Shown here: positions 1-45,282 of the stretch, piece after piece
Numbering within the stretch: position 1 is the stretch's first letter
Layout of the letters: the number at the start of each line of letters is the position of its first letter
Assembly: GCA_023382715.1 (NCBI GenBank)
Contig: JAHDWP010000028.1
Location: forward strand, 1-45,282
Origin: Anaerolineae bacterium
Lineage (GTDB): Bacteria; Chloroflexota; Anaerolineae; Aggregatilineales; Aggregatilineaceae
Length of the DNA: 45,282 nucleotides
Direction: 5' to 3'
The notes under the pieces: generated by a model
Databases searched by the model: none
Told to the model about the DNA's origin: nothing
The model's input: only the letters and a program-made list of their open reading frames with translations
Translations under genes and position numbers: made by a program

Positions 1-277
1 CGCCTCGCCGCCCCCTCTCCACACGCGGAGAGGGGGCAAGGCGGGCGGGGCGAGGCTGGGGGCGAGGTTAACCGGGGTGCTGGCGCAGGGCCAGTGAGCG
101 CGCTCGCGCGCGCGAAAGTTGTCAGCGACTCGCTTGACGCTGGGCATTGACCTCACCCCCGCTCGGCGCTGACGCGCCTCGCCGCCCCCTCTCCACACGC
201 GGAGAGGGGGCAAGGCGGGCGGGGCGAGGTTAACCGGGGCGCTGGCGCAGGGCCAGTGAGCGCGCCCGCGCACGATG
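1..277. repeat. Two direct copies of a family-A palindromic element
   Basis: No gene lies here. A block of about 100 bp at 1-114 recurs almost exactly at 175-274. Both copies start cgcctcgccgccccctctcc, contain the stem ccccctctcc / ggagaggggg, and run on to ctggcgcagggccagtgagc. The spacer at 150-174 carries tgacctcacccccgctcgg, the terminal motif of this family seen elsewhere in the window. The first copy has an extra 12-bp insertion after ggcgagg. A ribosome-binding sequence for the next gene (gagggaga) follows at about 302-309. Confidence 0.8.
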
Positions 278-318
278 AGGCATAGCTTGCTCCCAAGCAG
301 CGAGGGAGATGGACGCCC

Positions 319-1191
319 ATGAAGATTACGCTGGGCCTGGCCCAGATCAGCCCCAGGCTGGGCGACGTGCCCGCCAACCTGCGCGAGCACCTGGCGCGCA
401 TTGACGAGGCGGCGGCGCAGGGCGTCGAGCTGCTGCTGTTCCCGGAGCTGTCGCTGACCGGCTATTATTTGCAGGACATGGTCTACGAGCTGGGGATCGC
501 CCCCGGCTCCGGCGATCCCACCTTCGGCCCGCTGCTCGAAGCGACACGCCGCCACGCCCTCGACCTGACTGTGGGCTTTGTCGAAGAGGACACGCGACAC
601 CGCTTCTACATCTCGCAGGCATATCTCAGCGATGGGGCAATCGTCCACGTGCATCGCAAAGCCTACCTGCCGACCTATGGCATGTTCGACGAAGGGCGCT
701 ACTTCGCCTGGGGCGATGAAGTGCGCGCCTTCGACACGCGCTTCGGGCGGATGGGCATGTTGATCTGCGAGGACTTCTGGCACGCTTCGCCGCCCTACCT
801 GCTGTGGCTGGACGGGGCGGATGTGCTGCTGCTGCACAGCGCCAGCCCCGGTCGGGGCCTGGACGAAGACCCGCGCCTGCACAGCGCGCGCTGGGTGGAG
901 ATGGTCAACAGCGCCTACGCCAGCCTGTTCACCAGCTTCGTCGTGCATTGCAACCGCACCGGCTTCGAGGACGGGCTGAACTTCTGGGGCGGCAGCACCA
1001 TCGCCAGCCCGAATGGGGAGTTCCTGCTGCGCGGGCCGTACTTCGAGGAAGCGCTGCTCGTCGGGCAGATCGATCTCAACCAGCTTCACCGCACGCGCTA
1101 CCGGCTGCCGCTGCTGCGCGACGAGCGCACCGGCCTGCTCAGCCGCGAGCTGGCGCGCATCCTGAACGCCGCGCCGCACGGCAATCGCTAG
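319..1191 (+). CDS. Carbon-nitrogen hydrolase (nitrilase superfamily amidase)
   Basis: A 290-residue cytosolic amidohydrolase that should cleave a non-peptide C-N bond through a Cys thioester. The Glu-Lys-Cys triad is visible: E43 in FPELSLTGY, K114 in HRKAYLPTYG and C150 in MLICEDFW. The sequence around these residues is closest to the amidase/glutaminase-like branch that resembles the N-terminal domain of glutamine-dependent NAD synthetase, but there is no synthetase domain here, so the substrate is unknown. Length is typical of a single-domain nitrilase. The ATG is preceded by gagggaga at 8-9 nt. It heads a + strand run with the dehydrogenase (39 nt gap) and the LysE exporter. No secretion signal is visible. 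Confidence 0.9.
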   Translation: MKITLGLAQISPRLGDVPANLREHLARIDEAAAQGVELLLFPELSLTGYYLQDMVYELGIAPGSGDPTFGPLLEATRRHALDLTVGFVEEDTRHRFYISQAYLSDGAIVHVHRKAYLPTYGMFDEGRYFAWGDEVRAFDTRFGRMGMLICEDFWHASPPYLLWLDGADVLLLHSASPGRGLDEDPRLHSARWVEMVNSAYASLFTSFVVHCNRTGFEDGLNFWGGSTIASPNGEFLLRGPYFEEALLVGQIDLNQLHRTRYRLPLLRDERTGLLSRELARILNAAPHGNR

Positions 1192-1230
1192 GCGTCTGGG
1201 GCAGTATTCCACGCGCACCCAGGAGACTCT

Positions 1231-2289
1231 ATGCGCCACGAACTCCAGCTAACCGGCCCGCGCCAGCTTGCCCTCGTGCCTTACGAAGAGCGCCTCTTGC
1301 AGCCCGACGAGATTCGCGCCGGGGCGGTGCTCAGCGGGATCAGTCACGGCACGGAACTGAACCTCTACCGGGGCACGGCCCCGTTCCACAACCGCCGCTT
1401 TGACCCCGACCTGCGCCTGTTCCTGCCCGCCGCAGAGGGCGCGCTCTATCCCACCTCGCTGGGCTACGAGTGGGTCGGGCGCGTGATCGAGGTCGGCGCG
1501 GAGGTGTCCGGCTTCGCGGTTGGCGACCTGATCCACCTGCCGCTCGGCCACCGGGCGACGCACACCGTCCGTCCCGCCGAGCGGACGATGATCGGCAGGG
1601 TGGAGCCATTGCCGCCCGGCCTGACGCCCGACGCCGCGATCACCCTGGCCCTGGCGGGCGTGGCCCTGCAGGCGATCCACGACGCGCACATCAAGGTCGG
1701 CGACCGCGTGGCGGTCTTCGGGCTGGGCGTCATCGGGCTGCTGGCGATCCAGTTGGCGCGGCTGGACGGCGCGGCCTGGATTGACGCGATTGACCCGCTG
1801 CCGGGCCGCCGTGCGCTGGCCGAGCGGCTCGGCGCAGACCGGGCGCTCGATCCCGCTGCTGAAGATGTGGCCTATGCCATCAAGACGGCCAGCCTGCAGC
1901 GCGGCGCAGACGTAGCCATCGAGCTTTCGGGCAGCGACGCGGCCCTGCACGAGGCGGTGCGCAGCGTGCGCGTGGCGGGGACGGTCGTCGCCGGCGGCTT
2001 CTACCAGGGCGGGGCGGCGGCGCTGCGCCTGGGCGAAGAGTGGCACCACAACCGCGTGACGATGGTTTCCAGCATGGGCGTGTGGGACTGTCCGCACCGC
2101 GACTATCCGGCATGGGATCGGGCGCGCGTCCACGCGACGGCCACCCAACTGCTGGCCGAGGGACGATTGCGCGCCGACGGGCTGATCACGCACCGCTTCC
2201 CCCTGGCGGCGGCGGCGGACGCCTACGCGCTGCTCGACCGGCACCCGGCGGACGCGGTGAAGGTCGTGCTCACCTACGAATCCGCCTGA
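1231..2289 (+). CDS. MDR-superfamily (zinc-type) dehydrogenase
   Basis: A 352-residue medium-chain dehydrogenase/reductase. The N-terminal GroES-like half (about 1-150) carries SGISHGTEL where classical alcohol dehydrogenases have the catalytic Cys, and GYEWVGRVIEVG just after it. The nucleotide-binding fold starts at VAVFGLGVIGLLAIQLA (GxGxxG). The usual catalytic-zinc Cys and the four structural-zinc Cys are absent, as in the BchC-like and threonine-dehydrogenase-like MDR branch, so zinc use is doubtful. An aggaga ribosome-binding site lies 4 nt before the ATG. It is probably co-transcribed with the preceding amidohydrolase and the following exporter. The substrate cannot be told from sequence. 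Confidence 0.88.
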   Translation: MRHELQLTGPRQLALVPYEERLLQPDEIRAGAVLSGISHGTELNLYRGTAPFHNRRFDPDLRLFLPAAEGALYPTSLGYEWVGRVIEVGAEVSGFAVGDLIHLPLGHRATHTVRPAERTMIGRVEPLPPGLTPDAAITLALAGVALQAIHDAHIKVGDRVAVFGLGVIGLLAIQLARLDGAAWIDAIDPLPGRRALAERLGADRALDPAAEDVAYAIKTASLQRGADVAIELSGSDAALHEAVRSVRVAGTVVAGGFYQGGAAALRLGEEWHHNRVTMVSSMGVWDCPHRDYPAWDRARVHATATQLLAEGRLRADGLITHRFPLAAAADAYALLDRHPADAVKVVLTYESA

Positions 2290-2307
2290 GACGGCGTGCC
2301 ACCCTCT

Positions 2308-2925
2308 ATGGACGCTACCTTCTTTCTGCGTGGGCTGGTCATCGGCTTCTCCATCGCCGCGCCGGTGGGGCCGATCGGCGTGCTGTGCATTCGCCGGACG
2401 CTGGCCGGTGGGCGGCTGCACGGGCTGGTGTCGGGGCTGGGCGCGGCGACCGCCGACGCGAGCTACGGCGCGATCGCCAGCTTCGGGCTGACGGCGATCT
2501 CCGGCGTGCTGGTGGATCAGCAGGTCTGGCTGCGGCTGATCGGCGGGGCGTTCCTGTGCGCGCTGGGCGCGCGTACCTTCCTGGCCCGTCCAGCCAGCGA
2601 AGCCGCATCTGCCAGCCGAAGCGGGCTGCTTGGCGCGTACTTCTCCACCTTCGCCCTGACGCTGACCAACCCGCTGACGATCCTCTCCTTCGCGGCCATC
2701 TTCGCCGGGCTGGGCATCGCCGAGACGGGGCGGGACTACGGCGCGGCGCTGATCCTGGTGGCGGGCGTGTTCGCTGGCTCGGCGACGTGGTGGCTGCTGC
2801 TCAGCGGCGGCGTGAGCCTGCTGCGCGAGCGCTTCACCCCGCGCCGCATGCGTTGGGTTAACCGGCTGAGCGGGGCGGCGCTGATCGCCTTTGGGCTGGC
2901 GGCGCTGGCCGGCGGGCTGGTGTAG
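2308..2925 (+). CDS. LysE/RhtB-family exporter
   Basis: A 205-residue inner-membrane protein with about six hydrophobic segments. It opens with the LysE family hallmark IAAPVGPIGVLCIRRTL near residues 15-31 and has the second-half TNPLTILSFAAIFAGLG motif. The family exports amino acids or related small metabolites by proton antiport. I chose the ATG at 2308 because family members begin a few residues before the first helix; an in-frame GTG at 2296 would add four residues. It begins 18 nt after the dehydrogenase stop with no clear Shine-Dalgarno, suggesting translational coupling. The exported compound may be the product of the two upstream enzymes; this is inference from position only. Confidence 0.88.
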   Translation: MDATFFLRGLVIGFSIAAPVGPIGVLCIRRTLAGGRLHGLVSGLGAATADASYGAIASFGLTAISGVLVDQQVWLRLIGGAFLCALGARTFLARPASEAASASRSGLLGAYFSTFALTLTNPLTILSFAAIFAGLGIAETGRDYGAALILVAGVFAGSATWWLLLSGGVSLLRERFTPRRMRWVNRLSGAALIAFGLAALAGGLV

Positions 2926-3253
2926 GGCGGCGGCGCATTGACCCCACTCTGTGGCCCCTCCCCGCTGGCGATACCGTTGGCGAAAGGCCTCCGTAGGGAC
3001 GTATTGCAATACGCCCCATGTGTGCCAACTTAAAGCTTCTGAGTGCGCAGTACGGGCGGAATGCCCCTCCCTGGCCCCCGGCGGAGCCAGGGAGGGGGAA
3101 GTGCGGTGCACCGCGATCAAAGTCCCCCTCTCTAGCTCGGCTGGAGAGGGGGATTTAGGGGGAGAGGCGTAGGGGCACAAGGCCCTACGCCCCTACGGAG
3201 TGCGGTGGAACAGCCCCCTGCCTGATAGGTTTTGTCCGCCCCCAGGGCGACAA
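2926..3253. repeat. Intergenic region of palindromic elements
   Basis: No gene is seen in this 328-bp gap between two converging genes. A family-B palindrome lies at about 2991-3018 (core cgtattgcaatacg). A fold-back of ccctccctggc against gccagggaggg follows at about 3063-3098. Then comes a copy of ctctagctcggctggagag with flanking C and G runs at about 3122-3160, and a degenerate second palindrome gtaggggc/gcccctac at about 3169-3197. A closely similar composite occurs at 42450-42583. Confidence 0.7.
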
Positions 3254-4651
3254 TCAGATGATGTTCAGGCCGTCCAGCAGGACGAGCGTCACCAGGACGG
3301 GCGTGACGAACTTGACCACGCCGAAGAAGGCCCGGATCACGCGCTCGTTGCGCAGAGCGCCATCGTTGCTCAGGGCGCTCTTCACCTGGTCATAGCCCCA
3401 TACCCAGCCGACAAACAGGGCCAGGAACAGCCCGCCCACCGGCATCAGGATATTCGATGTGGCGTAGTCGTACAGGTCGAACATCGTCTTGTCGAAGAGC
3501 TTGAAATCGTCGAGCGTGCTGTTCGACAGCGCAGCGGGCGCGCCGACCAGCACCAGCAAGCCCATCGTCAGCAGCGTGGCCTTGACGCGCGAAAGGCCGA
3601 GCTGCTCGTTGAGCACGGCGACCGGCACCTCGAACAGCGAGAGCATGGCCCCCGTCGCAGCGATGGCTGTCAGCACGAAGAAGAAGATGATGAAGACTTC
3701 GCCGAGCGGCATCGAAGCGAACACCGCGGGAATGGTGATGAAGAGCAGCGACGGGCCGGCGTCGGGGCTGAAGCCGAAGGCGAACACTGCCGGGAAAATG
3801 GCCATGCCCGCCAGCAGCGACACGGACAGATCGGCGAGCATCACCCGGCTGGCTGTGACGGGGATGTTCTGATTGCGCCGGAAGTAGCTGCCATAGGTGA
3901 TCATCGTGCCCATGCCGATGGACAGCTTGAAGAAAGCCAGGCCCATCGCCACCAACAGGACTTCGCCGCTCAGCTTGCTGAAATCGGGGCGCAGGAGGAA
4001 CTTCACACCCTCCCCCGCGCCGTCCAGCGTCAGGCTGCGCACGCAGACGGCGATCAGCAGGACGAACAACACGGGCATCAGGCGCTTGGTTGCGCGCTCA
4101 ATGCCCTTCGACACGCCGAGCATGATGATCGCGCCGACCACCGCCAGCACCACCCACTGCCAGATCAGCGACTGCGCCGGATCGGTCGCCATGTCGTTGA
4201 AAACGCCGGAGGTCTGGGTCGGATCGGTCGAGAGGATCGAGCCGGTCAGGGCCTTGAAGATGTAGGCGAACACCCACCCGGCGACCTCAGTGTAGAAAGC
4301 CAGAATCAGAAAGGCGGACAGGCAGCCAGCCGCGCCGATGAGCCACCACGGCTGGCGTTTAGGGGCCAGCACGCGCAGCGTCTGGATGGCGTCAGCGCGC
4401 GCGCGGCGTCCCAGCATGTGCTCCGAGATCATCACCGGCAGCCCGACCAGCAGCGTGGCGATGACGTAGACGAGGATGAAGGCCGCGCCGCCATTCTCGC
4501 CGGTCAGATAGGGGAACTTCCAGATGTTGCCCAGGCCCACTGCCGAGCCGAGGGTAGCGGCCAGCACGCCCAGGCTCGTGCTGAAACCATCGCGGGCGAC
4601 TAACCCTTTGGCGCTGCGTTTCACGCCCATCTCTTGGGTATCGCTTGTCAT
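3254..4651 (-). CDS. Sodium-dependent transporter, NSS/SNF family
   Basis: A 465-residue polytopic membrane protein of the neurotransmitter:sodium symporter family, which imports amino acids or other amines with Na+. The TM1 signature is clear at residues 30-50: LGVLAATLGSAVGLGNIWKF, followed by FPYLTGENGGAAFILVY. TM6-region and later helices match bacterial members such as TnaT/MhsT, with about 11-12 helices; the substrate is not predictable. The ATG is preceded by taggaga at about 11 nt. An in-frame upstream GTG is not available because that frame stops at once. The gene stands alone, converging on the LysE exporter. A perfect CRP/FNR-type box lies about 80 bp upstream. Confidence 0.95.
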   Translation of the reverse strand: MTSDTQEMGVKRSAKGLVARDGFSTSLGVLAATLGSAVGLGNIWKFPYLTGENGGAAFILVYVIATLLVGLPVMISEHMLGRRARADAIQTLRVLAPKRQPWWLIGAAGCLSAFLILAFYTEVAGWVFAYIFKALTGSILSTDPTQTSGVFNDMATDPAQSLIWQWVVLAVVGAIIMLGVSKGIERATKRLMPVLFVLLIAVCVRSLTLDGAGEGVKFLLRPDFSKLSGEVLLVAMGLAFFKLSIGMGTMITYGSYFRRNQNIPVTASRVMLADLSVSLLAGMAIFPAVFAFGFSPDAGPSLLFITIPAVFASMPLGEVFIIFFFVLTAIAATGAMLSLFEVPVAVLNEQLGLSRVKATLLTMGLLVLVGAPAALSNSTLDDFKLFDKTMFDLYDYATSNILMPVGGLFLALFVGWVWGYDQVKSALSNDGALRNERVIRAFFGVVKFVTPVLVTLVLLDGLNII

Positions 4652-4726
4652 GAGTGCACCGATCTCCTACAAAAGTCCCGACCAGGACTGTACGAGTCTG
4701 GCCGGGAGAAGCGAAAAAATCCAAGA

Positions 4727-4742
4727 TGTGAATGACTTCACA
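4727..4742. promoter_or_regulatory. CRP/FNR-family type operator upstream of the NSS transporter
   Basis: The sequence is TGTGA-N6-TCACA, identical to the classical half-site consensus bound by E. coli CRP and related regulators. It is centred about 84 bp upstream of the transporter start. A possible -10 (TACAGT, minus strand, 4692-4687) would put the box near -54 relative to transcription start. The site is seen directly; its use by a CRP-like protein is inference. Confidence 0.5.
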
Positions 4743-4859
4743 AGCCGGGCGAACCATAGCAAGGATCGCGCGTTCTGTCAACAACACCCCGCGCCGCGTC
4801 AGGGTGCGCGCAAAGGCCGAGAGCGACCTGCGTGACGCCGGGCGAAATGAAGCGCCGCA

Positions 4860-5204
4860 CCCCTGCGGCGCAATACGCCTTTATCCCGCTGGCCTCGCGC
4901 AGGGGCGCTGCTCTGTGTCACGCGACGTAGGGTTATCCTGAACCGGCGCGGGAAGCGGGCGGATTTACCTCTCCCCTCATTCCCCTCTCCACACGCGGAG
5001 AGGGGGCGGCGAGGCGCGTCAGCGCCGAGCGGGGGTGAGGTCAACCGGCTTCTGGCGCAACGCGGTCGCCCGTGCCACTGCCGATAAATGATAAACCCCT
5101 GTGGTCGGATTCCGTAGCAGAACCCTACAGCGGGTGATACTCTGTGCGCCCCGGCTGATCTCACCCCTGCTCGGCGCTAGCGAGGCTGCGGACGAGGTTG
5201 ATGA
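4860..5204. repeat. Composite palindromic repeats upstream of the 182-aa gene
   Basis: Between the NSS transporter start (4651) and 5260 no gene is seen. The region 4900-4970 (ctgtgtcacgcgacgtaggg, then gcgggaagcgggcggattta) recurs at 9530-9605 and, in part, at 38885-38940. A family-A element occupies 4967-5047, with acacgcggagagggggcggc and gggggtgaggtcaacc. Segment 5085-5155 holds an inverted relative of the first block. A second, shorter family-A copy lies at 5157-5204 and ends with gaggttgatgagc, which contains the putative -35 of the next gene. Confidence 0.7.
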
Positions 5205-5227
5205 GCCGGCGGCGGATGCGCTATAGT
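5198..5227 (+). promoter_or_regulatory. Putative sigma-70-type promoter for the 182-aa gene
   Basis: TTGATG at 5198-5203 and TATAGT at 5222-5227 are separated by 18 bp. Transcription would start near 5234, giving a leader of about 25 nt before the GTG at 5260. The -35 hexamer lies at the end of a palindromic repeat copy. Confidence 0.5.
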
Positions 5228-5259
5228 CAGGACGGAGCCGGATCGCCAGGAACCTACTC

Positions 5260-5808
5260 GTGAGCCAGACCCCGCGCCAGCCGCAGACCCCTCTCCAGCG
5301 CACGCTGATCACCCTGGCGCTGCTTGTCGGGTCAGCCCTGCCGGTGATGATCGCGTTTGTGCTCGTCACGTCCACCAACGATGGCGGCAACCCGCTCGAC
5401 CGCATCCCCGATTACAGCGAGCCGTTGGTGGAATCGCTGACCATGCCCTTTGACCGCGCAGAACCGATCGAGACGGAGTATCGCTACTACGGGCGGGTGC
5501 GGATCGTGGTAGAGGGCAGCGGGGTGCTGCCGGGGGTGGGGAGGCTCGACGCGCTCTATCTATTCGCCGGCGAGGACGGGGCGCCGCTCGACCCGCTGCA
5601 GCTCACCGCGCGCGGGCTGACCATTGACGGCGCGCTCGCCCTGGACGCGCTCAAGCTGGCGGTGGAGCCACCTGACTACGCCGGCGACCATCTCTACAGC
5701 GCGCTCTACGACCTGGGCAAAGACTACCGGCGCGTGCGCTTCGGCGTCTCCGGGGCCGGGCCGGGCGGGACGGGCGTGCTGACCGTCACCATCGTCCAGT
5801 TGCAGTGA
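5260..5808 (+). CDS. Conserved hypothetical membrane-anchored protein
   Basis: An unrecognised 182-residue protein. Residues 1-14 are polar and basic, followed by one hydrophobic helix (about 15-41, ITLALLVGSALPVMIAFVLV). The remainder (about 45-182) would be extracytoplasmic and looks beta-rich: it alternates strands such as YRYYGRVRIVVEGSG and ends in a GVLTVTIVQLQ strand. There are no cysteines and no catalytic motif. The start is the GTG at 5260, preceded by agga at 8-9 nt. A promoter-like sequence lies 33 bp upstream. The stop lies 13 nt from the 3' end of the converging epimerase gene. It could be a small binding or structural protein of the envelope; function is unknown. Confidence 0.75.
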   Translation: MSQTPRQPQTPLQRTLITLALLVGSALPVMIAFVLVTSTNDGGNPLDRIPDYSEPLVESLTMPFDRAEPIETEYRYYGRVRIVVEGSGVLPGVGRLDALYLFAGEDGAPLDPLQLTARGLTIDGALALDALKLAVEPPDYAGDHLYSALYDLGKDYRRVRFGVSGAGPGGTGVLTVTIVQLQ

Positions 5809-5821
5809 GCGGCTTGGTGCG

Positions 5822-6763
5822 TCAGGCGCGCCCCAGCAGCCGCCTGAGCGACTCCCGCGCGGTGAACTCGCGCATATAGCCCAGGTTCTCCGGCGTGAAC
5901 GGGCGCGGCGTGATGCCGAAGACCCCGGTCAGCGCGTTGTCTGCGACGGCGTTGTCCACCTTGAGCAGATCGAGCAGGCTGGTCGTCACCGGCGGGTTGG
6001 GCAGCGCGACTTCCATCAGCCTGACGACCGGGCGCAGCAGCGGCAGCGGCACGTTGATCGTCAGGCGGCGCGCGCCCAGCGCCTTCAGCACACGGCGCAC
6101 GATCTGGGCGTAGGTCAGCACTTCCGGCCCGCCCAGCGCGTACTCGCCCCCGACAGTGCTCTCGTCGTCCAGGCAGCGGGCCACCGCCGCTGCCACGTCG
6201 CCGACCCACACCGGCTGGAACCTCGCTCTCCCGTCGCCGACGATGGGGAAAATGAGCGGCGTCAGCCTGATCAGCCGCGCCTGGACGTTGGCGAACTCGT
6301 CCTGCGGCCCCCAGATGACCGACGGGCGCAGCGCCGTCCAGTCCAGCCCAGAAGCGGCCACGTAGTCCTGGGCGCGACCTTTGCTGGCCAGGAAACGGTA
6401 CGGCAGGCGGCTGTCGGCCCCGTTCTGGCTCATGTTGACGAAGCGGCGCACGCCGGCGGCTTTGGCTGCGTCCACCAGGTTGACCGTACCCCCCGTGTTG
6501 ATGCGCTCGTAGTCGCCGCGCTCCCGCTCGATGGCCACTGCCACCAGGTGCACGACGGCGCTCGCGCCCTCCAGCGCGGGGCGAAGCGTCTCCGGGTGGG
6601 TCACGTCTCCACGCACGATCTCGATCTGATCGCGCACGCCGGCCAGGCGGACGGCGGCCTTGTGCGGGCTGTGTACCAGAGCGCGCACCGGCTTGCCCTG
6701 GGCGACCAGGTGGTGGACGAGGTTGCTGCCGACAAAACCGGCTGCGCCAGTGATGAGGATCAT
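5822..6763 (-). CDS. NAD(P)-dependent epimerase/dehydratase-like SDR (complex-I NDUFA9-like)
   Basis: A 313-residue atypical/extended short-chain dehydrogenase. It opens with MILITGAAGFVGSNLVHHL, the GxxGxxG dinucleotide motif, followed by a charged residue pattern typical of NADPH or NAD binding. The canonical YxxxK pair is not evident at the usual place (FLASKGRAQDYVAAS), which suits the atypical branch that includes NDUFA9-like and NmrA-like proteins that bind the cofactor without obvious catalysis. The start is the ATG at 6763, chosen because an almost perfect aggaggtg lies 7 nt upstream; the frame stays open further upstream only through repeat sequence. It is last in a minus-strand run after the DUF6512-like gene. 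Confidence 0.85.
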   Translation of the reverse strand: MILITGAAGFVGSNLVHHLVAQGKPVRALVHSPHKAAVRLAGVRDQIEIVRGDVTHPETLRPALEGASAVVHLVAVAIERERGDYERINTGGTVNLVDAAKAAGVRRFVNMSQNGADSRLPYRFLASKGRAQDYVAASGLDWTALRPSVIWGPQDEFANVQARLIRLTPLIFPIVGDGRARFQPVWVGDVAAAVARCLDDESTVGGEYALGGPEVLTYAQIVRRVLKALGARRLTINVPLPLLRPVVRLMEVALPNPPVTTSLLDLLKVDNAVADNALTGVFGITPRPFTPENLGYMREFTARESLRRLLGRA

Positions 6764-6787
6764 AGAAGGCACCTCCTGGGGCGGATG

Positions 6788-6828
6788 ATGATCGGTTGTC
6801 GGTGATCGGTCGTCAGTTGTCAGTGAAC
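6788..6828. repeat. Short iterated repeat (family G)
   Basis: Iterations of tcggt / tgatcggt / gtcagttgtcagtg between two minus-strand genes. The same words recur at 28915-28960, at 29563-29607 (inverted) and, in looser form, at 27560-27645 and 37408-37500. Nothing coding is supported here. Confidence 0.6.
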
Positions 6829-6849
6829 GGCGGCAGCCCAGGCCCTGCC

Positions 6850-7356
6850 TCACGGGTGCACGAAAAACCCTCCCCAGGGCGTTTCAAAGGTGAACGTCAC
6901 CAACAGGTAGACCAGGCAGCCGTAGAAGATGATCATCACCAGCCGCGTTGCCCGCGCGAAGAGGTGTCCTTCCAGGTCGTAGGCCAGCAGCGACAGCCCC
7001 AGCCCGGCCAGAAACAGGATCACATTGGCATAGACGATCTCCAGCGCGGTGGAGGGCAACTGCCCTCCGTACAGGGCGGAAGCCAGATACCACAGGAACA
7101 TAGCCCAGGGAGCCAGCAGGTTGGCCAGCAGATTCGCGTCGAAGATGCGCCGCCGCTGCGTCCGGCGCAGCGCCAGCTCGCCGAGCGCGGCCAGCGTCCA
7201 GGCGAAGAAGGCGACCTTCATGTGCTGCATCACCGACTCGCCCCTGGCGCCAACCACAGTCACCCAGGTATAGGGCAGCCAGTCGTGCGCGAAGTGCAGG
7301 ACGAGAAAGATCAGATGAAAGACGATGGTCTTGCGTAGTATTCGCCGAAAGGTCAT
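6850..7356 (-). CDS. Integral membrane protein, DUF6512-like
   Basis: A 168-residue polytopic membrane protein with about five hydrophobic helices. The first helix and loop read LHFAHDWLPYTWVTVVG, then GESVMQHMKVAFFAW. The pattern LHF..(D/E)W followed by ESV..H.K resembles the DUF6512 family, in which those polar residues lie in conserved positions; that assignment is from memory of the motif and is moderate. Function of the family is unknown. The ATG at 7356 is supported by aagga 9 nt upstream. It starts 13 nt after the GT39 stop, so the two are probably co-transcribed. Confidence 0.75.
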   Translation of the reverse strand: MTFRRILRKTIVFHLIFLVLHFAHDWLPYTWVTVVGARGESVMQHMKVAFFAWTLAALGELALRRTQRRRIFDANLLANLLAPWAMFLWYLASALYGGQLPSTALEIVYANVILFLAGLGLSLLAYDLEGHLFARATRLVMIIFYGCLVYLLVTFTFETPWGGFFVHP

Positions 7357-7369
7357 GGGTTTTTCCTTG

Positions 7370-9481
7370 CTAACGCGATGCCGCGATCTGCACAGTGCCC
7401 AGCGGCAGCAGCCCATCCGCCCCGTCGTCCCCGCTGATCGGCAGGCGCTCGTGGGGCGGATCGAGCGCATAGACGGCCACAGCCAGCCCGTACCCGCCCG
7501 GCGGCACGCCCGGCGGCACGAGCAGGCCGTGCGTGTCGCTCACCACCTGGCCGGGCGTCCAGGTCGTCGTGGGAGCCAGGTTATTGGCAGGCTCGGCGTC
7601 GTGCTGGGCGGCCAGCGACCCGTCCGGCGCGAGGAGCTGCACCGTGACCTTGTAGCGCGCAGCGAGCGGCGCGTCTGCTGTCCAGAACAGCGTCACGCCG
7701 AGCGCGTCGCCGGGGCGGGCGTCCTGGGCGCTGAGGGCGTAGCCGGTCAGGCGCAGCGCGTCGCCGAAGTGGGCGTCCAGCCGGACGGCGGGCGCGTCCG
7801 GCGCGGGGCCGAGCACGGCGTACTGGGCCAGGCGCACGTCGCCGTACCACGTCGAGGCAACCGGGTACGCCCCCGCGTCGAGCGTCGCCGCGACCACGCG
7901 GCGCGGATCGCGCTCCTCCTCGCCCCAGAAGACGGCGAAGATGCGCGCGTGCTCGGCGAGCACCGCCTCGACTTCGGCCTGCGTCGCGGCATCATCCCCG
8001 CCCAGGCCGCGCGGCAGCGGGTAGAGCGGCGCGTCCCCCCGGTAATAGTAGCTGAACACCTCGACCTGGTTGGGCGCGATGAGGAGGATCGCGTCGCCGG
8101 GGTGCGCATCGCGGCGGACAGCGGCGGCGATGGCCCGGTAGTCGGCACGGGCGTAGGCGGGGTCGTTGTACAGCGCGTCGAGCGCCCCTGCTGCCCGCAT
8201 CACCACCAGGAAGGCGCATACTGCTGCCAGCATCCGCCCGACGGCGCGCGTTTCGCGGGTGTTCAGCGGGCGGATGCGCCCGCCATCTGTCCACAGCCGT
8301 CGCGCCCCTTCCGCCAGCAGCAGGGCCAGGGCGATCTGTGCGGGCAGCAGGAACTTGAGGTTGGCCGGGCGGTACGCGCCGGAGACGAACAGCGCGCCCG
8401 TGACCACGACCGCCCACACCAGCGGCAGCGCGAGTCGCCAGCCCCGCGCACGCCCGCGCCCCGGCCACAGCGCGGCGACCAGCAGCAGGCCCGGCCATAG
8501 GAAATGCAGCAGAGCCACATTCCCTGCCGTGCTGCCGTAGACGAGCCAGGTGAGCACGGTGCGCAACTGTTCGCCGAGGGCCAGGGCCTCGCCGGTGCGC
8601 GGCCAGGCCGTGACCTGCTCCCAGGCGGTGGGCAGCCAGGGGGCGAAGAGAGCCAGGGTCAGCAGGCTGAGCGCGAGATAGGCGACGAGGGGCCTCATCC
8701 CCCCGGCCCTGGGAGACGCCGGCCAGCGGCTTCGCCAGGCGAGCCAGGTGAGAAGGATGAGGCCCTGGGCGAGCAGGGTGAAGGCGAACGAATACTGCGT
8801 GTACAGCCCGGCGGCGTTGACCAGGGCCAGCGCCAGCGCCAGCCTGAATCGCAGCGGCGCAGAGGTCGCGGAGAAATACCTGTTTTCTGCCTTTCCTCTG
8901 CGTGCTCCGCGTCCCTGCGCTGATTCTTCGCCCGCTCGTGGGGATATATTGTGATACGCCCCCCCGCTCTCTGCGGTGAAGCCACCCAGCCAGCGCGCGA
9001 AGAGAGCCATGCTCGCCGCGCTGAGCAGGGCGAGCTGTGCGTACATGCGCGTCTCCTGGCTGTAGTAAACCGCAAAGGGGCTGAGCGCCACAAACAGCCC
9101 GGCCAGCGTCCCCGCCGCCCGCCCGAACAGCGTCCGCCCCAGGGCGATCGTGAGCGCCACCGCCAGCACGCCCTCCAGCGCCGAGAGCGCGCGCAGCCCG
9201 AATTCGCTGCGCCCCGCCAGCGCGATCCAGCCCTTCAGCGCCAGGTAGTAGCCCGGCGGGTGAATATCACGCCCGGCAGCACCAACCAGGTCGGGGATGC
9301 TGCGCTCGGCCAGGCGCAGGCTGTTGCCCTCGTCGTTCCACAGCGATTGCGCTTCCAGGTCATGAAAGCGCACGGCGCAAGCCAGCAGCAGCACGATCAG
9401 CGGCGCGATCCAGGGGCGACGATGCAGGATGCTCCCGATCTGCCCGGCAACGCTCCATAACGCGAACAGCCGTCCGGTCAC
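7370..9481 (-). CDS. Membrane glycosyltransferase, GT39/ArnT-like, carrying inserted repeat sequence
   Basis: A 703-residue polytopic transferase of the GT-C fold, expected to move a sugar from a polyprenyl-phosphate donor on the outer face of the membrane. Family motifs: SLWNDEG near the N-terminus with the acidic pair after the first helix, DIHPPGYYLALKGW, and SQETRMYAQLALL. About ten helices follow. The last 140 residues form a soluble beta-sandwich-like domain (RLTGYALSAQDARPGDALGVTLFW). I chose the GTG at 9481, which follows aaaggg at 7 nt; the longer open frame reads through family-A repeat sequence. Between two helices a Gly/Arg/Glu-rich stretch of about 38 residues is encoded by palindromic repeat DNA at about 8850-8968. 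It heads the minus-strand run with DUF6512. Confidence 0.88.
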   Translation of the reverse strand: MTGRLFALWSVAGQIGSILHRRPWIAPLIVLLLACAVRFHDLEAQSLWNDEGNSLRLAERSIPDLVGAAGRDIHPPGYYLALKGWIALAGRSEFGLRALSALEGVLAVALTIALGRTLFGRAAGTLAGLFVALSPFAVYYSQETRMYAQLALLSAASMALFARWLGGFTAESGGAYHNISPRAGEESAQGRGARRGKAENRYFSATSAPLRFRLALALALVNAAGLYTQYSFAFTLLAQGLILLTWLAWRSRWPASPRAGGMRPLVAYLALSLLTLALFAPWLPTAWEQVTAWPRTGEALALGEQLRTVLTWLVYGSTAGNVALLHFLWPGLLLVAALWPGRGRARGWRLALPLVWAVVVTGALFVSGAYRPANLKFLLPAQIALALLLAEGARRLWTDGGRIRPLNTRETRAVGRMLAAVCAFLVVMRAAGALDALYNDPAYARADYRAIAAAVRRDAHPGDAILLIAPNQVEVFSYYYRGDAPLYPLPRGLGGDDAATQAEVEAVLAEHARIFAVFWGEEERDPRRVVAATLDAGAYPVASTWYGDVRLAQYAVLGPAPDAPAVRLDAHFGDALRLTGYALSAQDARPGDALGVTLFWTADAPLAARYKVTVQLLAPDGSLAAQHDAEPANNLAPTTTWTPGQVVSDTHGLLVPPGVPPGGYGLAVAVYALDPPHERLPISGDDGADGLLPLGTVQIAASR
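8850..8968. repeat. Palindromic elements C and B inserted in frame in the GT39 gene
   Basis: Positions 8851-8920 contain gcggcgcagaggtcgcggag and then cctctgcgtgctccgcgtc, the arms of the family-C element found intergenically at 20149, 22976 and 24154. Next to it, 8930-8968 holds cgtggggatatattgtgata and cgccccccc, a degraded family-B palindrome. The reading frame stays open through both, adding a low-complexity loop to the protein. Confidence 0.7.
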
Positions 9482-9827
9482 CGCTGCCCTTTCTCTTCTA
9501 CTCCCGCGCCGCTGCAACACCGCAGAGCGCGGCAAAGTGTCACCCGTTGTAGGGGTATCCCAACCGGACACGTCGTAGGGGTATATCGAGCCAGCGCGGG
9601 AAGCGGGCGGATTTACCTCACCCCTCATTCCCCTCTCCACACGCGGAGAGGGGACGGAACCCCAGCGGATCTCTCCCTCTCTGCGGGTGGAGAGGGGGCC
9701 GGGGGGTGAGGTCAACCGGCTTCTGGCGCGACCCGGGCGCTTGTGTCGCCATCGGCAAATAGTAAAACCCTAAAACCCTAAAACCCTATGACCAGATTTC
9801 GCAGCAAAATCCTACGTCGCGCCGCCC
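9482..9827. repeat. Intergenic region: family-A element and an 8-bp microsatellite
   Basis: No gene is seen. Segment 9530-9605 repeats the block found at 4905-4970. A family-A element spans about 9606-9718; it contains cacacgcggagaggggacgg and ends gggggtgaggtcaacc. At 9763-9788 the unit TAAAACCC is repeated three times, followed by a relative of the 5095-5130 sequence (gatttcgcagcaaaatccta). Confidence 0.7.
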
Positions 9828-11549
9828 CTACGCCGCCGGGCGACTCAGCCGGACGATCACCGCGCGGCCCAGCACGACGAGCGCGCCCGTCGCCGCCAGC
9901 AATCCCGCCAGCAGCCAGGGCAGGCGCTGCCGCACACTGTGATCGAGCACGACCAGGCTGTGCAGGCCGCCCCAGTCTTCAGCGCGCAGGGCCAGGGTGT
10001 GCACGCCTGCCCCCAGCCGCTCGCTCAGCGGGGCGCAGCCCGCCGCGCCCGCCGCCAGGGTGAGCGTCCGCGCTGCATCGCTGTCGGCGCTGAGCGTCAC
10101 CGTGCGCGCCTCTGGGAGCGCGTCGTGGCACAGGTAGGCTGTTGTGCCGCGCACGCGGAAAGTGCGTGTCTCTTCGCCCTCCGGGCCGATGCTGATCACC
10201 CCGCGCGCGGCCAGCCCGTGCCGTCCTGCGCCGAGGGTCTGCGGCATTTCGCCAGTCATGTGCGCCTTGAGCGCCTCGTAGACGGGCGTGGGCGTGAAGT
10301 CCGGCTCGACCAGCCGGAAGTAGTACCAGCTTTGCCCCATCTCGGAGTCGTCGGCGCGCTTGAAGTACCACCAGGCGATCACCCCGATCCAGGGCCATTC
10401 CTCGCTGGCGCGCTCGTAAGCCAGCGGCGCCCAGGCGGCGGCCTGCTCCATCGTCACCCGCCCATAGCGTTCCAGGTCGGCGATGGCCGGATCGTCCGGC
10501 ACGGGGTTCCAGCCTGCCTCGCTGATCCAGATCGGCTTGTGAGCGTCGCCATTGGCGACCATCACATCGCGCAGATAGAGATGGCGCTGGTAGTTGATCG
10601 TCGTCGGGCGCAGGCGGCGGTCGGTGGGGCCGCTCCACAGCCCATAGCCCTGGACGCCGAGCACGTCGAAGCACGCGCCCGCCCCCGCCTGGTACATGCG
10701 CTGCAAATAGAGCACGTCGTAGGCGTTGCGCCCGCTCAGGTCAATTGTTGGGCCGATAGCCCCGGTGATGACCACGATCTGCGGATCAACCGCTTTCAGG
10801 GCGCGGTAGGTGCGGCACAGCAGGTCGGTGTAGGCCTCGGCGTTGACCGTCTGCTCGCCCCATTCGGGGTACAGGTTCGGCTCGTTCCACACCTGGTAAT
10901 GCTGGATACGCCCGCGATAGCGCGCCGCCACGGTCGCGGCGTAGTCCACGAAGTCCTGGAAGTCGGCGGGCGGCGTGTAGCGATTGTCGTTGCCCTCTGG
11001 CAGGCTCCAGGCGGGCATGGGGCCACCCAGCCGGGCGATGATGCGCAGCCCGTACTGCCCGGCCAGGGCGACGATGTGATCGTACTTGTCCCACGCGCTG
11101 ATCGCGCCGTGCACATCCAGGTTGCGCCGGTCGGTGAAGTCCCCCTTGGCGTGAATCTCGATGTCTTCCCAGGGGAACTGCTGGCGCATCCAGCCGAAGC
11201 CGGCTTCAGCGATCATCTGCGCCTGGCGCTCGCGCTTGGCCAGCTCGACCTCCTGCTCCAGGAAGGTGTTGACGGCGAAGGGGTTCACGTCGGCCAGGGG
11301 GATGTCGGCGAACGGCTGTGTGTCGGGCTGGGCGCGCGTCCAGCGGACGAGGTACTGCCCGAAGCCGAGCAGCTGCTCCAGCGGCGCGGTCTCGCCGGTG
11401 ACTTCCCACAGCGCGTCGTAGGCCAGGCCCTCAAACGCCAGATCGAGGGCCAGCGCACCGGCGGCAAGCGCGATCAGCAGCGCCAGCGCGATCAGCGTGC
11501 GGGGCCGGAAGCCGAACAGGGTGCGGGGGCGAGCGGTGCCAGCGTTCAT
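9828..11549 (-). CDS. Membrane-anchored clan-A glycoside hydrolase (GH5/GH39-like)
   Basis: A 573-residue retaining glycosidase with a (beta/alpha)8 barrel outside the membrane. An N-terminal anchor spans about residues 17-37. The acid/base Glu is E223 in QVWNEPNLYPEWG and the nucleophile is E344 in IWISEAGWNP, the usual strand-4 and strand-7 positions of clan GH-A; the WNEPN motif is typical of GH5, GH39 and GH51 relatives. After the barrel, residues about 430-535 form a beta domain, and a C-terminal helix (LLAGLLAATGALVVLGRAVI) would tie the protein to the membrane again. The substrate is unknown; the neighbouring GT39 suggests cell-surface glycans. The promoter at 11557-11585 would give an mRNA with almost no leader. 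Confidence 0.88.
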   Translation of the reverse strand: MNAGTARPRTLFGFRPRTLIALALLIALAAGALALDLAFEGLAYDALWEVTGETAPLEQLLGFGQYLVRWTRAQPDTQPFADIPLADVNPFAVNTFLEQEVELAKRERQAQMIAEAGFGWMRQQFPWEDIEIHAKGDFTDRRNLDVHGAISAWDKYDHIVALAGQYGLRIIARLGGPMPAWSLPEGNDNRYTPPADFQDFVDYAATVAARYRGRIQHYQVWNEPNLYPEWGEQTVNAEAYTDLLCRTYRALKAVDPQIVVITGAIGPTIDLSGRNAYDVLYLQRMYQAGAGACFDVLGVQGYGLWSGPTDRRLRPTTINYQRHLYLRDVMVANGDAHKPIWISEAGWNPVPDDPAIADLERYGRVTMEQAAAWAPLAYERASEEWPWIGVIAWWYFKRADDSEMGQSWYYFRLVEPDFTPTPVYEALKAHMTGEMPQTLGAGRHGLAARGVISIGPEGEETRTFRVRGTTAYLCHDALPEARTVTLSADSDAARTLTLAAGAAGCAPLSERLGAGVHTLALRAEDWGGLHSLVVLDHSVRQRLPWLLAGLLAATGALVVLGRAVIVRLSRPAA

Positions 11550-11556
11550 GGGGCGG

Positions 11557-11585
11557 ATTATAGAGACGCGGCGCGCGAATCACAA
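11557..11585 (-). promoter_or_regulatory. Promoter of the glycoside hydrolase gene, probably leaderless
   Basis: On the minus strand, TTGTGA (11585-11580) and TATAAT (11562-11557) are separated by 17 bp. The start codon ATG is at 11549, so transcription should begin within a nucleotide or two of it. No Shine-Dalgarno sequence is present. Confidence 0.65.
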
Positions 11586-11639
11586 CCGGGGGCAGCGCAG
11601 GGGTGCGTGCAAAACCTGTCAGGGTGGGCATTGCTCTGC

Positions 11640-11740
11640 TGCGCCCTGGTTGACCTCACCCCCGCTCGGCGCGGCGAGGCTGGGGGTGAGATCACTGCCC
11701 TGCGCCCGGCGAGTCGCTGGCAACCTTTGCCCGCACTTTC
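11640..11740. repeat. Minimal family-A element
   Basis: tgacctcacccccgctcggc at about 11650 and gggggtgaga at about 11682 form terminal inverted repeats around a core of only about 20 bp. Flanking words (ctctgctgcgccctgg before it, gcccggcgagtcgctgg after it) recur beside the copies at 32561 and 44939. Confidence 0.7.
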
Positions 11741-11742
11741 CG

Positions 11743-12939
11743 TCAGGCGTTGAGGGCTGCCCAGGCCTGGTTGGGCTTCATGTGCGTCCTGCCCTCGAAG
11801 AAGCGGATGAAACCGCAGTGGGCATAACCCAGTTCCAGGCTGGGGGGCGCGAAGTAGTGGTGGCACAGGGCCGCGGCGAAGTGCGGGCAGGTCGTCCGGT
11901 GAGGGCAGAACTGGTGCAGATCGGACGCATCCCGGAAGACGGTCAGGCGCTCGGCGGCCCCCACCAGGCCCGTCAGGTGGACGATCAGCTCGGCCAGCGT
12001 GCGATCCTGGCTGGCCAGGCCAGATGACAGGGCTTCCAGTTTGGCGTTCGGCGAGGACGAGAAGGCGATGACCGGCGGGAGCAGCGTCTCGGTCGCCCCC
12101 AGGGCCGGGTCAAGCCGGTTGATGAGCGCGGGGCGCGCGCCGATCTCCAGCAGAGTCGGCACCCCCAATGTCGCAGCAGCGAACCTGGCGCACTCGTAGA
12201 CGACGGGGTGCCGCATGTCCTGCGGCATGGAGTCCAGGTTGTAGAGCAGGTGATCGCCCGCGCTCATGCCGAAGGTGGTGAACAGGTCGGCGACGCTGGC
12301 CTGCGCCAGGTGCTCCGGGCGCGTCTGGGGCAGCAGATCGTCCACAATGGTCTGGAACGACGACGGCGGGTCGTCGCTCTGCAAGGCGAGGAAGGAGAGT
12401 GGGGCGAGGAGGTCAAACGCCGCAAAGGGGCCAATCTGCGCCGCCAGGTAGTCATAGGAGATGCGATAACAGGAGGTTGAATCTCCTGGGAAGAGCCGCT
12501 CGCGCAGCGCCAGAAATTCCAGCGCGCTGGGGGTGGGCGCAGCCAGCTTATAGGATTCCAGGACGGCGACGCCTTCCAGCAGGTCGCGGACGGAGAGCGC
12601 CTTGTGGCGCACCTCCAGCAGCCGGTACGTCTCTGCAAAGGCGGTTGTCCTGCCTTTGTCCTTGAGCAATACGTCGAGATGATCCAGCACCTCGAACGCG
12701 CGCTGCACGATGGCCACGGAATAGCTGTACAGGAACGCCGTAGAGAGGGCCTGCAGCACGTGAATCATCTCGTGACAGACGGCCAGCACAAGCTCGAACG
12801 CGCGATCATCCGCGATCTGCGGCGGCGCCGAGAACACCCGCTCAAAGAAAGCCTTGCTCTCGCGCACGATGACCATGCCGGAGAAAGCGAAGGTGCGCCC
12901 GGATTCCTGGGGGAGCAGAGTGATACGCGGCTCTGGCAT
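11743..12939 (-). CDS. Putative zincin metallopeptidase-like protein with C-terminal Cys cluster
   Basis: A 398-residue protein with no family I can name. Residues 55-63 read CHEMIHVLQ, an HExxHxxQ zinc motif (H56, E57, H60). Residues 121-129 read LEGVAVLES, matching the EGxAxxxE segment that supplies the third ligand in gluzincin-type peptidases (E122). Both are predicted inside helices. The middle (150-330) is helical and hydrophobic but has no obvious TM helix. The C-terminus has C345, C351, C359 and C375 with several His (C-x5-C-x7-C-x15-C), a possible second metal or Fe-S site. It starts 6 nt after the stop of the small membrane protein and surely shares its transcript. Base composition looks less GC-rich than neighbours. 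It may be an effector protease of a defence or stress module; this is inference. Confidence 0.7.
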   Translation of the reverse strand: MPEPRITLLPQESGRTFAFSGMVIVRESKAFFERVFSAPPQIADDRAFELVLAVCHEMIHVLQALSTAFLYSYSVAIVQRAFEVLDHLDVLLKDKGRTTAFAETYRLLEVRHKALSVRDLLEGVAVLESYKLAAPTPSALEFLALRERLFPGDSTSCYRISYDYLAAQIGPFAAFDLLAPLSFLALQSDDPPSSFQTIVDDLLPQTRPEHLAQASVADLFTTFGMSAGDHLLYNLDSMPQDMRHPVVYECARFAAATLGVPTLLEIGARPALINRLDPALGATETLLPPVIAFSSSPNAKLEALSSGLASQDRTLAELIVHLTGLVGAAERLTVFRDASDLHQFCPHRTTCPHFAAALCHHYFAPPSLELGYAHCGFIRFFEGRTHMKPNQAWAALNA

Positions 12940-12945
12940 GGCGGC

Positions 12946-13353
12946 CTACTCTGTGAGTCGGATGCGGGTGATCTCCTCAAGCGCGACGGGCAACTGCGCG
13001 CGTGCCAGCGAGCCTGCGACATCCGCCACATCCAGGACGATGCGAATGCTCGCCGTGTCCGTCTCGATGACAATGCTCGGATTCCTGGCGGGCTGCTCTT
13101 CTTTGGGCTTGTCCGCCGGGCGCTTCGCCGCGATGTACGCCACCCAAACAGAGGCGACTGCCGAGATCAGGGCCGGGGCGATCACTTTGGCCGCGTCCAC
13201 GATGAGGGCGGCGGTGCCGGGGTCCATCGCCAGCCCCGTGCTGCCCGCGCTGCGCGGCACGATGTCTGGCATCTGCGCCTTGAGATCGGCGAAGAGGGTT
13301 TCCAGCTCGCTTGCGTCGGAGATACCTGTCTGCAGGGCAATGGTGTAGGACAT
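12946..13353 (-). CDS. Small membrane protein paired with the zincin-like gene
   Basis: A 135-residue protein I cannot assign firmly. Residues 1-45 form a short soluble region with an acidic helix. Residues about 48-78 are Ala/Val/Ile-rich (IAPALISAVASVWVAYIAAK), one or two short TM helices. A Lys/Pro linker leads to two beta strands (SIVIETDTASIRIVLDV) and a final helix. This order resembles the EACC1 effector-associated component described in NTP-dependent conflict systems, but only architecture supports that. The ATG is preceded by aggagag at 9 nt, and a good promoter sits 110 bp upstream. The zincin-like gene follows after 6 nt. It may anchor or regulate the peptidase. Confidence 0.7.
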   Translation of the reverse strand: MSYTIALQTGISDASELETLFADLKAQMPDIVPRSAGSTGLAMDPGTAALIVDAAKVIAPALISAVASVWVAYIAAKRPADKPKEEQPARNPSIVIETDTASIRIVLDVADVAGSLARAQLPVALEEITRIRLTE

Positions 13354-13464
13354 GATGGGCTACTCTCCTGTCCGGGACTTTCGGCCTCTCTTGCGCGGCG
13401 ACTCTTTAACAATCTGGGCGCGCAGCCAGCTTCCAGCAAGAGGCTGAATAATATCAGTAGTTAC

Positions 13465-13493
13465 AGATTAATTGAGATCGTCAGGCGAGTCAA
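13465..13493 (-). promoter_or_regulatory. Promoter of the zincin/small membrane protein operon
   Basis: On the minus strand, TTGACT (13493-13488) and TAATCT (13470-13465) are spaced by 17 bp. They lie in an AT-rich island of about 40 bp that stands out from its surroundings. The leader would be about 105 nt. No other feature is seen in the 192-bp gap 13354-13545. Confidence 0.55.
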
Positions 13494-13545
13494 GGCGCGG
13501 CGCAGGGTGGGCGCAGATCGCCAGCCCCAGAAGGCTGGCCGCCGA

Positions 13546-14211
13546 TCACTCCCCCGCTTCCTCATACGCCTGCAGGCGCGCGGTGAGCTGGATCGTGGTA
13601 TCGCCGAAGATCGCCGGGAACTCGACGCCATGAACGGCCAGGTCGAGCGGCGAGGTTGCGATGGCCCACATATCCCCGCCGACAAGCTGCGCGCGCACGT
13701 CCATCGCGTGGGCGTGGGCGACGTTGTGCACGTCCAGCTCGCCATCCAGGGCGAAGGCAACCTCCTCCTCCGTGACCGGCACCAGCTCGCGCGACGTGGC
13801 GGCGTAGAAAGCGATGGGGTAGTCGCCGCTGGCCATCGCCGCGCGCAGCACCGGGCTGATGGCCGGGTTAGCTGTCTCCACGTTGTCCACGTCAATCTCC
13901 AGCGCCACCAGCACGCGCAGGGCCTCGCCCACCGGCTCCAGCGTGATCGTGCCACGCTCGACCGGGAAGACGCCCGCCAGCGTTACACCGCGCACCGACG
14001 CGGTGAAATCCACGCGCGACTCGTCCGCCGCCACCGTGAAGACGCGCGCGCCGCGCGCGGCCAGCGTCGGCGTGACCAGGTCGGTGCTGCGGTCGTTCTT
14101 GCTGCCGGGGTCGAGCCAGGTCAGCGCGGCGAGCAGGGCGAGCAGCGCTGCCGCGAGCACAAGCGCCGCCATGAGCGGCAGTCGCCGGAGCCGGAGAGGT
14201 CGTCGAGGCAT
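13546..14211 (-). CDS. YceI-family protein, membrane-anchored
   Basis: A 221-residue protein of the YceI lipocalin-like beta-barrel family, which binds isoprenoid-type lipids. An N-terminal anchor or signal covers residues about 12-32 (LPLMAALVLAAALLALLAAL). The barrel shows DESRVDFTASVRG, DVDNVETANPAISPVLR (the family position of SxxTG..RD..L), SGDYPIAFYAATS (family yPxixF.S) and ELDVHNVAHAHAMDVRAQL (family G.LTl.GvT..v.l). The cleavage site is not sharp, so it may remain anchored. The ATG at 14211 is chosen because aggaga lies 9 nt upstream and a signal-like segment follows; the frame is open far upstream only as a shadow of the next gene. It is last in a run with the Thr/Pro-rich and HhH genes (62 nt gap). 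Confidence 0.85.
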   Translation of the reverse strand: MPRRPLRLRRLPLMAALVLAAALLALLAALTWLDPGSKNDRSTDLVTPTLAARGARVFTVAADESRVDFTASVRGVTLAGVFPVERGTITLEPVGEALRVLVALEIDVDNVETANPAISPVLRAAMASGDYPIAFYAATSRELVPVTEEEVAFALDGELDVHNVAHAHAMDVRAQLVGGDMWAIATSPLDLAVHGVEFPAIFGDTTIQLTARLQAYEEAGE

Positions 14212-14273
14212 GGGTAAGTCTCCTGGGCGGTTATCGAGCGTTCCGATGTCTTGGAGCGGGGCAAGCATAGCGC

Positions 14274-15992
14274 CTAACGGGGTTTCCGGCGATGGTCGCG
14301 GGCCAGCAGAATCAGCAGCCGCCCGGCGAAAAAGGCGCTGCCCCCTCCCGCCACGAACAGCACAGCCAGCAGCACGGTGAAGAGACGGCCAGCGCGCTGC
14401 GCGTCCGGCAGCAGCATCCCCCCGGAGATCGGCTGAACCGGCGGCGCGAGCGCGATCGTCACCGGGTCGGAGATGTAGATCTGCCCGTCTGGGCCGGACG
14501 CAGAGGCGACCAGGGTCAGCGGCCCGGTGCGCGCCACGCTGAACTGTGCCGTCCACGCGCCGCCCGCCGACGCCTGGGTGATGGCCAGCGCCGCCCCGCT
14601 GGCCTGCTCGCGCACGACGACGGTCGCGTCCGGTGCGGCCACGCCGCGCGCCACAAGCGGGCCGGGCGCGCGTACCTCGCCGGAAGCGGGCGCGTCAATG
14701 CGCGGCCTGGCCCCAGCGAGCACAAGAGAGGCAGAGGTGGGTGACGCGAGCGCCGAGTCGAGCGAGACAGGCGTGCGCGTCGGCGGGACGGGGCTGGGCG
14801 TCAGCGTAGCCGTTGGAACGGGCGTCTCTGTCGGCGCGGGCGTAAGGGTATCTGTCTCGGTCGGGGACGGCGTCTCGGTCAGGGTGACGCTGGCTGTCGG
14901 AGAGGGCGTCGCGGTGACGGTGGGCGTGTCCGTCCAGCTTTGCGCGACCTGAGTCAGGCGATCGGCCAGCAGCGCCTCGACGGTCGCGTCGAGATCGGGT
15001 GTCGCCGAAGGGACGGGCGCCAGCGTTGGCGTGTCCGATGGGGATGGCGTCTCCGTCGGCGCGGGCGTGAAGGTGGCGGTGCCCGTCGGCAGCAGGGCCA
15101 CTTCCGGCAGCGTGCGCGTCGGCGCGGGGGTGCGGCTGGCGGTGGCTGTGGGCGACGCGGTCGCTGTCGGCGAATGGGTCGGCGTCGGGCTGAAGGTGGC
15201 TGTGGGCGGCAGGGTCGCGGTCAGCGTCGGCGTGCTGGTGGATGTGGCGCTGGGCGTGACGCTCGGTGTGGGCGAGGGCGTCGCCGTGGGAGTGGCGCTC
15301 GGCGAGGGCGTCAGCGTGACGGTGGGCGTGTCCGTCCAGCTTTGCGCGGTCTCCGTCATACGAACCGCCAGCAACGCCTCGACGGTTGTGCCCAGGTCTG
15401 GCGTCGCCGAAGGGACGGGCGTCAGCGTCGGCGTGGCAGTTGCGGTGAGAGTGGCCGTTGAGGTGGGCGTAGGCGTCGCCGAAGCGGTGGGCGCGGGCGT
15501 CCAGGTGAGGGTAGCTGTTGGCGGCAGGTGCATCGCAAAGCCGACCGGCACGCGCGGGCTGGTCGCCCCGTCTTCTGCGACAGCGACCACAGCCAGAGCG
15601 TGCTCGCCCTCCAGCAGGCCGCCGGGCAGTTCTGCCGCCCACGCGCCATCTTCTCCGGCGACAGCGATAGCGATCAGCTCCTGGCCGTCGTACACCTGGA
15701 GGATGTCGCCCGGCCCGGCCTGCCCGCTCAAGAGCAGCGGCGCGCCGGCGTAGGTGCCCGCCAGGGCCAGCGGCGCGACCACCGGCGGAGCGACGGTCGC
15801 GCGCCCGCTCACTGCGGCCAGAGATGCGGTGGGAGTCGGCGCGGCGTCCGCCGGAGACTCAGCCCGGCTTGCGTCGCCATTGTAGAAGCGCAGCGCGAAG
15901 AGCAGCCCTGCCGCGCCCGAAGTCAGCAGCAGGCCAGCCAGCAGCAGGGCGTCGAGACGGCGCACGGCGCGCCGCCGCACCTCGAGGCTCAC
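14274..15992 (-). CDS. Thr/Pro-rich surface protein with two anchors
   Basis: A 572-residue protein. After an N-terminal hydrophobic segment (about 14-36) comes a beta domain (LLLSGQAGPGDILQVYDGQE), which reads like an Ig-like or carboxypeptidase-regulatory fold. Residues about 155-415 are low complexity, iterating T-x-T-P and P-S-A-T units that would form a stiff stalk. Two copies of a 29-residue unit sit inside it, each with the core TVEALLA.R.T..AQSWTDTP. A second beta domain follows and a C-terminal TM helix (LFTVLLAVLFVAGGGSAFFA) plus basic tail RRKPR. The start is a GTG that overlaps the upstream HhH gene by 4 nt. Probably a surface stalk; heavy O-glycosylation is likely given nearby GT39 enzymes, which is inference. 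Confidence 0.85.
   Translation of the reverse strand: MSLEVRRRAVRRLDALLLAGLLLTSGAAGLLFALRFYNGDASRAESPADAAPTPTASLAAVSGRATVAPPVVAPLALAGTYAGAPLLLSGQAGPGDILQVYDGQELIAIAVAGEDGAWAAELPGGLLEGEHALAVVAVAEDGATSPRVPVGFAMHLPPTATLTWTPAPTASATPTPTSTATLTATATPTLTPVPSATPDLGTTVEALLAVRMTETAQSWTDTPTVTLTPSPSATPTATPSPTPSVTPSATSTSTPTLTATLPPTATFSPTPTHSPTATASPTATASRTPAPTRTLPEVALLPTGTATFTPAPTETPSPSDTPTLAPVPSATPDLDATVEALLADRLTQVAQSWTDTPTVTATPSPTASVTLTETPSPTETDTLTPAPTETPVPTATLTPSPVPPTRTPVSLDSALASPTSASLVLAGARPRIDAPASGEVRAPGPLVARGVAAPDATVVVREQASGAALAITQASAGGAWTAQFSVARTGPLTLVASASGPDGQIYISDPVTIALAPPVQPISGGMLLPDAQRAGRLFTVLLAVLFVAGGGSAFFAGRLLILLARDHRRKPR
14913..15435. repeat. Two 120-bp direct repeats inside the Thr/Pro-rich gene
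   Basis: Segments 14913-15033 and 15316-15435 both begin gtgacggtgggcgtgtccgt and end with the sequence around gccgaagggacgggcg and agcgt.ggcgtg. They encode the two copies of the TVEALLA...AQSWTDTP unit. DNA identity is highest at both ends and lower in the middle, and the region between and around is itself made of short iterations. Confidence 0.75.
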
Positions 15993-16975
15993 GGCGCGCG
16001 CTCATCCTTCTCGCCCGGAGCGGCGTGCTCCGCCGCCTGCCGAATCCAGCTTTCGGCGTCAATGGCGCGCAGCCGCCACTTCGGCTCGTCGAGCAGCCGG
16101 TAAAGCTCAGCGGGCGTCATGCTGGCAAGCTGGGCGAACGTCTGGACGCCCGCCTTGTAGAGCCGCCCGGCATAGACCGGCCCGATGCCCTTGATCTCGG
16201 TTAGGCGATCCTGGCCGGGGCGCAGCGGCACCGCGCCAAGCTGGGTGACCATCTCCACGAGCTGCCCGATCTGCCTCGCGGCGCGGTCGAGCAGGCCCGC
16301 CTGCTGGCGGCGCTCTGTGGCGGCGGTGAGCAGCATCGTCGTGTGCTCGGCGACGCGCTCATCCAGCCGGGTGACAGCCTGCACCTGGGCTGCCAGCTCG
16401 CGGTCTAGCTCGGCCAGGATGCGCGCGTGCTCGGCGACCTGGGCGTGATCGCGGGCGCGCCCAGCCCCCCATTCGTCGAGGCGGTTGCTGAGGTCTGCCA
16501 GGCGCGCCACCTGCTCCTGAAGCGGCGCTGTCTCCGCCGTCTCTGCGCCTGGCGCGGGCAGGGCGCGTTGCAGCGCGCTCTCCAACTGACCCAGGTGCGT
16601 CTCCTGGCGGTCGAGCCGCAGATCGAGGCGATCCAGCCGCTCGCCCTGAGCGGCCAGCAGGCGATTGGTCGCCGTGACGGTTTCGTGCTGCGCGCCGAGC
16701 ATCTCGTGCAGCCCGGCCAGGACATCGCCGCCGCCCGCGCCCGCCACCTCTTCCAGCCGGGCGGTGTGCTGCGCCAGCGCCTGGTTGAGCGCCCCCACAG
16801 CGGCCCGCTGTTCGAGCAGCTCTTCGCGCAGCGACTCGTCGAGCAGGCCGGTGTTGGCCAGCGACACCGGTTCCAGCAGGCGCGGGCGCACGGTGAAGGT
16901 GTAGAAGATGGCCGTGACCAGCACGGTCACGAACGCGCCGAGCGACAGAATAGCCAGAGCTTGCACGGGGTCCAT
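15989..16975 (-). CDS. Membrane-anchored coiled-coil protein with C-terminal helix-hairpin-helix domain
   Basis: A 328-residue protein. One N-terminal TM helix (LAILSLGAFVTVLVTAIFYTF) is followed by about 220 residues of coiled coil with heptads rich in Leu, Glu, Gln and Arg (EELLEQRAAVGALNQALAQH, RLDRLDLRLDRQETHLGQLE). The last 70 residues include LTEIKGIGPVYAGRLYKAGV then TFAQLASMTPAEL, a helix-hairpin-helix of the DUF4332/Rad51-N kind that usually contacts DNA or protein. I chose the ATG at 16975, which has ggggag at 7 nt; a GTG two codons earlier is too close to it. It is the first gene of the run with the Thr/Pro-rich and YceI genes; stop and next start overlap. A role tying envelope to nucleoid is possible but unproven. 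Confidence 0.85.
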   Translation of the reverse strand: MDPVQALAILSLGAFVTVLVTAIFYTFTVRPRLLEPVSLANTGLLDESLREELLEQRAAVGALNQALAQHTARLEEVAGAGGGDVLAGLHEMLGAQHETVTATNRLLAAQGERLDRLDLRLDRQETHLGQLESALQRALPAPGAETAETAPLQEQVARLADLSNRLDEWGAGRARDHAQVAEHARILAELDRELAAQVQAVTRLDERVAEHTTMLLTAATERRQQAGLLDRAARQIGQLVEMVTQLGAVPLRPGQDRLTEIKGIGPVYAGRLYKAGVQTFAQLASMTPAELYRLLDEPKWRLRAIDAESWIRQAAEHAAPGEKDERAP

Positions 16976-17009
16976 CTGCACGCTCCCCTATCGGGTTACG
17001 GTTGTCCCT

Positions 17010-17015
17010 ATTATA
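17010..17015 (-). promoter_or_regulatory. -10 element of the HhH/Thr-Pro/YceI run
   Basis: TATAAT on the minus strand, about 35 bp before the ATG at 16975. No good -35 lies at the right distance (tcctct at 17 bp). Confidence 0.45.
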
Positions 17016-17077
17016 CGGTAAGAGAGGGTGTTAGAGGAAGAGGCTCGGTGGACAGGGTGGCTCTCTGCCCCGCGCGG

Positions 17078-17176
17078 CTGCTGCGGCAGAAGGCCCCTCC
17101 CTCTCTGGCCGACTCTCGCAGGGGCGTATTGCAATACGCCCCTGCGAGACATTTCGCCAGCAGTTTCCCTTGTGGG
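17078..17176. repeat. Family-B element with a perfect 36-bp palindrome
   Basis: The palindrome 17114-17149 has arms tctcgcaggggcgtattg and its exact complement. It is flanked by ctgctgcggcagaaggcccc on the left and acatttcgccagcagtttcc on the right. The same arms, in opposite orientation, flank the palindrome at 24041-24074. The rest of 16976-17306 shows a -10 box near 17012 and further fold-back sequence (ctcgcccacaaagagagagg), but no gene. Confidence 0.8.
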
Positions 17177-17306
17177 AGAAGAGAAGCAAGGCGCAGGATT
17201 TCCTCTCGCCCACAAAGAGAGAGGAATTTGAGGCGAGGGCAACAGCGCACAACGACCGGCGAGCTTCCGCCCACGTGCACCGCACGTTCCCCCAAAAGCC
17301 CCGCTA

Positions 17307-17335
17307 TTGTCACGCCGGGCAACCTGCACTAAAAT
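17307..17335 (+). promoter_or_regulatory. Promoter of the GNAT-R3H-tmk run
   Basis: TTGTCA (17307-17312) and TAAAAT (17330-17335), each 5/6 to the sigma-70 consensus, are spaced by 17 bp. Transcription would start near 17342, giving a leader of about 150 nt. A small open frame of 53 codons starts at 17345 and overlaps the start of the GNAT gene. Confidence 0.65.
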
Positions 17336-17492
17336 GTACATAGAATGAAACCACGCTTCGGCAGCGCCCTCCCTGCTGTTCTTGCTCTTGTTCCCGGCAC
17401 GGTGTGTTGGCAACCGGTCGCTCATGGGGTCATGCGCGGGATGGTGCGCGCGCGTGGTTTTGTCCGTATGCCCAGCCAGAGGAAACCCGCTG

Positions 17493-18497
17493 ATGTCCGG
17501 CTGTGAAGCGCGGCCCATCACGCCGCTGGACCTCGGCCTGGTGCGGCGGCTCATCGCCCAGCGCCTGCCGCTGGACGTGGCCTGCGCGCTGGCGCGCGGC
17601 CTGCCCGGCCTGGAAGGAGTGCTGCTTTCGTCGGTGCCGCTGGCCGACCTGGGCGCGCCGACCGTCGTCATGCGCAACGATGGCGGCGGCCTGGTGGGCC
17701 AGGTGCGCCAGCGACCGGGGCGCGGTGTCGCCCGCATGACCTTCCTGGCACCAGAGCCGCAGGCGGCGCACCTGTCCTGCTGGATGCAGATCATCGAGGC
17801 GCTGGTCGTCGAGGCGGGCAAGCGCGGCGCGATGCTGGTCAGCGCCGAGGTACCGGAGGATCACGCGGTCTTCGCGGCCTTCCGCCAGACGGGGTTCGCG
17901 GTCTATTCGCGCCAGACGATCCTGCGCCGCGAGCCGGGCCGCGCCGCCGGGGACCCGGCCCTGCTGCGCCCGGAGACGGAGACGGACGCCATCGCCATCA
18001 GCTCGCTGCACGCCAACACCGTGCCGCGCCTGTTGCAGCAGGCCGAGCCGCTGCCAGAGCCGGATCACAGCGGGCTGATCTACGAGAAGGACGGGCACAT
18101 CGCTGCCTACCTGCTGATCATCGAGGGCAAGAATGGCGTGGTGATCAAGCCCTACTTTCACCCGGAGGTCTATGATCAGACGGCAGCGGTCATTCTCGCG
18201 GCGCTGGCGCACATTCCGCGCACCGAGCAGGTGCCGGTTTTCCTGTACGCGCGCGCCTACCAGGACTGGCTGCGTGGCGTGCTCGAACAAGCCGGGTTCA
18301 AGCCCTGGACGGAGCACGCTCTGCTGGTCAAGCACACCCTGGCCCGCGTCGAGCGCCTGGAACCGGTGACGGTGCCCGGCCTGGAAGCGAGCCGCCTGCG
18401 GCCTCCCGTTATTAACAGGCCGTTCACGCGCTGGAGCAGGCCCAAGAGTCTGGTCGGTCGCTGGTCACACGGGCGACACAACGGCAATCACCGGTAA
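17493..18497 (+). CDS. GNAT-like acetyltransferase-fold protein
   Basis: A 334-residue protein that looks like two GNAT-type halves. The first (about 1-150) includes EALVVEAGKRGAMLVSAEVPE, AVFAAFRQTGFAVYSRQTIL, the typical segment before the last GNAT strands. The second (about 165-300) includes HSGLIYEKDGHIAAYLLIIE, PVFLYARAYQDWLRGVLEQA and GFKPWTEHALLVKHTL. The acetyl-CoA loop (Q/RxxGxG/A) is not clearly present in either half, so catalysis is uncertain. The ATG at 17493 has gaggaaa 8 nt upstream. The tail after 310 is basic and possibly disordered. It ends 7 nt before the R3H ATPase, so the two are co-transcribed. Confidence 0.75.
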   Translation: MSGCEARPITPLDLGLVRRLIAQRLPLDVACALARGLPGLEGVLLSSVPLADLGAPTVVMRNDGGGLVGQVRQRPGRGVARMTFLAPEPQAAHLSCWMQIIEALVVEAGKRGAMLVSAEVPEDHAVFAAFRQTGFAVYSRQTILRREPGRAAGDPALLRPETETDAIAISSLHANTVPRLLQQAEPLPEPDHSGLIYEKDGHIAAYLLIIEGKNGVVIKPYFHPEVYDQTAAVILAALAHIPRTEQVPVFLYARAYQDWLRGVLEQAGFKPWTEHALLVKHTLARVERLEPVTVPGLEASRLRPPVINRPFTRWSRPKSLVGRWSHGRHNGNHR

Positions 18498-18504
18498 AGA
18501 GGCT

Positions 18505-20127
18505 ATGGAACGCCGAATCACGGACGATCTGGATCAACTGAAAGCAGTTCTCCCCACCCATCTCGTGGCTGCGCTGCAAGGGTTGGAGCGCAAAGATGAC
18601 GATCTCCTGGAAGTGATCCTCGATCTGGGGCGCGTGCCCACCGCCCGCTTCGTGGATGGCGAGGTTGTGCTCGACAACCAGGAAGTCACCGAAGACACCA
18701 TCGAATATGTCGCGGAGCGCGTGGGCGATTTCGACGACGACAACCGCGCGGGCATCGAGCGCACGCTGCACCGTATCAGCGCCATCCGCAACCGGCGCGG
18801 GCACATCGTCGGCCTCACCTGCCGCGTGGGGCGCGCCGTCTACGGCACGATTGACATCCTGGCCGACATCATCGAGGCTGGCTACAACGTGCTGCTGCTG
18901 GGGCCGCCCGGCGTGGGCAAGACAACCCTGCTGCGCGAAGCGGCGCGCGTGCTGGCCGAGACGCGGCGCGTGGTCATCGTGGACACGTCGAACGAGATCG
19001 GCGGCGACGGCGACGTGCCGCACCCGGCAGTAGGTCGTGCCCGCCGGATGCAGGTCTCCACGCCCTTGCTCCAGCACGAAGTGATGATCGAAGCGGTGGA
19101 GAACCACAACCCGGAGACGATCGTCATTGACGAGATCGGGCGCGAGCTGGAAGCCGCCGCCGCCCGTACCATCGCCGAGCGCGGCGTGCAGCTCATCGGC
19201 ACGGCGCACGGCAATACGCTCGATAACCTGCTGCTCAACCCCACGCTGTCCGACCTGGTCGGCGGGATCGAGTCGGTCACGCTGTCCGACGAAGAAGCGC
19301 GGCGGCGCGGCACGCAGAAGACCGTGCTGGAACGGCGCGCGCCGCCCACCTTCAACGTGCTCGTCGAGATTCAGACGCGCGACCGGATGGTGGTGCTCGA
19401 AGACCTGGCCGCCGCTGTGGATGCCAAGTTGCGCGGTCGCCCGCTGCCGGTCGAGATTCGCCAGCGCAACGAGGACGGCACGATCACCATCGAGAGCGCC
19501 CGCCCGGAAACGGTCTTCGGCGAGCGCAATGGCGCGCGCAACGGTGGGCGCAGGGCTTCTGGCACAGGGCGCCGCGAGCTGGCACCCGCCGTCGAGACGG
19601 ACTACGAGCGCGCCGAGCCGTTCTCGCCGCAGCGCGAAGGCGGGCGCGGCCTGCAAACGCTGCACCTGTTCCCCTACGGCGTGGCCCGCAACCGGCTGAT
19701 CCAGGTCGCCAGGCAGCTTCGCGTGCCGGTGGAGATCGTGGACGATCTCGAAGCGGCCCAGGCGTTGATCACGCTCAAGAACTACTACCGCCGCCGCCCG
19801 CGCCTGATTGTGGACGCGGAGCGGATGGGCATCTCGATCTACGTCCTGCGCGCCAACACGCTCACTCAGGTCGAAGATTTTCTGGTGGACATCTTTGGGC
19901 TGTACGGCGAGTCGCCGCAGGACCCGCTGAGCAACGCTCTGCACGAAGTGGAAGAGGCGATCCGGCGCATCCGCAGCGGCGAACGGTCGGTGGACCTGGC
20001 TCCACAGGACGCCTACGTCCGCCGCAAGCAGCATGACCTGGCGCGGGCCGCGCACCTGGTCTCGCACAGCTACGGCACCGAGCCGAACCGGCGCGTGCGC
20101 ATCTTCCGCGACGAGCCGGCGCGCTGA
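18505..20127 (+). CDS. AAA/SpoIIIAA-like ATPase with C-terminal R3H domain
   Basis: A 540-residue P-loop ATPase with an R3H single-stranded nucleic-acid-binding domain. Walker A is GPPGVGKTT at about 133-141 and Walker B is IVIDEIG at about 206-212. The sensor region reads GVQLIGTAHGNTLDNLL. The segment 340-400 is a charged linker (NGARNGGRRASG). Residues about 410-500 form a second small domain (TLHLFPYGVARNRLIQVARQ). The R3H motif is near the end: ARAAHLVSHSYG then EPNRRVRIF. The protein is conserved in cyanobacteria, Deinococcus-Thermus and Chloroflexota, similar to SpoIIIAA and to the plant YCF45 protein; its function is not settled. It follows the GNAT gene by 7 nt. Confidence 0.93.
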   Translation: MERRITDDLDQLKAVLPTHLVAALQGLERKDDDLLEVILDLGRVPTARFVDGEVVLDNQEVTEDTIEYVAERVGDFDDDNRAGIERTLHRISAIRNRRGHIVGLTCRVGRAVYGTIDILADIIEAGYNVLLLGPPGVGKTTLLREAARVLAETRRVVIVDTSNEIGGDGDVPHPAVGRARRMQVSTPLLQHEVMIEAVENHNPETIVIDEIGRELEAAAARTIAERGVQLIGTAHGNTLDNLLLNPTLSDLVGGIESVTLSDEEARRRGTQKTVLERRAPPTFNVLVEIQTRDRMVVLEDLAAAVDAKLRGRPLPVEIRQRNEDGTITIESARPETVFGERNGARNGGRRASGTGRRELAPAVETDYERAEPFSPQREGGRGLQTLHLFPYGVARNRLIQVARQLRVPVEIVDDLEAAQALITLKNYYRRRPRLIVDAERMGISIYVLRANTLTQVEDFLVDIFGLYGESPQDPLSNALHEVEEAIRRIRSGERSVDLAPQDAYVRRKQHDLARAAHLVSHSYGTEPNRRVRIFRDEPAR

Positions 20128-20148
20128 GCGGGCGTCGGGGCAAGGGAT

Positions 20149-20240
20149 CACCGCAGAGGCGCAGAGGGCACAGAGAAGGCGTGAAGGATGCTTGTGGCCT
20201 TGCCTCTGCGTTCTCTGCGTTCTCTGCGTCTCGGCGCTTC
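20149..20240. repeat. Family-C palindromic element
   Basis: Opens ccgcagaggcgcagagggca and closes with three direct copies of ttctctgcg / tctctgcg. The arms are inverted complements (gcagaggc / gcctctgc). Other copies: 22976-23052, 24154-24226 and, inside a gene, 8850-8920. Confidence 0.75.
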
Positions 20241-20319
20241 AGCGCATCCCGCCCCGCATTGGGAATGCGCCCGCGCTGGCGCATCGCGCGCCCACCCGCT
20301 ACAATGACTCGTGCGGTCG

Positions 20320-20353
20320 CTCGCCGGTCTGGACCTAACGACCGGCGAGTTTT
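20320..20353 (+). terminator. Intrinsic terminator after the R3H gene
   Basis: ctcgccggt (20320-20328) pairs perfectly with accggcgag (20341-20349) across a 12-nt loop and is followed by TTTT. A TACAAT box lies just upstream at 20300-20305, so this could also be a leader hairpin of the next gene. Confidence 0.65.
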
Positions 20354-20383
20354 GTATCCGGATCAGGAAAGGATGGGGGCGTC

Positions 20384-20875
20384 GTGGGGCGTCTGGCTCT
20401 GTCACTGGGAATACTGGGAATCCTGACGCTGTGCTGTCTGGGGATCGCCGTCGGGCTGCGCTCGCTGGCCGCCGAGCCGAACGAAATCCGCGTGACGCTC
20501 GACCCGGCCCGCGTCACGGTCAGCCCCGGCGAGACTTTCACCGTGGCGCTAACTATCGAGAATGTGTCGTTGGACGCGGTGCGCATCACGGCGATTGGGC
20601 TGGAAGAGGCGCTGGGTGACGTGCTGCGCGTCGAGGCGACCGAGCCGGCTTTTCGCGGCACGCGCGCGCGCAGCTACCCGTTGCTGGGCGCGTGGGATGA
20701 GTACGCGCTGGATCAGCGCGTGCTCGCCGGCGAAAAGCTGCCGGTCACCCTGACCCTGACCGCGCTGCGGGCGGGCAATGCCAGCGGCGAGGTGACGGTC
20801 TGGGTGCGGGACAGGTTGCTGGGCGTGTCATTCGAGCGGGCGCGCCGCGCGACGCTCGACATAGCCGTGCGCTAG
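20384..20875 (+). CDS. Conserved hypothetical anchored beta-sandwich protein
   Basis: A 163-residue protein. Residues about 4-26 form one hydrophobic helix (ALSLGILGILTLCCLGIAVG), perhaps a signal anchor; two Cys lie within it. The rest is a single Ig-like beta-sandwich: IRVTLDPARVTVSPGETFTV, then ALTIENVSLDAVRITAIGL, ending with an ATLDIAVR strand. The pattern resembles extracellular CARDB or DUF11-type domains, but no family is certain. The start is a GTG with ggaaagga 6-10 nt upstream. It ends 15 nt before thymidylate kinase and is probably co-transcribed with it. Confidence 0.75.
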   Translation: MGRLALSLGILGILTLCCLGIAVGLRSLAAEPNEIRVTLDPARVTVSPGETFTVALTIENVSLDAVRITAIGLEEALGDVLRVEATEPAFRGTRARSYPLLGAWDEYALDQRVLAGEKLPVTLTLTALRAGNASGEVTVWVRDRLLGVSFERARRATLDIAVR

Positions 20876-20890
20876 GCGAAGGGAGACGGC

Positions 20891-21523
20891 GTGTTCATCA
20901 CCTTCGAGGGGCCAGACGGCAGCGGCAAGACGACCCAGTTTCGGCTGCTGGTGCCCTTTCTGCGCGCGCGGGGCTACCCCGTCTACGACACGCGCGAGCC
21001 GGGCGGCACGCCCATCGGCGACCAGATTCGCGCCGTGCTGCATGACATGGCCAACGTGCAGATGCACCCCCATACCGAGATTCTGCTCTACGCCGCGTCG
21101 CGCGCTCAGCTTGTCGCCCAGGAGATCGGCCCGCGCCTGGGGGCCGGGCAGGTTGTCGTCTGCGATCGCTACGCCGACAGCACCCTGGCCTACCAGGGCT
21201 ACGGGCGCGGCCTCGACCTGCCCACGTTGCGCACCATCCTCGACTTCGCCACCGGCGGCCTGCGCCCCGACCTGACGCTCTACCTGGACATCTCCGCCGA
21301 GGAAGGGCTGCGCCGTCGCCAGGAGGCCGCTCAGCACGGCGCGGAGTGGAACCGCCTGGACGCCGAGTCGCTGGCGTTTCACCGGCGGGTGCGCGAGGGC
21401 TACCTGGCGCTGATCGCTGCTGATCCGGCGCGCTGGCTGCGCATTGCCGGCGAGGGAGACCGCGCGGCGATTCAGGAGCAGATTCGGGCTGTTGTGCTGG
21501 CGCGCCTGCGTCAGGGTGAGTGA
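20891..21523 (+). CDS. tmk: Thymidylate kinase
   Basis: A 210-residue dTMP kinase, which phosphorylates dTMP to dTDP in the pathway to dTTP. The P-loop is GPDGSGKTT at residues 7-15. The dTMP-binding segment REPGGTPIG follows, then VVCDRYADSTLAYQGYGRG with the DRY motif. The LID region (RRRQEAAQHGAEWNRLD) carries Arg residues as in the type that supplies the catalytic Arg from the LID rather than the P-loop. Length is typical. The GTG start has gaaggga about 8 nt upstream. It is last in the + strand run. Confidence 0.95.
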   Translation: MFITFEGPDGSGKTTQFRLLVPFLRARGYPVYDTREPGGTPIGDQIRAVLHDMANVQMHPHTEILLYAASRAQLVAQEIGPRLGAGQVVVCDRYADSTLAYQGYGRGLDLPTLRTILDFATGGLRPDLTLYLDISAEEGLRRRQEAAQHGAEWNRLDAESLAFHRRVREGYLALIAADPARWLRIAGEGDRAAIQEQIRAVVLARLRQGE

Positions 21524-21602
21524 GCCAGGCGTGAGCCGCGCAAGGCGGCGCGAAATGGCGCGCAAATTGCCCCCTGCGCGGGCGTGGCGCGCTGATCGGA
21601 GC

Positions 21603-21744
21603 CTTAGAGGGTGTATGGTCAGCTCCCCTCATCCCCCAACCCCTTCTCCCTCCAGGGGGAGAAGGGGAGCAAGGCGCAGGATTTCCCCTCGCCCCGGTGA
21701 GGGAGAGGGGTGCAGGGGTGAGGGGTTTTCGTACACGCTCTTAG
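21603..21744. repeat. MITE-like element with terminal inverted repeats, overlapping a gene end
   Basis: Left end cttagagggtgtatgg (21603) and right end cgtacacgctcttag (21730-21744) are imperfect inverted repeats. Inside are nested fold-backs (ccccttctccctccaggggg; ctcgccccggtgagggagag). The element encodes the last 37 residues and the stop codon of the flavin monooxygenase gene. Confidence 0.7.
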
Positions 21745-22881
21745 CCGCTCACCAATCTCTCTCGCCGCTGCTGCCGCCTCGACGTTGGAGTTGCACAGCG
21801 CGCCTTTGCCCAGGTAGTGCGTGCCCACCAGGTACAGCCCCGGCCAGCCGGCCACCTCGCGCTTGCCCGCCGCCATGTCGTTCGGCGGCTCATCCACGCG
21901 CAGAGGCCAGCCGTCGTGGTTGGTTTGCACGTCGCCCAGGTCGAGGTAGTTGAACAGCGCCGGGCGGTAGCCGGTCGCCAGGATCAGGGCATCCACCCGG
22001 TGACGCGATCCGTCGGTCAGCACCACATCCGGCCCTTCGCAGCGCGCCGGGCCGTTCACGCAGACGACGCGCCCGCCGCGCACCGCCTGGATCAGCTCCG
22101 CGCCGCGCGTAGCCCCTGCTGCTGAGCTTTCGGCCTCGCTGCACGGCACCTTGATGCCGATCTGCTCCAGGCGGTCGAAGTGCGCGCTCTCCACCCAGCG
22201 CAGCAGCGAGTCGCTCAGTGGCGCGGGTAGCCTCTCAGCGAGCATCATCCAGACTTGTTCGGGCAGTCCTCGTGGGTAGCGCGGACGCAGCACGATGCCG
22301 GTGCGCTGGGCGAGCAGGACGGGCCGGGCGGCGTGCGCGCCGAGATCGGTGACGATATCCACGCCGCTCGGCCCATTGCCGACGACCATCACCCGCCGTC
22401 CGGCGAATGGCTCCGGCCCCCGGTAGTCGCAGGCGTGGAGCAGCATCCCGCTGAACGTCTCGTGGCCGGGGATGGGCGGGGTGTAGGGGCAGCTAAAGCG
22501 CCCCGTCGCCAAGATGACCGCCGGGTGCCACGACGAGCCGGCGCTGGTTTCGGCGCGCCAGCCGTCGCCTTCGGGAAAGACTCGTGCGATGGCGACGCCC
22601 AGCCGGATGTTCAGACGATGGGCGTGGACGAATTGCTCCAGGTAGCGGTGATACTGGTGGGCGGTGGGGAACAGACCGAACCACCAGGGGAAGCGTCGCC
22701 CCGGCAGATGCGAATAGAAGCGGGTCGTGTTCAGGCGCAGCGACGGGTACAGGTTGGCCCAGGTTGAGGCGAGGACGGGCGCGCGGTCGAGCACGAGGTA
22801 GGGAATGCCCGCGCGCCCCAGGAAATAGGCGCTGGCGATCCCTGCCGGACCCGCGCCGATGACCAAAACACTGTCGGTCAC
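21619..22881 (-). CDS. Flavin-containing monooxygenase-like oxidoreductase
   Basis: A 420-residue FAD- and NADPH-binding protein. The FAD motif is VIGAGPAGIASAYFLG (7-22). A second Rossmann motif is VVGNGPSGVDI (166-176). Between them FSGMLLHACDY (143-153) matches the FxGxxxHxxxY fingerprint of flavin monooxygenases and Baeyer-Villiger-type enzymes. ILATGYRP occurs near the C-terminus. The substrate is unknown. The real fold should end near residue 383; the remaining tail (PHPCTPLPHRGEGK onward) is encoded by a palindromic repeat element that also supplies the stop codon. The start ATG at 22881 lies just before the FAD strand. Transcribed alone, converging on tmk. Confidence 0.88.
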   Translation of the reverse strand: MTDSVLVIGAGPAGIASAYFLGRAGIPYLVLDRAPVLASTWANLYPSLRLNTTRFYSHLPGRRFPWWFGLFPTAHQYHRYLEQFVHAHRLNIRLGVAIARVFPEGDGWRAETSAGSSWHPAVILATGRFSCPYTPPIPGHETFSGMLLHACDYRGPEPFAGRRVMVVGNGPSGVDIVTDLGAHAARPVLLAQRTGIVLRPRYPRGLPEQVWMMLAERLPAPLSDSLLRWVESAHFDRLEQIGIKVPCSEAESSAAGATRGAELIQAVRGGRVVCVNGPARCEGPDVVLTDGSRHRVDALILATGYRPALFNYLDLGDVQTNHDGWPLRVDEPPNDMAAGKREVAGWPGLYLVGTHYLGKGALCNSNVEAAAAAREIGERLRACTKTPHPCTPLPHRGEGKSCALLPFSPWREKGLGDEGS

Positions 22882-22975
22882 GAGGATGTCTCCCTGGGGT
22901 GCGAACCTGTGCGCGCCTTATCTTGGCTCAGATCGGCCCAGCCGACAAGAACTGCATACCCAGGGCACCTTGTGA

Positions 22976-23052
22976 ACCGCAGAGGCGCAGAGAATGCGAA
23001 GAAGAACCACACGATTCCCCGCTTTTCTCTGCGCGCTCTGCGCCTCTGCGGC
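22976..23052. repeat. Family-C palindromic element upstream of the monooxygenase gene
   Basis: ccgcagaggcgcagag and ctctgcgcctctgcgg are exact complements at the two ends. The interior is more AT-rich (agaagaaccacacgattccc). It sits between the monooxygenase start and the Hsp20 terminator. Confidence 0.75.
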
Positions 23053-23079
23053 TAGGTTTGGGCGAGATGTCGTCCAACC

Positions 23080-23111
23080 AAAAGCCGCCGGAAGACACTT
23101 CTCCGGCGGCT
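23080..23111 (-). terminator. Intrinsic terminator of the Hsp20 gene
   Basis: On the minus strand, agccgccgga pairs with tccggcggct (10 bp, 9-nt loop), and TTTT follows. It begins 25 nt after the Hsp20 stop codon. Confidence 0.75.
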
Positions 23112-23136
23112 GCGGCTGTGTGGCCTGGCGCGGGCG

Positions 23137-23604
23137 TTATTTCTTGCCCGCCTTGATCGAGATCTGCTTGGGCTGGGCCTGTGGCAGCTTGGGCAGCACG
23201 ATGTTGAGCACACCGTTGTCGAACGAAGCATCCACCTTGTCGGTGTCCACTGTGCCCGGCAGGCGCAGGCTGCGCTGGAACGAGCCGTAGCTGCGCTCGC
23301 GGTAGTGGTAGCGGTCACCGTCCTTCTCGATGGTGTCGCCCACCTCACCGCTGACGGTGAGCACGTTGTCCTCTAGCTCGACCTTGACATCCTCTGGCTT
23401 GATGCCGGGCAGGTCAATGCGGATGGCGATCTCGTGATCGTTCTCGACGACATCCAGCGCCGGGCGCAGCAGCGGGCGGCGCGTATCGCTGTCGAAGAAC
23501 GACGGCCAGCCACGCCACATCTCGCTGAACAGCTCGTCCATGGTCCGGAGCGGATCGGCCAGCGCTGTCTCGCGCTGAGGGTTCCAACGAATCAAGCTAC
23601 GCAT
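23137..23604 (-). CDS. Small heat shock protein, Hsp20/alpha-crystallin family
   Basis: A 155-residue ATP-independent holdase chaperone. The alpha-crystallin domain spans about 45-140, with DLPGIKPEDVKVELEDNVLT, the RSYGSFQRSLRLP strand and the hallmark GVLNIVLPK. The C-terminal extension carries ISI, the I-x-I motif that mediates oligomer assembly. The N-terminal arm (RTMDELFSEMWRGWPSFFD) is aromatic-rich as usual. The ATG has cctcct complement (aggagg) at 8 nt. No CIRCE or clear HAIR element is seen upstream; a small inverted repeat cttacgataag lies at 23621-23631. Single-gene unit with its own terminator. Confidence 0.95.
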   Translation of the reverse strand: MRSLIRWNPQRETALADPLRTMDELFSEMWRGWPSFFDSDTRRPLLRPALDVVENDHEIAIRIDLPGIKPEDVKVELEDNVLTVSGEVGDTIEKDGDRYHYRERSYGSFQRSLRLPGTVDTDKVDASFDNGVLNIVLPKLPQAQPKQISIKAGKK

Positions 23605-23799
23605 GGTGTAATCCTCCTAGCTTACGATAAGCCTCTGTCAACCTGCTGTAGTGAACTATCCCTATGATGACTCGCTCGTGTAAAAATCACGTCAGCGCCG
23701 CGCAAGAATCAGATCAGCGTCACATAAGAGTTGCGTGAGTTGCGCACTGGCTGGCGATCCAAATTCCTCCCTCCATACGCGGCTATACATTACCCCATC

Positions 23800-23981
23800 T
23801 TAGAGGCTGTTATGAACTTTGGCAGGCGGGCAGTTCCTGTGCTTGCCCCCCATCCTCGGTCCTTCCCCCGCACGGGGGGAAGGAAGAAGCCCGCCCTGGC
23901 CCCTTCCCTCCGCTTGCGTGGGGGAAGGGATCGGGGGATGGGGGGATGTCCACCCGGCAGAAGTGCATAACACGCTCTAGA
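23800..23981. repeat. MITE-like element with inverted ends
   Basis: Left tagaggctgttatgaacttt and right aagtgcataacacgctctag are imperfect inverted repeats. The interior contains two fold-backs built from cttcccccgcacggggggaa and cccttccctccgcttgcgtg. Related ends occur at 21603-21744, 35466 and 38756. Confidence 0.7.
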
Positions 23982-24012
23982 GCGTGCCTGCTCCGCCATC
24001 CCCGGCCCTTCG

Positions 24013-24139
24013 CCCACAAAGGAAGCTGCTGGCGAAATGTCTCGTAGGGGCGTATGGCCATACGCCCCTACGAGGGCGCAGCAGAGCAGCGCCCCCTACG
24101 GGAGGCGGCCAGAGGGCGGGGCCTTCTGCCGCAGCAGAC
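24013..24139. repeat. Family-B element, opposite orientation to 17078
   Basis: The perfect palindrome 24041-24074 has arms ctcgtaggggcgtatgg and complement. Left flank cccacaaaggaagctgctgg and right flank ccttctgccgcagcag are the reverse complements of the flanks at 17078-17176. The palindrome centre is ggcc here and gc between tt and aa there. Confidence 0.8.
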
Positions 24140-24153
24140 TTCCGAAAGCTCAT

Positions 24154-24226
24154 CGCCGAGGCGCAGAGAGGGCTGAGGAAAACAAATGATACGCTCTTCT
24201 CTGCGCCCTCTGCGCCCTCTGCGGTT
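24154..24226. repeat. Family-C palindromic element
   Basis: cgccgaggcgcagagagggc opens and ctctgcgccctctgcgg closes the element; the interior is AT-rich (aggaaaacaaatgatacgct). Confidence 0.7.
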
Positions 24227-24291
24227 CCAGAATTTCGCATCCCCAGCCTTGCCCTGCCAGGGTTTGCGCGCGCCTGTTACGGCAGCCCCTT

Positions 24292-24321
24292 TTGGGCAGA
24301 CCCCGCCAGATACGGTATAAT
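24292..24321 (+). promoter_or_regulatory. Promoter of the MBL-fold gene
   Basis: TTGGGC (24292-24297) and a perfect TATAAT (24316-24321), 18 bp apart. The leader would be about 45 nt. Confidence 0.65.
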
Positions 24322-24373
24322 TTCCGCGATTCTTAGCGAAATTCGATCGGGGTGGGCACGCAAGGAACTGAGC

Positions 24374-25012
24374 ATGGACATCACCTGGTATGGGCATAGC
24401 TGCTTTCGGGTGGTTGAGCGTGGCTATGCCACCGTCGTCACCGATCCGTTCGACGCCAGCCTGGGCTACGAGCCGCTGCGCCTGAAGGCGGACCTCGTCA
24501 CAGTGAGCCACGACGCGCCTGGCCACAGCTATCTGGCGGGCGTCAAAGGCGTTACGCACGTCATCCAGGGGCCGGGCGAATACGAGATCGGCGGAGTTTT
24601 CATCATCGGCGTGGCCACTTACGACCAGACGCGCGAAGTGCCGCGCCGCAACGTGGTCTACGTGCTGGACTACAACACCCTGACCGTGGCTCACCTGGGC
24701 GATCTGGACCACGTGCCGAGCCAGTCCATGATTGACGCGCTGGGGCCGGTGGACATCGCCCTGGTGCCGGTGGGCGGGGGCAGCGGGCTGTCGTCGGGGC
24801 AGGCCGCAGAGGTGATCAGCCTGCTGGAGCCGAGCATCGTCATCCCGATGCACTTCCAGACGCCCGATCTGCGTGGCCTGGAGCTGGACCCGGTGGATCG
24901 TTTCTTGAAAGAGATGGGCCTCAACAGCATCGAGACACAGGCGATGCTGCGCATTGCGCCTGGAGTGTTGCCGGAGCAGACGCAGGTGGTGCTGCTCGAT
25001 TACCAGCGCTAG
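24374..25012 (+). CDS. MBL-fold protein, UlaG-like, with degenerate metal motif
   Basis: A 212-residue metallo-beta-lactamase-fold protein of the UlaG/YycJ-like type. It opens MDITWYGHSCFRV with H8. The expected THxHxDH loop reads VSHDAPGHSYL: H46 and H51 are kept, but the second His is Ala48 and the Asp is Gly50. Later ligands are present: HLGDLDH (107-113) and PMHF. Loss of two of the five first-site ligands suggests altered metal binding or a non-hydrolytic role; similar variants are known in related phyla. The ATG at 24374 follows a good promoter, with aaggaa 8 nt upstream. It is probably co-transcribed with the 99-residue gene downstream (94 nt). Confidence 0.85.
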   Translation: MDITWYGHSCFRVVERGYATVVTDPFDASLGYEPLRLKADLVTVSHDAPGHSYLAGVKGVTHVIQGPGEYEIGGVFIIGVATYDQTREVPRRNVVYVLDYNTLTVAHLGDLDHVPSQSMIDALGPVDIALVPVGGGSGLSSGQAAEVISLLEPSIVIPMHFQTPDLRGLELDPVDRFLKEMGLNSIETQAMLRIAPGVLPEQTQVVLLDYQR

Positions 25013-25106
25013 GAGAAAAACGCGCCACGCGGTGCGGTTTGGATGCGAGTTCCGCTTATGGCTCAGGCCCCCGGACTCAGCATCCGCCAGAGAAACGGAC
25101 GCGAGG

Positions 25107-25406
25107 ATGATCAAACTGCTGCTCACATGGGACATCAAGCCAGGCCGCGACCAGGAGTACTTCGAGTTCATGGTGCGCGAATTTGCGCCGGGCGTGCAGC
25201 GCCTGGGCATCACGCCGACCGAAGCCTGGTTCGCGGTCTATGGTGACTGCCCGCAGATCATGATGGAGGGCGTGGCCGAAGACTTCCCCACCATGCAGCA
25301 GATTCTGGCCAGCAGCGAGTGGGCCGCGCTGTACGAGCAATTGCTCGACTACGTGGACAATTATCAGCAGAAGCTCGTCCGCGCCAACACCGGCTTCCAG
25401 ATTTAG
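25107..25406 (+). CDS. Small conserved protein, possible dimeric alpha-beta barrel
   Basis: A 99-residue protein I do not recognise with certainty. It begins MIKLLLTWDIKPGRDQEYFE, runs through a Trp/Tyr-rich strand (PTEAWFAVYGDCPQIMM) and ends with a helix (YVDNYQQKLVRANTGFQI). Strand-helix-strand-strand-helix order and size fit a ferredoxin-like dimeric barrel such as NIPSNAP or EthD domains. No catalytic residues can be named. The ATG has gcgagg directly upstream. The frame is open further back but through the 3' end of the MBL gene. A strong terminator follows. Confidence 0.75.
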   Translation: MIKLLLTWDIKPGRDQEYFEFMVREFAPGVQRLGITPTEAWFAVYGDCPQIMMEGVAEDFPTMQQILASSEWAALYEQLLDYVDNYQQKLVRANTGFQI

Positions 25407-25440
25407 CTGTTCCCGCGTCCAGGCCCCACGCAGAGGATCG

Positions 25441-25465
25441 AAGAGCGACCCATCGGGTCGCTCTT
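25441..25465. terminator. Bidirectional terminator hairpin
   Basis: aagagcgaccc and gggtcgctctt form a perfect 11-bp stem with a 3-nt loop, located between two converging genes. The T run on the + side is short (ctcttgtcat), so strength is uncertain. Confidence 0.65.
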
Positions 25466-25505
25466 GTCATAATATCGCGCAGCGCTGGCCTGCCTCAGCC
25501 AGCCG

Positions 25506-25805
25506 TCAATCGCCCTTGTCCGTGCCGGAGTCGGGGGGCGGCGAGGCCGCTGGTGCATCGGGCTTCGCCTCGTTCTTAGTGTCGCTCGCGCCGTTCTCGC
25601 GCTTGGGCGTGCTGGCCAGGGTGTTGGCCCCTTTGCTGTCTTTGGCGTACCAGCCCGATCCCTTGAAGACGATGCCGACTGGCTGCGGCACACGATGAAC
25701 GTGCCCGCCGCATTCCGGGCACTCGGTCAGCGGAGCATCGCTGAAGCGCTGGCGCTGGTCAAAACGCACGCCACACACAGCGCATTCGTAGGTATAGATT
25801 GGCAT
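25506..25805 (-). CDS. FmdB-family zinc-ribbon regulatory protein
   Basis: A 99-residue protein with the FmdB/putative regulatory zinc ribbon at its start: MPIYTYECAVCG (C8, C11), then CPECGG (C29, C32). The family was named from a formamidase-operon gene and is proposed to regulate or to bind zinc; biochemical roles are poorly known. The following VFKGSGWYAKDS motif is also family-typical. The C-terminal third (KRENGASDTKNEAKPDAPAA) is disordered. Its own promoter lies at 25838-25866. Divergent from xylulokinase, converging with the 99-residue + strand gene. Confidence 0.92.
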   Translation of the reverse strand: MPIYTYECAVCGVRFDQRQRFSDAPLTECPECGGHVHRVPQPVGIVFKGSGWYAKDSKGANTLASTPKRENGASDTKNEAKPDAPAASPPPDSGTDKGD

Positions 25806-25837
25806 TGCTCATCCTCATCATCTCACGCCAACAGTAT

Positions 25838-25866
25838 AGTATAATCCATCTCACAGGCAGTCACAA
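25838..25866 (-). promoter_or_regulatory. Promoter of the FmdB gene
   Basis: On the minus strand, TTGTGA (25866-25861) and TATACT (25843-25838) with a 17-bp spacer. The leader is about 26 nt. The -35 hexamer is the same as in the glycoside hydrolase promoter. Confidence 0.65.
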
Positions 25867-26057
25867 GGGGACGTGCGTAAGAAATTCGGAAAAAACCGCG
25901 CGCACCCCTGCAACCCGCCAGGTCTCGCGGTGTACCCTGATAGCCAGCGTGTCGCGTCTGCTCACGTTCTCGCTCTGCTACTTCTCTCTCCGCTGATGGC
26001 GAAGCGGCGGAGCGCTGAAGGGCAGGCACAGATGCGCCATGTGGAGGGAGGTTGGTG

Positions 26058-27557
26058 ATGCGTCTGACCGATCGCACCGATGTCGTGCTGGGCATTGATG
26101 TCGGCACGCAAAGCGCCAAGTGCGTCGTGCTCGACGCAGCGGGCGGGCTGCGCGGCGTCGGCCAGGAATCCTACGACATCCTCACCCCGCGCCCGCAGTG
26201 GATCGAGCAGGACCCGCACGTCTGGTGGGCGGCGGTGGTCAGTGCCGTGCGCCAGGCCATGCGCGAAGCCGAGATGACGGCGGGGCGCGTGCGCGGCATC
26301 GGCGTCACTGGCCAGATGCACGGCGCGGTGCTGATCGGCGAAGACCTGGAGCCGCTGCGCCCGGCGATCATCTGGATGGATCGGCGCAGCGCCAACCTCT
26401 GCGAGCTGATCCTCAAGCGCGTCCCGCCCGACGTGGTGCTCACGGAAGCGGGCAACCGCCTGTCACCGGGTTTCGCCGGGGCCAGCATCGCCTGGCTGCG
26501 CGAGGTCGAGCCGGAGACGCTCGACCGGGCGCGGGCCATCATCCAGCCCAAAGACTTCATCGTGCTGCGCCTCACCGGCGAGATCAGCAGCGAGCCGAGC
26601 GACGCTTCGGCCACGTGGCTCTACGACATCCGCCAGCGCCGCTGGTCGGAGACGCTGGCCAACGCCTGCGGCGCGCCCATGCAGGCGCTGCCGACCCCGC
26701 TGGCCTCCACGACCGTGGTCGGCGGGCTGCGCCCCACCCCCGCCTTCGATCTCGGCCTGCGCCCGGATATTCCAGTGGTCGCCGGGGCGGGCGATCAGGC
26801 CGCGCTGCTGCTGGGCACCGGCGTCGTCGAGCCGGGGCGCGGCTCGATCACCGTCGGGACAGGCGGGCAGATGACCGTCGTCTCGGCGCGGCCCATGATT
26901 GACCCACAGCTTCGCCTGAACACCTTCTGCCACGCTGTGCCGGGCCGCTGGTATACGATGGGGGCCATCCTCAACGCGGGGGTGGCGCTGCGCTGGTGGC
27001 GCGATGCGCTCGGCGGGCGCGGCGCGACGAGCTATCACGCGCTGCTGGCCGAAGCAGCCCAGGTGCCTGCGGGCGCGGAGGGGCTGCTCTTCCTGCCCTA
27101 CCTGGAAGGGGAGCGCACGCCGTATATGAATCCCAACGCGACCGGGGCCTTCGTCGGGCTGACGCTGCGCCACACACAGGCGCACATGACCCGCGCCGTG
27201 CTGGAGGGCGTGGCCTTCGCCTTCAAGGACTGCCTGCTGACACTGCGCGAGGCGGGGCCGGTGCCCGATCATTTCCTGGTGGGTGGGGGCGGCGCACAGG
27301 GCGGGCTGTGGCGGCAGATTCTGTCGAGCACGCTGGGCGTGTCGCTGCAAACCGTCGAGGGAACCGAGCACACGGCGACCGGCGCGGCGATGCTGGCCGG
27401 GCTGGGCGCGCGCATCTTCTACGACCTGGCGCAGGCGGTGGCCAGCGTCGTGCGCTACGGCGCGACCGAGACCCCCGACCCGGCAGATCACGCGCTCTAC
27501 GCCGCGCAGCACGCCCGCTACCAGGCGCTCTACCCGGCGCTCAATCCCGCGCCGTGA
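26058..27557 (+). CDS. xylB: Xylulokinase
   Basis: A 499-residue FGGY-family carbohydrate kinase, expected to phosphorylate D-xylulose with ATP. The N-terminal phosphate motif is GIDVGTQSAKCVVLDAAG. The xylulokinase substrate motif is GVTGQMHGAVLIG, with WMDRRS next. The adenosine side shows AGAGDQAALLLGTG, GSITVGTGGQ and, near 405, VGGGGAQGGLWRQIL. Length is normal for XylB. Distinguishing xylulokinase from related pentulokinases is by the QMHG motif only. The ATG at 26058 is chosen over in-frame TTG and GTG codons just before it because gggaggt sits 6 nt upstream. No xylose isomerase or transporter is in the window, so the pathway context is absent. Confidence 0.88.
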   Translation: MRLTDRTDVVLGIDVGTQSAKCVVLDAAGGLRGVGQESYDILTPRPQWIEQDPHVWWAAVVSAVRQAMREAEMTAGRVRGIGVTGQMHGAVLIGEDLEPLRPAIIWMDRRSANLCELILKRVPPDVVLTEAGNRLSPGFAGASIAWLREVEPETLDRARAIIQPKDFIVLRLTGEISSEPSDASATWLYDIRQRRWSETLANACGAPMQALPTPLASTTVVGGLRPTPAFDLGLRPDIPVVAGAGDQAALLLGTGVVEPGRGSITVGTGGQMTVVSARPMIDPQLRLNTFCHAVPGRWYTMGAILNAGVALRWWRDALGGRGATSYHALLAEAAQVPAGAEGLLFLPYLEGERTPYMNPNATGAFVGLTLRHTQAHMTRAVLEGVAFAFKDCLLTLREAGPVPDHFLVGGGGAQGGLWRQILSSTLGVSLQTVEGTEHTATGAAMLAGLGARIFYDLAQAVASVVRYGATETPDPADHALYAAQHARYQALYPALNPAP

Positions 27558-27559
27558 GG

Positions 27560-27645
27560 TGGTGATTGGTGATTGGTTTTTAGTAAGGGCGGCTCGCTCA
27601 TTTCCTTGTTCCACCGGCGACCAACCACCAACCACTAACTAACGC
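27560..27645. repeat. Fold-back repeat between converging genes
   Basis: ggtgattggtgattggt and accaaccaccaaccac face each other across a 35-bp centre. They may form the shared transcription end of the two converging genes. Related words occur at 37408-37500. Confidence 0.5.
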
Positions 27646-27653
27646 TTTCCCGC

Positions 27654-28877
27654 TCACGCCTCAGGCGGGGGCGCACTGCGCCGCGACCAGCGCCGCCAGC
27701 CCCACCAGCCCACCAGGGCGATGACGATCAGCGCCGCCAGCCGGACCGCCAGCCGCAGCGGGTCAGTATCCGCCACCAGCACGACGAGCAGCGCCAGCCC
27801 CACCAGCGCGATCAGGCCCACCAGCAGGCGCTCGCGCTCGCCTTGCAGCAGGGCGACGCGCGTGTTGAGCGTGCGCAGCGTCAGGTCCATGCGGCGCAGC
27901 GTGCTGTCAATGTAGTGGATGTCCGCCCGCACCTGCGCGTGCAGCATCTCCAGCCGGCTGACCTGCGCTTCCCAGACGGTCGGCGCGGCGTCCCACAGGC
28001 CGCTGCGCATCAGCGCCAGCCGGTATTCGAGAGCCAGCGTGTGCAGTTCCTGGGCCACGGCGTGTGTCTCAGCCAGGTCGGCCAGCGCCGCGCCATAGGT
28101 GGCTTCGAGCGTGTCCAGCCCGGCTTGCAGCGGCGCAAGCGCGCGCACGCCGGTCAGCTGGCCCGGCGACCCCCATGCCTGGGCCGCCTGCATCACCTTA
28201 TCCAGTGCGGCCTGCTGCTGGCGCGAGGCGCGCGAGGCGTGGTCGGTGTACGCATCCAGGCGGTGGCGGGCCTGGACGGGGAACCAGTCAAGCAGCGGGG
28301 CCTGGGCGCGCAGAAACAGATCGGCCCGCGTCTGCGTGCGCGCGTCGGGATAGATCAGCATATGTGGCTGGTCGACAGTGCTCAGGCAGAGCATGCCGAA
28401 GTGCGTCTTGATCGCCTGCAGGCGCTCTTGTTCGAGGTCTTCGGGCGGGCGCGGGGCGATACCACACCAGTAACGGGTCATGTCCAGCCACGTCGGGGTG
28501 TTGGGCGGGCGGTTGAGCACCTGGTCGAGCATGGCCCACATACTCTGATCGTGCTCTCCGACGCGCATGACCGCCAGGCGCAGCACGAGCATGTTGCGCA
28601 GCGCGTAGATGGCGAGCACAGCGGTTGCGTTGATCAGCCCCTGGAGCGGGGCGACAGCGGCCAGCGACTGCGGCTCGTCCGGGGGCGCGCCCTGCCAGAC
28701 GGAGATCGCGGGCAGCGCCGGGGCGGGCAGCGCCAGCCAGCCGGCCAGCGCCTCCCACTGGCGGCGGACATCGGTCACGAAGGCGTCGTGCCGGTCGCGG
28801 CGGCGGGCGTCGGTGTCGCCCGGCGCTTCGCGCAGGTAGAAGTGTGTGGCCTGAACCATCGGCTCGCGGATGAGCAT
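27654..28877 (-). CDS. Unrecognised helical protein with C-terminal double membrane helix
   Basis: A 407-residue protein of unknown family. The first 130 residues hold VQATHFYLREAPGD, then a segment with RRQWEALAGWLALP, and an ALRNMLVLRLAVMR helix. Residues 130-200 include WLDMTRYWCGIAPRPPEDLE. Residues 210-350 are coiled coil (TLRRMDLTLRTLNTRVALLQ). Two TM helices close the protein (LIALVGLALLVVLVA; LAALIVIALVGWWGWRRW), with a short basic tail. The order of a soluble N-terminal domain, coiled coil and terminal membrane pair resembles the CATRA proteins of caspase/TPR conflict systems, but this is a weak likeness and no caspase or TPR gene is adjacent. The ATG has aaggaa 6-7 nt upstream. Confidence 0.65.
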   Translation of the reverse strand: MLIREPMVQATHFYLREAPGDTDARRRDRHDAFVTDVRRQWEALAGWLALPAPALPAISVWQGAPPDEPQSLAAVAPLQGLINATAVLAIYALRNMLVLRLAVMRVGEHDQSMWAMLDQVLNRPPNTPTWLDMTRYWCGIAPRPPEDLEQERLQAIKTHFGMLCLSTVDQPHMLIYPDARTQTRADLFLRAQAPLLDWFPVQARHRLDAYTDHASRASRQQQAALDKVMQAAQAWGSPGQLTGVRALAPLQAGLDTLEATYGAALADLAETHAVAQELHTLALEYRLALMRSGLWDAAPTVWEAQVSRLEMLHAQVRADIHYIDSTLRRMDLTLRTLNTRVALLQGERERLLVGLIALVGLALLVVLVADTDPLRLAVRLAALIVIALVGWWGWRRWSRRSAPPPEA

Positions 28878-29607
28878 GGGAAGTTCCTTCTCGAAATCGG
28901 CGCCAGGTGGGTGAGCAGTGATCGGTTTTCAGTGATCAGTCTTCGGTTGTCAGTGAGCTATAGGTACGCTCGCCAGCGCGTGGCCAATCACACGGTGTTG
29001 ACGGCGACTGTGGTCACGTTGCTAAGGCCGCTCTCTAAACGGCAAAAGCCGCTTGCGCGGCTTTGCACTCTGCCGCCGAAGCGGACAGAGGGGGTATGCC
29101 TTATATTATCGCATACACTCCGGGAAAAATACAACGACTCTATATCGCCGGGAGACATCTCGCGAGGATGGTGCCGGTGAGATGACTTTGTTGGAACGTA
29201 TTGGCTAAGAGACCGCTTGAAAAGCCGCGTGCCTGCCTTTGCCCCCCATCCCCGGCCCTTTCCCCACGAGGGGGGAAGGGAGAAAAGCGCGTCCGCTAAG
29301 CCCCTCCCTCCTTGCGGGGGAGGGGTTTGGGGTGGGGGGAGACAACCTCTCAAATAGCCGAACCCAGGATACCTTACTGCTCGATGACGCGGGCACCTGG
29401 TGACGTGCTCCCGTAGAGGCGTATGGCCATATGTCCCTGCGGACTCGCGCCGTTCCTGTAGGGGGGGGGGTGTAACTCCCCCCCTACAAGGGCGCAGCAG
29501 GGCAGCGCCCCTACGTTCCGCGCGCAGCATTCGCGCCAATTCGCTCACCTGCATCAATACACCCCCGACTGACAACTGACAACTGACGGCTGACAACTGA
29601 TCACTTC
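28878..29607. other. 730-bp non-coding region bounded by family-G repeats
   Basis: Repeat words of gtcagtgatcggtt type at about 28915-28960 and gacaactgacaactgacggc at about 29563-29600 are inverted relative to each other. Inside are a stem-loop (aaagccgc/gcggcttt, 29045-29064), an AT-rich patch (29095-29145), an element of the 23800 type with ccccccatccccggcccttt at about 29240-29342, a degraded family-B palindrome at 29409-29441, and a fold-back with a run of ten G (29461-29470). No gene is supported. Confidence 0.6.
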
Positions 29608-31197
29608 TCACTGTTCGTCCACTGGTGCAATCCGGTACACGTGCATGCGGTGCTGCGGCAGCTCGGCGACGCGGGCCAGGCGCGGGTGCGACGCTTCGCC
29701 CCGGTCAAGGGCCGTGATCGCGTCGCGCGGGACGGGCGCCAGAAGGTGCGTCACGCCGTAGCGATCCGCCACCTCCAGGATCACGTCGAGCGGCTCGTTG
29801 GGCACCATGACGGCGCGGTAGCCCGTCACCAGGTTGACCGACCAGGGATCGCGCGTCATGACGACGATCTCGCGCGCCTCGTCCGCCTGCAACTGGTTCA
29901 GCACTTCCTCCACGTCCTGGTACATGGCCCGCTGCGCGTTGTTCAGCTTGAAGTCGGCGCGGGTCAGCTCGACGGCGCTGGCCAGCAGCAGGGCCAGCGT
30001 CAGCGCCGCCGTCGCCAGGAACGCCGCGCGCGGGCGCACGTAGCGCTCGACCGTCTGCGCGCCGAAGATCAGCAGGAAGGGCACCATCGCCAGGTACGCC
30101 TTCTTGAAGCTCCCTCCCTGGCTCAGGTAAGGCATCAGCACGCCGTAGATCGCCCAGGTGAGCAGGACGAAGAGCAGCGCCGGGACATAGGGGGCCAGGC
30201 TGCGCCGCGCCGCGCTGCGCCGCGTCGCCCAGGCGTCCACAAAGCCGCCCAGGATAGCCACCGGGAAGATCAGCTCGACCAGGGTGATCATCAGCTTGAC
30301 GCTCGCCGCCAATTCAAAGGCGATCTTGCCCAGGATGACCCGCAGCCCCTGGTCGAGGTAGGTTTGCAGGCCGATCTCTTTGGAATAGGCGTAGAAATCC
30401 TCGTGCTCGGTGACGAAGAAGGCGCCCGCTGTGCTGCGCGGCCAGGCGGTGCCCAGCTCGGACAGGTTGCGCGCCACCCAGGGCAGCAGCACGACCGCCA
30501 GCGCGAGGCCCGCGCCCGCCAGGTGCTGCCGGCGGGGATACGCGCCGCGCCGCCAGGCCAGCCACAGCCCGCCGAGCGCTCCCGCCGCGATCAGCGCCGG
30601 GCCGTCGTTGCGGGTGAGCATCGCCAGCCCGCCCAGCGCGCCCGCCGCCCACAGCCAGCGCCCGTCTTCGCGGACGCCCAGATAGACCGCCGCCAGCGCG
30701 CCGAAGGCCCACACGCCGAAGGGCGTCGTCGTGTCGGTATGCAGTGACGAGAGGAACAGCCAGGGCGTCCAGGCCGCTGCCAGCGCGGCGAAGACGGCGA
30801 CGGCGCGGCTCGCCCCGCTGCGCAGCGCGAACCCGTAGGCCAGCAGGCTTTGCAGCGCGCCGAGCAGCACAAAGGGCAGCAGCGCCGCCTGCACCGAGAC
30901 GCCGAACAGGGCGAAGCCGCCCGCCGCCAGCACACCGGGCAGCGGTAGCCAGTGATCGAGCGGGTGCGTCACCGCCGCCGGGTCGTTGGCGAAGCTCCAG
31001 ATGTAGTCGAGAGTGAAGCCCCGGCCTTCGTGCAGGCTCAGCGCCAGGTTGTAGTATTCGCTGGGGTCCCACAGCCCCGGATGCTCGCTGATCGCCCAGA
31101 AGACCAGGCGCGGGGCCAGGGCCAGGAAGACGATCACCAGCGGCCAGAAGCCGCGTCGCCGGGCGAGAGCCAGCCAGCGCACCTGGACGGAGGCCAT
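29608..31197 (-). CDS. Membrane glycosyltransferase, GT39/GT-C-like
   Basis: A 529-residue polytopic membrane protein of the GT-C fold. After the first helix the loop carries LWDPSEYYNLALSLHEGRGF, the acidic-residue position of GT39-like transferases. PLDHWLPLPGVLAAGGFALF and the long series of helices (about 10-11) follow. The C-terminal 120 residues form a soluble portion including YQDVEEVLNQLQADEAREIV and YGVTHLLAP, a mixed alpha/beta domain. It probably transfers a sugar from a polyprenyl donor to an envelope acceptor. It lies divergently from a second GT-C enzyme with a 70-bp shared promoter region, suggesting joint expression. Confidence 0.85.
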   Translation of the reverse strand: MASVQVRWLALARRRGFWPLVIVFLALAPRLVFWAISEHPGLWDPSEYYNLALSLHEGRGFTLDYIWSFANDPAAVTHPLDHWLPLPGVLAAGGFALFGVSVQAALLPFVLLGALQSLLAYGFALRSGASRAVAVFAALAAAWTPWLFLSSLHTDTTTPFGVWAFGALAAVYLGVREDGRWLWAAGALGGLAMLTRNDGPALIAAGALGGLWLAWRRGAYPRRQHLAGAGLALAVVLLPWVARNLSELGTAWPRSTAGAFFVTEHEDFYAYSKEIGLQTYLDQGLRVILGKIAFELAASVKLMITLVELIFPVAILGGFVDAWATRRSAARRSLAPYVPALLFVLLTWAIYGVLMPYLSQGGSFKKAYLAMVPFLLIFGAQTVERYVRPRAAFLATAALTLALLLASAVELTRADFKLNNAQRAMYQDVEEVLNQLQADEAREIVVMTRDPWSVNLVTGYRAVMVPNEPLDVILEVADRYGVTHLLAPVPRDAITALDRGEASHPRLARVAELPQHRMHVYRIAPVDEQ

Positions 31198-31199
31198 GT

Positions 31200-31228
31200 T
31201 TGCCTGCCTTCTCGTGTAGCGGTATAAA
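31200..31228 (+). promoter_or_regulatory. Promoter of the rightward glycosyltransferase gene
   Basis: TTGCCT (31200-31205) and TATAAA (31223-31228), 17 bp apart. The leader would be about 33 nt before the GTG at 31268. Confidence 0.5.
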
Positions 31229-31259
31229 CAGCGCGCTCAGCACGCACCGATCGGCGGTT

Positions 31260-31265
31260 ATTATA
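31260..31265 (-). promoter_or_regulatory. -10 element of the leftward glycosyltransferase gene
   Basis: TATAAT on the minus strand, giving a leader of about 55 nt before the ATG at 31197. No matching -35 is clear. It lies downstream of the rightward promoter, so the two transcription units overlap at their 5' ends. Confidence 0.45.
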
Positions 31266-31267
31266 CC

Positions 31268-32584
31268 GTGAGACCGCTCGCCCAAGCCCGTCACTTTTCC
31301 GGCGCGCGCCCGGCGCTGACCCTGTTTCTGCTGGCGCTGGCCCTGCGCCTGGCCTTCGTGCTGATCCTCGAGCCGTCGCCGGTCTTCGAGGGCGGCGACA
31401 CCAACTGGTACATGCACAACGGGCGCGACCTGGTGACGACCGGCAAGACCGCCGGGCCGCTGCAAACCGCGCCGCTCTACCCGTTGCTGGCCGGCGTCGC
31501 CCAGGTGATCGTCCCCGGCGGGCCGAGCGAGGGCCGCGCCTACAACGACGGGGAGATGCAGCTTCTGCGCGTGACGCAGGCGATCCTGGCGGCGGCGCTG
31601 GTCGCGTCTGTCTACGGGCTGGCGGCGCGGCTGTTCTCGGCGCGGGCGGGCTGGCTGGCCGGGCTGGTCGCCGCGTTCAGCCCTTCGCTGATCATCGAGG
31701 CGGGCAACCTGATCACCGAGGGCGTCTTTCTCTGCTTCATCTTCGGCGGGCTGGCGCTGTACGTCCGCGCGCTGAGCGGGCAGCGGGCCGCCCCTTACGC
31801 AGCGGCGGGCGCGCTGTTCGCCCTGGCCACGCTGACCCGCGCCGTGTTTCTCCTGTTTCCGCTGGGGATCATCGCGCACCTGTGGCTGGTGCGCCGCCGG
31901 GGATGGGCGCGGCCCGCGCTGGCCCTGCTGCTCGTCTACGTCGCCCTGCTCGCCCCCTGGACGGTCTACAACCTGGCGGTGTGGGATCGGCTGGTGATCG
32001 CCGGTGACGGGCTGCTCGGCTTCGTGCACCAGGGCGCGACGGGCAAAGCGTCGCCGCAGGATGTGGACGAAGATCTGGGCCTGACCCCCGGCGACCCCAG
32101 CGGCGACCGCCAGGAAGCGCTGCGCGCGCGCATCCGCGAGAGCATCCTCGACGACCCGCTGGGCTGGGCGGCGCACCGCTTGCAGGAGCTGGGCGGGGCC
32201 ATCCTTCAGCCGCACAACACCGTACATTTCCCCGGCGAGAGCATCCGCGACGCGGCGGCGGGCTGGCTGCGCAGCGATCGCACGGCGGGCGGCCTGCGCG
32301 ACCTGGTGCGCAGCGAGGCGTTCTGGCCCAAGCTGGCGCTGTACATCTTCCATTACACGGGGCTGCTGCTGGGCGCGGCGGGCATGGTCTGGGCGCGGCG
32401 GCGCTGGCGCGCGCTGCTGCCGCTGTACGGGGTCGTCGCCTACTTCCTGGGGATTCACCTGGTGTTGCTGGCTCTGCCGCGCTACCTGTTCCCGCTCTAC
32501 CCGGCGCTGTGGATCTTTGCGGCGGCGTGGCTGGCTGAGCGGGTCCTACCGCGCCTGGCTGACCTCACCCCCGCTCGGCGCTGA
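31268..32584 (+). CDS. Membrane glycosyltransferase, GT39/GT-C-like
   Basis: A 438-residue polytopic protein. FEGGDTNWYMHNGRDLVTTG after the first helix holds the acidic motif position of the family. Then come QTAPLYPLLAGVAQV, AFSPSLIIEAGNLITEGVFL and LTRAVFLLFPLGIIAHL, features of GT39-like enzymes. About 10 helices. An internal soluble loop (QDVDEDLGLTPGDPSGDRQE) is hydrophilic. The start is the GTG at 31268. The last residues LADLTPARR and the TGA stop are encoded by the left end of a family-A repeat (gacctcacccccgctcggcg), so the native C-terminus was probably different. Divergent from the other GT-C gene. Confidence 0.85.
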   Translation: MRPLAQARHFSGARPALTLFLLALALRLAFVLILEPSPVFEGGDTNWYMHNGRDLVTTGKTAGPLQTAPLYPLLAGVAQVIVPGGPSEGRAYNDGEMQLLRVTQAILAAALVASVYGLAARLFSARAGWLAGLVAAFSPSLIIEAGNLITEGVFLCFIFGGLALYVRALSGQRAAPYAAAGALFALATLTRAVFLLFPLGIIAHLWLVRRRGWARPALALLLVYVALLAPWTVYNLAVWDRLVIAGDGLLGFVHQGATGKASPQDVDEDLGLTPGDPSGDRQEALRARIRESILDDPLGWAAHRLQELGGAILQPHNTVHFPGESIRDAAAGWLRSDRTAGGLRDLVRSEAFWPKLALYIFHYTGLLLGAAGMVWARRRWRALLPLYGVVAYFLGIHLVLLALPRYLFPLYPALWIFAAAWLAERVLPRLADLTPARR

Positions 32585-32645
32585 CGCACCGCGCGGCTGG
32601 GGGTGAGGTCACTGCCCCCCGCCCGGCGAGTCGCTGCCAACCTCT
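32561..32645. repeat. Family-A element at the 3' end of the glycosyltransferase gene
   Basis: tgacctcacccccgctcggc and ggggtgaggtcac are terminal inverted repeats around a short core. The following gcccggcgagtcgctgccaa also follows the 11650 copy. Confidence 0.75.
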
Positions 32646-32689
32646 GCGCGAACTCGTCATCCCGGTATCTATTTGTACGACACGAACAA

Positions 32690-32698
32690 TGCTACAAT
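32690..32698 (+). promoter_or_regulatory. Extended -10 promoter element of the DUF3160 gene
   Basis: TG-C-TACAAT at 32690-32698. The upstream region (ggtatctatttgtacgacac) is AT-rich compared with its surroundings but lacks a clear -35. The leader is about 60 nt. Confidence 0.45.
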
Positions 32699-32765
32699 AA
32701 CAGCGGGGGCGTACGGGCGCGCCTCTTGCGGCCTAGCGCTGTATACCATGTGGGAGTGAGACACA

Positions 32766-35312
32766 ATGCAACCTCATCGGCACTGGTTCCTGACAATCCT
32801 GTTCAGCGTCGCGCTGATCGCCGGAGCGCTGGCCCCTGCATTCACGCCAGCGGCACGCGCCCAGGGCGAATGTGGCAGCGCGCCCGCGCCGCGCCTGGTG
32901 GCGGGCGGCGCGGGAATGGTCACTTTCACCGACGGTCGCCCGCTCAACGTGCGGAATGCTGCCGGGCTGAGCGGCACCCAGATCGGCCAGCTTCCCGAAG
33001 GCACGACCTTCGCTGTGGTCGAAGGGCCGGCCTGTGCGGACAGCATCTACTGGTGGCACGTCACGGCAGGCGCGCTGACCGGCTGGATCGCCGAGGGGAT
33101 GGAGGGCGAGTACTTCGTCGCACCGTCCGCCGCCACGACGCTCCAGGGCGAAGTCACGCCCGCCGGCCCGGTTGTCCCGCTCAGCCAGGGCACTGGCCCC
33201 TTCACCGTGTGGGACTGGGCGACGTTCGCCGCCGACTCGTGGTATGGTGACCAACCCGATCCGATGCAGATCGCGCCGCCAGACGTGTACAGCGGCGACC
33301 TGCCGGGCCTGCCCGTTGACCTGAGCGGCGTCATGTTCCTGGAGGATGCCGGGCTGAACCAGGCCCAACTGGCCCTGCTGGCCCAGAACGGCTTCGTCGT
33401 CGTGCCCGGCGGGCTGGATCAGTTCCACCCGGCCTACCGGGACAGCGGCGCCTGGCAGACCTGGCCGGAAGGCGTCATTTACGACGGCTCACAGAACGCT
33501 GATCTGCCGCCGGGCCACGCCTTCTTCATCACCACCGACGCGACGCTGCACGCCCTGCACTTCATCTTCGACAACCTGCTCACCGACCTGGAGAAGGCCA
33601 GCTTCTACCCGCTGCTCACTCAGAATGTGGTGACGCCCGCCCTGCAAGCTGCCCATGCCCAGACCCAGGCTGCCGCCGGCACAGCGCTGGAAAGCCCCGC
33701 GCGCAGCGCCGAGCTGTTCCTGGCGGTGGCGCTGGAACTGCTCGCGCCGGGCAACGCCGCGCCGATCGTCGGGGCGGAGGCCATGAGCGCGGTGACGCCG
33801 CTGGTGGAGATGGCCCTGGCCGCCCAGGGACAGCTTGACGTGCCCTTCCTGACCAACTATCAGGAGGACTTCAGCCAGTACCGCCCGCGCGGCCACTACG
33901 ACGGCGATCCGGTGCTGGAGCAGTACTTCCGGGGCATGATGTGGCTCAGCCGCATCACCTTCCTGGCCGAAGACCCCCAGGCCACGCAGATCGCGCTGCT
34001 GCTGCTGCGCGCGCTGCGCTCCTCGCCGGAGGCGATCGCTGGCTGGACGACGCTGCACGAGACGCTGACCTTCCTGATCGGCCCGGTGGACGACCTCGGC
34101 CCAACCGAATACAGCGCGGTCACCGCCGCGATCTACCACCCGGCAGACCTGCCGCTGGACGCCCTGGCCGACCTGGAACGGCTGGCCGCCTTTCAGGCCA
34201 TGCTGAAGACTCTGCCCGGCCCGCGCATCAACGGCCTGATCCTGCCCGACAGCACGGCGGCGGGGGAGATGAGCGAGTCCGGGCGCGGCTTCCGCTTCCT
34301 GGGCCAGCGCTTCACTCTCGACGGCTACGTGATGGGCCAGTTGATGTACCCTTACGTGGGCACGCGCGAGAACCCGCGCCTGCTGCCGCTCAGCCTCGAC
34401 GTGGCGGCGGCGGTCGGCGGGGCGGAGATGCCCTACTTCCTGGCTGTTCAGGCGGGCGCGGGCGACTTCCTCAACTATGACGCGCAGGTGCTCAAGCTGG
34501 CCTCGGAACTGGGCGTGCTGGGCGACCAGGACTGGCTGGAGAACACCTACGGGGCCTGGCTGTGGACGCTCAAGCCGCTGTGGGGCCGCGACCCGGCGGG
34601 CTACCCGCCGCTGATGCAGACCGAAGCCTGGCTGCGCAAGGACCTGCAGACCGGCCTGGCGAGCTGGACGGAGTTGAAGCACGACACCGTGCTCTACGCC
34701 AAGCAGCCCAGCGGCCTGGGCGGGGGTGGCGCGCCGCTGACCTCCTTTGGCTATGTGGAGCCAAACCCGCTCGTCTTCGCGCGCATCGCGGTCGTGGCGG
34801 CGCTGACCCACCAGGGCCTGACCGAGCGCGGCCTGGTCAGCCTGGACTCCACCGAGTACGCCGGCTTCCAGGCGACGCTCTACCAGTTGCGCGGGCTGGC
34901 CTACGAAGCGGCGCAGCTAGCCGAGATCGCCCGCAAGGAGCTGGCGGGCGAGCCGCGCACCGAGGATGAGTACTGGACGATCTTCGGCTTCGGCCAGTAC
35001 CTGTGGGCGATGCTGATAACCCTCTCCACCGATCCAGACAACCCCGACCCGGTGGCCCTGGTCACCGACGTGGCCAGCAACCCCAGCGCCCAGATCGTGC
35101 TGCAAGAGGCAGTCGGGAATGTGGACTACATCTACGTGGTCGCCCCCGTCTCGACGGGCGGCTGGCAGCTGCTGCGCGGCGGCGTGTTCACCTACTACGA
35201 GTGGGTCGGCAACATCAACGAGCGCATGACCGACGCCGAATGGCGCGCCCAGGTGGCGGCGGGCGATCTGCCGCCGCGCCCGGCCTGGGTGAGCGCCTTC
35301 TATGCGGAGTAG
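32766..35312 (+). CDS. Secreted DUF3160 protein with N-terminal SH3b domain
   Basis: An 848-residue exported protein. A signal peptide is clear (residues 1-32, LTILFSVALIAGALAPAF then ARAQ). Next is a bacterial SH3 domain (about 55-110): RPLNVRNAAGLSGTQIGQLP then WWHVTAGALTGWIAEG. The rest is DUF3160, helical, with AFFITTDATLHALHFIFDNL as its hallmark, and repeated calls such as YGAWLWTLKPLWGRDP. The function of DUF3160 is unknown; SH3b domains often bind peptidoglycan or surface polymers. Length is normal for the family. A promoter sits 70 bp upstream and a stable hairpin 14 nt downstream. The next gene also encodes an SH3b protein. Confidence 0.9.
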   Translation: MQPHRHWFLTILFSVALIAGALAPAFTPAARAQGECGSAPAPRLVAGGAGMVTFTDGRPLNVRNAAGLSGTQIGQLPEGTTFAVVEGPACADSIYWWHVTAGALTGWIAEGMEGEYFVAPSAATTLQGEVTPAGPVVPLSQGTGPFTVWDWATFAADSWYGDQPDPMQIAPPDVYSGDLPGLPVDLSGVMFLEDAGLNQAQLALLAQNGFVVVPGGLDQFHPAYRDSGAWQTWPEGVIYDGSQNADLPPGHAFFITTDATLHALHFIFDNLLTDLEKASFYPLLTQNVVTPALQAAHAQTQAAAGTALESPARSAELFLAVALELLAPGNAAPIVGAEAMSAVTPLVEMALAAQGQLDVPFLTNYQEDFSQYRPRGHYDGDPVLEQYFRGMMWLSRITFLAEDPQATQIALLLLRALRSSPEAIAGWTTLHETLTFLIGPVDDLGPTEYSAVTAAIYHPADLPLDALADLERLAAFQAMLKTLPGPRINGLILPDSTAAGEMSESGRGFRFLGQRFTLDGYVMGQLMYPYVGTRENPRLLPLSLDVAAAVGGAEMPYFLAVQAGAGDFLNYDAQVLKLASELGVLGDQDWLENTYGAWLWTLKPLWGRDPAGYPPLMQTEAWLRKDLQTGLASWTELKHDTVLYAKQPSGLGGGGAPLTSFGYVEPNPLVFARIAVVAALTHQGLTERGLVSLDSTEYAGFQATLYQLRGLAYEAAQLAEIARKELAGEPRTEDEYWTIFGFGQYLWAMLITLSTDPDNPDPVALVTDVASNPSAQIVLQEAVGNVDYIYVVAPVSTGGWQLLRGGVFTYYEWVGNINERMTDAEWRAQVAAGDLPPRPAWVSAFYAE

Positions 35313-35863
35313 CGGCAGCGCAGAGAGACTTCCGAAGTTTTAGGAAACTTCGGAAGTCTGGCGGGAGCAATCCCGGGCGCTGTGGTGACTGTGCTTCGTA
35401 GGGGCGTATGGCCCATACGCCCCTACGCGCTTCCCCTCCCCTCAATTCCCCTCTCCAACAGGGCCAGAGCGTGTTATGCACTTTCACCCCCTTTCCCCGC
35501 CAGCGGAGAAAGGGAAGCGGCCCCGTCCTTCCCCGCCGGCGGGGAAGGTCAACCATAGGGTGAGGTCCAGGTGAGCGCAGGGGCATCTGTTCACCTCCCC
35601 AAACCCCTCCCCCACAAGGAGGGAGGGGCCTGAAAGCCGCTTTTCTCCTTTCCCCAGGTGAGGGAAGGGCAGGGATGGGGGGGCGTGTCTTGCGGACCAT
35701 CACCCACCGCTCTCCGCAGGATTTCCGGCGCAAAAGCGTACCCCAAGCGCCGGGATTCTTTTATCACTTCTCTACGCGGTAGATGCCCGGTTTCGTTGTA
35801 GAATCAGGGCATTGACCGGCGTATCCCCGCCTGGTCATAGGCCACTTCAAAGGAGTGCCCACC
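35313..35863. other. 551-bp non-coding region with hairpin, palindrome and MITE-like element
   Basis: It contains a long hairpin (35326-35359), a family-B palindrome (35397-35427, arms cgtaggggcgtatgg), a MITE-like segment starting agagcgtgttatgcacttt at 35466 with several C-rich/G-rich fold-backs to about 35690, and promoter-like DNA (tagaat at 35799-35804). No gene is seen. Confidence 0.65.
35326..35359. repeat. Perfect 15-bp stem-loop (family F)
   Basis: agacttccgaagttt and aaacttcggaagtct pair fully around tagg. It lies 14 nt after the DUF3160 stop. A second copy at 42410-42441 differs by a compensating base pair. There is no T run, so it is not a classical terminator. Confidence 0.75.
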
Positions 35864-37399
35864 ATGAATCATCTTCGTAGAACAATCCTGATCATCCTGA
35901 TTCTGAGCGCTGTTATAAGCGCCGGGCCGTTCGCGCGGGGGGACGCCCGTCCGGCCCAGGCGAGCGGCTCGTGGTCTGCCTGGCTGTACGGCGCGGAAGG
36001 GGGCCGGCTGATCCAGGTCTTTCCCGATGGCGCGCCCGCGATCACCAAGACGCTGCCCTTGCCGGCGGGCGTCTCGTCCGCGCCCTTCGGAGTGACCGTC
36101 TCGCGCGACGGGACCCTGCTGGCGGCGTGTATGATAGACGACGCCAGCAACACCAGCGTGCATGTCTACGATCTCAACGCCGGAATCTATCGCGCCGCGT
36201 ACCTGGCACCGGGCGGGCCGACCGTCGGCTGCACGCTGGGACGCTATGCCTTCAGCGAGGACGGCTCGCTGCTGGCCTTCGGCCTGCTCAACTCTTACCC
36301 TGGCATGAGCGACGCGCGCCCGGCCTGGGAGTTGCTGGTGATGCAGGTGAGCACGGGCAGCATTGTCTACCGGCTGGACGCAAACGCCCCGGCAGTTGTC
36401 GCGCTGGGCATTGACCCCGCTGGCAAGATGCCCATGCTGGAAACCTTCGAGCAACCGACCGCCACCCGTCCCGGCCTGATCACCTTCAAGCCGGTGCAGT
36501 GGGGCACCGAAGGCTTCTGCGAGTACGATGGCCTGGTCTGGAATCTCACCGACGGCTCGGTGTATAACATCGCCCGCTATGGCAAGAACGGCCTCGACGT
36601 GCTGCTGCCCAACAGCGAGCTGACCTGGGTCGAGACGAACCCCGCTTATGCGCAGGGCGTGCTGGAAGGGCCGGGCTGCACGCACAACATGGTCATGTAC
36701 TCCAACAAGGCGGGCGATCTCTACCCGCTGTTCACCAACGGGACGGTGGTCTTCGGGGCGGAGTTCGTGGACGATGGGCGGCGCATCGCCTTCAGCACCT
36801 ACACCGCCGGCAGTGTGAACCAGTGGTACGCGATAGATCGCGCGGGCGGGCTGACCGCGCTGCCCGCCGACCTGGTCAACACCTATGAGGTGTGGGGCAC
36901 GCCGGATGGCTATGTCTTTATGACGAGCGGGCCAGATGTGCCCCAGGAAGTGCGCTATCACCGTTTCAGCGGCGGGCCGTCGCCCGAAGTGTTCACTGCC
37001 CTGGCCGTGCCCAGCAATGACTACTACCGCATCATCTACGTCACGCCGCTGGCGGGCGGGGCAGGGCTGCCCGCCTTCTCGCCGATGCCGGTGGTGGGGC
37101 CGCCTCCGCCGCCGGTCACGCCCACCTTGCCGCCGGACGTCCTGGTCATCGGCGGGCGCGCCATCGTGAATACCACCGCCGGCGACGTGCTGCGCGTGCG
37201 CACCGGGCCGGGCACCACCTATCCTGTCAGCTTCCAACTGGCACACGGCACCCCGGTCACGCTGGTGGAGGGTCCTGCCGCCGGGCCGGAGGGTTACACC
37301 TGGTGGCGCATCCACACTGACGATGGGCGCAGCGGCTGGGCTGTGGAAGGCGTGCCGGAAGCGGGTGGCTTCCTGCAGACGCTGATCCCGCTGCGGTGA
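35864..37399 (+). CDS. Secreted beta-propeller-like protein with C-terminal SH3b domain
   Basis: A 511-residue exported protein. The signal segment is residues about 6-24 (TILIILILSAVISAGPFA). The body (40-405) has repeated short motifs such as SRDGTLLAACMID, FSEDGSLLAFGLLN and FVDDGRRIAFSTY, each a strand pair like the blades of WD40/TolB-type propellers. A Pro-rich linker (PVVGPPPPPVTPTLPPD) precedes an SH3b domain (430-505): GDVLRVRTGPGTTYPVSFQL then WWRIHTDDGRSGWAVEG. The ATG at 35864 has aggag 8 nt upstream; a GTG just before it lies within that ribosome-binding site. It probably sits at the cell surface. Followed by LCP on the same strand, 212 nt away. Confidence 0.85.
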   Translation: MNHLRRTILIILILSAVISAGPFARGDARPAQASGSWSAWLYGAEGGRLIQVFPDGAPAITKTLPLPAGVSSAPFGVTVSRDGTLLAACMIDDASNTSVHVYDLNAGIYRAAYLAPGGPTVGCTLGRYAFSEDGSLLAFGLLNSYPGMSDARPAWELLVMQVSTGSIVYRLDANAPAVVALGIDPAGKMPMLETFEQPTATRPGLITFKPVQWGTEGFCEYDGLVWNLTDGSVYNIARYGKNGLDVLLPNSELTWVETNPAYAQGVLEGPGCTHNMVMYSNKAGDLYPLFTNGTVVFGAEFVDDGRRIAFSTYTAGSVNQWYAIDRAGGLTALPADLVNTYEVWGTPDGYVFMTSGPDVPQEVRYHRFSGGPSPEVFTALAVPSNDYYRIIYVTPLAGGAGLPAFSPMPVVGPPPPPVTPTLPPDVLVIGGRAIVNTTAGDVLRVRTGPGTTYPVSFQLAHGTPVTLVEGPAAGPEGYTWWRIHTDDGRSGWAVEGVPEAGGFLQTLIPLR

Positions 37400-37525
37400 G
37401 GTGAAAGAGGTCGCTGGTTGTTGGGTGAGGCGGTCCAGTTCGGAGAAGCAGCCCGAAGACCAGATCACCAATAATCAACCACCAATCACCAGCCACCCGC
37501 CATCAGCATGGCGCAGAGCAAACGC
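37400..37525. repeat. Loose fold-back repeat after the SH3b gene
   Basis: gtcgctggttgttgggtgag and accaccaatcaccagccacc are partly complementary and resemble the 27560-27645 element. No gene is seen. Confidence 0.4.
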
Positions 37526-37558
37526 ACGGCGTTCGCCCGGTGAGGCGGGCGCCGTTTT
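37526..37558 (+). terminator. Intrinsic terminator before the LCP promoter
   Basis: acgg/ccgt and cgcccg/cgggcg form a GC-rich stem of 10 pairs with a 4-nt bulge, followed by TTTT at 37555-37558. The LCP -10 box begins 5 nt later. Confidence 0.55.
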
Positions 37559-37562
37559 GCGC

Positions 37563-37568
37563 TATAAT
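37563..37568 (+). promoter_or_regulatory. -10 element of the LCP gene
   Basis: A perfect TATAAT, 44 bp before the ATG at 37612. The -35 position (gtgagg) is poor and overlaps the terminator stem. Confidence 0.5.
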
Positions 37569-37611
37569 CGCCGCCGCGCGCAGGGTCGGGCGCGCCGGGA
37601 GGTACGTTGCG

Positions 37612-38757
37612 ATGCGGGTTTCGCAGAAATTTGTGCTGGGCTGGGTGCTGGTCGTCAGCCTGCTGGGCATCGCCGGGGCGATAGTGACCTACGGCTTCGT
37701 GCGCGACCGCGCCGCCGAACTGGACAGCGTGATCGAGCTGCCCGATCCGCCTCAGCTAGGCCGCCCCTCGTCTGGTGAGCCTACGCCCACAGCGCCGCCG
37801 CCCACGCCGACCTCCGATCAAAGCGGCGAAGCGCCCCCCACCCCTGGCGACGCCGGGCCGGGGGAGGCCCCTGCCGCCTCTGAAGTGGGCAGCGAGGCGC
37901 AGGCCGCCGCTTATATTCCCTGGGACGACCCGCGCCGCGTCTCGGTGTTGCTGTTGGGCGTTGACCAGCGCGCCGGCGAGCAGGGCACCTTCCCCACCGA
38001 CACGATCATCCTGCTCTCACTCGACCCGGTGGGCCACACTGCGGCCATTCTCTCCATCCCGCGCGACCTGTGGGTGGAGTACCCTGGCCTGGGACGGTCC
38101 GGGCGCATCAACAGCGCGAACATCGCCGGCGACACCGTCAGCTACCCCGGCGGCGGCGGGCCGGCCTACGCCGTGCGCACGGTGGAAAAAGAGTTGGGCA
38201 TCAAGATTCAGTACTACCTGCTGATCAACTTCGAGGTCTTCAATACGTTTGTTGACGCCGTCGGCCCGGTGGAGGTCTGCCCGCCGGAGCCGATTGACGA
38301 TGACCAGTACCCGGATGGCAGCTACGGCTACATTTCGATCCACTTCGACGCGGGCTGCCAGGAACTGGACGCCGAGCGGCTGCTGCAATACGCGCGCACA
38401 CGCCACCAGGACAGCGACATCGGGCGGGCAGCCCGCCAGCAGGAAGTGATCCTCAGCGTGCGCAACAAGGTGCTCAGCGCGGGTGGCGTAGCGGCGCTGC
38501 TGCCCAAAGCCCCGACACTGTGGGAGTCCGTGCAGGACAGCATCCGCACCAACCTGTCTTTTGAGGAGATAGTGCGTTTGGGGCTGCGCGCCGAAAAGAT
38601 CCCATCCGAAGAAATTCGCCAGGCTCAGATTTCGTTCGACGAGGTGTATCTGAGCACGGGCAGCGACGGCGAGGCGATCCTGGTGCCCATCACCAGCGAC
38701 ATCCGCCTGCTGATCGAAGACCTCTTCCGCCCGCCGGGGACGCCCTCCAGCCGCTAG
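37612..38757 (+). CDS. LytR-CpsA-Psr (LCP) family protein
   Basis: A 381-residue membrane-anchored phosphotransferase-type protein, of the family that ligates polyprenyl-linked glycopolymers to the cell wall. A short cytosolic head is followed by one TM helix (about 9-30, VLGWVLVVSLLGIAGAIVTY). A Pro/Thr linker (GEPTPTAPPPTPTSDQSGEA) leads to the LCP domain (about 105-330): VSVLLLGVD, TDTIILLSLDP with the metal Asp, LSIPRDLWVEYPG with the catalytic Arg-Asp, GRINSANIAG, and YARTRHQDSDIGRAARQQ. All key family residues are present. The ATG at 37612 has gggaggt at 8 nt. The stop codon TAG is part of the end of a MITE-like element. Confidence 0.93.
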   Translation: MRVSQKFVLGWVLVVSLLGIAGAIVTYGFVRDRAAELDSVIELPDPPQLGRPSSGEPTPTAPPPTPTSDQSGEAPPTPGDAGPGEAPAASEVGSEAQAAAYIPWDDPRRVSVLLLGVDQRAGEQGTFPTDTIILLSLDPVGHTAAILSIPRDLWVEYPGLGRSGRINSANIAGDTVSYPGGGGPAYAVRTVEKELGIKIQYYLLINFEVFNTFVDAVGPVEVCPPEPIDDDQYPDGSYGYISIHFDAGCQELDAERLLQYARTRHQDSDIGRAARQQEVILSVRNKVLSAGGVAALLPKAPTLWESVQDSIRTNLSFEEIVRLGLRAEKIPSEEIRQAQISFDEVYLSTGSDGEAILVPITSDIRLLIEDLFRPPGTPSSR

Positions 38758-39110
38758 AGCGCGTTATGCGCTTGTGCACCTCTATCCCTCGGCCCCTTTC
38801 CCCGCAAGCAGGGAAAGGGGAGAAACCTGCCCATCCAGCCGAGTGATGTGGTTGGCGAGCTGAGCCTAGTTTCGTCGGGGCGCTGCGCTGTGTCACCCGC
38901 CGTAGGGTTATGCTACGGAATCCGCCAGAGGGGTTTACCATTTGTCGGTGGCAACACGAGCGGTCATGTCGCGCCGGAAGCTGATTGACCTCACCCGGCC
39001 CTCTCTCCACACGCAGAGAGGGGGATGAGGGGTGAGGTCAATCAGCCGACCTCCCGCGCCGGATCGGTATAACCCTGCGGCGGGTGACACTCTGCTGCAC
39101 CCTGGTGGGG
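38756..39110. repeat. Composite repeat region after the LCP gene
   Basis: A MITE-like end tagagcgcgttatgcgc begins inside the LCP stop codon and is followed by ggcccctttccccgcaagca. A block 38885-38940 is related to 4905-4970, and a family-A element lies at 38987-39043 (tgacctcacc / ggggtgaggtca). An inverted relative of the first block (ggtataaccctgcggcgggt) is at about 39066-39090. No gene is seen between 38758 and 39222. Confidence 0.65.
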
Positions 39111-39174
39111 GGCGTAGTCCATAGATTGGTGCGGCTGCGCCCTGGCGCCGAGCGCGCAACTCGCGCTGCCCCTA

Positions 39175-39183
39175 TGCTATAAT
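39175..39183 (+). promoter_or_regulatory. Extended -10 promoter element of the DUF692-like gene
   Basis: TG-C-TATAAT at 39175-39183. Transcription would start near 39190. No clear -35 is visible. Confidence 0.55.
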
Positions 39184-39222
39184 CGTGGGCAGTGTCCGAT
39201 GGCCGGACGGAAGGACCTGCCT

Positions 39223-40038
39223 GTGCAATTCGCCATCAACTACTCGCCCCAGGCTGCTGAACTGCTCGCGCGCGGACAGATCAGCGTGGATCGCTTCAAG
39301 TGCCCGCCCTGGCCCGATCTGCTGGCCGAAGCGCGCGCGCACGCGCCGGTTTATGTGCACTTCGACCTGCGCGCCGATCCGGTCGCCAACCGTATGCTCG
39401 ATTTCGGGTCAATTGCGCGTCTGTACACGGACACCCACACGCCCTACCTCAACCTGCACCTGATCCCCTCGCGCCAGGCGCTCCCCGCCATGGCCCACGA
39501 CACGACCGACCCGCGCGACATCAAGGCCGTGACCGACGCGCTGCTGACCGGCGTGTGGCTGGTCGTCGAAGAGTTCGGCGTGGAGAACGTCATCCTCGAA
39601 AATCTGCCCTACTACGGCGGGCGCTACCCCGACGAGCTGCGCCCGGCGGTCGAGGCGGACGTGATCCGGCGCATCGTCGAGGAGACGGGCTGTGGCTTCC
39701 TGCTCGACATCTCGCACGGGCGGCTAGCCGCCCGGCACATGGGCCTGGACGAGCGCGATTACCTGGCGCGGCTGCCCGGCGCGCGCCTGCGCGAGCTGCA
39801 CATCACCGGCATCGGGCTGGATCAGGAAGGGCTGGTCTGCGATCACCTGGGGCTGGGCGAGGAAGACTGGCTGTTTCTGACGTGGACGCTCGACCGCATC
39901 CGCTCTGGCGAGTGGGCGACGCCGGAGATCATGGCCTTCGAGTACGGCGGGATCGGCCCGTTGTTCGAATGGCGCAGCGATGCAGCGGTGATCGCTGCGC
40001 AGGTCCCGCGCCTGGCCGAATTGGCGCACAGCCTGTAG
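39223..40038 (+). CDS. DUF692-like TIM-barrel protein (possible multinuclear iron oxygenase relative)
   Basis: A 271-residue TIM-barrel protein resembling DUF692, the MbnB/TglH/ChrH group that uses two or three iron ions to modify peptides. Matching segments in order: VYVHFDL, LNLHLIPS, VILENLPYYGG (Glu-Asn of the metal site), GCGFLLDISHGRLAARHMGL, LRELHITGIG (His), VCDHLGLGEEDWLFL (Asp-x-His-like) and EIMAFEYGG (Glu). The ligands are spaced as expected but no partner or precursor peptide gene is adjacent. I chose GTG at 39223, with ggaagga 8 nt upstream; an ATG at 39199 would leave only about 9 nt of leader and no ribosome-binding site. It could also be a xylose-isomerase-like sugar isomerase. 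Confidence 0.75.
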   Translation: MQFAINYSPQAAELLARGQISVDRFKCPPWPDLLAEARAHAPVYVHFDLRADPVANRMLDFGSIARLYTDTHTPYLNLHLIPSRQALPAMAHDTTDPRDIKAVTDALLTGVWLVVEEFGVENVILENLPYYGGRYPDELRPAVEADVIRRIVEETGCGFLLDISHGRLAARHMGLDERDYLARLPGARLRELHITGIGLDQEGLVCDHLGLGEEDWLFLTWTLDRIRSGEWATPEIMAFEYGGIGPLFEWRSDAAVIAAQVPRLAELAHSL

Positions 40039-40091
40039 CTTCCCCCAATCCTTCTGCGAACGCTGTCCGGCTGACGGCTGGTCGCTGTCCG

Positions 40092-40598
40092 CTAGGATAG
40101 CTCTGGAAACTCGATGAACTCCAGCGCGCCGCTCGCCACGTCGAGCACGGCGACTGAGCGCGTCTGCGGCTGGTTGCCGCCCAGCGCGCCGGGGTTGATC
40201 AGGCGCACGCTGTACGGGCGGCGGAATTCATCCTGGCGGCAATGGGTGTGCCCCGAACACAGGTAGGCGTACTTGCCGCTCATCATCATCCGGTAGAGCT
40301 GGGAGCTGTCGTGGCCGTGCGTGGCGCCGATCCACACGCCGCCGACCTCAATCTCGCGGCTGAGCGCGGGGGGCATGGCCCCGATCTGCCGGGCCGCCGC
40401 TTCCAGGTCAGCGCGCGCCAGGTCCATATTGCCCTGGACGAACGTCACCGGCCAGCCCGCGAAAAGGTAAATTATGTCTGGCGTGGTCAGGTCGCCGCAG
40501 TGAATCAGGCGCTCGGCGCCGCGCTCGCGCAGCACAGCCAGCGCGTGCTCGGCGTTGCGACGGTGGTTGTGCGTGTCGGACAGGATGCCGATCTTCAT
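40092..40598 (-). CDS. Metallophosphoesterase, YfcE/MJ0936-like
   Basis: A 168-residue calcineurin-like phosphodiesterase with a di-metal site. Ligands by position: D8 and H10 (ILSDTHNH), D36 (IHCGDLT), N57 (VQGNMDL), H94 (IGATHGH) and H117/H119 (CSGHTHC). All family motifs are intact, so it should be active on phosphodiesters, in vivo substrate unknown. Size is typical. It is downstream of the YkvA gene on the minus strand (54 nt gap) and converges with the DUF692-like gene. Confidence 0.93.
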   Translation of the reverse strand: MKIGILSDTHNHRRNAEHALAVLRERGAERLIHCGDLTTPDIIYLFAGWPVTFVQGNMDLARADLEAAARQIGAMPPALSREIEVGGVWIGATHGHDSSQLYRMMMSGKYAYLCSGHTHCRQDEFRRPYSVRLINPGALGGNQPQTRSVAVLDVASGALEFIEFPELS

Positions 40599-40652
40599 GG
40601 GCAGCGCTCGCTGGCAACGGTCAGGGTGTGGGGGGCGAAGGCAGCATCGCGC

Positions 40653-41015
40653 TCAGTCCTCATCGCGTATCTCGTACTCGCCCTCGATGATCTGCGCGCT
40701 CTGCGGCGGGGTGTAGCCGCCGGGCTGCCGGCGCGGGCGCAGGCCGCGATGCTCGGCCACCACCTCGCGCGGGGCGCTGCGGATGAACATCTGAAGGCCG
40801 AGCAGGAAGGCGCTCAGATCGTCCACCACGCCGAACGGCAGCAGGACATCCGGCACCAGGTCAATCGGCGAGAGGATGTAGAGGATGACCAGCAGCGGGA
40901 CGAGCTTGGCCGAGCCGCTCACCCGCCGGTCGAACAGCAGCCGCCAGCCGAGCACTGTGTCGCTCCACAGCCGGGCGAGCAGGTCGGGATTGGCCTCGCG
41001 CTTCTGTTTGGGCAT
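40653..41015 (-). CDS. YkvA/DUF1232 membrane protein
   Basis: A 120-residue protein with the DUF1232 core KLVPLLVILYILSPIDLVPD then VLLPFGVVDDLSAFLLGL. This amphipathic, Asp/Pro-rich helical hairpin is membrane-associated; the function is unknown. N- and C-terminal arms are polar. The ATG at 41015 has gaggaag 6-7 nt upstream; a GTG 24 nt earlier would place the start before that site. It is between the MFS transporter and the phosphoesterase on the minus strand. Confidence 0.88.
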   Translation of the reverse strand: MPKQKREANPDLLARLWSDTVLGWRLLFDRRVSGSAKLVPLLVILYILSPIDLVPDVLLPFGVVDDLSAFLLGLQMFIRSAPREVVAEHRGLRPRRQPGGYTPPQSAQIIEGEYEIRDED

Positions 41016-41084
41016 GGCAGACTTCCTCAGCAATGACACATCTGAACCGGGCGAGTGGCTGGGGGCCTGAGCGCCCTGCGCGAT

Positions 41085-42284
41085 CTAACGCCCTACACGT
41101 AGTATACGCGGGCGCAGCGCGCGGGTTGTGCCGCGCAGGCGCAGCATCACGCCCAGCGCCATGACCAGGACGAGGCCCACGCTTCCGGCGGCGAAGGGCC
41201 AGTCGGGGTTGGCGCCGTACAACCGCCCGGCGATATTGGTGCCGATCAGGGTCGCCAGGCCGGCCACCGCGTCCACCAGCGCGTAAGCGATGCCGTGCTG
41301 GTGGGCGGGCACGCGCTCGCCGATCACGCTGGCGGCCAGCGGGCGCGCGGCGTAGTGCGCGCCGAGCAGAAAGGCGGCCCCCATCACAACTGCCGTGTTG
41401 CCGGTGCTCATCAGCAGGACGAACGAGACGAGGACGAGCAGCAGGCTGCTGAAAAAGCCGCGCCACGACGTCAGCCGGCCCAGCAGCAGGCTGAAGATCG
41501 CCGTGCCCAGCGCGCTCAGCGAGCCAAACACGCCGATGACCCCCCGCGAGAAGCCCCGCGCCTCCTCCAGGTATTGCGAGGAAAGCGCCTGCCCGGTGAG
41601 AAGGGCGATAAAGCCGAGTGTGAGCACGATCAGCGGGACGGTGACGGATCGGCGGCGCAGCAGACCGCCGTAGTCGTAGCCGCCCGGCGGCGGCTCTGGC
41701 GTCGGGTAGGGGTGCGTGCGCATGATGGCCAGCGTGCTCAGCACGAACCAGAACGTGCTGATGATGTACACCGCGCGCAGCGAGAACTGCTCGCCGATCC
41801 AGCCGCCAATAGCCGGCGTGACGACCAGCCCCAATGAGTAGGCCGCCCAGATCAGGGTGAGCACCGTCTGCAACGGGAGCGCCGCGCTGCGCGTAGAATC
41901 GTAGCGCGCCGCCTGGGTGATGTACAGGTTGGTGATAGAGGTAGCTGCTGCCGAGAAGCCGTAGATCAGCAGGCCCGGCGCCGCCCAGCGCCAGTTGGGA
42001 GCCAGGGCCATGATCGCTACACCGGTCAGGCTCAGGTACCAGCTTGGCAGCATCAGCCGTCGCGCGCCGAAGCGGTCGGCCAGGATGCCAGCCGGCAGGA
42101 TGAACAGCAGGCGGCCCAGGCCCCACAGCCCGATGATGAAGCCTGCCTGGTCTGGCGTAGCGCCGAGCGACTTGGCGTAGAGCGGCAGGATGAACAGCCA
42201 CAGCCCCTCACCAATGCCCCACAAGGCATAAGACCACATCACCCAGCGCGTATCGTGCCCGACATCCCGCCAAAGCGTGCGCAC
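41085..42284 (-). CDS. MFS transporter
   Basis: A 399-residue major facilitator with 12 predicted helices in two six-helix halves. The conserved loop after TM2 reads GRLLFILPAGILADRFGARR, the MFS motif A (G..aDr.G.r). A cytosolic loop (THPYPTPEPPPGGYDYGG) separates the halves. The substrate is unknown; drug-proton and sugar exporters share these features. The start is uncertain. I prefer the GTG at 42284, which follows a TATATA box and a gggga sequence, over two ATG codons upstream (42341 and 42371) that lack ribosome-binding sequence and lie in or near repeat DNA; the frame is open back to 42371. Confidence 0.85.
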   Translation of the reverse strand: MRTLWRDVGHDTRWVMWSYALWGIGEGLWLFILPLYAKSLGATPDQAGFIIGLWGLGRLLFILPAGILADRFGARRLMLPSWYLSLTGVAIMALAPNWRWAAPGLLIYGFSAAATSITNLYITQAARYDSTRSAALPLQTVLTLIWAAYSLGLVVTPAIGGWIGEQFSLRAVYIISTFWFVLSTLAIMRTHPYPTPEPPPGGYDYGGLLRRRSVTVPLIVLTLGFIALLTGQALSSQYLEEARGFSRGVIGVFGSLSALGTAIFSLLLGRLTSWRGFFSSLLLVLVSFVLLMSTGNTAVVMGAAFLLGAHYAARPLAASVIGERVPAHQHGIAYALVDAVAGLATLIGTNIAGRLYGANPDWPFAAGSVGLVLVMALGVMLRLRGTTRALRPRILRVGR

Positions 42285-42357
42285 TGCCTGTCCCCAGTCT
42301 GCTATATACAGCGACGCCGCAGCGCCGCCCGCGAAGATCATGGTTATCTGTGCAACG

Positions 42358-42590
42358 TTGCGCGGGCGCATCGCTATACGCCCCTGCGCAGAACAGCGCC
42401 CCAGGCCCGGACTCCCGAAGTTTGCGCAAACTTCGGGAGTCTGGTGCGGTGCCAGGCCCCTCCCCTGGCCCCGCCCGGCGAGCCAAGTCCCCCTCTCTAG
42501 CTCGGCTGGAGAGGGGGATTGAGGGGGTGAGGCCCGCAGGGGCGCATCGCCATACGCCCCTGCGCAGAGCAGCGCCCCCGATCCGGGCGG
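42358..42590. repeat. Composite palindromic region between MFS and RNase J genes
   Basis: Two family-B-like palindromes (42361-42385, centred on catcgctatacg; 42535-42565, centred on catcgccatacg), each followed by gcgcagarcagcgcccc. Between them are the family-F hairpin (42410-42441) and ctctagctcggctggagag with C/G-rich arms (42490-42525), as at 3122-3160. No gene is seen. Confidence 0.7.
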
Positions 42591-42609
42591 GGGCGAAGTC
42601 AGCCGCCGC

Positions 42610-44274
42610 TCACTCGGCCATGCTCACCTCGCGCACGAAGGCGAAGGTCATCGGGCGGCGCTTGGTCTCGGTGTAGAACATCTTGGACAGCGCGTCCTGG
42701 ATGGCGACCGTCAGGCTGCCGCGCTCGTGCCGGCGCACGATTTCGGCGATCCGCTCCTGGGCCATCTCGATCAGGCCGGACGCATCGCGCAGGAAGACGA
42801 ACCCGCGCGAGATCACCTCTGGCGGCTCGATCAGCTCGCCCGTCTCGGCGTCAATCAGCACCAGCACGCTGACGAACCCGTCGCGGCCCAGCGTCTCACG
42901 GTCGCGCATGACAATGGGGCCGACATCGCCTACGCCCTTGCCATCCACGAACACATACCCGCCGGGCACGCGCTCGCCCACTTCCAGGCGATCGGGGCTG
43001 AGCAGAATCTCCATCCCGTTCTCGACCACGGCGATATTCTGCGCCGGGATGCCCAGTTCCTGCGCGAGCAGGCTGTGCTGGGTCAGATGGCGCAGCTCGC
43101 CATGCACCGGGATGAAGAATTTGGGGCGCAGCAGGTTGATCAGCAGCTTAAGCTCGTCGCGCCGCGCATGGCCGGAGACGTGCACCCTGGCAATCGGGTC
43201 GTAGATGACGTGCGCCCCGCGCTGGATCAGCTTGTTGATCGTGCGGTGAACCAGCTCCTCGTTGCCGGGGATGGGGTGGGCGGACATGATCACCGTGTCG
43301 CCGCGCTCGATCTCGAGCTGGCGGTGCTCTCCCCAGGCGAGTCGCCCCAGCACAGCCGATGGCTCGCCCTGCGTGCCGGTGGCCATGATGACGATCTCGT
43401 GCGGCGGCATCTTGTTGGCCCGGTCTACCGGCACCATCAGGTCGGGCGGCAGCTTGAGATAACCGAGCCTGGTGGCCACCTTGATGTATTCGACCATGCT
43501 GTGCCCGGCGACGGCCATCTTGCGATCATACTTCTGGGCCGCCTGGGCCACCTGCTGGATGCGCGAGATGAGCGAGGCGAAGGTGGCGACGATGATGCGC
43601 CCTTTGGCCCTGGCGAAGACTTCGTCGAAGGCCCGGTCAATCACCCGCTCCGAGGGCGTCCAGCCTTCCTGATCGGCGTTGGTGCTGTCGGCCAGCAGGG
43701 CCAGCACGCCGCGCTGGGCGAACTCGGCCAGCCTGGCGAAGTCTGGCGGCCAGCCGTCCACCGGCGTGTGATCGAACTTGAAGTCGCTGGAATGGACGAC
43801 CAGGCCGACGGGCGTGTTGATGCCCAGCCCCACTCCGTCGGGGATGCTGTGGCAGACGTGGAACGTCTCAACGCTGAACGGGCCAAGCCGCAGCACATCG
43901 CCCGCCTTGAAGACGTGCAGCGGGTGATCGGTGTGGCCGAACGAGCGCATCTTGATCTCCAGCAGGCCAGCGGTCAGCGCCGTCGCGTAGACGGGGACGG
44001 GCAGCGCGTCGAGGACGTGCCCAATGGCGCCGGTGTGGTCTTCGTGCCCGTGCGTGATGATGATGCCGTGCACGGTCAGCCCCTCTTCCAGTTGGTCAAT
44101 GACGTATTGGAAGTCGGGGATGATATAGTCAATGCCGAGCATGTCGTTTTCAGGAAACATGATGCCCGTGTCAATGATGATGCCGTCGTTCTCGTACTGG
44201 ATCAGCATCATGTTCTTGCCGATTTCACCCAGCCCGCCCAGGGGCAGGATGCGCAGCTTTGCGGGATTTGGCAT
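42610..44274 (-). CDS. rnj: Ribonuclease J
   Basis: A 554-residue MBL/beta-CASP RNase J, which degrades and matures RNA by 5'-3' exonuclease and endonuclease activity. The metal site is HGHEDH at 75-80. Further motifs: HSIPDGVGLG and VHSSDFKFDH, LLADSTNADQEG, and in the beta-CASP part GTQGEPSAVLGRLA, AHPIPGNEE, HVSGHARRDEL and FIPVHGE. The C-terminal domain (450-554) is complete. Length matches the family (about 555). It lies after a cold-shock-like gene on the minus strand; a terminator and a leader hairpin separate the two, so it probably has its own transcript. The ATG has agaggag at about 8 nt. Confidence 0.97.
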   Translation of the reverse strand: MPNPAKLRILPLGGLGEIGKNMMLIQYENDGIIIDTGIMFPENDMLGIDYIIPDFQYVIDQLEEGLTVHGIIITHGHEDHTGAIGHVLDALPVPVYATALTAGLLEIKMRSFGHTDHPLHVFKAGDVLRLGPFSVETFHVCHSIPDGVGLGINTPVGLVVHSSDFKFDHTPVDGWPPDFARLAEFAQRGVLALLADSTNADQEGWTPSERVIDRAFDEVFARAKGRIIVATFASLISRIQQVAQAAQKYDRKMAVAGHSMVEYIKVATRLGYLKLPPDLMVPVDRANKMPPHEIVIMATGTQGEPSAVLGRLAWGEHRQLEIERGDTVIMSAHPIPGNEELVHRTINKLIQRGAHVIYDPIARVHVSGHARRDELKLLINLLRPKFFIPVHGELRHLTQHSLLAQELGIPAQNIAVVENGMEILLSPDRLEVGERVPGGYVFVDGKGVGDVGPIVMRDRETLGRDGFVSVLVLIDAETGELIEPPEVISRGFVFLRDASGLIEMAQERIAEIVRRHERGSLTVAIQDALSKMFYTETKRRPMTFAFVREVSMAE

Positions 44275-44288
44275 GGAGAAACTCCTCT

Positions 44289-44309
44289 AGGGACGCTCCA
44301 GGCGTCCCT
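44289..44309 (-). promoter_or_regulatory. Hairpin in the RNase J leader next to the ribosome-binding site
   Basis: agggacgc and gcgtccct form a perfect 8-bp stem with a 5-nt loop. The 3' arm on the minus strand ends 1-3 nt before the agaggag site. It could gate translation of RNase J or protect its mRNA end. Confidence 0.45.
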
Positions 44310-44350
44310 GACTCAATGGATGATGTGTCTGCGGGTTTGTTCCCAACGTC

Positions 44351-44376
44351 AAAACGAAGTCCTGCTCAGACTTCGT
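44351..44376 (-). terminator. Intrinsic terminator of the cold-shock-like gene
   Basis: On the minus strand acgaagtc pairs with gacttcgt (8 bp, 7-nt loop), followed by TTTT. It lies about 180 nt after the stop. A GC-rich fold-back (cccggc/gccggg) sits between at 44421-44440. Confidence 0.6.
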
Positions 44377-44556
44377 CACAGAGCCAGAATGAGTCAGGCG
44401 CACCACACAGGGCGCGACGACCCGGCCTGTCGGCGCCGGGCCGGTGCTCTTTTGATTGTAACGCACGCAGCAGATTACGGTCTACCACCTCAGGTGGACC
44501 AGACCGAGTCAGGAGAAAGTGCGGAGAGGAAGCAGTCGCAGCAGATGACCGGCAGT

Positions 44557-44784
44557 TCAGTGATCCACCGACTCGTCCTGCACACACACAGCGCACAGCC
44601 CGCGCCGCGTTTCTTCGAGCACAAAGGACACCACTGCACCTTCGCGCAGCGTGCGAACGCCCGTGCCGCGAATAGCCGAATAGCGGACGAGCGCCTCGCG
44701 CCCATCGGGCAGTGCAATCGTGCCCAAACCCCCGTACATATTAAAACTCTTGACCGTGCCATGATAACGGGTAGGCTTGACCAT
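44557..44784 (-). CDS. Divergent cold-shock-domain protein
   Basis: A 75-residue protein whose whole length aligns with the cold shock domain: YHGTVKSFN, then GGLGTIALPDGREALVRYSA, then GVRTLREGAVVSFVLEE and RGLCAVCV. The fold signature (GTVK.FN, YSAI, RTL.EG..V.F) is clear. The RNA-binding surface is not: the W/F after K is Ser, RNP1 (KGFGFI) is GGLGTI, and RNP2 (VFVH) is ALVR. Nucleic-acid binding by stacking would therefore be lost or changed. It also has two Cys at its C-terminus. The ATG at 44784 has ggag about 12 nt upstream. The promoter at 44896-44924 would give a leader of about 105 nt with tandem AAACGTTT boxes. Confidence 0.85.
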   Translation of the reverse strand: MVKPTRYHGTVKSFNMYGGLGTIALPDGREALVRYSAIRGTGVRTLREGAVVSFVLEETRRGLCAVCVQDESVDH

Positions 44785-44857
44785 AACTCTGCTACTCCAC
44801 AAACGGCGCGTCGGTGGGATGCCCGCCATGTGCACGGGCATCTGGGCCAATGCGATG

Positions 44858-44884
44858 AAAACGTTTGCGCGAAACGTTTGCGCG
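44858..44884. promoter_or_regulatory. Tandem LacI/PurR-type operators
   Basis: The 13-mer aaacgtttgcgcg occurs twice in tandem (44859-44871, 44872-44884). Each has the palindrome AAACGTTT with a central CG, as in LacI-family operators, and the right half matches the PurR box (AAACGTTTGCG). They lie at about +5 to +31 of the predicted transcript of the cold-shock-like gene, where a bound repressor would block transcription. Confidence 0.55.
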
Positions 44885-44895
44885 AGAATGGCAGG

Positions 44896-44924
44896 ATGAT
44901 AGCAGCAATGGCGCAATTCGCCAA
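44896..44924 (-). promoter_or_regulatory. Promoter of the cold-shock-like gene
   Basis: On the minus strand TTGGCG (44924-44919) and TATCAT (44901-44896) are spaced by 17 bp. Transcription would start near 44889. Confidence 0.6.
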
Positions 44925-44938
44925 ATCGAGTAGGCGCG

Positions 44939-45282
44939 CGCAAAGGCCGACAGCGACTCGCCGGGCGCCGAGCATTTACCTCACCCCCAGCCGCGCTGCG
45001 CTTGGCTTGCCCCCTCTCCATCTGCGTGGAGAGGGGGCGGTGAGGCGCGTCAGCGCCGAGCGGGGGTGAGGTCAACCCGGGCGCGGCAGAGCAGCGCCCC
45101 TACCGCCTGACAGGTTTTGCGCGCACCCGGCGTGCGGGATGCGCGCAAAGGCTGGCGCCGAGCATTTACCTCACCCCCAGCCTCGCTACGCTCGGCTTGC
45201 CCCCTCTCCGCGTGTGGAGAGGGGGCAGTGAGGCGCGTCAGCGCCGAGCGGGGGTGAGGTCAACCCGGGCGCGGCAGAGCAG
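44939..45282. repeat. Tandem pair of family-A elements at the window end
   Basis: Copy one spans about 44939-45097 and copy two about 45137-45282, running off the window. Both read gcgcgcaaagg, gcgccgagcatttacctcac, ccccctctcc.../...ggagagggggc, cgtcagcgccgagcgggggt, gaggtcaacccgggcgcggc. Copy one has an extra gacagcgactcgccggg. No gene is seen beyond 44784. Confidence 0.8.

What the first reader, a model, noticed from the sequence alone, without database searches (positions are those of the whole stretch)
8850..8968. Two palindromic elements sit in frame inside a glycosyltransferase gene
Sequence matching intergenic families C and B lies between two membrane-helix codons of the GT39 gene, adding about 38 Gly/Arg/Glu-rich residues to a loop without breaking the frame. 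It shows that the elements insert into coding DNA and that one protein has taken up this sequence. The element seems to favour ends that leave a reading frame open.
Basis: partly seen in the sequence, partly recalled or inferred. Interest (0 to 1): 0.6.

Follow-up and report, generated by a model that had tools for sequence, protein, structure and literature searches.

The report
Repeat DNA translated in enzyme loop
A membrane sugar-transfer enzyme of Anaerolineales bacteria carries mobile-looking hairpin DNA inside its gene, read as extra protein in one inner-side loop, and the same loop of the same enzyme has been filled, in frame, by unrelated hairpin repeats in several related lineages.

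Summary
In the GT39/PMT_2 gene (window 7373-~9484, minus strand) two palindromic repeats, B (8934-8966) and C (8846-8931), lie in frame between two membrane helices and add about 32-42 residues compared with short-loop orthologues. The orthologues of the four other genus genomes also carry element DNA in this loop: B+C in two, a C variant in one, C with a nested family-A element in one.

It is not a one-off. In the order, 27 of 87 readable loops are long. Outside the genus 16 long loops were searched; 9 are DNA repeated elsewhere in their own genome, from different families. On a tree the trait needs 11 changes, at least 8 on well-supported branches. Paralogues: 0 of 70 rows gain 10 residues or more. 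The second loop is also hit.

Best reading: intergenic palindromic repeats insert widely, selection removes most genic copies, and this disordered, probably cytoplasmic loop is a permissive site that keeps in-frame copies. Frame-seeking ends found no support. In-frame REP insertion is known; repeated filling of one homologous loop by unrelated families is the new part.

The parts
7373..9484 (-). GT39-like (PMT_2) membrane glycosyltransferase gene, GT-C fold; start approximate
   Evidence: Pfam PF13231 E 1.2e-8; a match in 143 of 154 order genomes; AF2 model pLDDT 76.7, best PDB match ArnT 5ezm E 1e-8 with TM 0.40/0.50
8846..8931 (-). family C hairpin element (CGCAGAG units), decayed copy, in frame
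   Evidence: own-genome matches over query 50-135; 201 motif hits against 36 control
8934..8966 (.). family B palindrome (GTAGGGGCGTAT..ATACGCCCCTAC type), decayed copy, in frame
   Evidence: 8 copies in the window; clean copies in the G002 and G004 loop; 31 places of the pattern in own genome, control 0
8966..8981 (-). scrap of a further C left end (TTCACCGCAGAGAG), at the site where G001 and G003 have their C element
   Evidence: by eye; alignment
8864..8971 (-). codons of residues 172-207 of the model: disordered loop between helices 145-176 and 208-229 (TM4-TM5)
   Evidence: AlphaFold2 pLDDT below 50 for 172-207
8694..8716 (-). possible degenerate end of a family A element in the second loop (TM6-TM7), in frame
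   Evidence: by eye: resembles 9683-9707; G002 has a fuller A-type element there

Best explanation
Shown: the extra loop is intergenic palindromic repeat DNA inside a conserved membrane glycosyltransferase gene, read in frame. The same TM4-TM5 loop is filled in several lineages of the order with different repeats that are multicopy in their own genomes, and the tree forces at least eight changes. Inferred: the repeats insert at many places; copies that break a gene are lost by selection; this disordered loop, probably on the cytoplasmic side away from the catalytic extracytoplasmic loop, tolerates 25-80 extra residues, so in-frame copies survive there and pile up (B next to C, A nested in C). 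Once in, the element decays. What moves the elements was not found.
For: Self-repeat BLAST with adjacent coding DNA as built-in control: of 16 long loops searched outside the genus, 9 are repeated in their own genome (G033: 44 other places listed, 143 nt at 94% the best; also G139, G087, G080, G050, G067, G022, G005 with 5 places, G073 with 3 short weak places). All 5 genus genomes carry B, C or A in the loop; C motif 76-201 hits per genus genome against 10-36 control, B 4-148 places against 0. Tree: 11 changes, 8 forced by starred branches. Paralogues: 0 of 70 rows gain 10 aa or more, maximum +3; 0 of 24 paralogue loci (some the same gene) of the genus hold B or C inside the ORF, one holds a 9-base A motif. 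Insert pLDDT below 50. Loop codons lack the third-position excess of the flanks for G000/G002 (p=0.019). Fold z below -3 in 8 of 27 long loops, 1 of 27 downstream and 0 of 27 upstream controls.
Against: Of the 16, four long loops match only themselves (G051, G044, G095, G024), G037 has one weak hit, and G047 and G016 are undecided because the lists were cut; 6 further long loops were not searched. In G016 the C motif is near chance (7 hits, 4 control), yet G016 counts as 'repeat' in the tree. Codon bias is not significant for G000/G004 (0.069) and G002/G004 (0.116), and for G002/G004 the first-plus-second-position rate in the loop equals the flanks (p=0.87), which does not speak for relaxed constraint. 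19 of 27 long loops have no fold z below -3. Distant paralogue rows are about 20 residues shorter than the query, so an insert of that size could hide in the spread. The cytoplasmic side is inferred from helix counting (GT-C topology recalled). Tolerance alone does not say why this gene. The named relatives are MAGs.
Confidence: 0.8

Rival explanations
1. One old insertion in an ancestor, kept since, whose sequence drifted until it looks like different families.
For: All five genus members are occupied; B+C shared by G000, G002 and G004 at 64-72% aa identity; G016 of another genus also has a C-like loop.
Against: Relatives with short loops lie between occupied lineages; 8 changes forced by starred branches; the filling DNA matches each genome's own repeats (G033 94% over 143 nt).
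Confidence: 0.06
2. Targeted insertion: the elements or their unknown transposase recognise a sequence at this loop, so the site is a mutational hot spot and not only a tolerant one.
For: Same loop hit by at least three structural kinds of element; stacking B-C and A inside C (by eye); precedent of different REPs at about the same recB site in two Xanthomonas species (PMC3733652, section 15).
Against: Unrelated families would have to share a target; a second loop of the same protein is also hit, which fits tolerance; I did not derive or test a target motif.
Confidence: 0.12
3. The insert is adaptive: lineages gain by lengthening or changing this loop (regulation, partner binding) and repeats are just handy raw material.
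For: Recurrence in one gene and not in the paralogues looked at; occupied in 5 of 5 genus genomes; G002/G004 first-plus-second-position rate in the loop is no higher than in the flanks.
Against: Residue content differs entirely between lineages; loop codon positions change equally in G000/G002; predicted disordered.
Confidence: 0.1
4. Assembly artefact: repeats spuriously joined into the gene in draft or metagenome assemblies.
For: Named relatives are MAGs and repeats cause misassembly.
Against: Both flanks are the same gene in the right order and frame in many independent assemblies; stops_inside is 'none' for nearly all listed matches.
Confidence: 0.03

Closest known systems
Intragenic GTAG and CGTC REPs (Di Nocera and others 2013, PMC3733652; section 15 read whole, other passages by word search)
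   Same: Short palindromic multicopy repeats, mostly intergenic, a minority inside genes; different REPs at about the same recB site in two Xanthomonas species; GTAG REPs reported from Chloroflexi
   Different: Here one homologous loop of one membrane protein is filled by different families (GTAG palindromes, CCCCTCTCC-type hairpins, CACAGAG-unit hairpins) in several lineages of one order; no convincing RAYT was found in the own genome
Rickettsia palindromic elements (RPE; passages in PMC3733652, rest recalled)
   Same: In-frame palindromic inserts that add residues to functional proteins
   Different: RPE-4/6 belong to the CGTC-tagged kind and hit many genes; here tags and families differ and one gene is the recurrent target
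Enterobacterial RU elements found intragenically (PMC2759123, listing and start of abstract only)
   Same: Small MITE-like repeats discussed as a source of new peptides
   Different: Other families and hosts; nothing about one recurrently filled loop in the part seen

Membership tests
GTAG REP (RAYT-mobilised) | palindrome tagged by GTAG at one end | tested here: met
   family B clean copies GTAGGGGCGTATNGCNATACGCCCCTAC, symmetric so the tag is at both ends; 31 places in own genome, control 0; the window's genic copy reads GTGG
GTAG REP (RAYT-mobilised) | multicopy and mainly intergenic | tested here: inconclusive
   B multicopy; placement was looked at for C only: 62 places, none a two-armed element inside a Pfam-supported gene
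GTAG REP (RAYT-mobilised) | a RAYT (Y1 transposase) gene flanked by the repeat | tested here: not met
   PF01797 at E<=1e-3 finds 2 places: a 131-aa frame followed, by eye, by what looks like TnpB, with no GTAGGG hairpin seen in the 400-nt flanks printed; and a divergent domain at the end of a response-regulator ORF, whose flanks I did not check for B. The genome is 98.6% complete, so a missed gene is possible
Rickettsia RPE | in-frame insertion in a conserved protein-coding gene | tested here: met
Rickettsia RPE | CGTC-tagged sequence family (RPE-4/6) | tested here: not met
   by eye, families A, B and C have other sequences
MITE with known transposase | target-site duplication and matching transposase ends | not tested
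   no empty allele of the same strain available; flanks not compared for duplications
GT39 / PMT_2 GT-C glycosyltransferase | PMT_2 domain above Pfam cut-off and GT-C fold | tested here: met
   35.8 bits against 26.1; ArnT 5ezm best structural match, TM 0.40/0.50, followed by oligosaccharyltransferases

The most novel reading that the evidence does not exclude
The TM4-TM5 loop of this enzyme is a true insertional hot spot: unrelated palindromic elements are preferentially directed to, or selectively favoured at, this one position, so a host gene acts as a recurrent docking site that turns repeat DNA into new protein segments.
Probability: 0.17. Interest if true: 0.82.

Novelty: new variant of a known kind. 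Interest (0 to 1): 0.57.

Why it matters
It gives a replicated natural experiment on how non-coding repeat DNA becomes protein: one homologous loop, several separate fillings by different element families, relatives with the empty loop, and paralogues as a control. That makes a long-standing question (tolerance, targeting or benefit of in-frame REP/RPE insertions) directly testable. It also warns that low-complexity loops of the 'SPPAPLPHGEG' or 'TAESAEG' type in such proteins can be translated intergenic repeats.

Tried and rejected
Frame-seeking ends: no support. The 62 C-motif places have 1 to 6 open frames of 6, and no preference for genes was seen.

Other genic copies in the own genome: the 62 places come from the first 100 listed hits by contig order plus the window, not from a random draw. 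16 lie in stop-free runs with 60 or more codons on both sides. Pfam on one frame of each gave domains only downstream of the element (L106, L126, L148, window 23984-25012), domains spanning a single chance motif (L084 TatD, L145 AAA), or no domain (the other ten). For L084 and L145 a second open frame was not scanned. Genes without a Pfam domain, and elements nearer than 60 codons to a gene end, would be missed.

A RAYT as the mover of family B: PF01797 gave no convincing candidate.

One search aligned two of five loci in the wrong orientation; superseded. In one search G016 was cut to a tail and left out of codon statistics and tree.

Loop survey: 143 order genomes had a match; I looked at 110 of them. 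87 loops were read automatically, 17 more by eye (I saw no family repeat in their first loop, L244 shows a repeat-like stretch in the second), and 6 were not readable with my motifs (L224, L225, L232, L233, L235, L236) and dropped. Only the 87 entered tree and counts. The automatic reading accepted only stop-free loops. 33 matching genomes were not looked at.

Self-repeat search: 6 long loops were not searched (G031, G039, G049, G094, G145, G153). The lists were cut.

Paralogue control: 70 of the 78 rows were typed into; 8 partial rows were left out.

Full report
What is there. The window lies in a 3.88-Mb genome (98.6% complete). Named loci found with the protein are MAGs titled Anaerolineales, Anaerolineae, Anaerolinea, Chloroflexi and, once, Thermoflexus sp.; four of them have the contig lengths of G001-G004. 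The gene at 7373 to about 9484 on the minus strand is a GT39-like PMT_2 protein. The 781-aa ORF is over-extended upstream; orthologues begin about residue 62-74. Between the helix ending FARWL and the helix LALALALVNAAGLYTQY lies GGFTAESGGAYHNISPRAGEESAQGRGARRGKAENRYFSATSAPLRFR. Its DNA holds, in gene order, a scrap of a C left end, a decayed B palindrome and a decayed C hairpin.

Not chance. 17 places of the own genome, itself included, match the query; the others cover C or part of it, and none spans B and C together. The motif AGAGN(1-3)CRCAGAG occurs 201 times against 36 for the reversed control. Over the five genus genomes it occurs 76-201 times against 10-36; in the nine other genomes tested it is near control level, G022 being above it (20 against 7). 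B, as GTAGGGRC-N(4-20)-GYCCCTAC, has 31 places in the own genome, 4 in G001, 148 in G002, 49 in G003, 5 in G004, 107 in G005 and 66 in G067, with controls 0.

The genus. The four other orthologues (73-82% identity) have the same loop filled: G002 and G004 with clean B+C, G003 with a CACAGAG-type C, G001 with a C element holding a nested family A element. C is read in different frames: SPQRRGERRGK in G002 and G004, FTTADTEGTEK and LTAESAEVTEG in G003 and G001; G000 has remains of both. The flank tree joins G004 with G001 (99/96) and G000 with G002 (100/100), whereas B+C is shared by G000, G002 and G004. Just upstream of the loop G004 is as close to G002 as to G001; just past it G004/G002 identity falls to 0.72 and 0.50 while G004/G001 stays at 0.85-0.89. 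The 0.50 window covers G002's own second-loop element, so this is only a weak hint of homologous exchange; replacement of an older B+C state is as possible.

The order. 143 of 154 genomes have a match to the gene. I looked at 110 orthologues: 87 loops read by motif, 17 by eye, 6 not read. In the 87 the distance between the fixed motifs has a mode of 35 residues; 60 are short and 27 long (47-117). For 15 long-loop genomes outside the genus I searched each genome with the loops plus adjacent coding DNA of equal length; G016 was searched with the genus. Nine loops are repeated in their own genome: G033 (44 other places listed, the best 143 nt at 94%), G139, G087, G080, G050 (3 places listed), G067 (a pair of GTAG palindromes), G022 (GTAG palindrome), G005 (5 places) and G073 (3 places, 26-27 nt, E 2e-4 to 8e-4). 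G037 has one weak hit; G047 and G016 are undecided because lists were cut; G051, G044, G095 and G024 match only themselves. Among the control segments of the 15, those of G050, G051 and G067 also hit repeats, in stretches that fall in the second loop, and G037's control has one weak hit; for the others no own-genome hit is listed. In the genus search hits to the nested A element filled the list, so B and C there rest on the pattern counts.

Independence. On a tree of the flanks of the 87 orthologues (195 columns) the label 'repeat in loop' (15 rows, G016 included although unproven) needs 11 changes, 8 of them forced by well-supported branches; shuffled labels need 14.0 on average, so the label is also clustered. 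Changes may be gains or losses, but the filling DNA differs between lineages (by eye): GTAG palindromes (genus, G022, G067, G073), CCCCTCTCC/GGAGAGGGG hairpins (G139, G087, G033, G080, G050, nested A of G001) and CACAGAG-unit hairpins (genus, G016).

Controls. A paralogous GT-C protein searched over the same 154 genomes matched in 51; 70 long rows of 78 have net length differences from -39 to +3 residues (median -21), none of 10 or more gained, and 16 of these rows lie in genomes labelled 'repeat' for the target loop. Because distant rows are shorter than the query, an insert of about 20 residues could hide there. In 24 paralogue loci of the five genus genomes (some the same gene) no B or C motif lies inside the ORF; one has a 9-base A motif. 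The same patterns find a repeat in the loop of 4 of 5 genus target genes and miss the decayed loop copy of the window, so this control is not fully sensitive. Fold z is below -3 in 8 of 27 long loops against 1 of 27 downstream and 0 of 27 upstream segments.

Structure. AlphaFold2 (11 sequences, mean pLDDT 76.7, pTM 0.67) puts residues 172-207 below pLDDT 50 between helices 145-176 and 208-229; the weak patch 257-261 lies in the second loop. The best PDB match is ArnT (E 1e-8, TM 0.40/0.50), followed by oligosaccharyltransferases. Counting helices from the catalytic first extracytoplasmic loop (WNDEG region; GT-C topology recalled) places both invaded loops on the cytoplasmic side.

Selection. 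In the loop, G000 and G002 differ equally at the three codon positions (10, 10, 10 of 44) but not in the flanks (63, 50, 149 of 616), p = 0.019. G000/G004 (9, 11, 13) gives 0.069 and G002/G004 (9, 4, 8) gives 0.116. For G002/G004 the first-plus-second-position rate equals that of the flanks (p = 0.87) and third positions differ less in the loop (8 of 44 against 225 of 613, p = 0.014), which fits a younger or exchanged loop (all). So relaxed constraint is suggested by one pair and not proven. The flanks are conserved, so the gene is kept.

How it most likely works. Palindromic repeats multiply and insert over the genome by an unidentified enzyme; the only PF01797 hits in the own genome are a TnpA-like frame beside a likely TnpB (by eye) and a divergent domain. 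Copies in genes are purged: among 62 places looked at none was a two-armed element inside a Pfam-supported gene. The disordered loop between TM4 and TM5 tolerates in-frame copies, so this position fills repeatedly, also by stacking, and the copies then decay. Insertion is shown by comparison; tolerance as the cause is inferred.

Against what is known. Intragenic REPs, and different REPs at about the same recB site of two Xanthomonas species, are in print (PMC3733652: section 15 read in full, other passages by word search). Five searches (the top listings only) for palindromic in-frame inserts, Chloroflexi or Anaerolineae palindromic repeats, transmembrane loops and Rickettsia elements showed no title or abstract start on a recurrently filled membrane-protein loop; subscription journals are mostly outside that library.

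Noticed in passing
window 8694-8716; second-loop stretches: The second probable cytoplasmic loop (TM6-TM7) of the same enzyme carries other in-frame repeat-like stretches in several genomes: an A-type element in G002, PPPAPLPVHGEG in G014, a C-like THRRGAEGQ stretch in G081, ALTPRPPLPQGEGE in G037, and STQHSALG / STRYSAL type repeats in L078, G050 and G051.
   Followed up: partly
GT39 gene in G001, G002, G004 (L051, L048, L049): The flank tree and the loop disagree (G004 groups with G001 but shares the B+C loop with G002), with an identity drop just past the loop: a weak hint of homologous exchange of the loop between species.
   Followed up: partly
L148 (G000:C26), ORF 1593-5360 minus: A 1256-codon ORF with an N-terminal response-regulator domain and a weak Y1-transposase-like domain at its C-terminus; an odd architecture.
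   Followed up: no
window 14778-15540: Diverged direct repeats of about 60-210 nt inside the 14274-15992 minus-strand ORF, probably a low-complexity linker.
   Followed up: no
window 1-230 and 44964-45282: Family A copies lie at both ends of the window, which is a whole contig, suggesting that the assembly broke in this repeat.
   Followed up: no
GT39 C-terminal region, about residues 560-700 of the model: A beta-rich domain; NPC2 and the Wzt C-terminal domain appear as short weak matches in the fold search (ranks 29 and 45; aligned part not checked).
   Followed up: no
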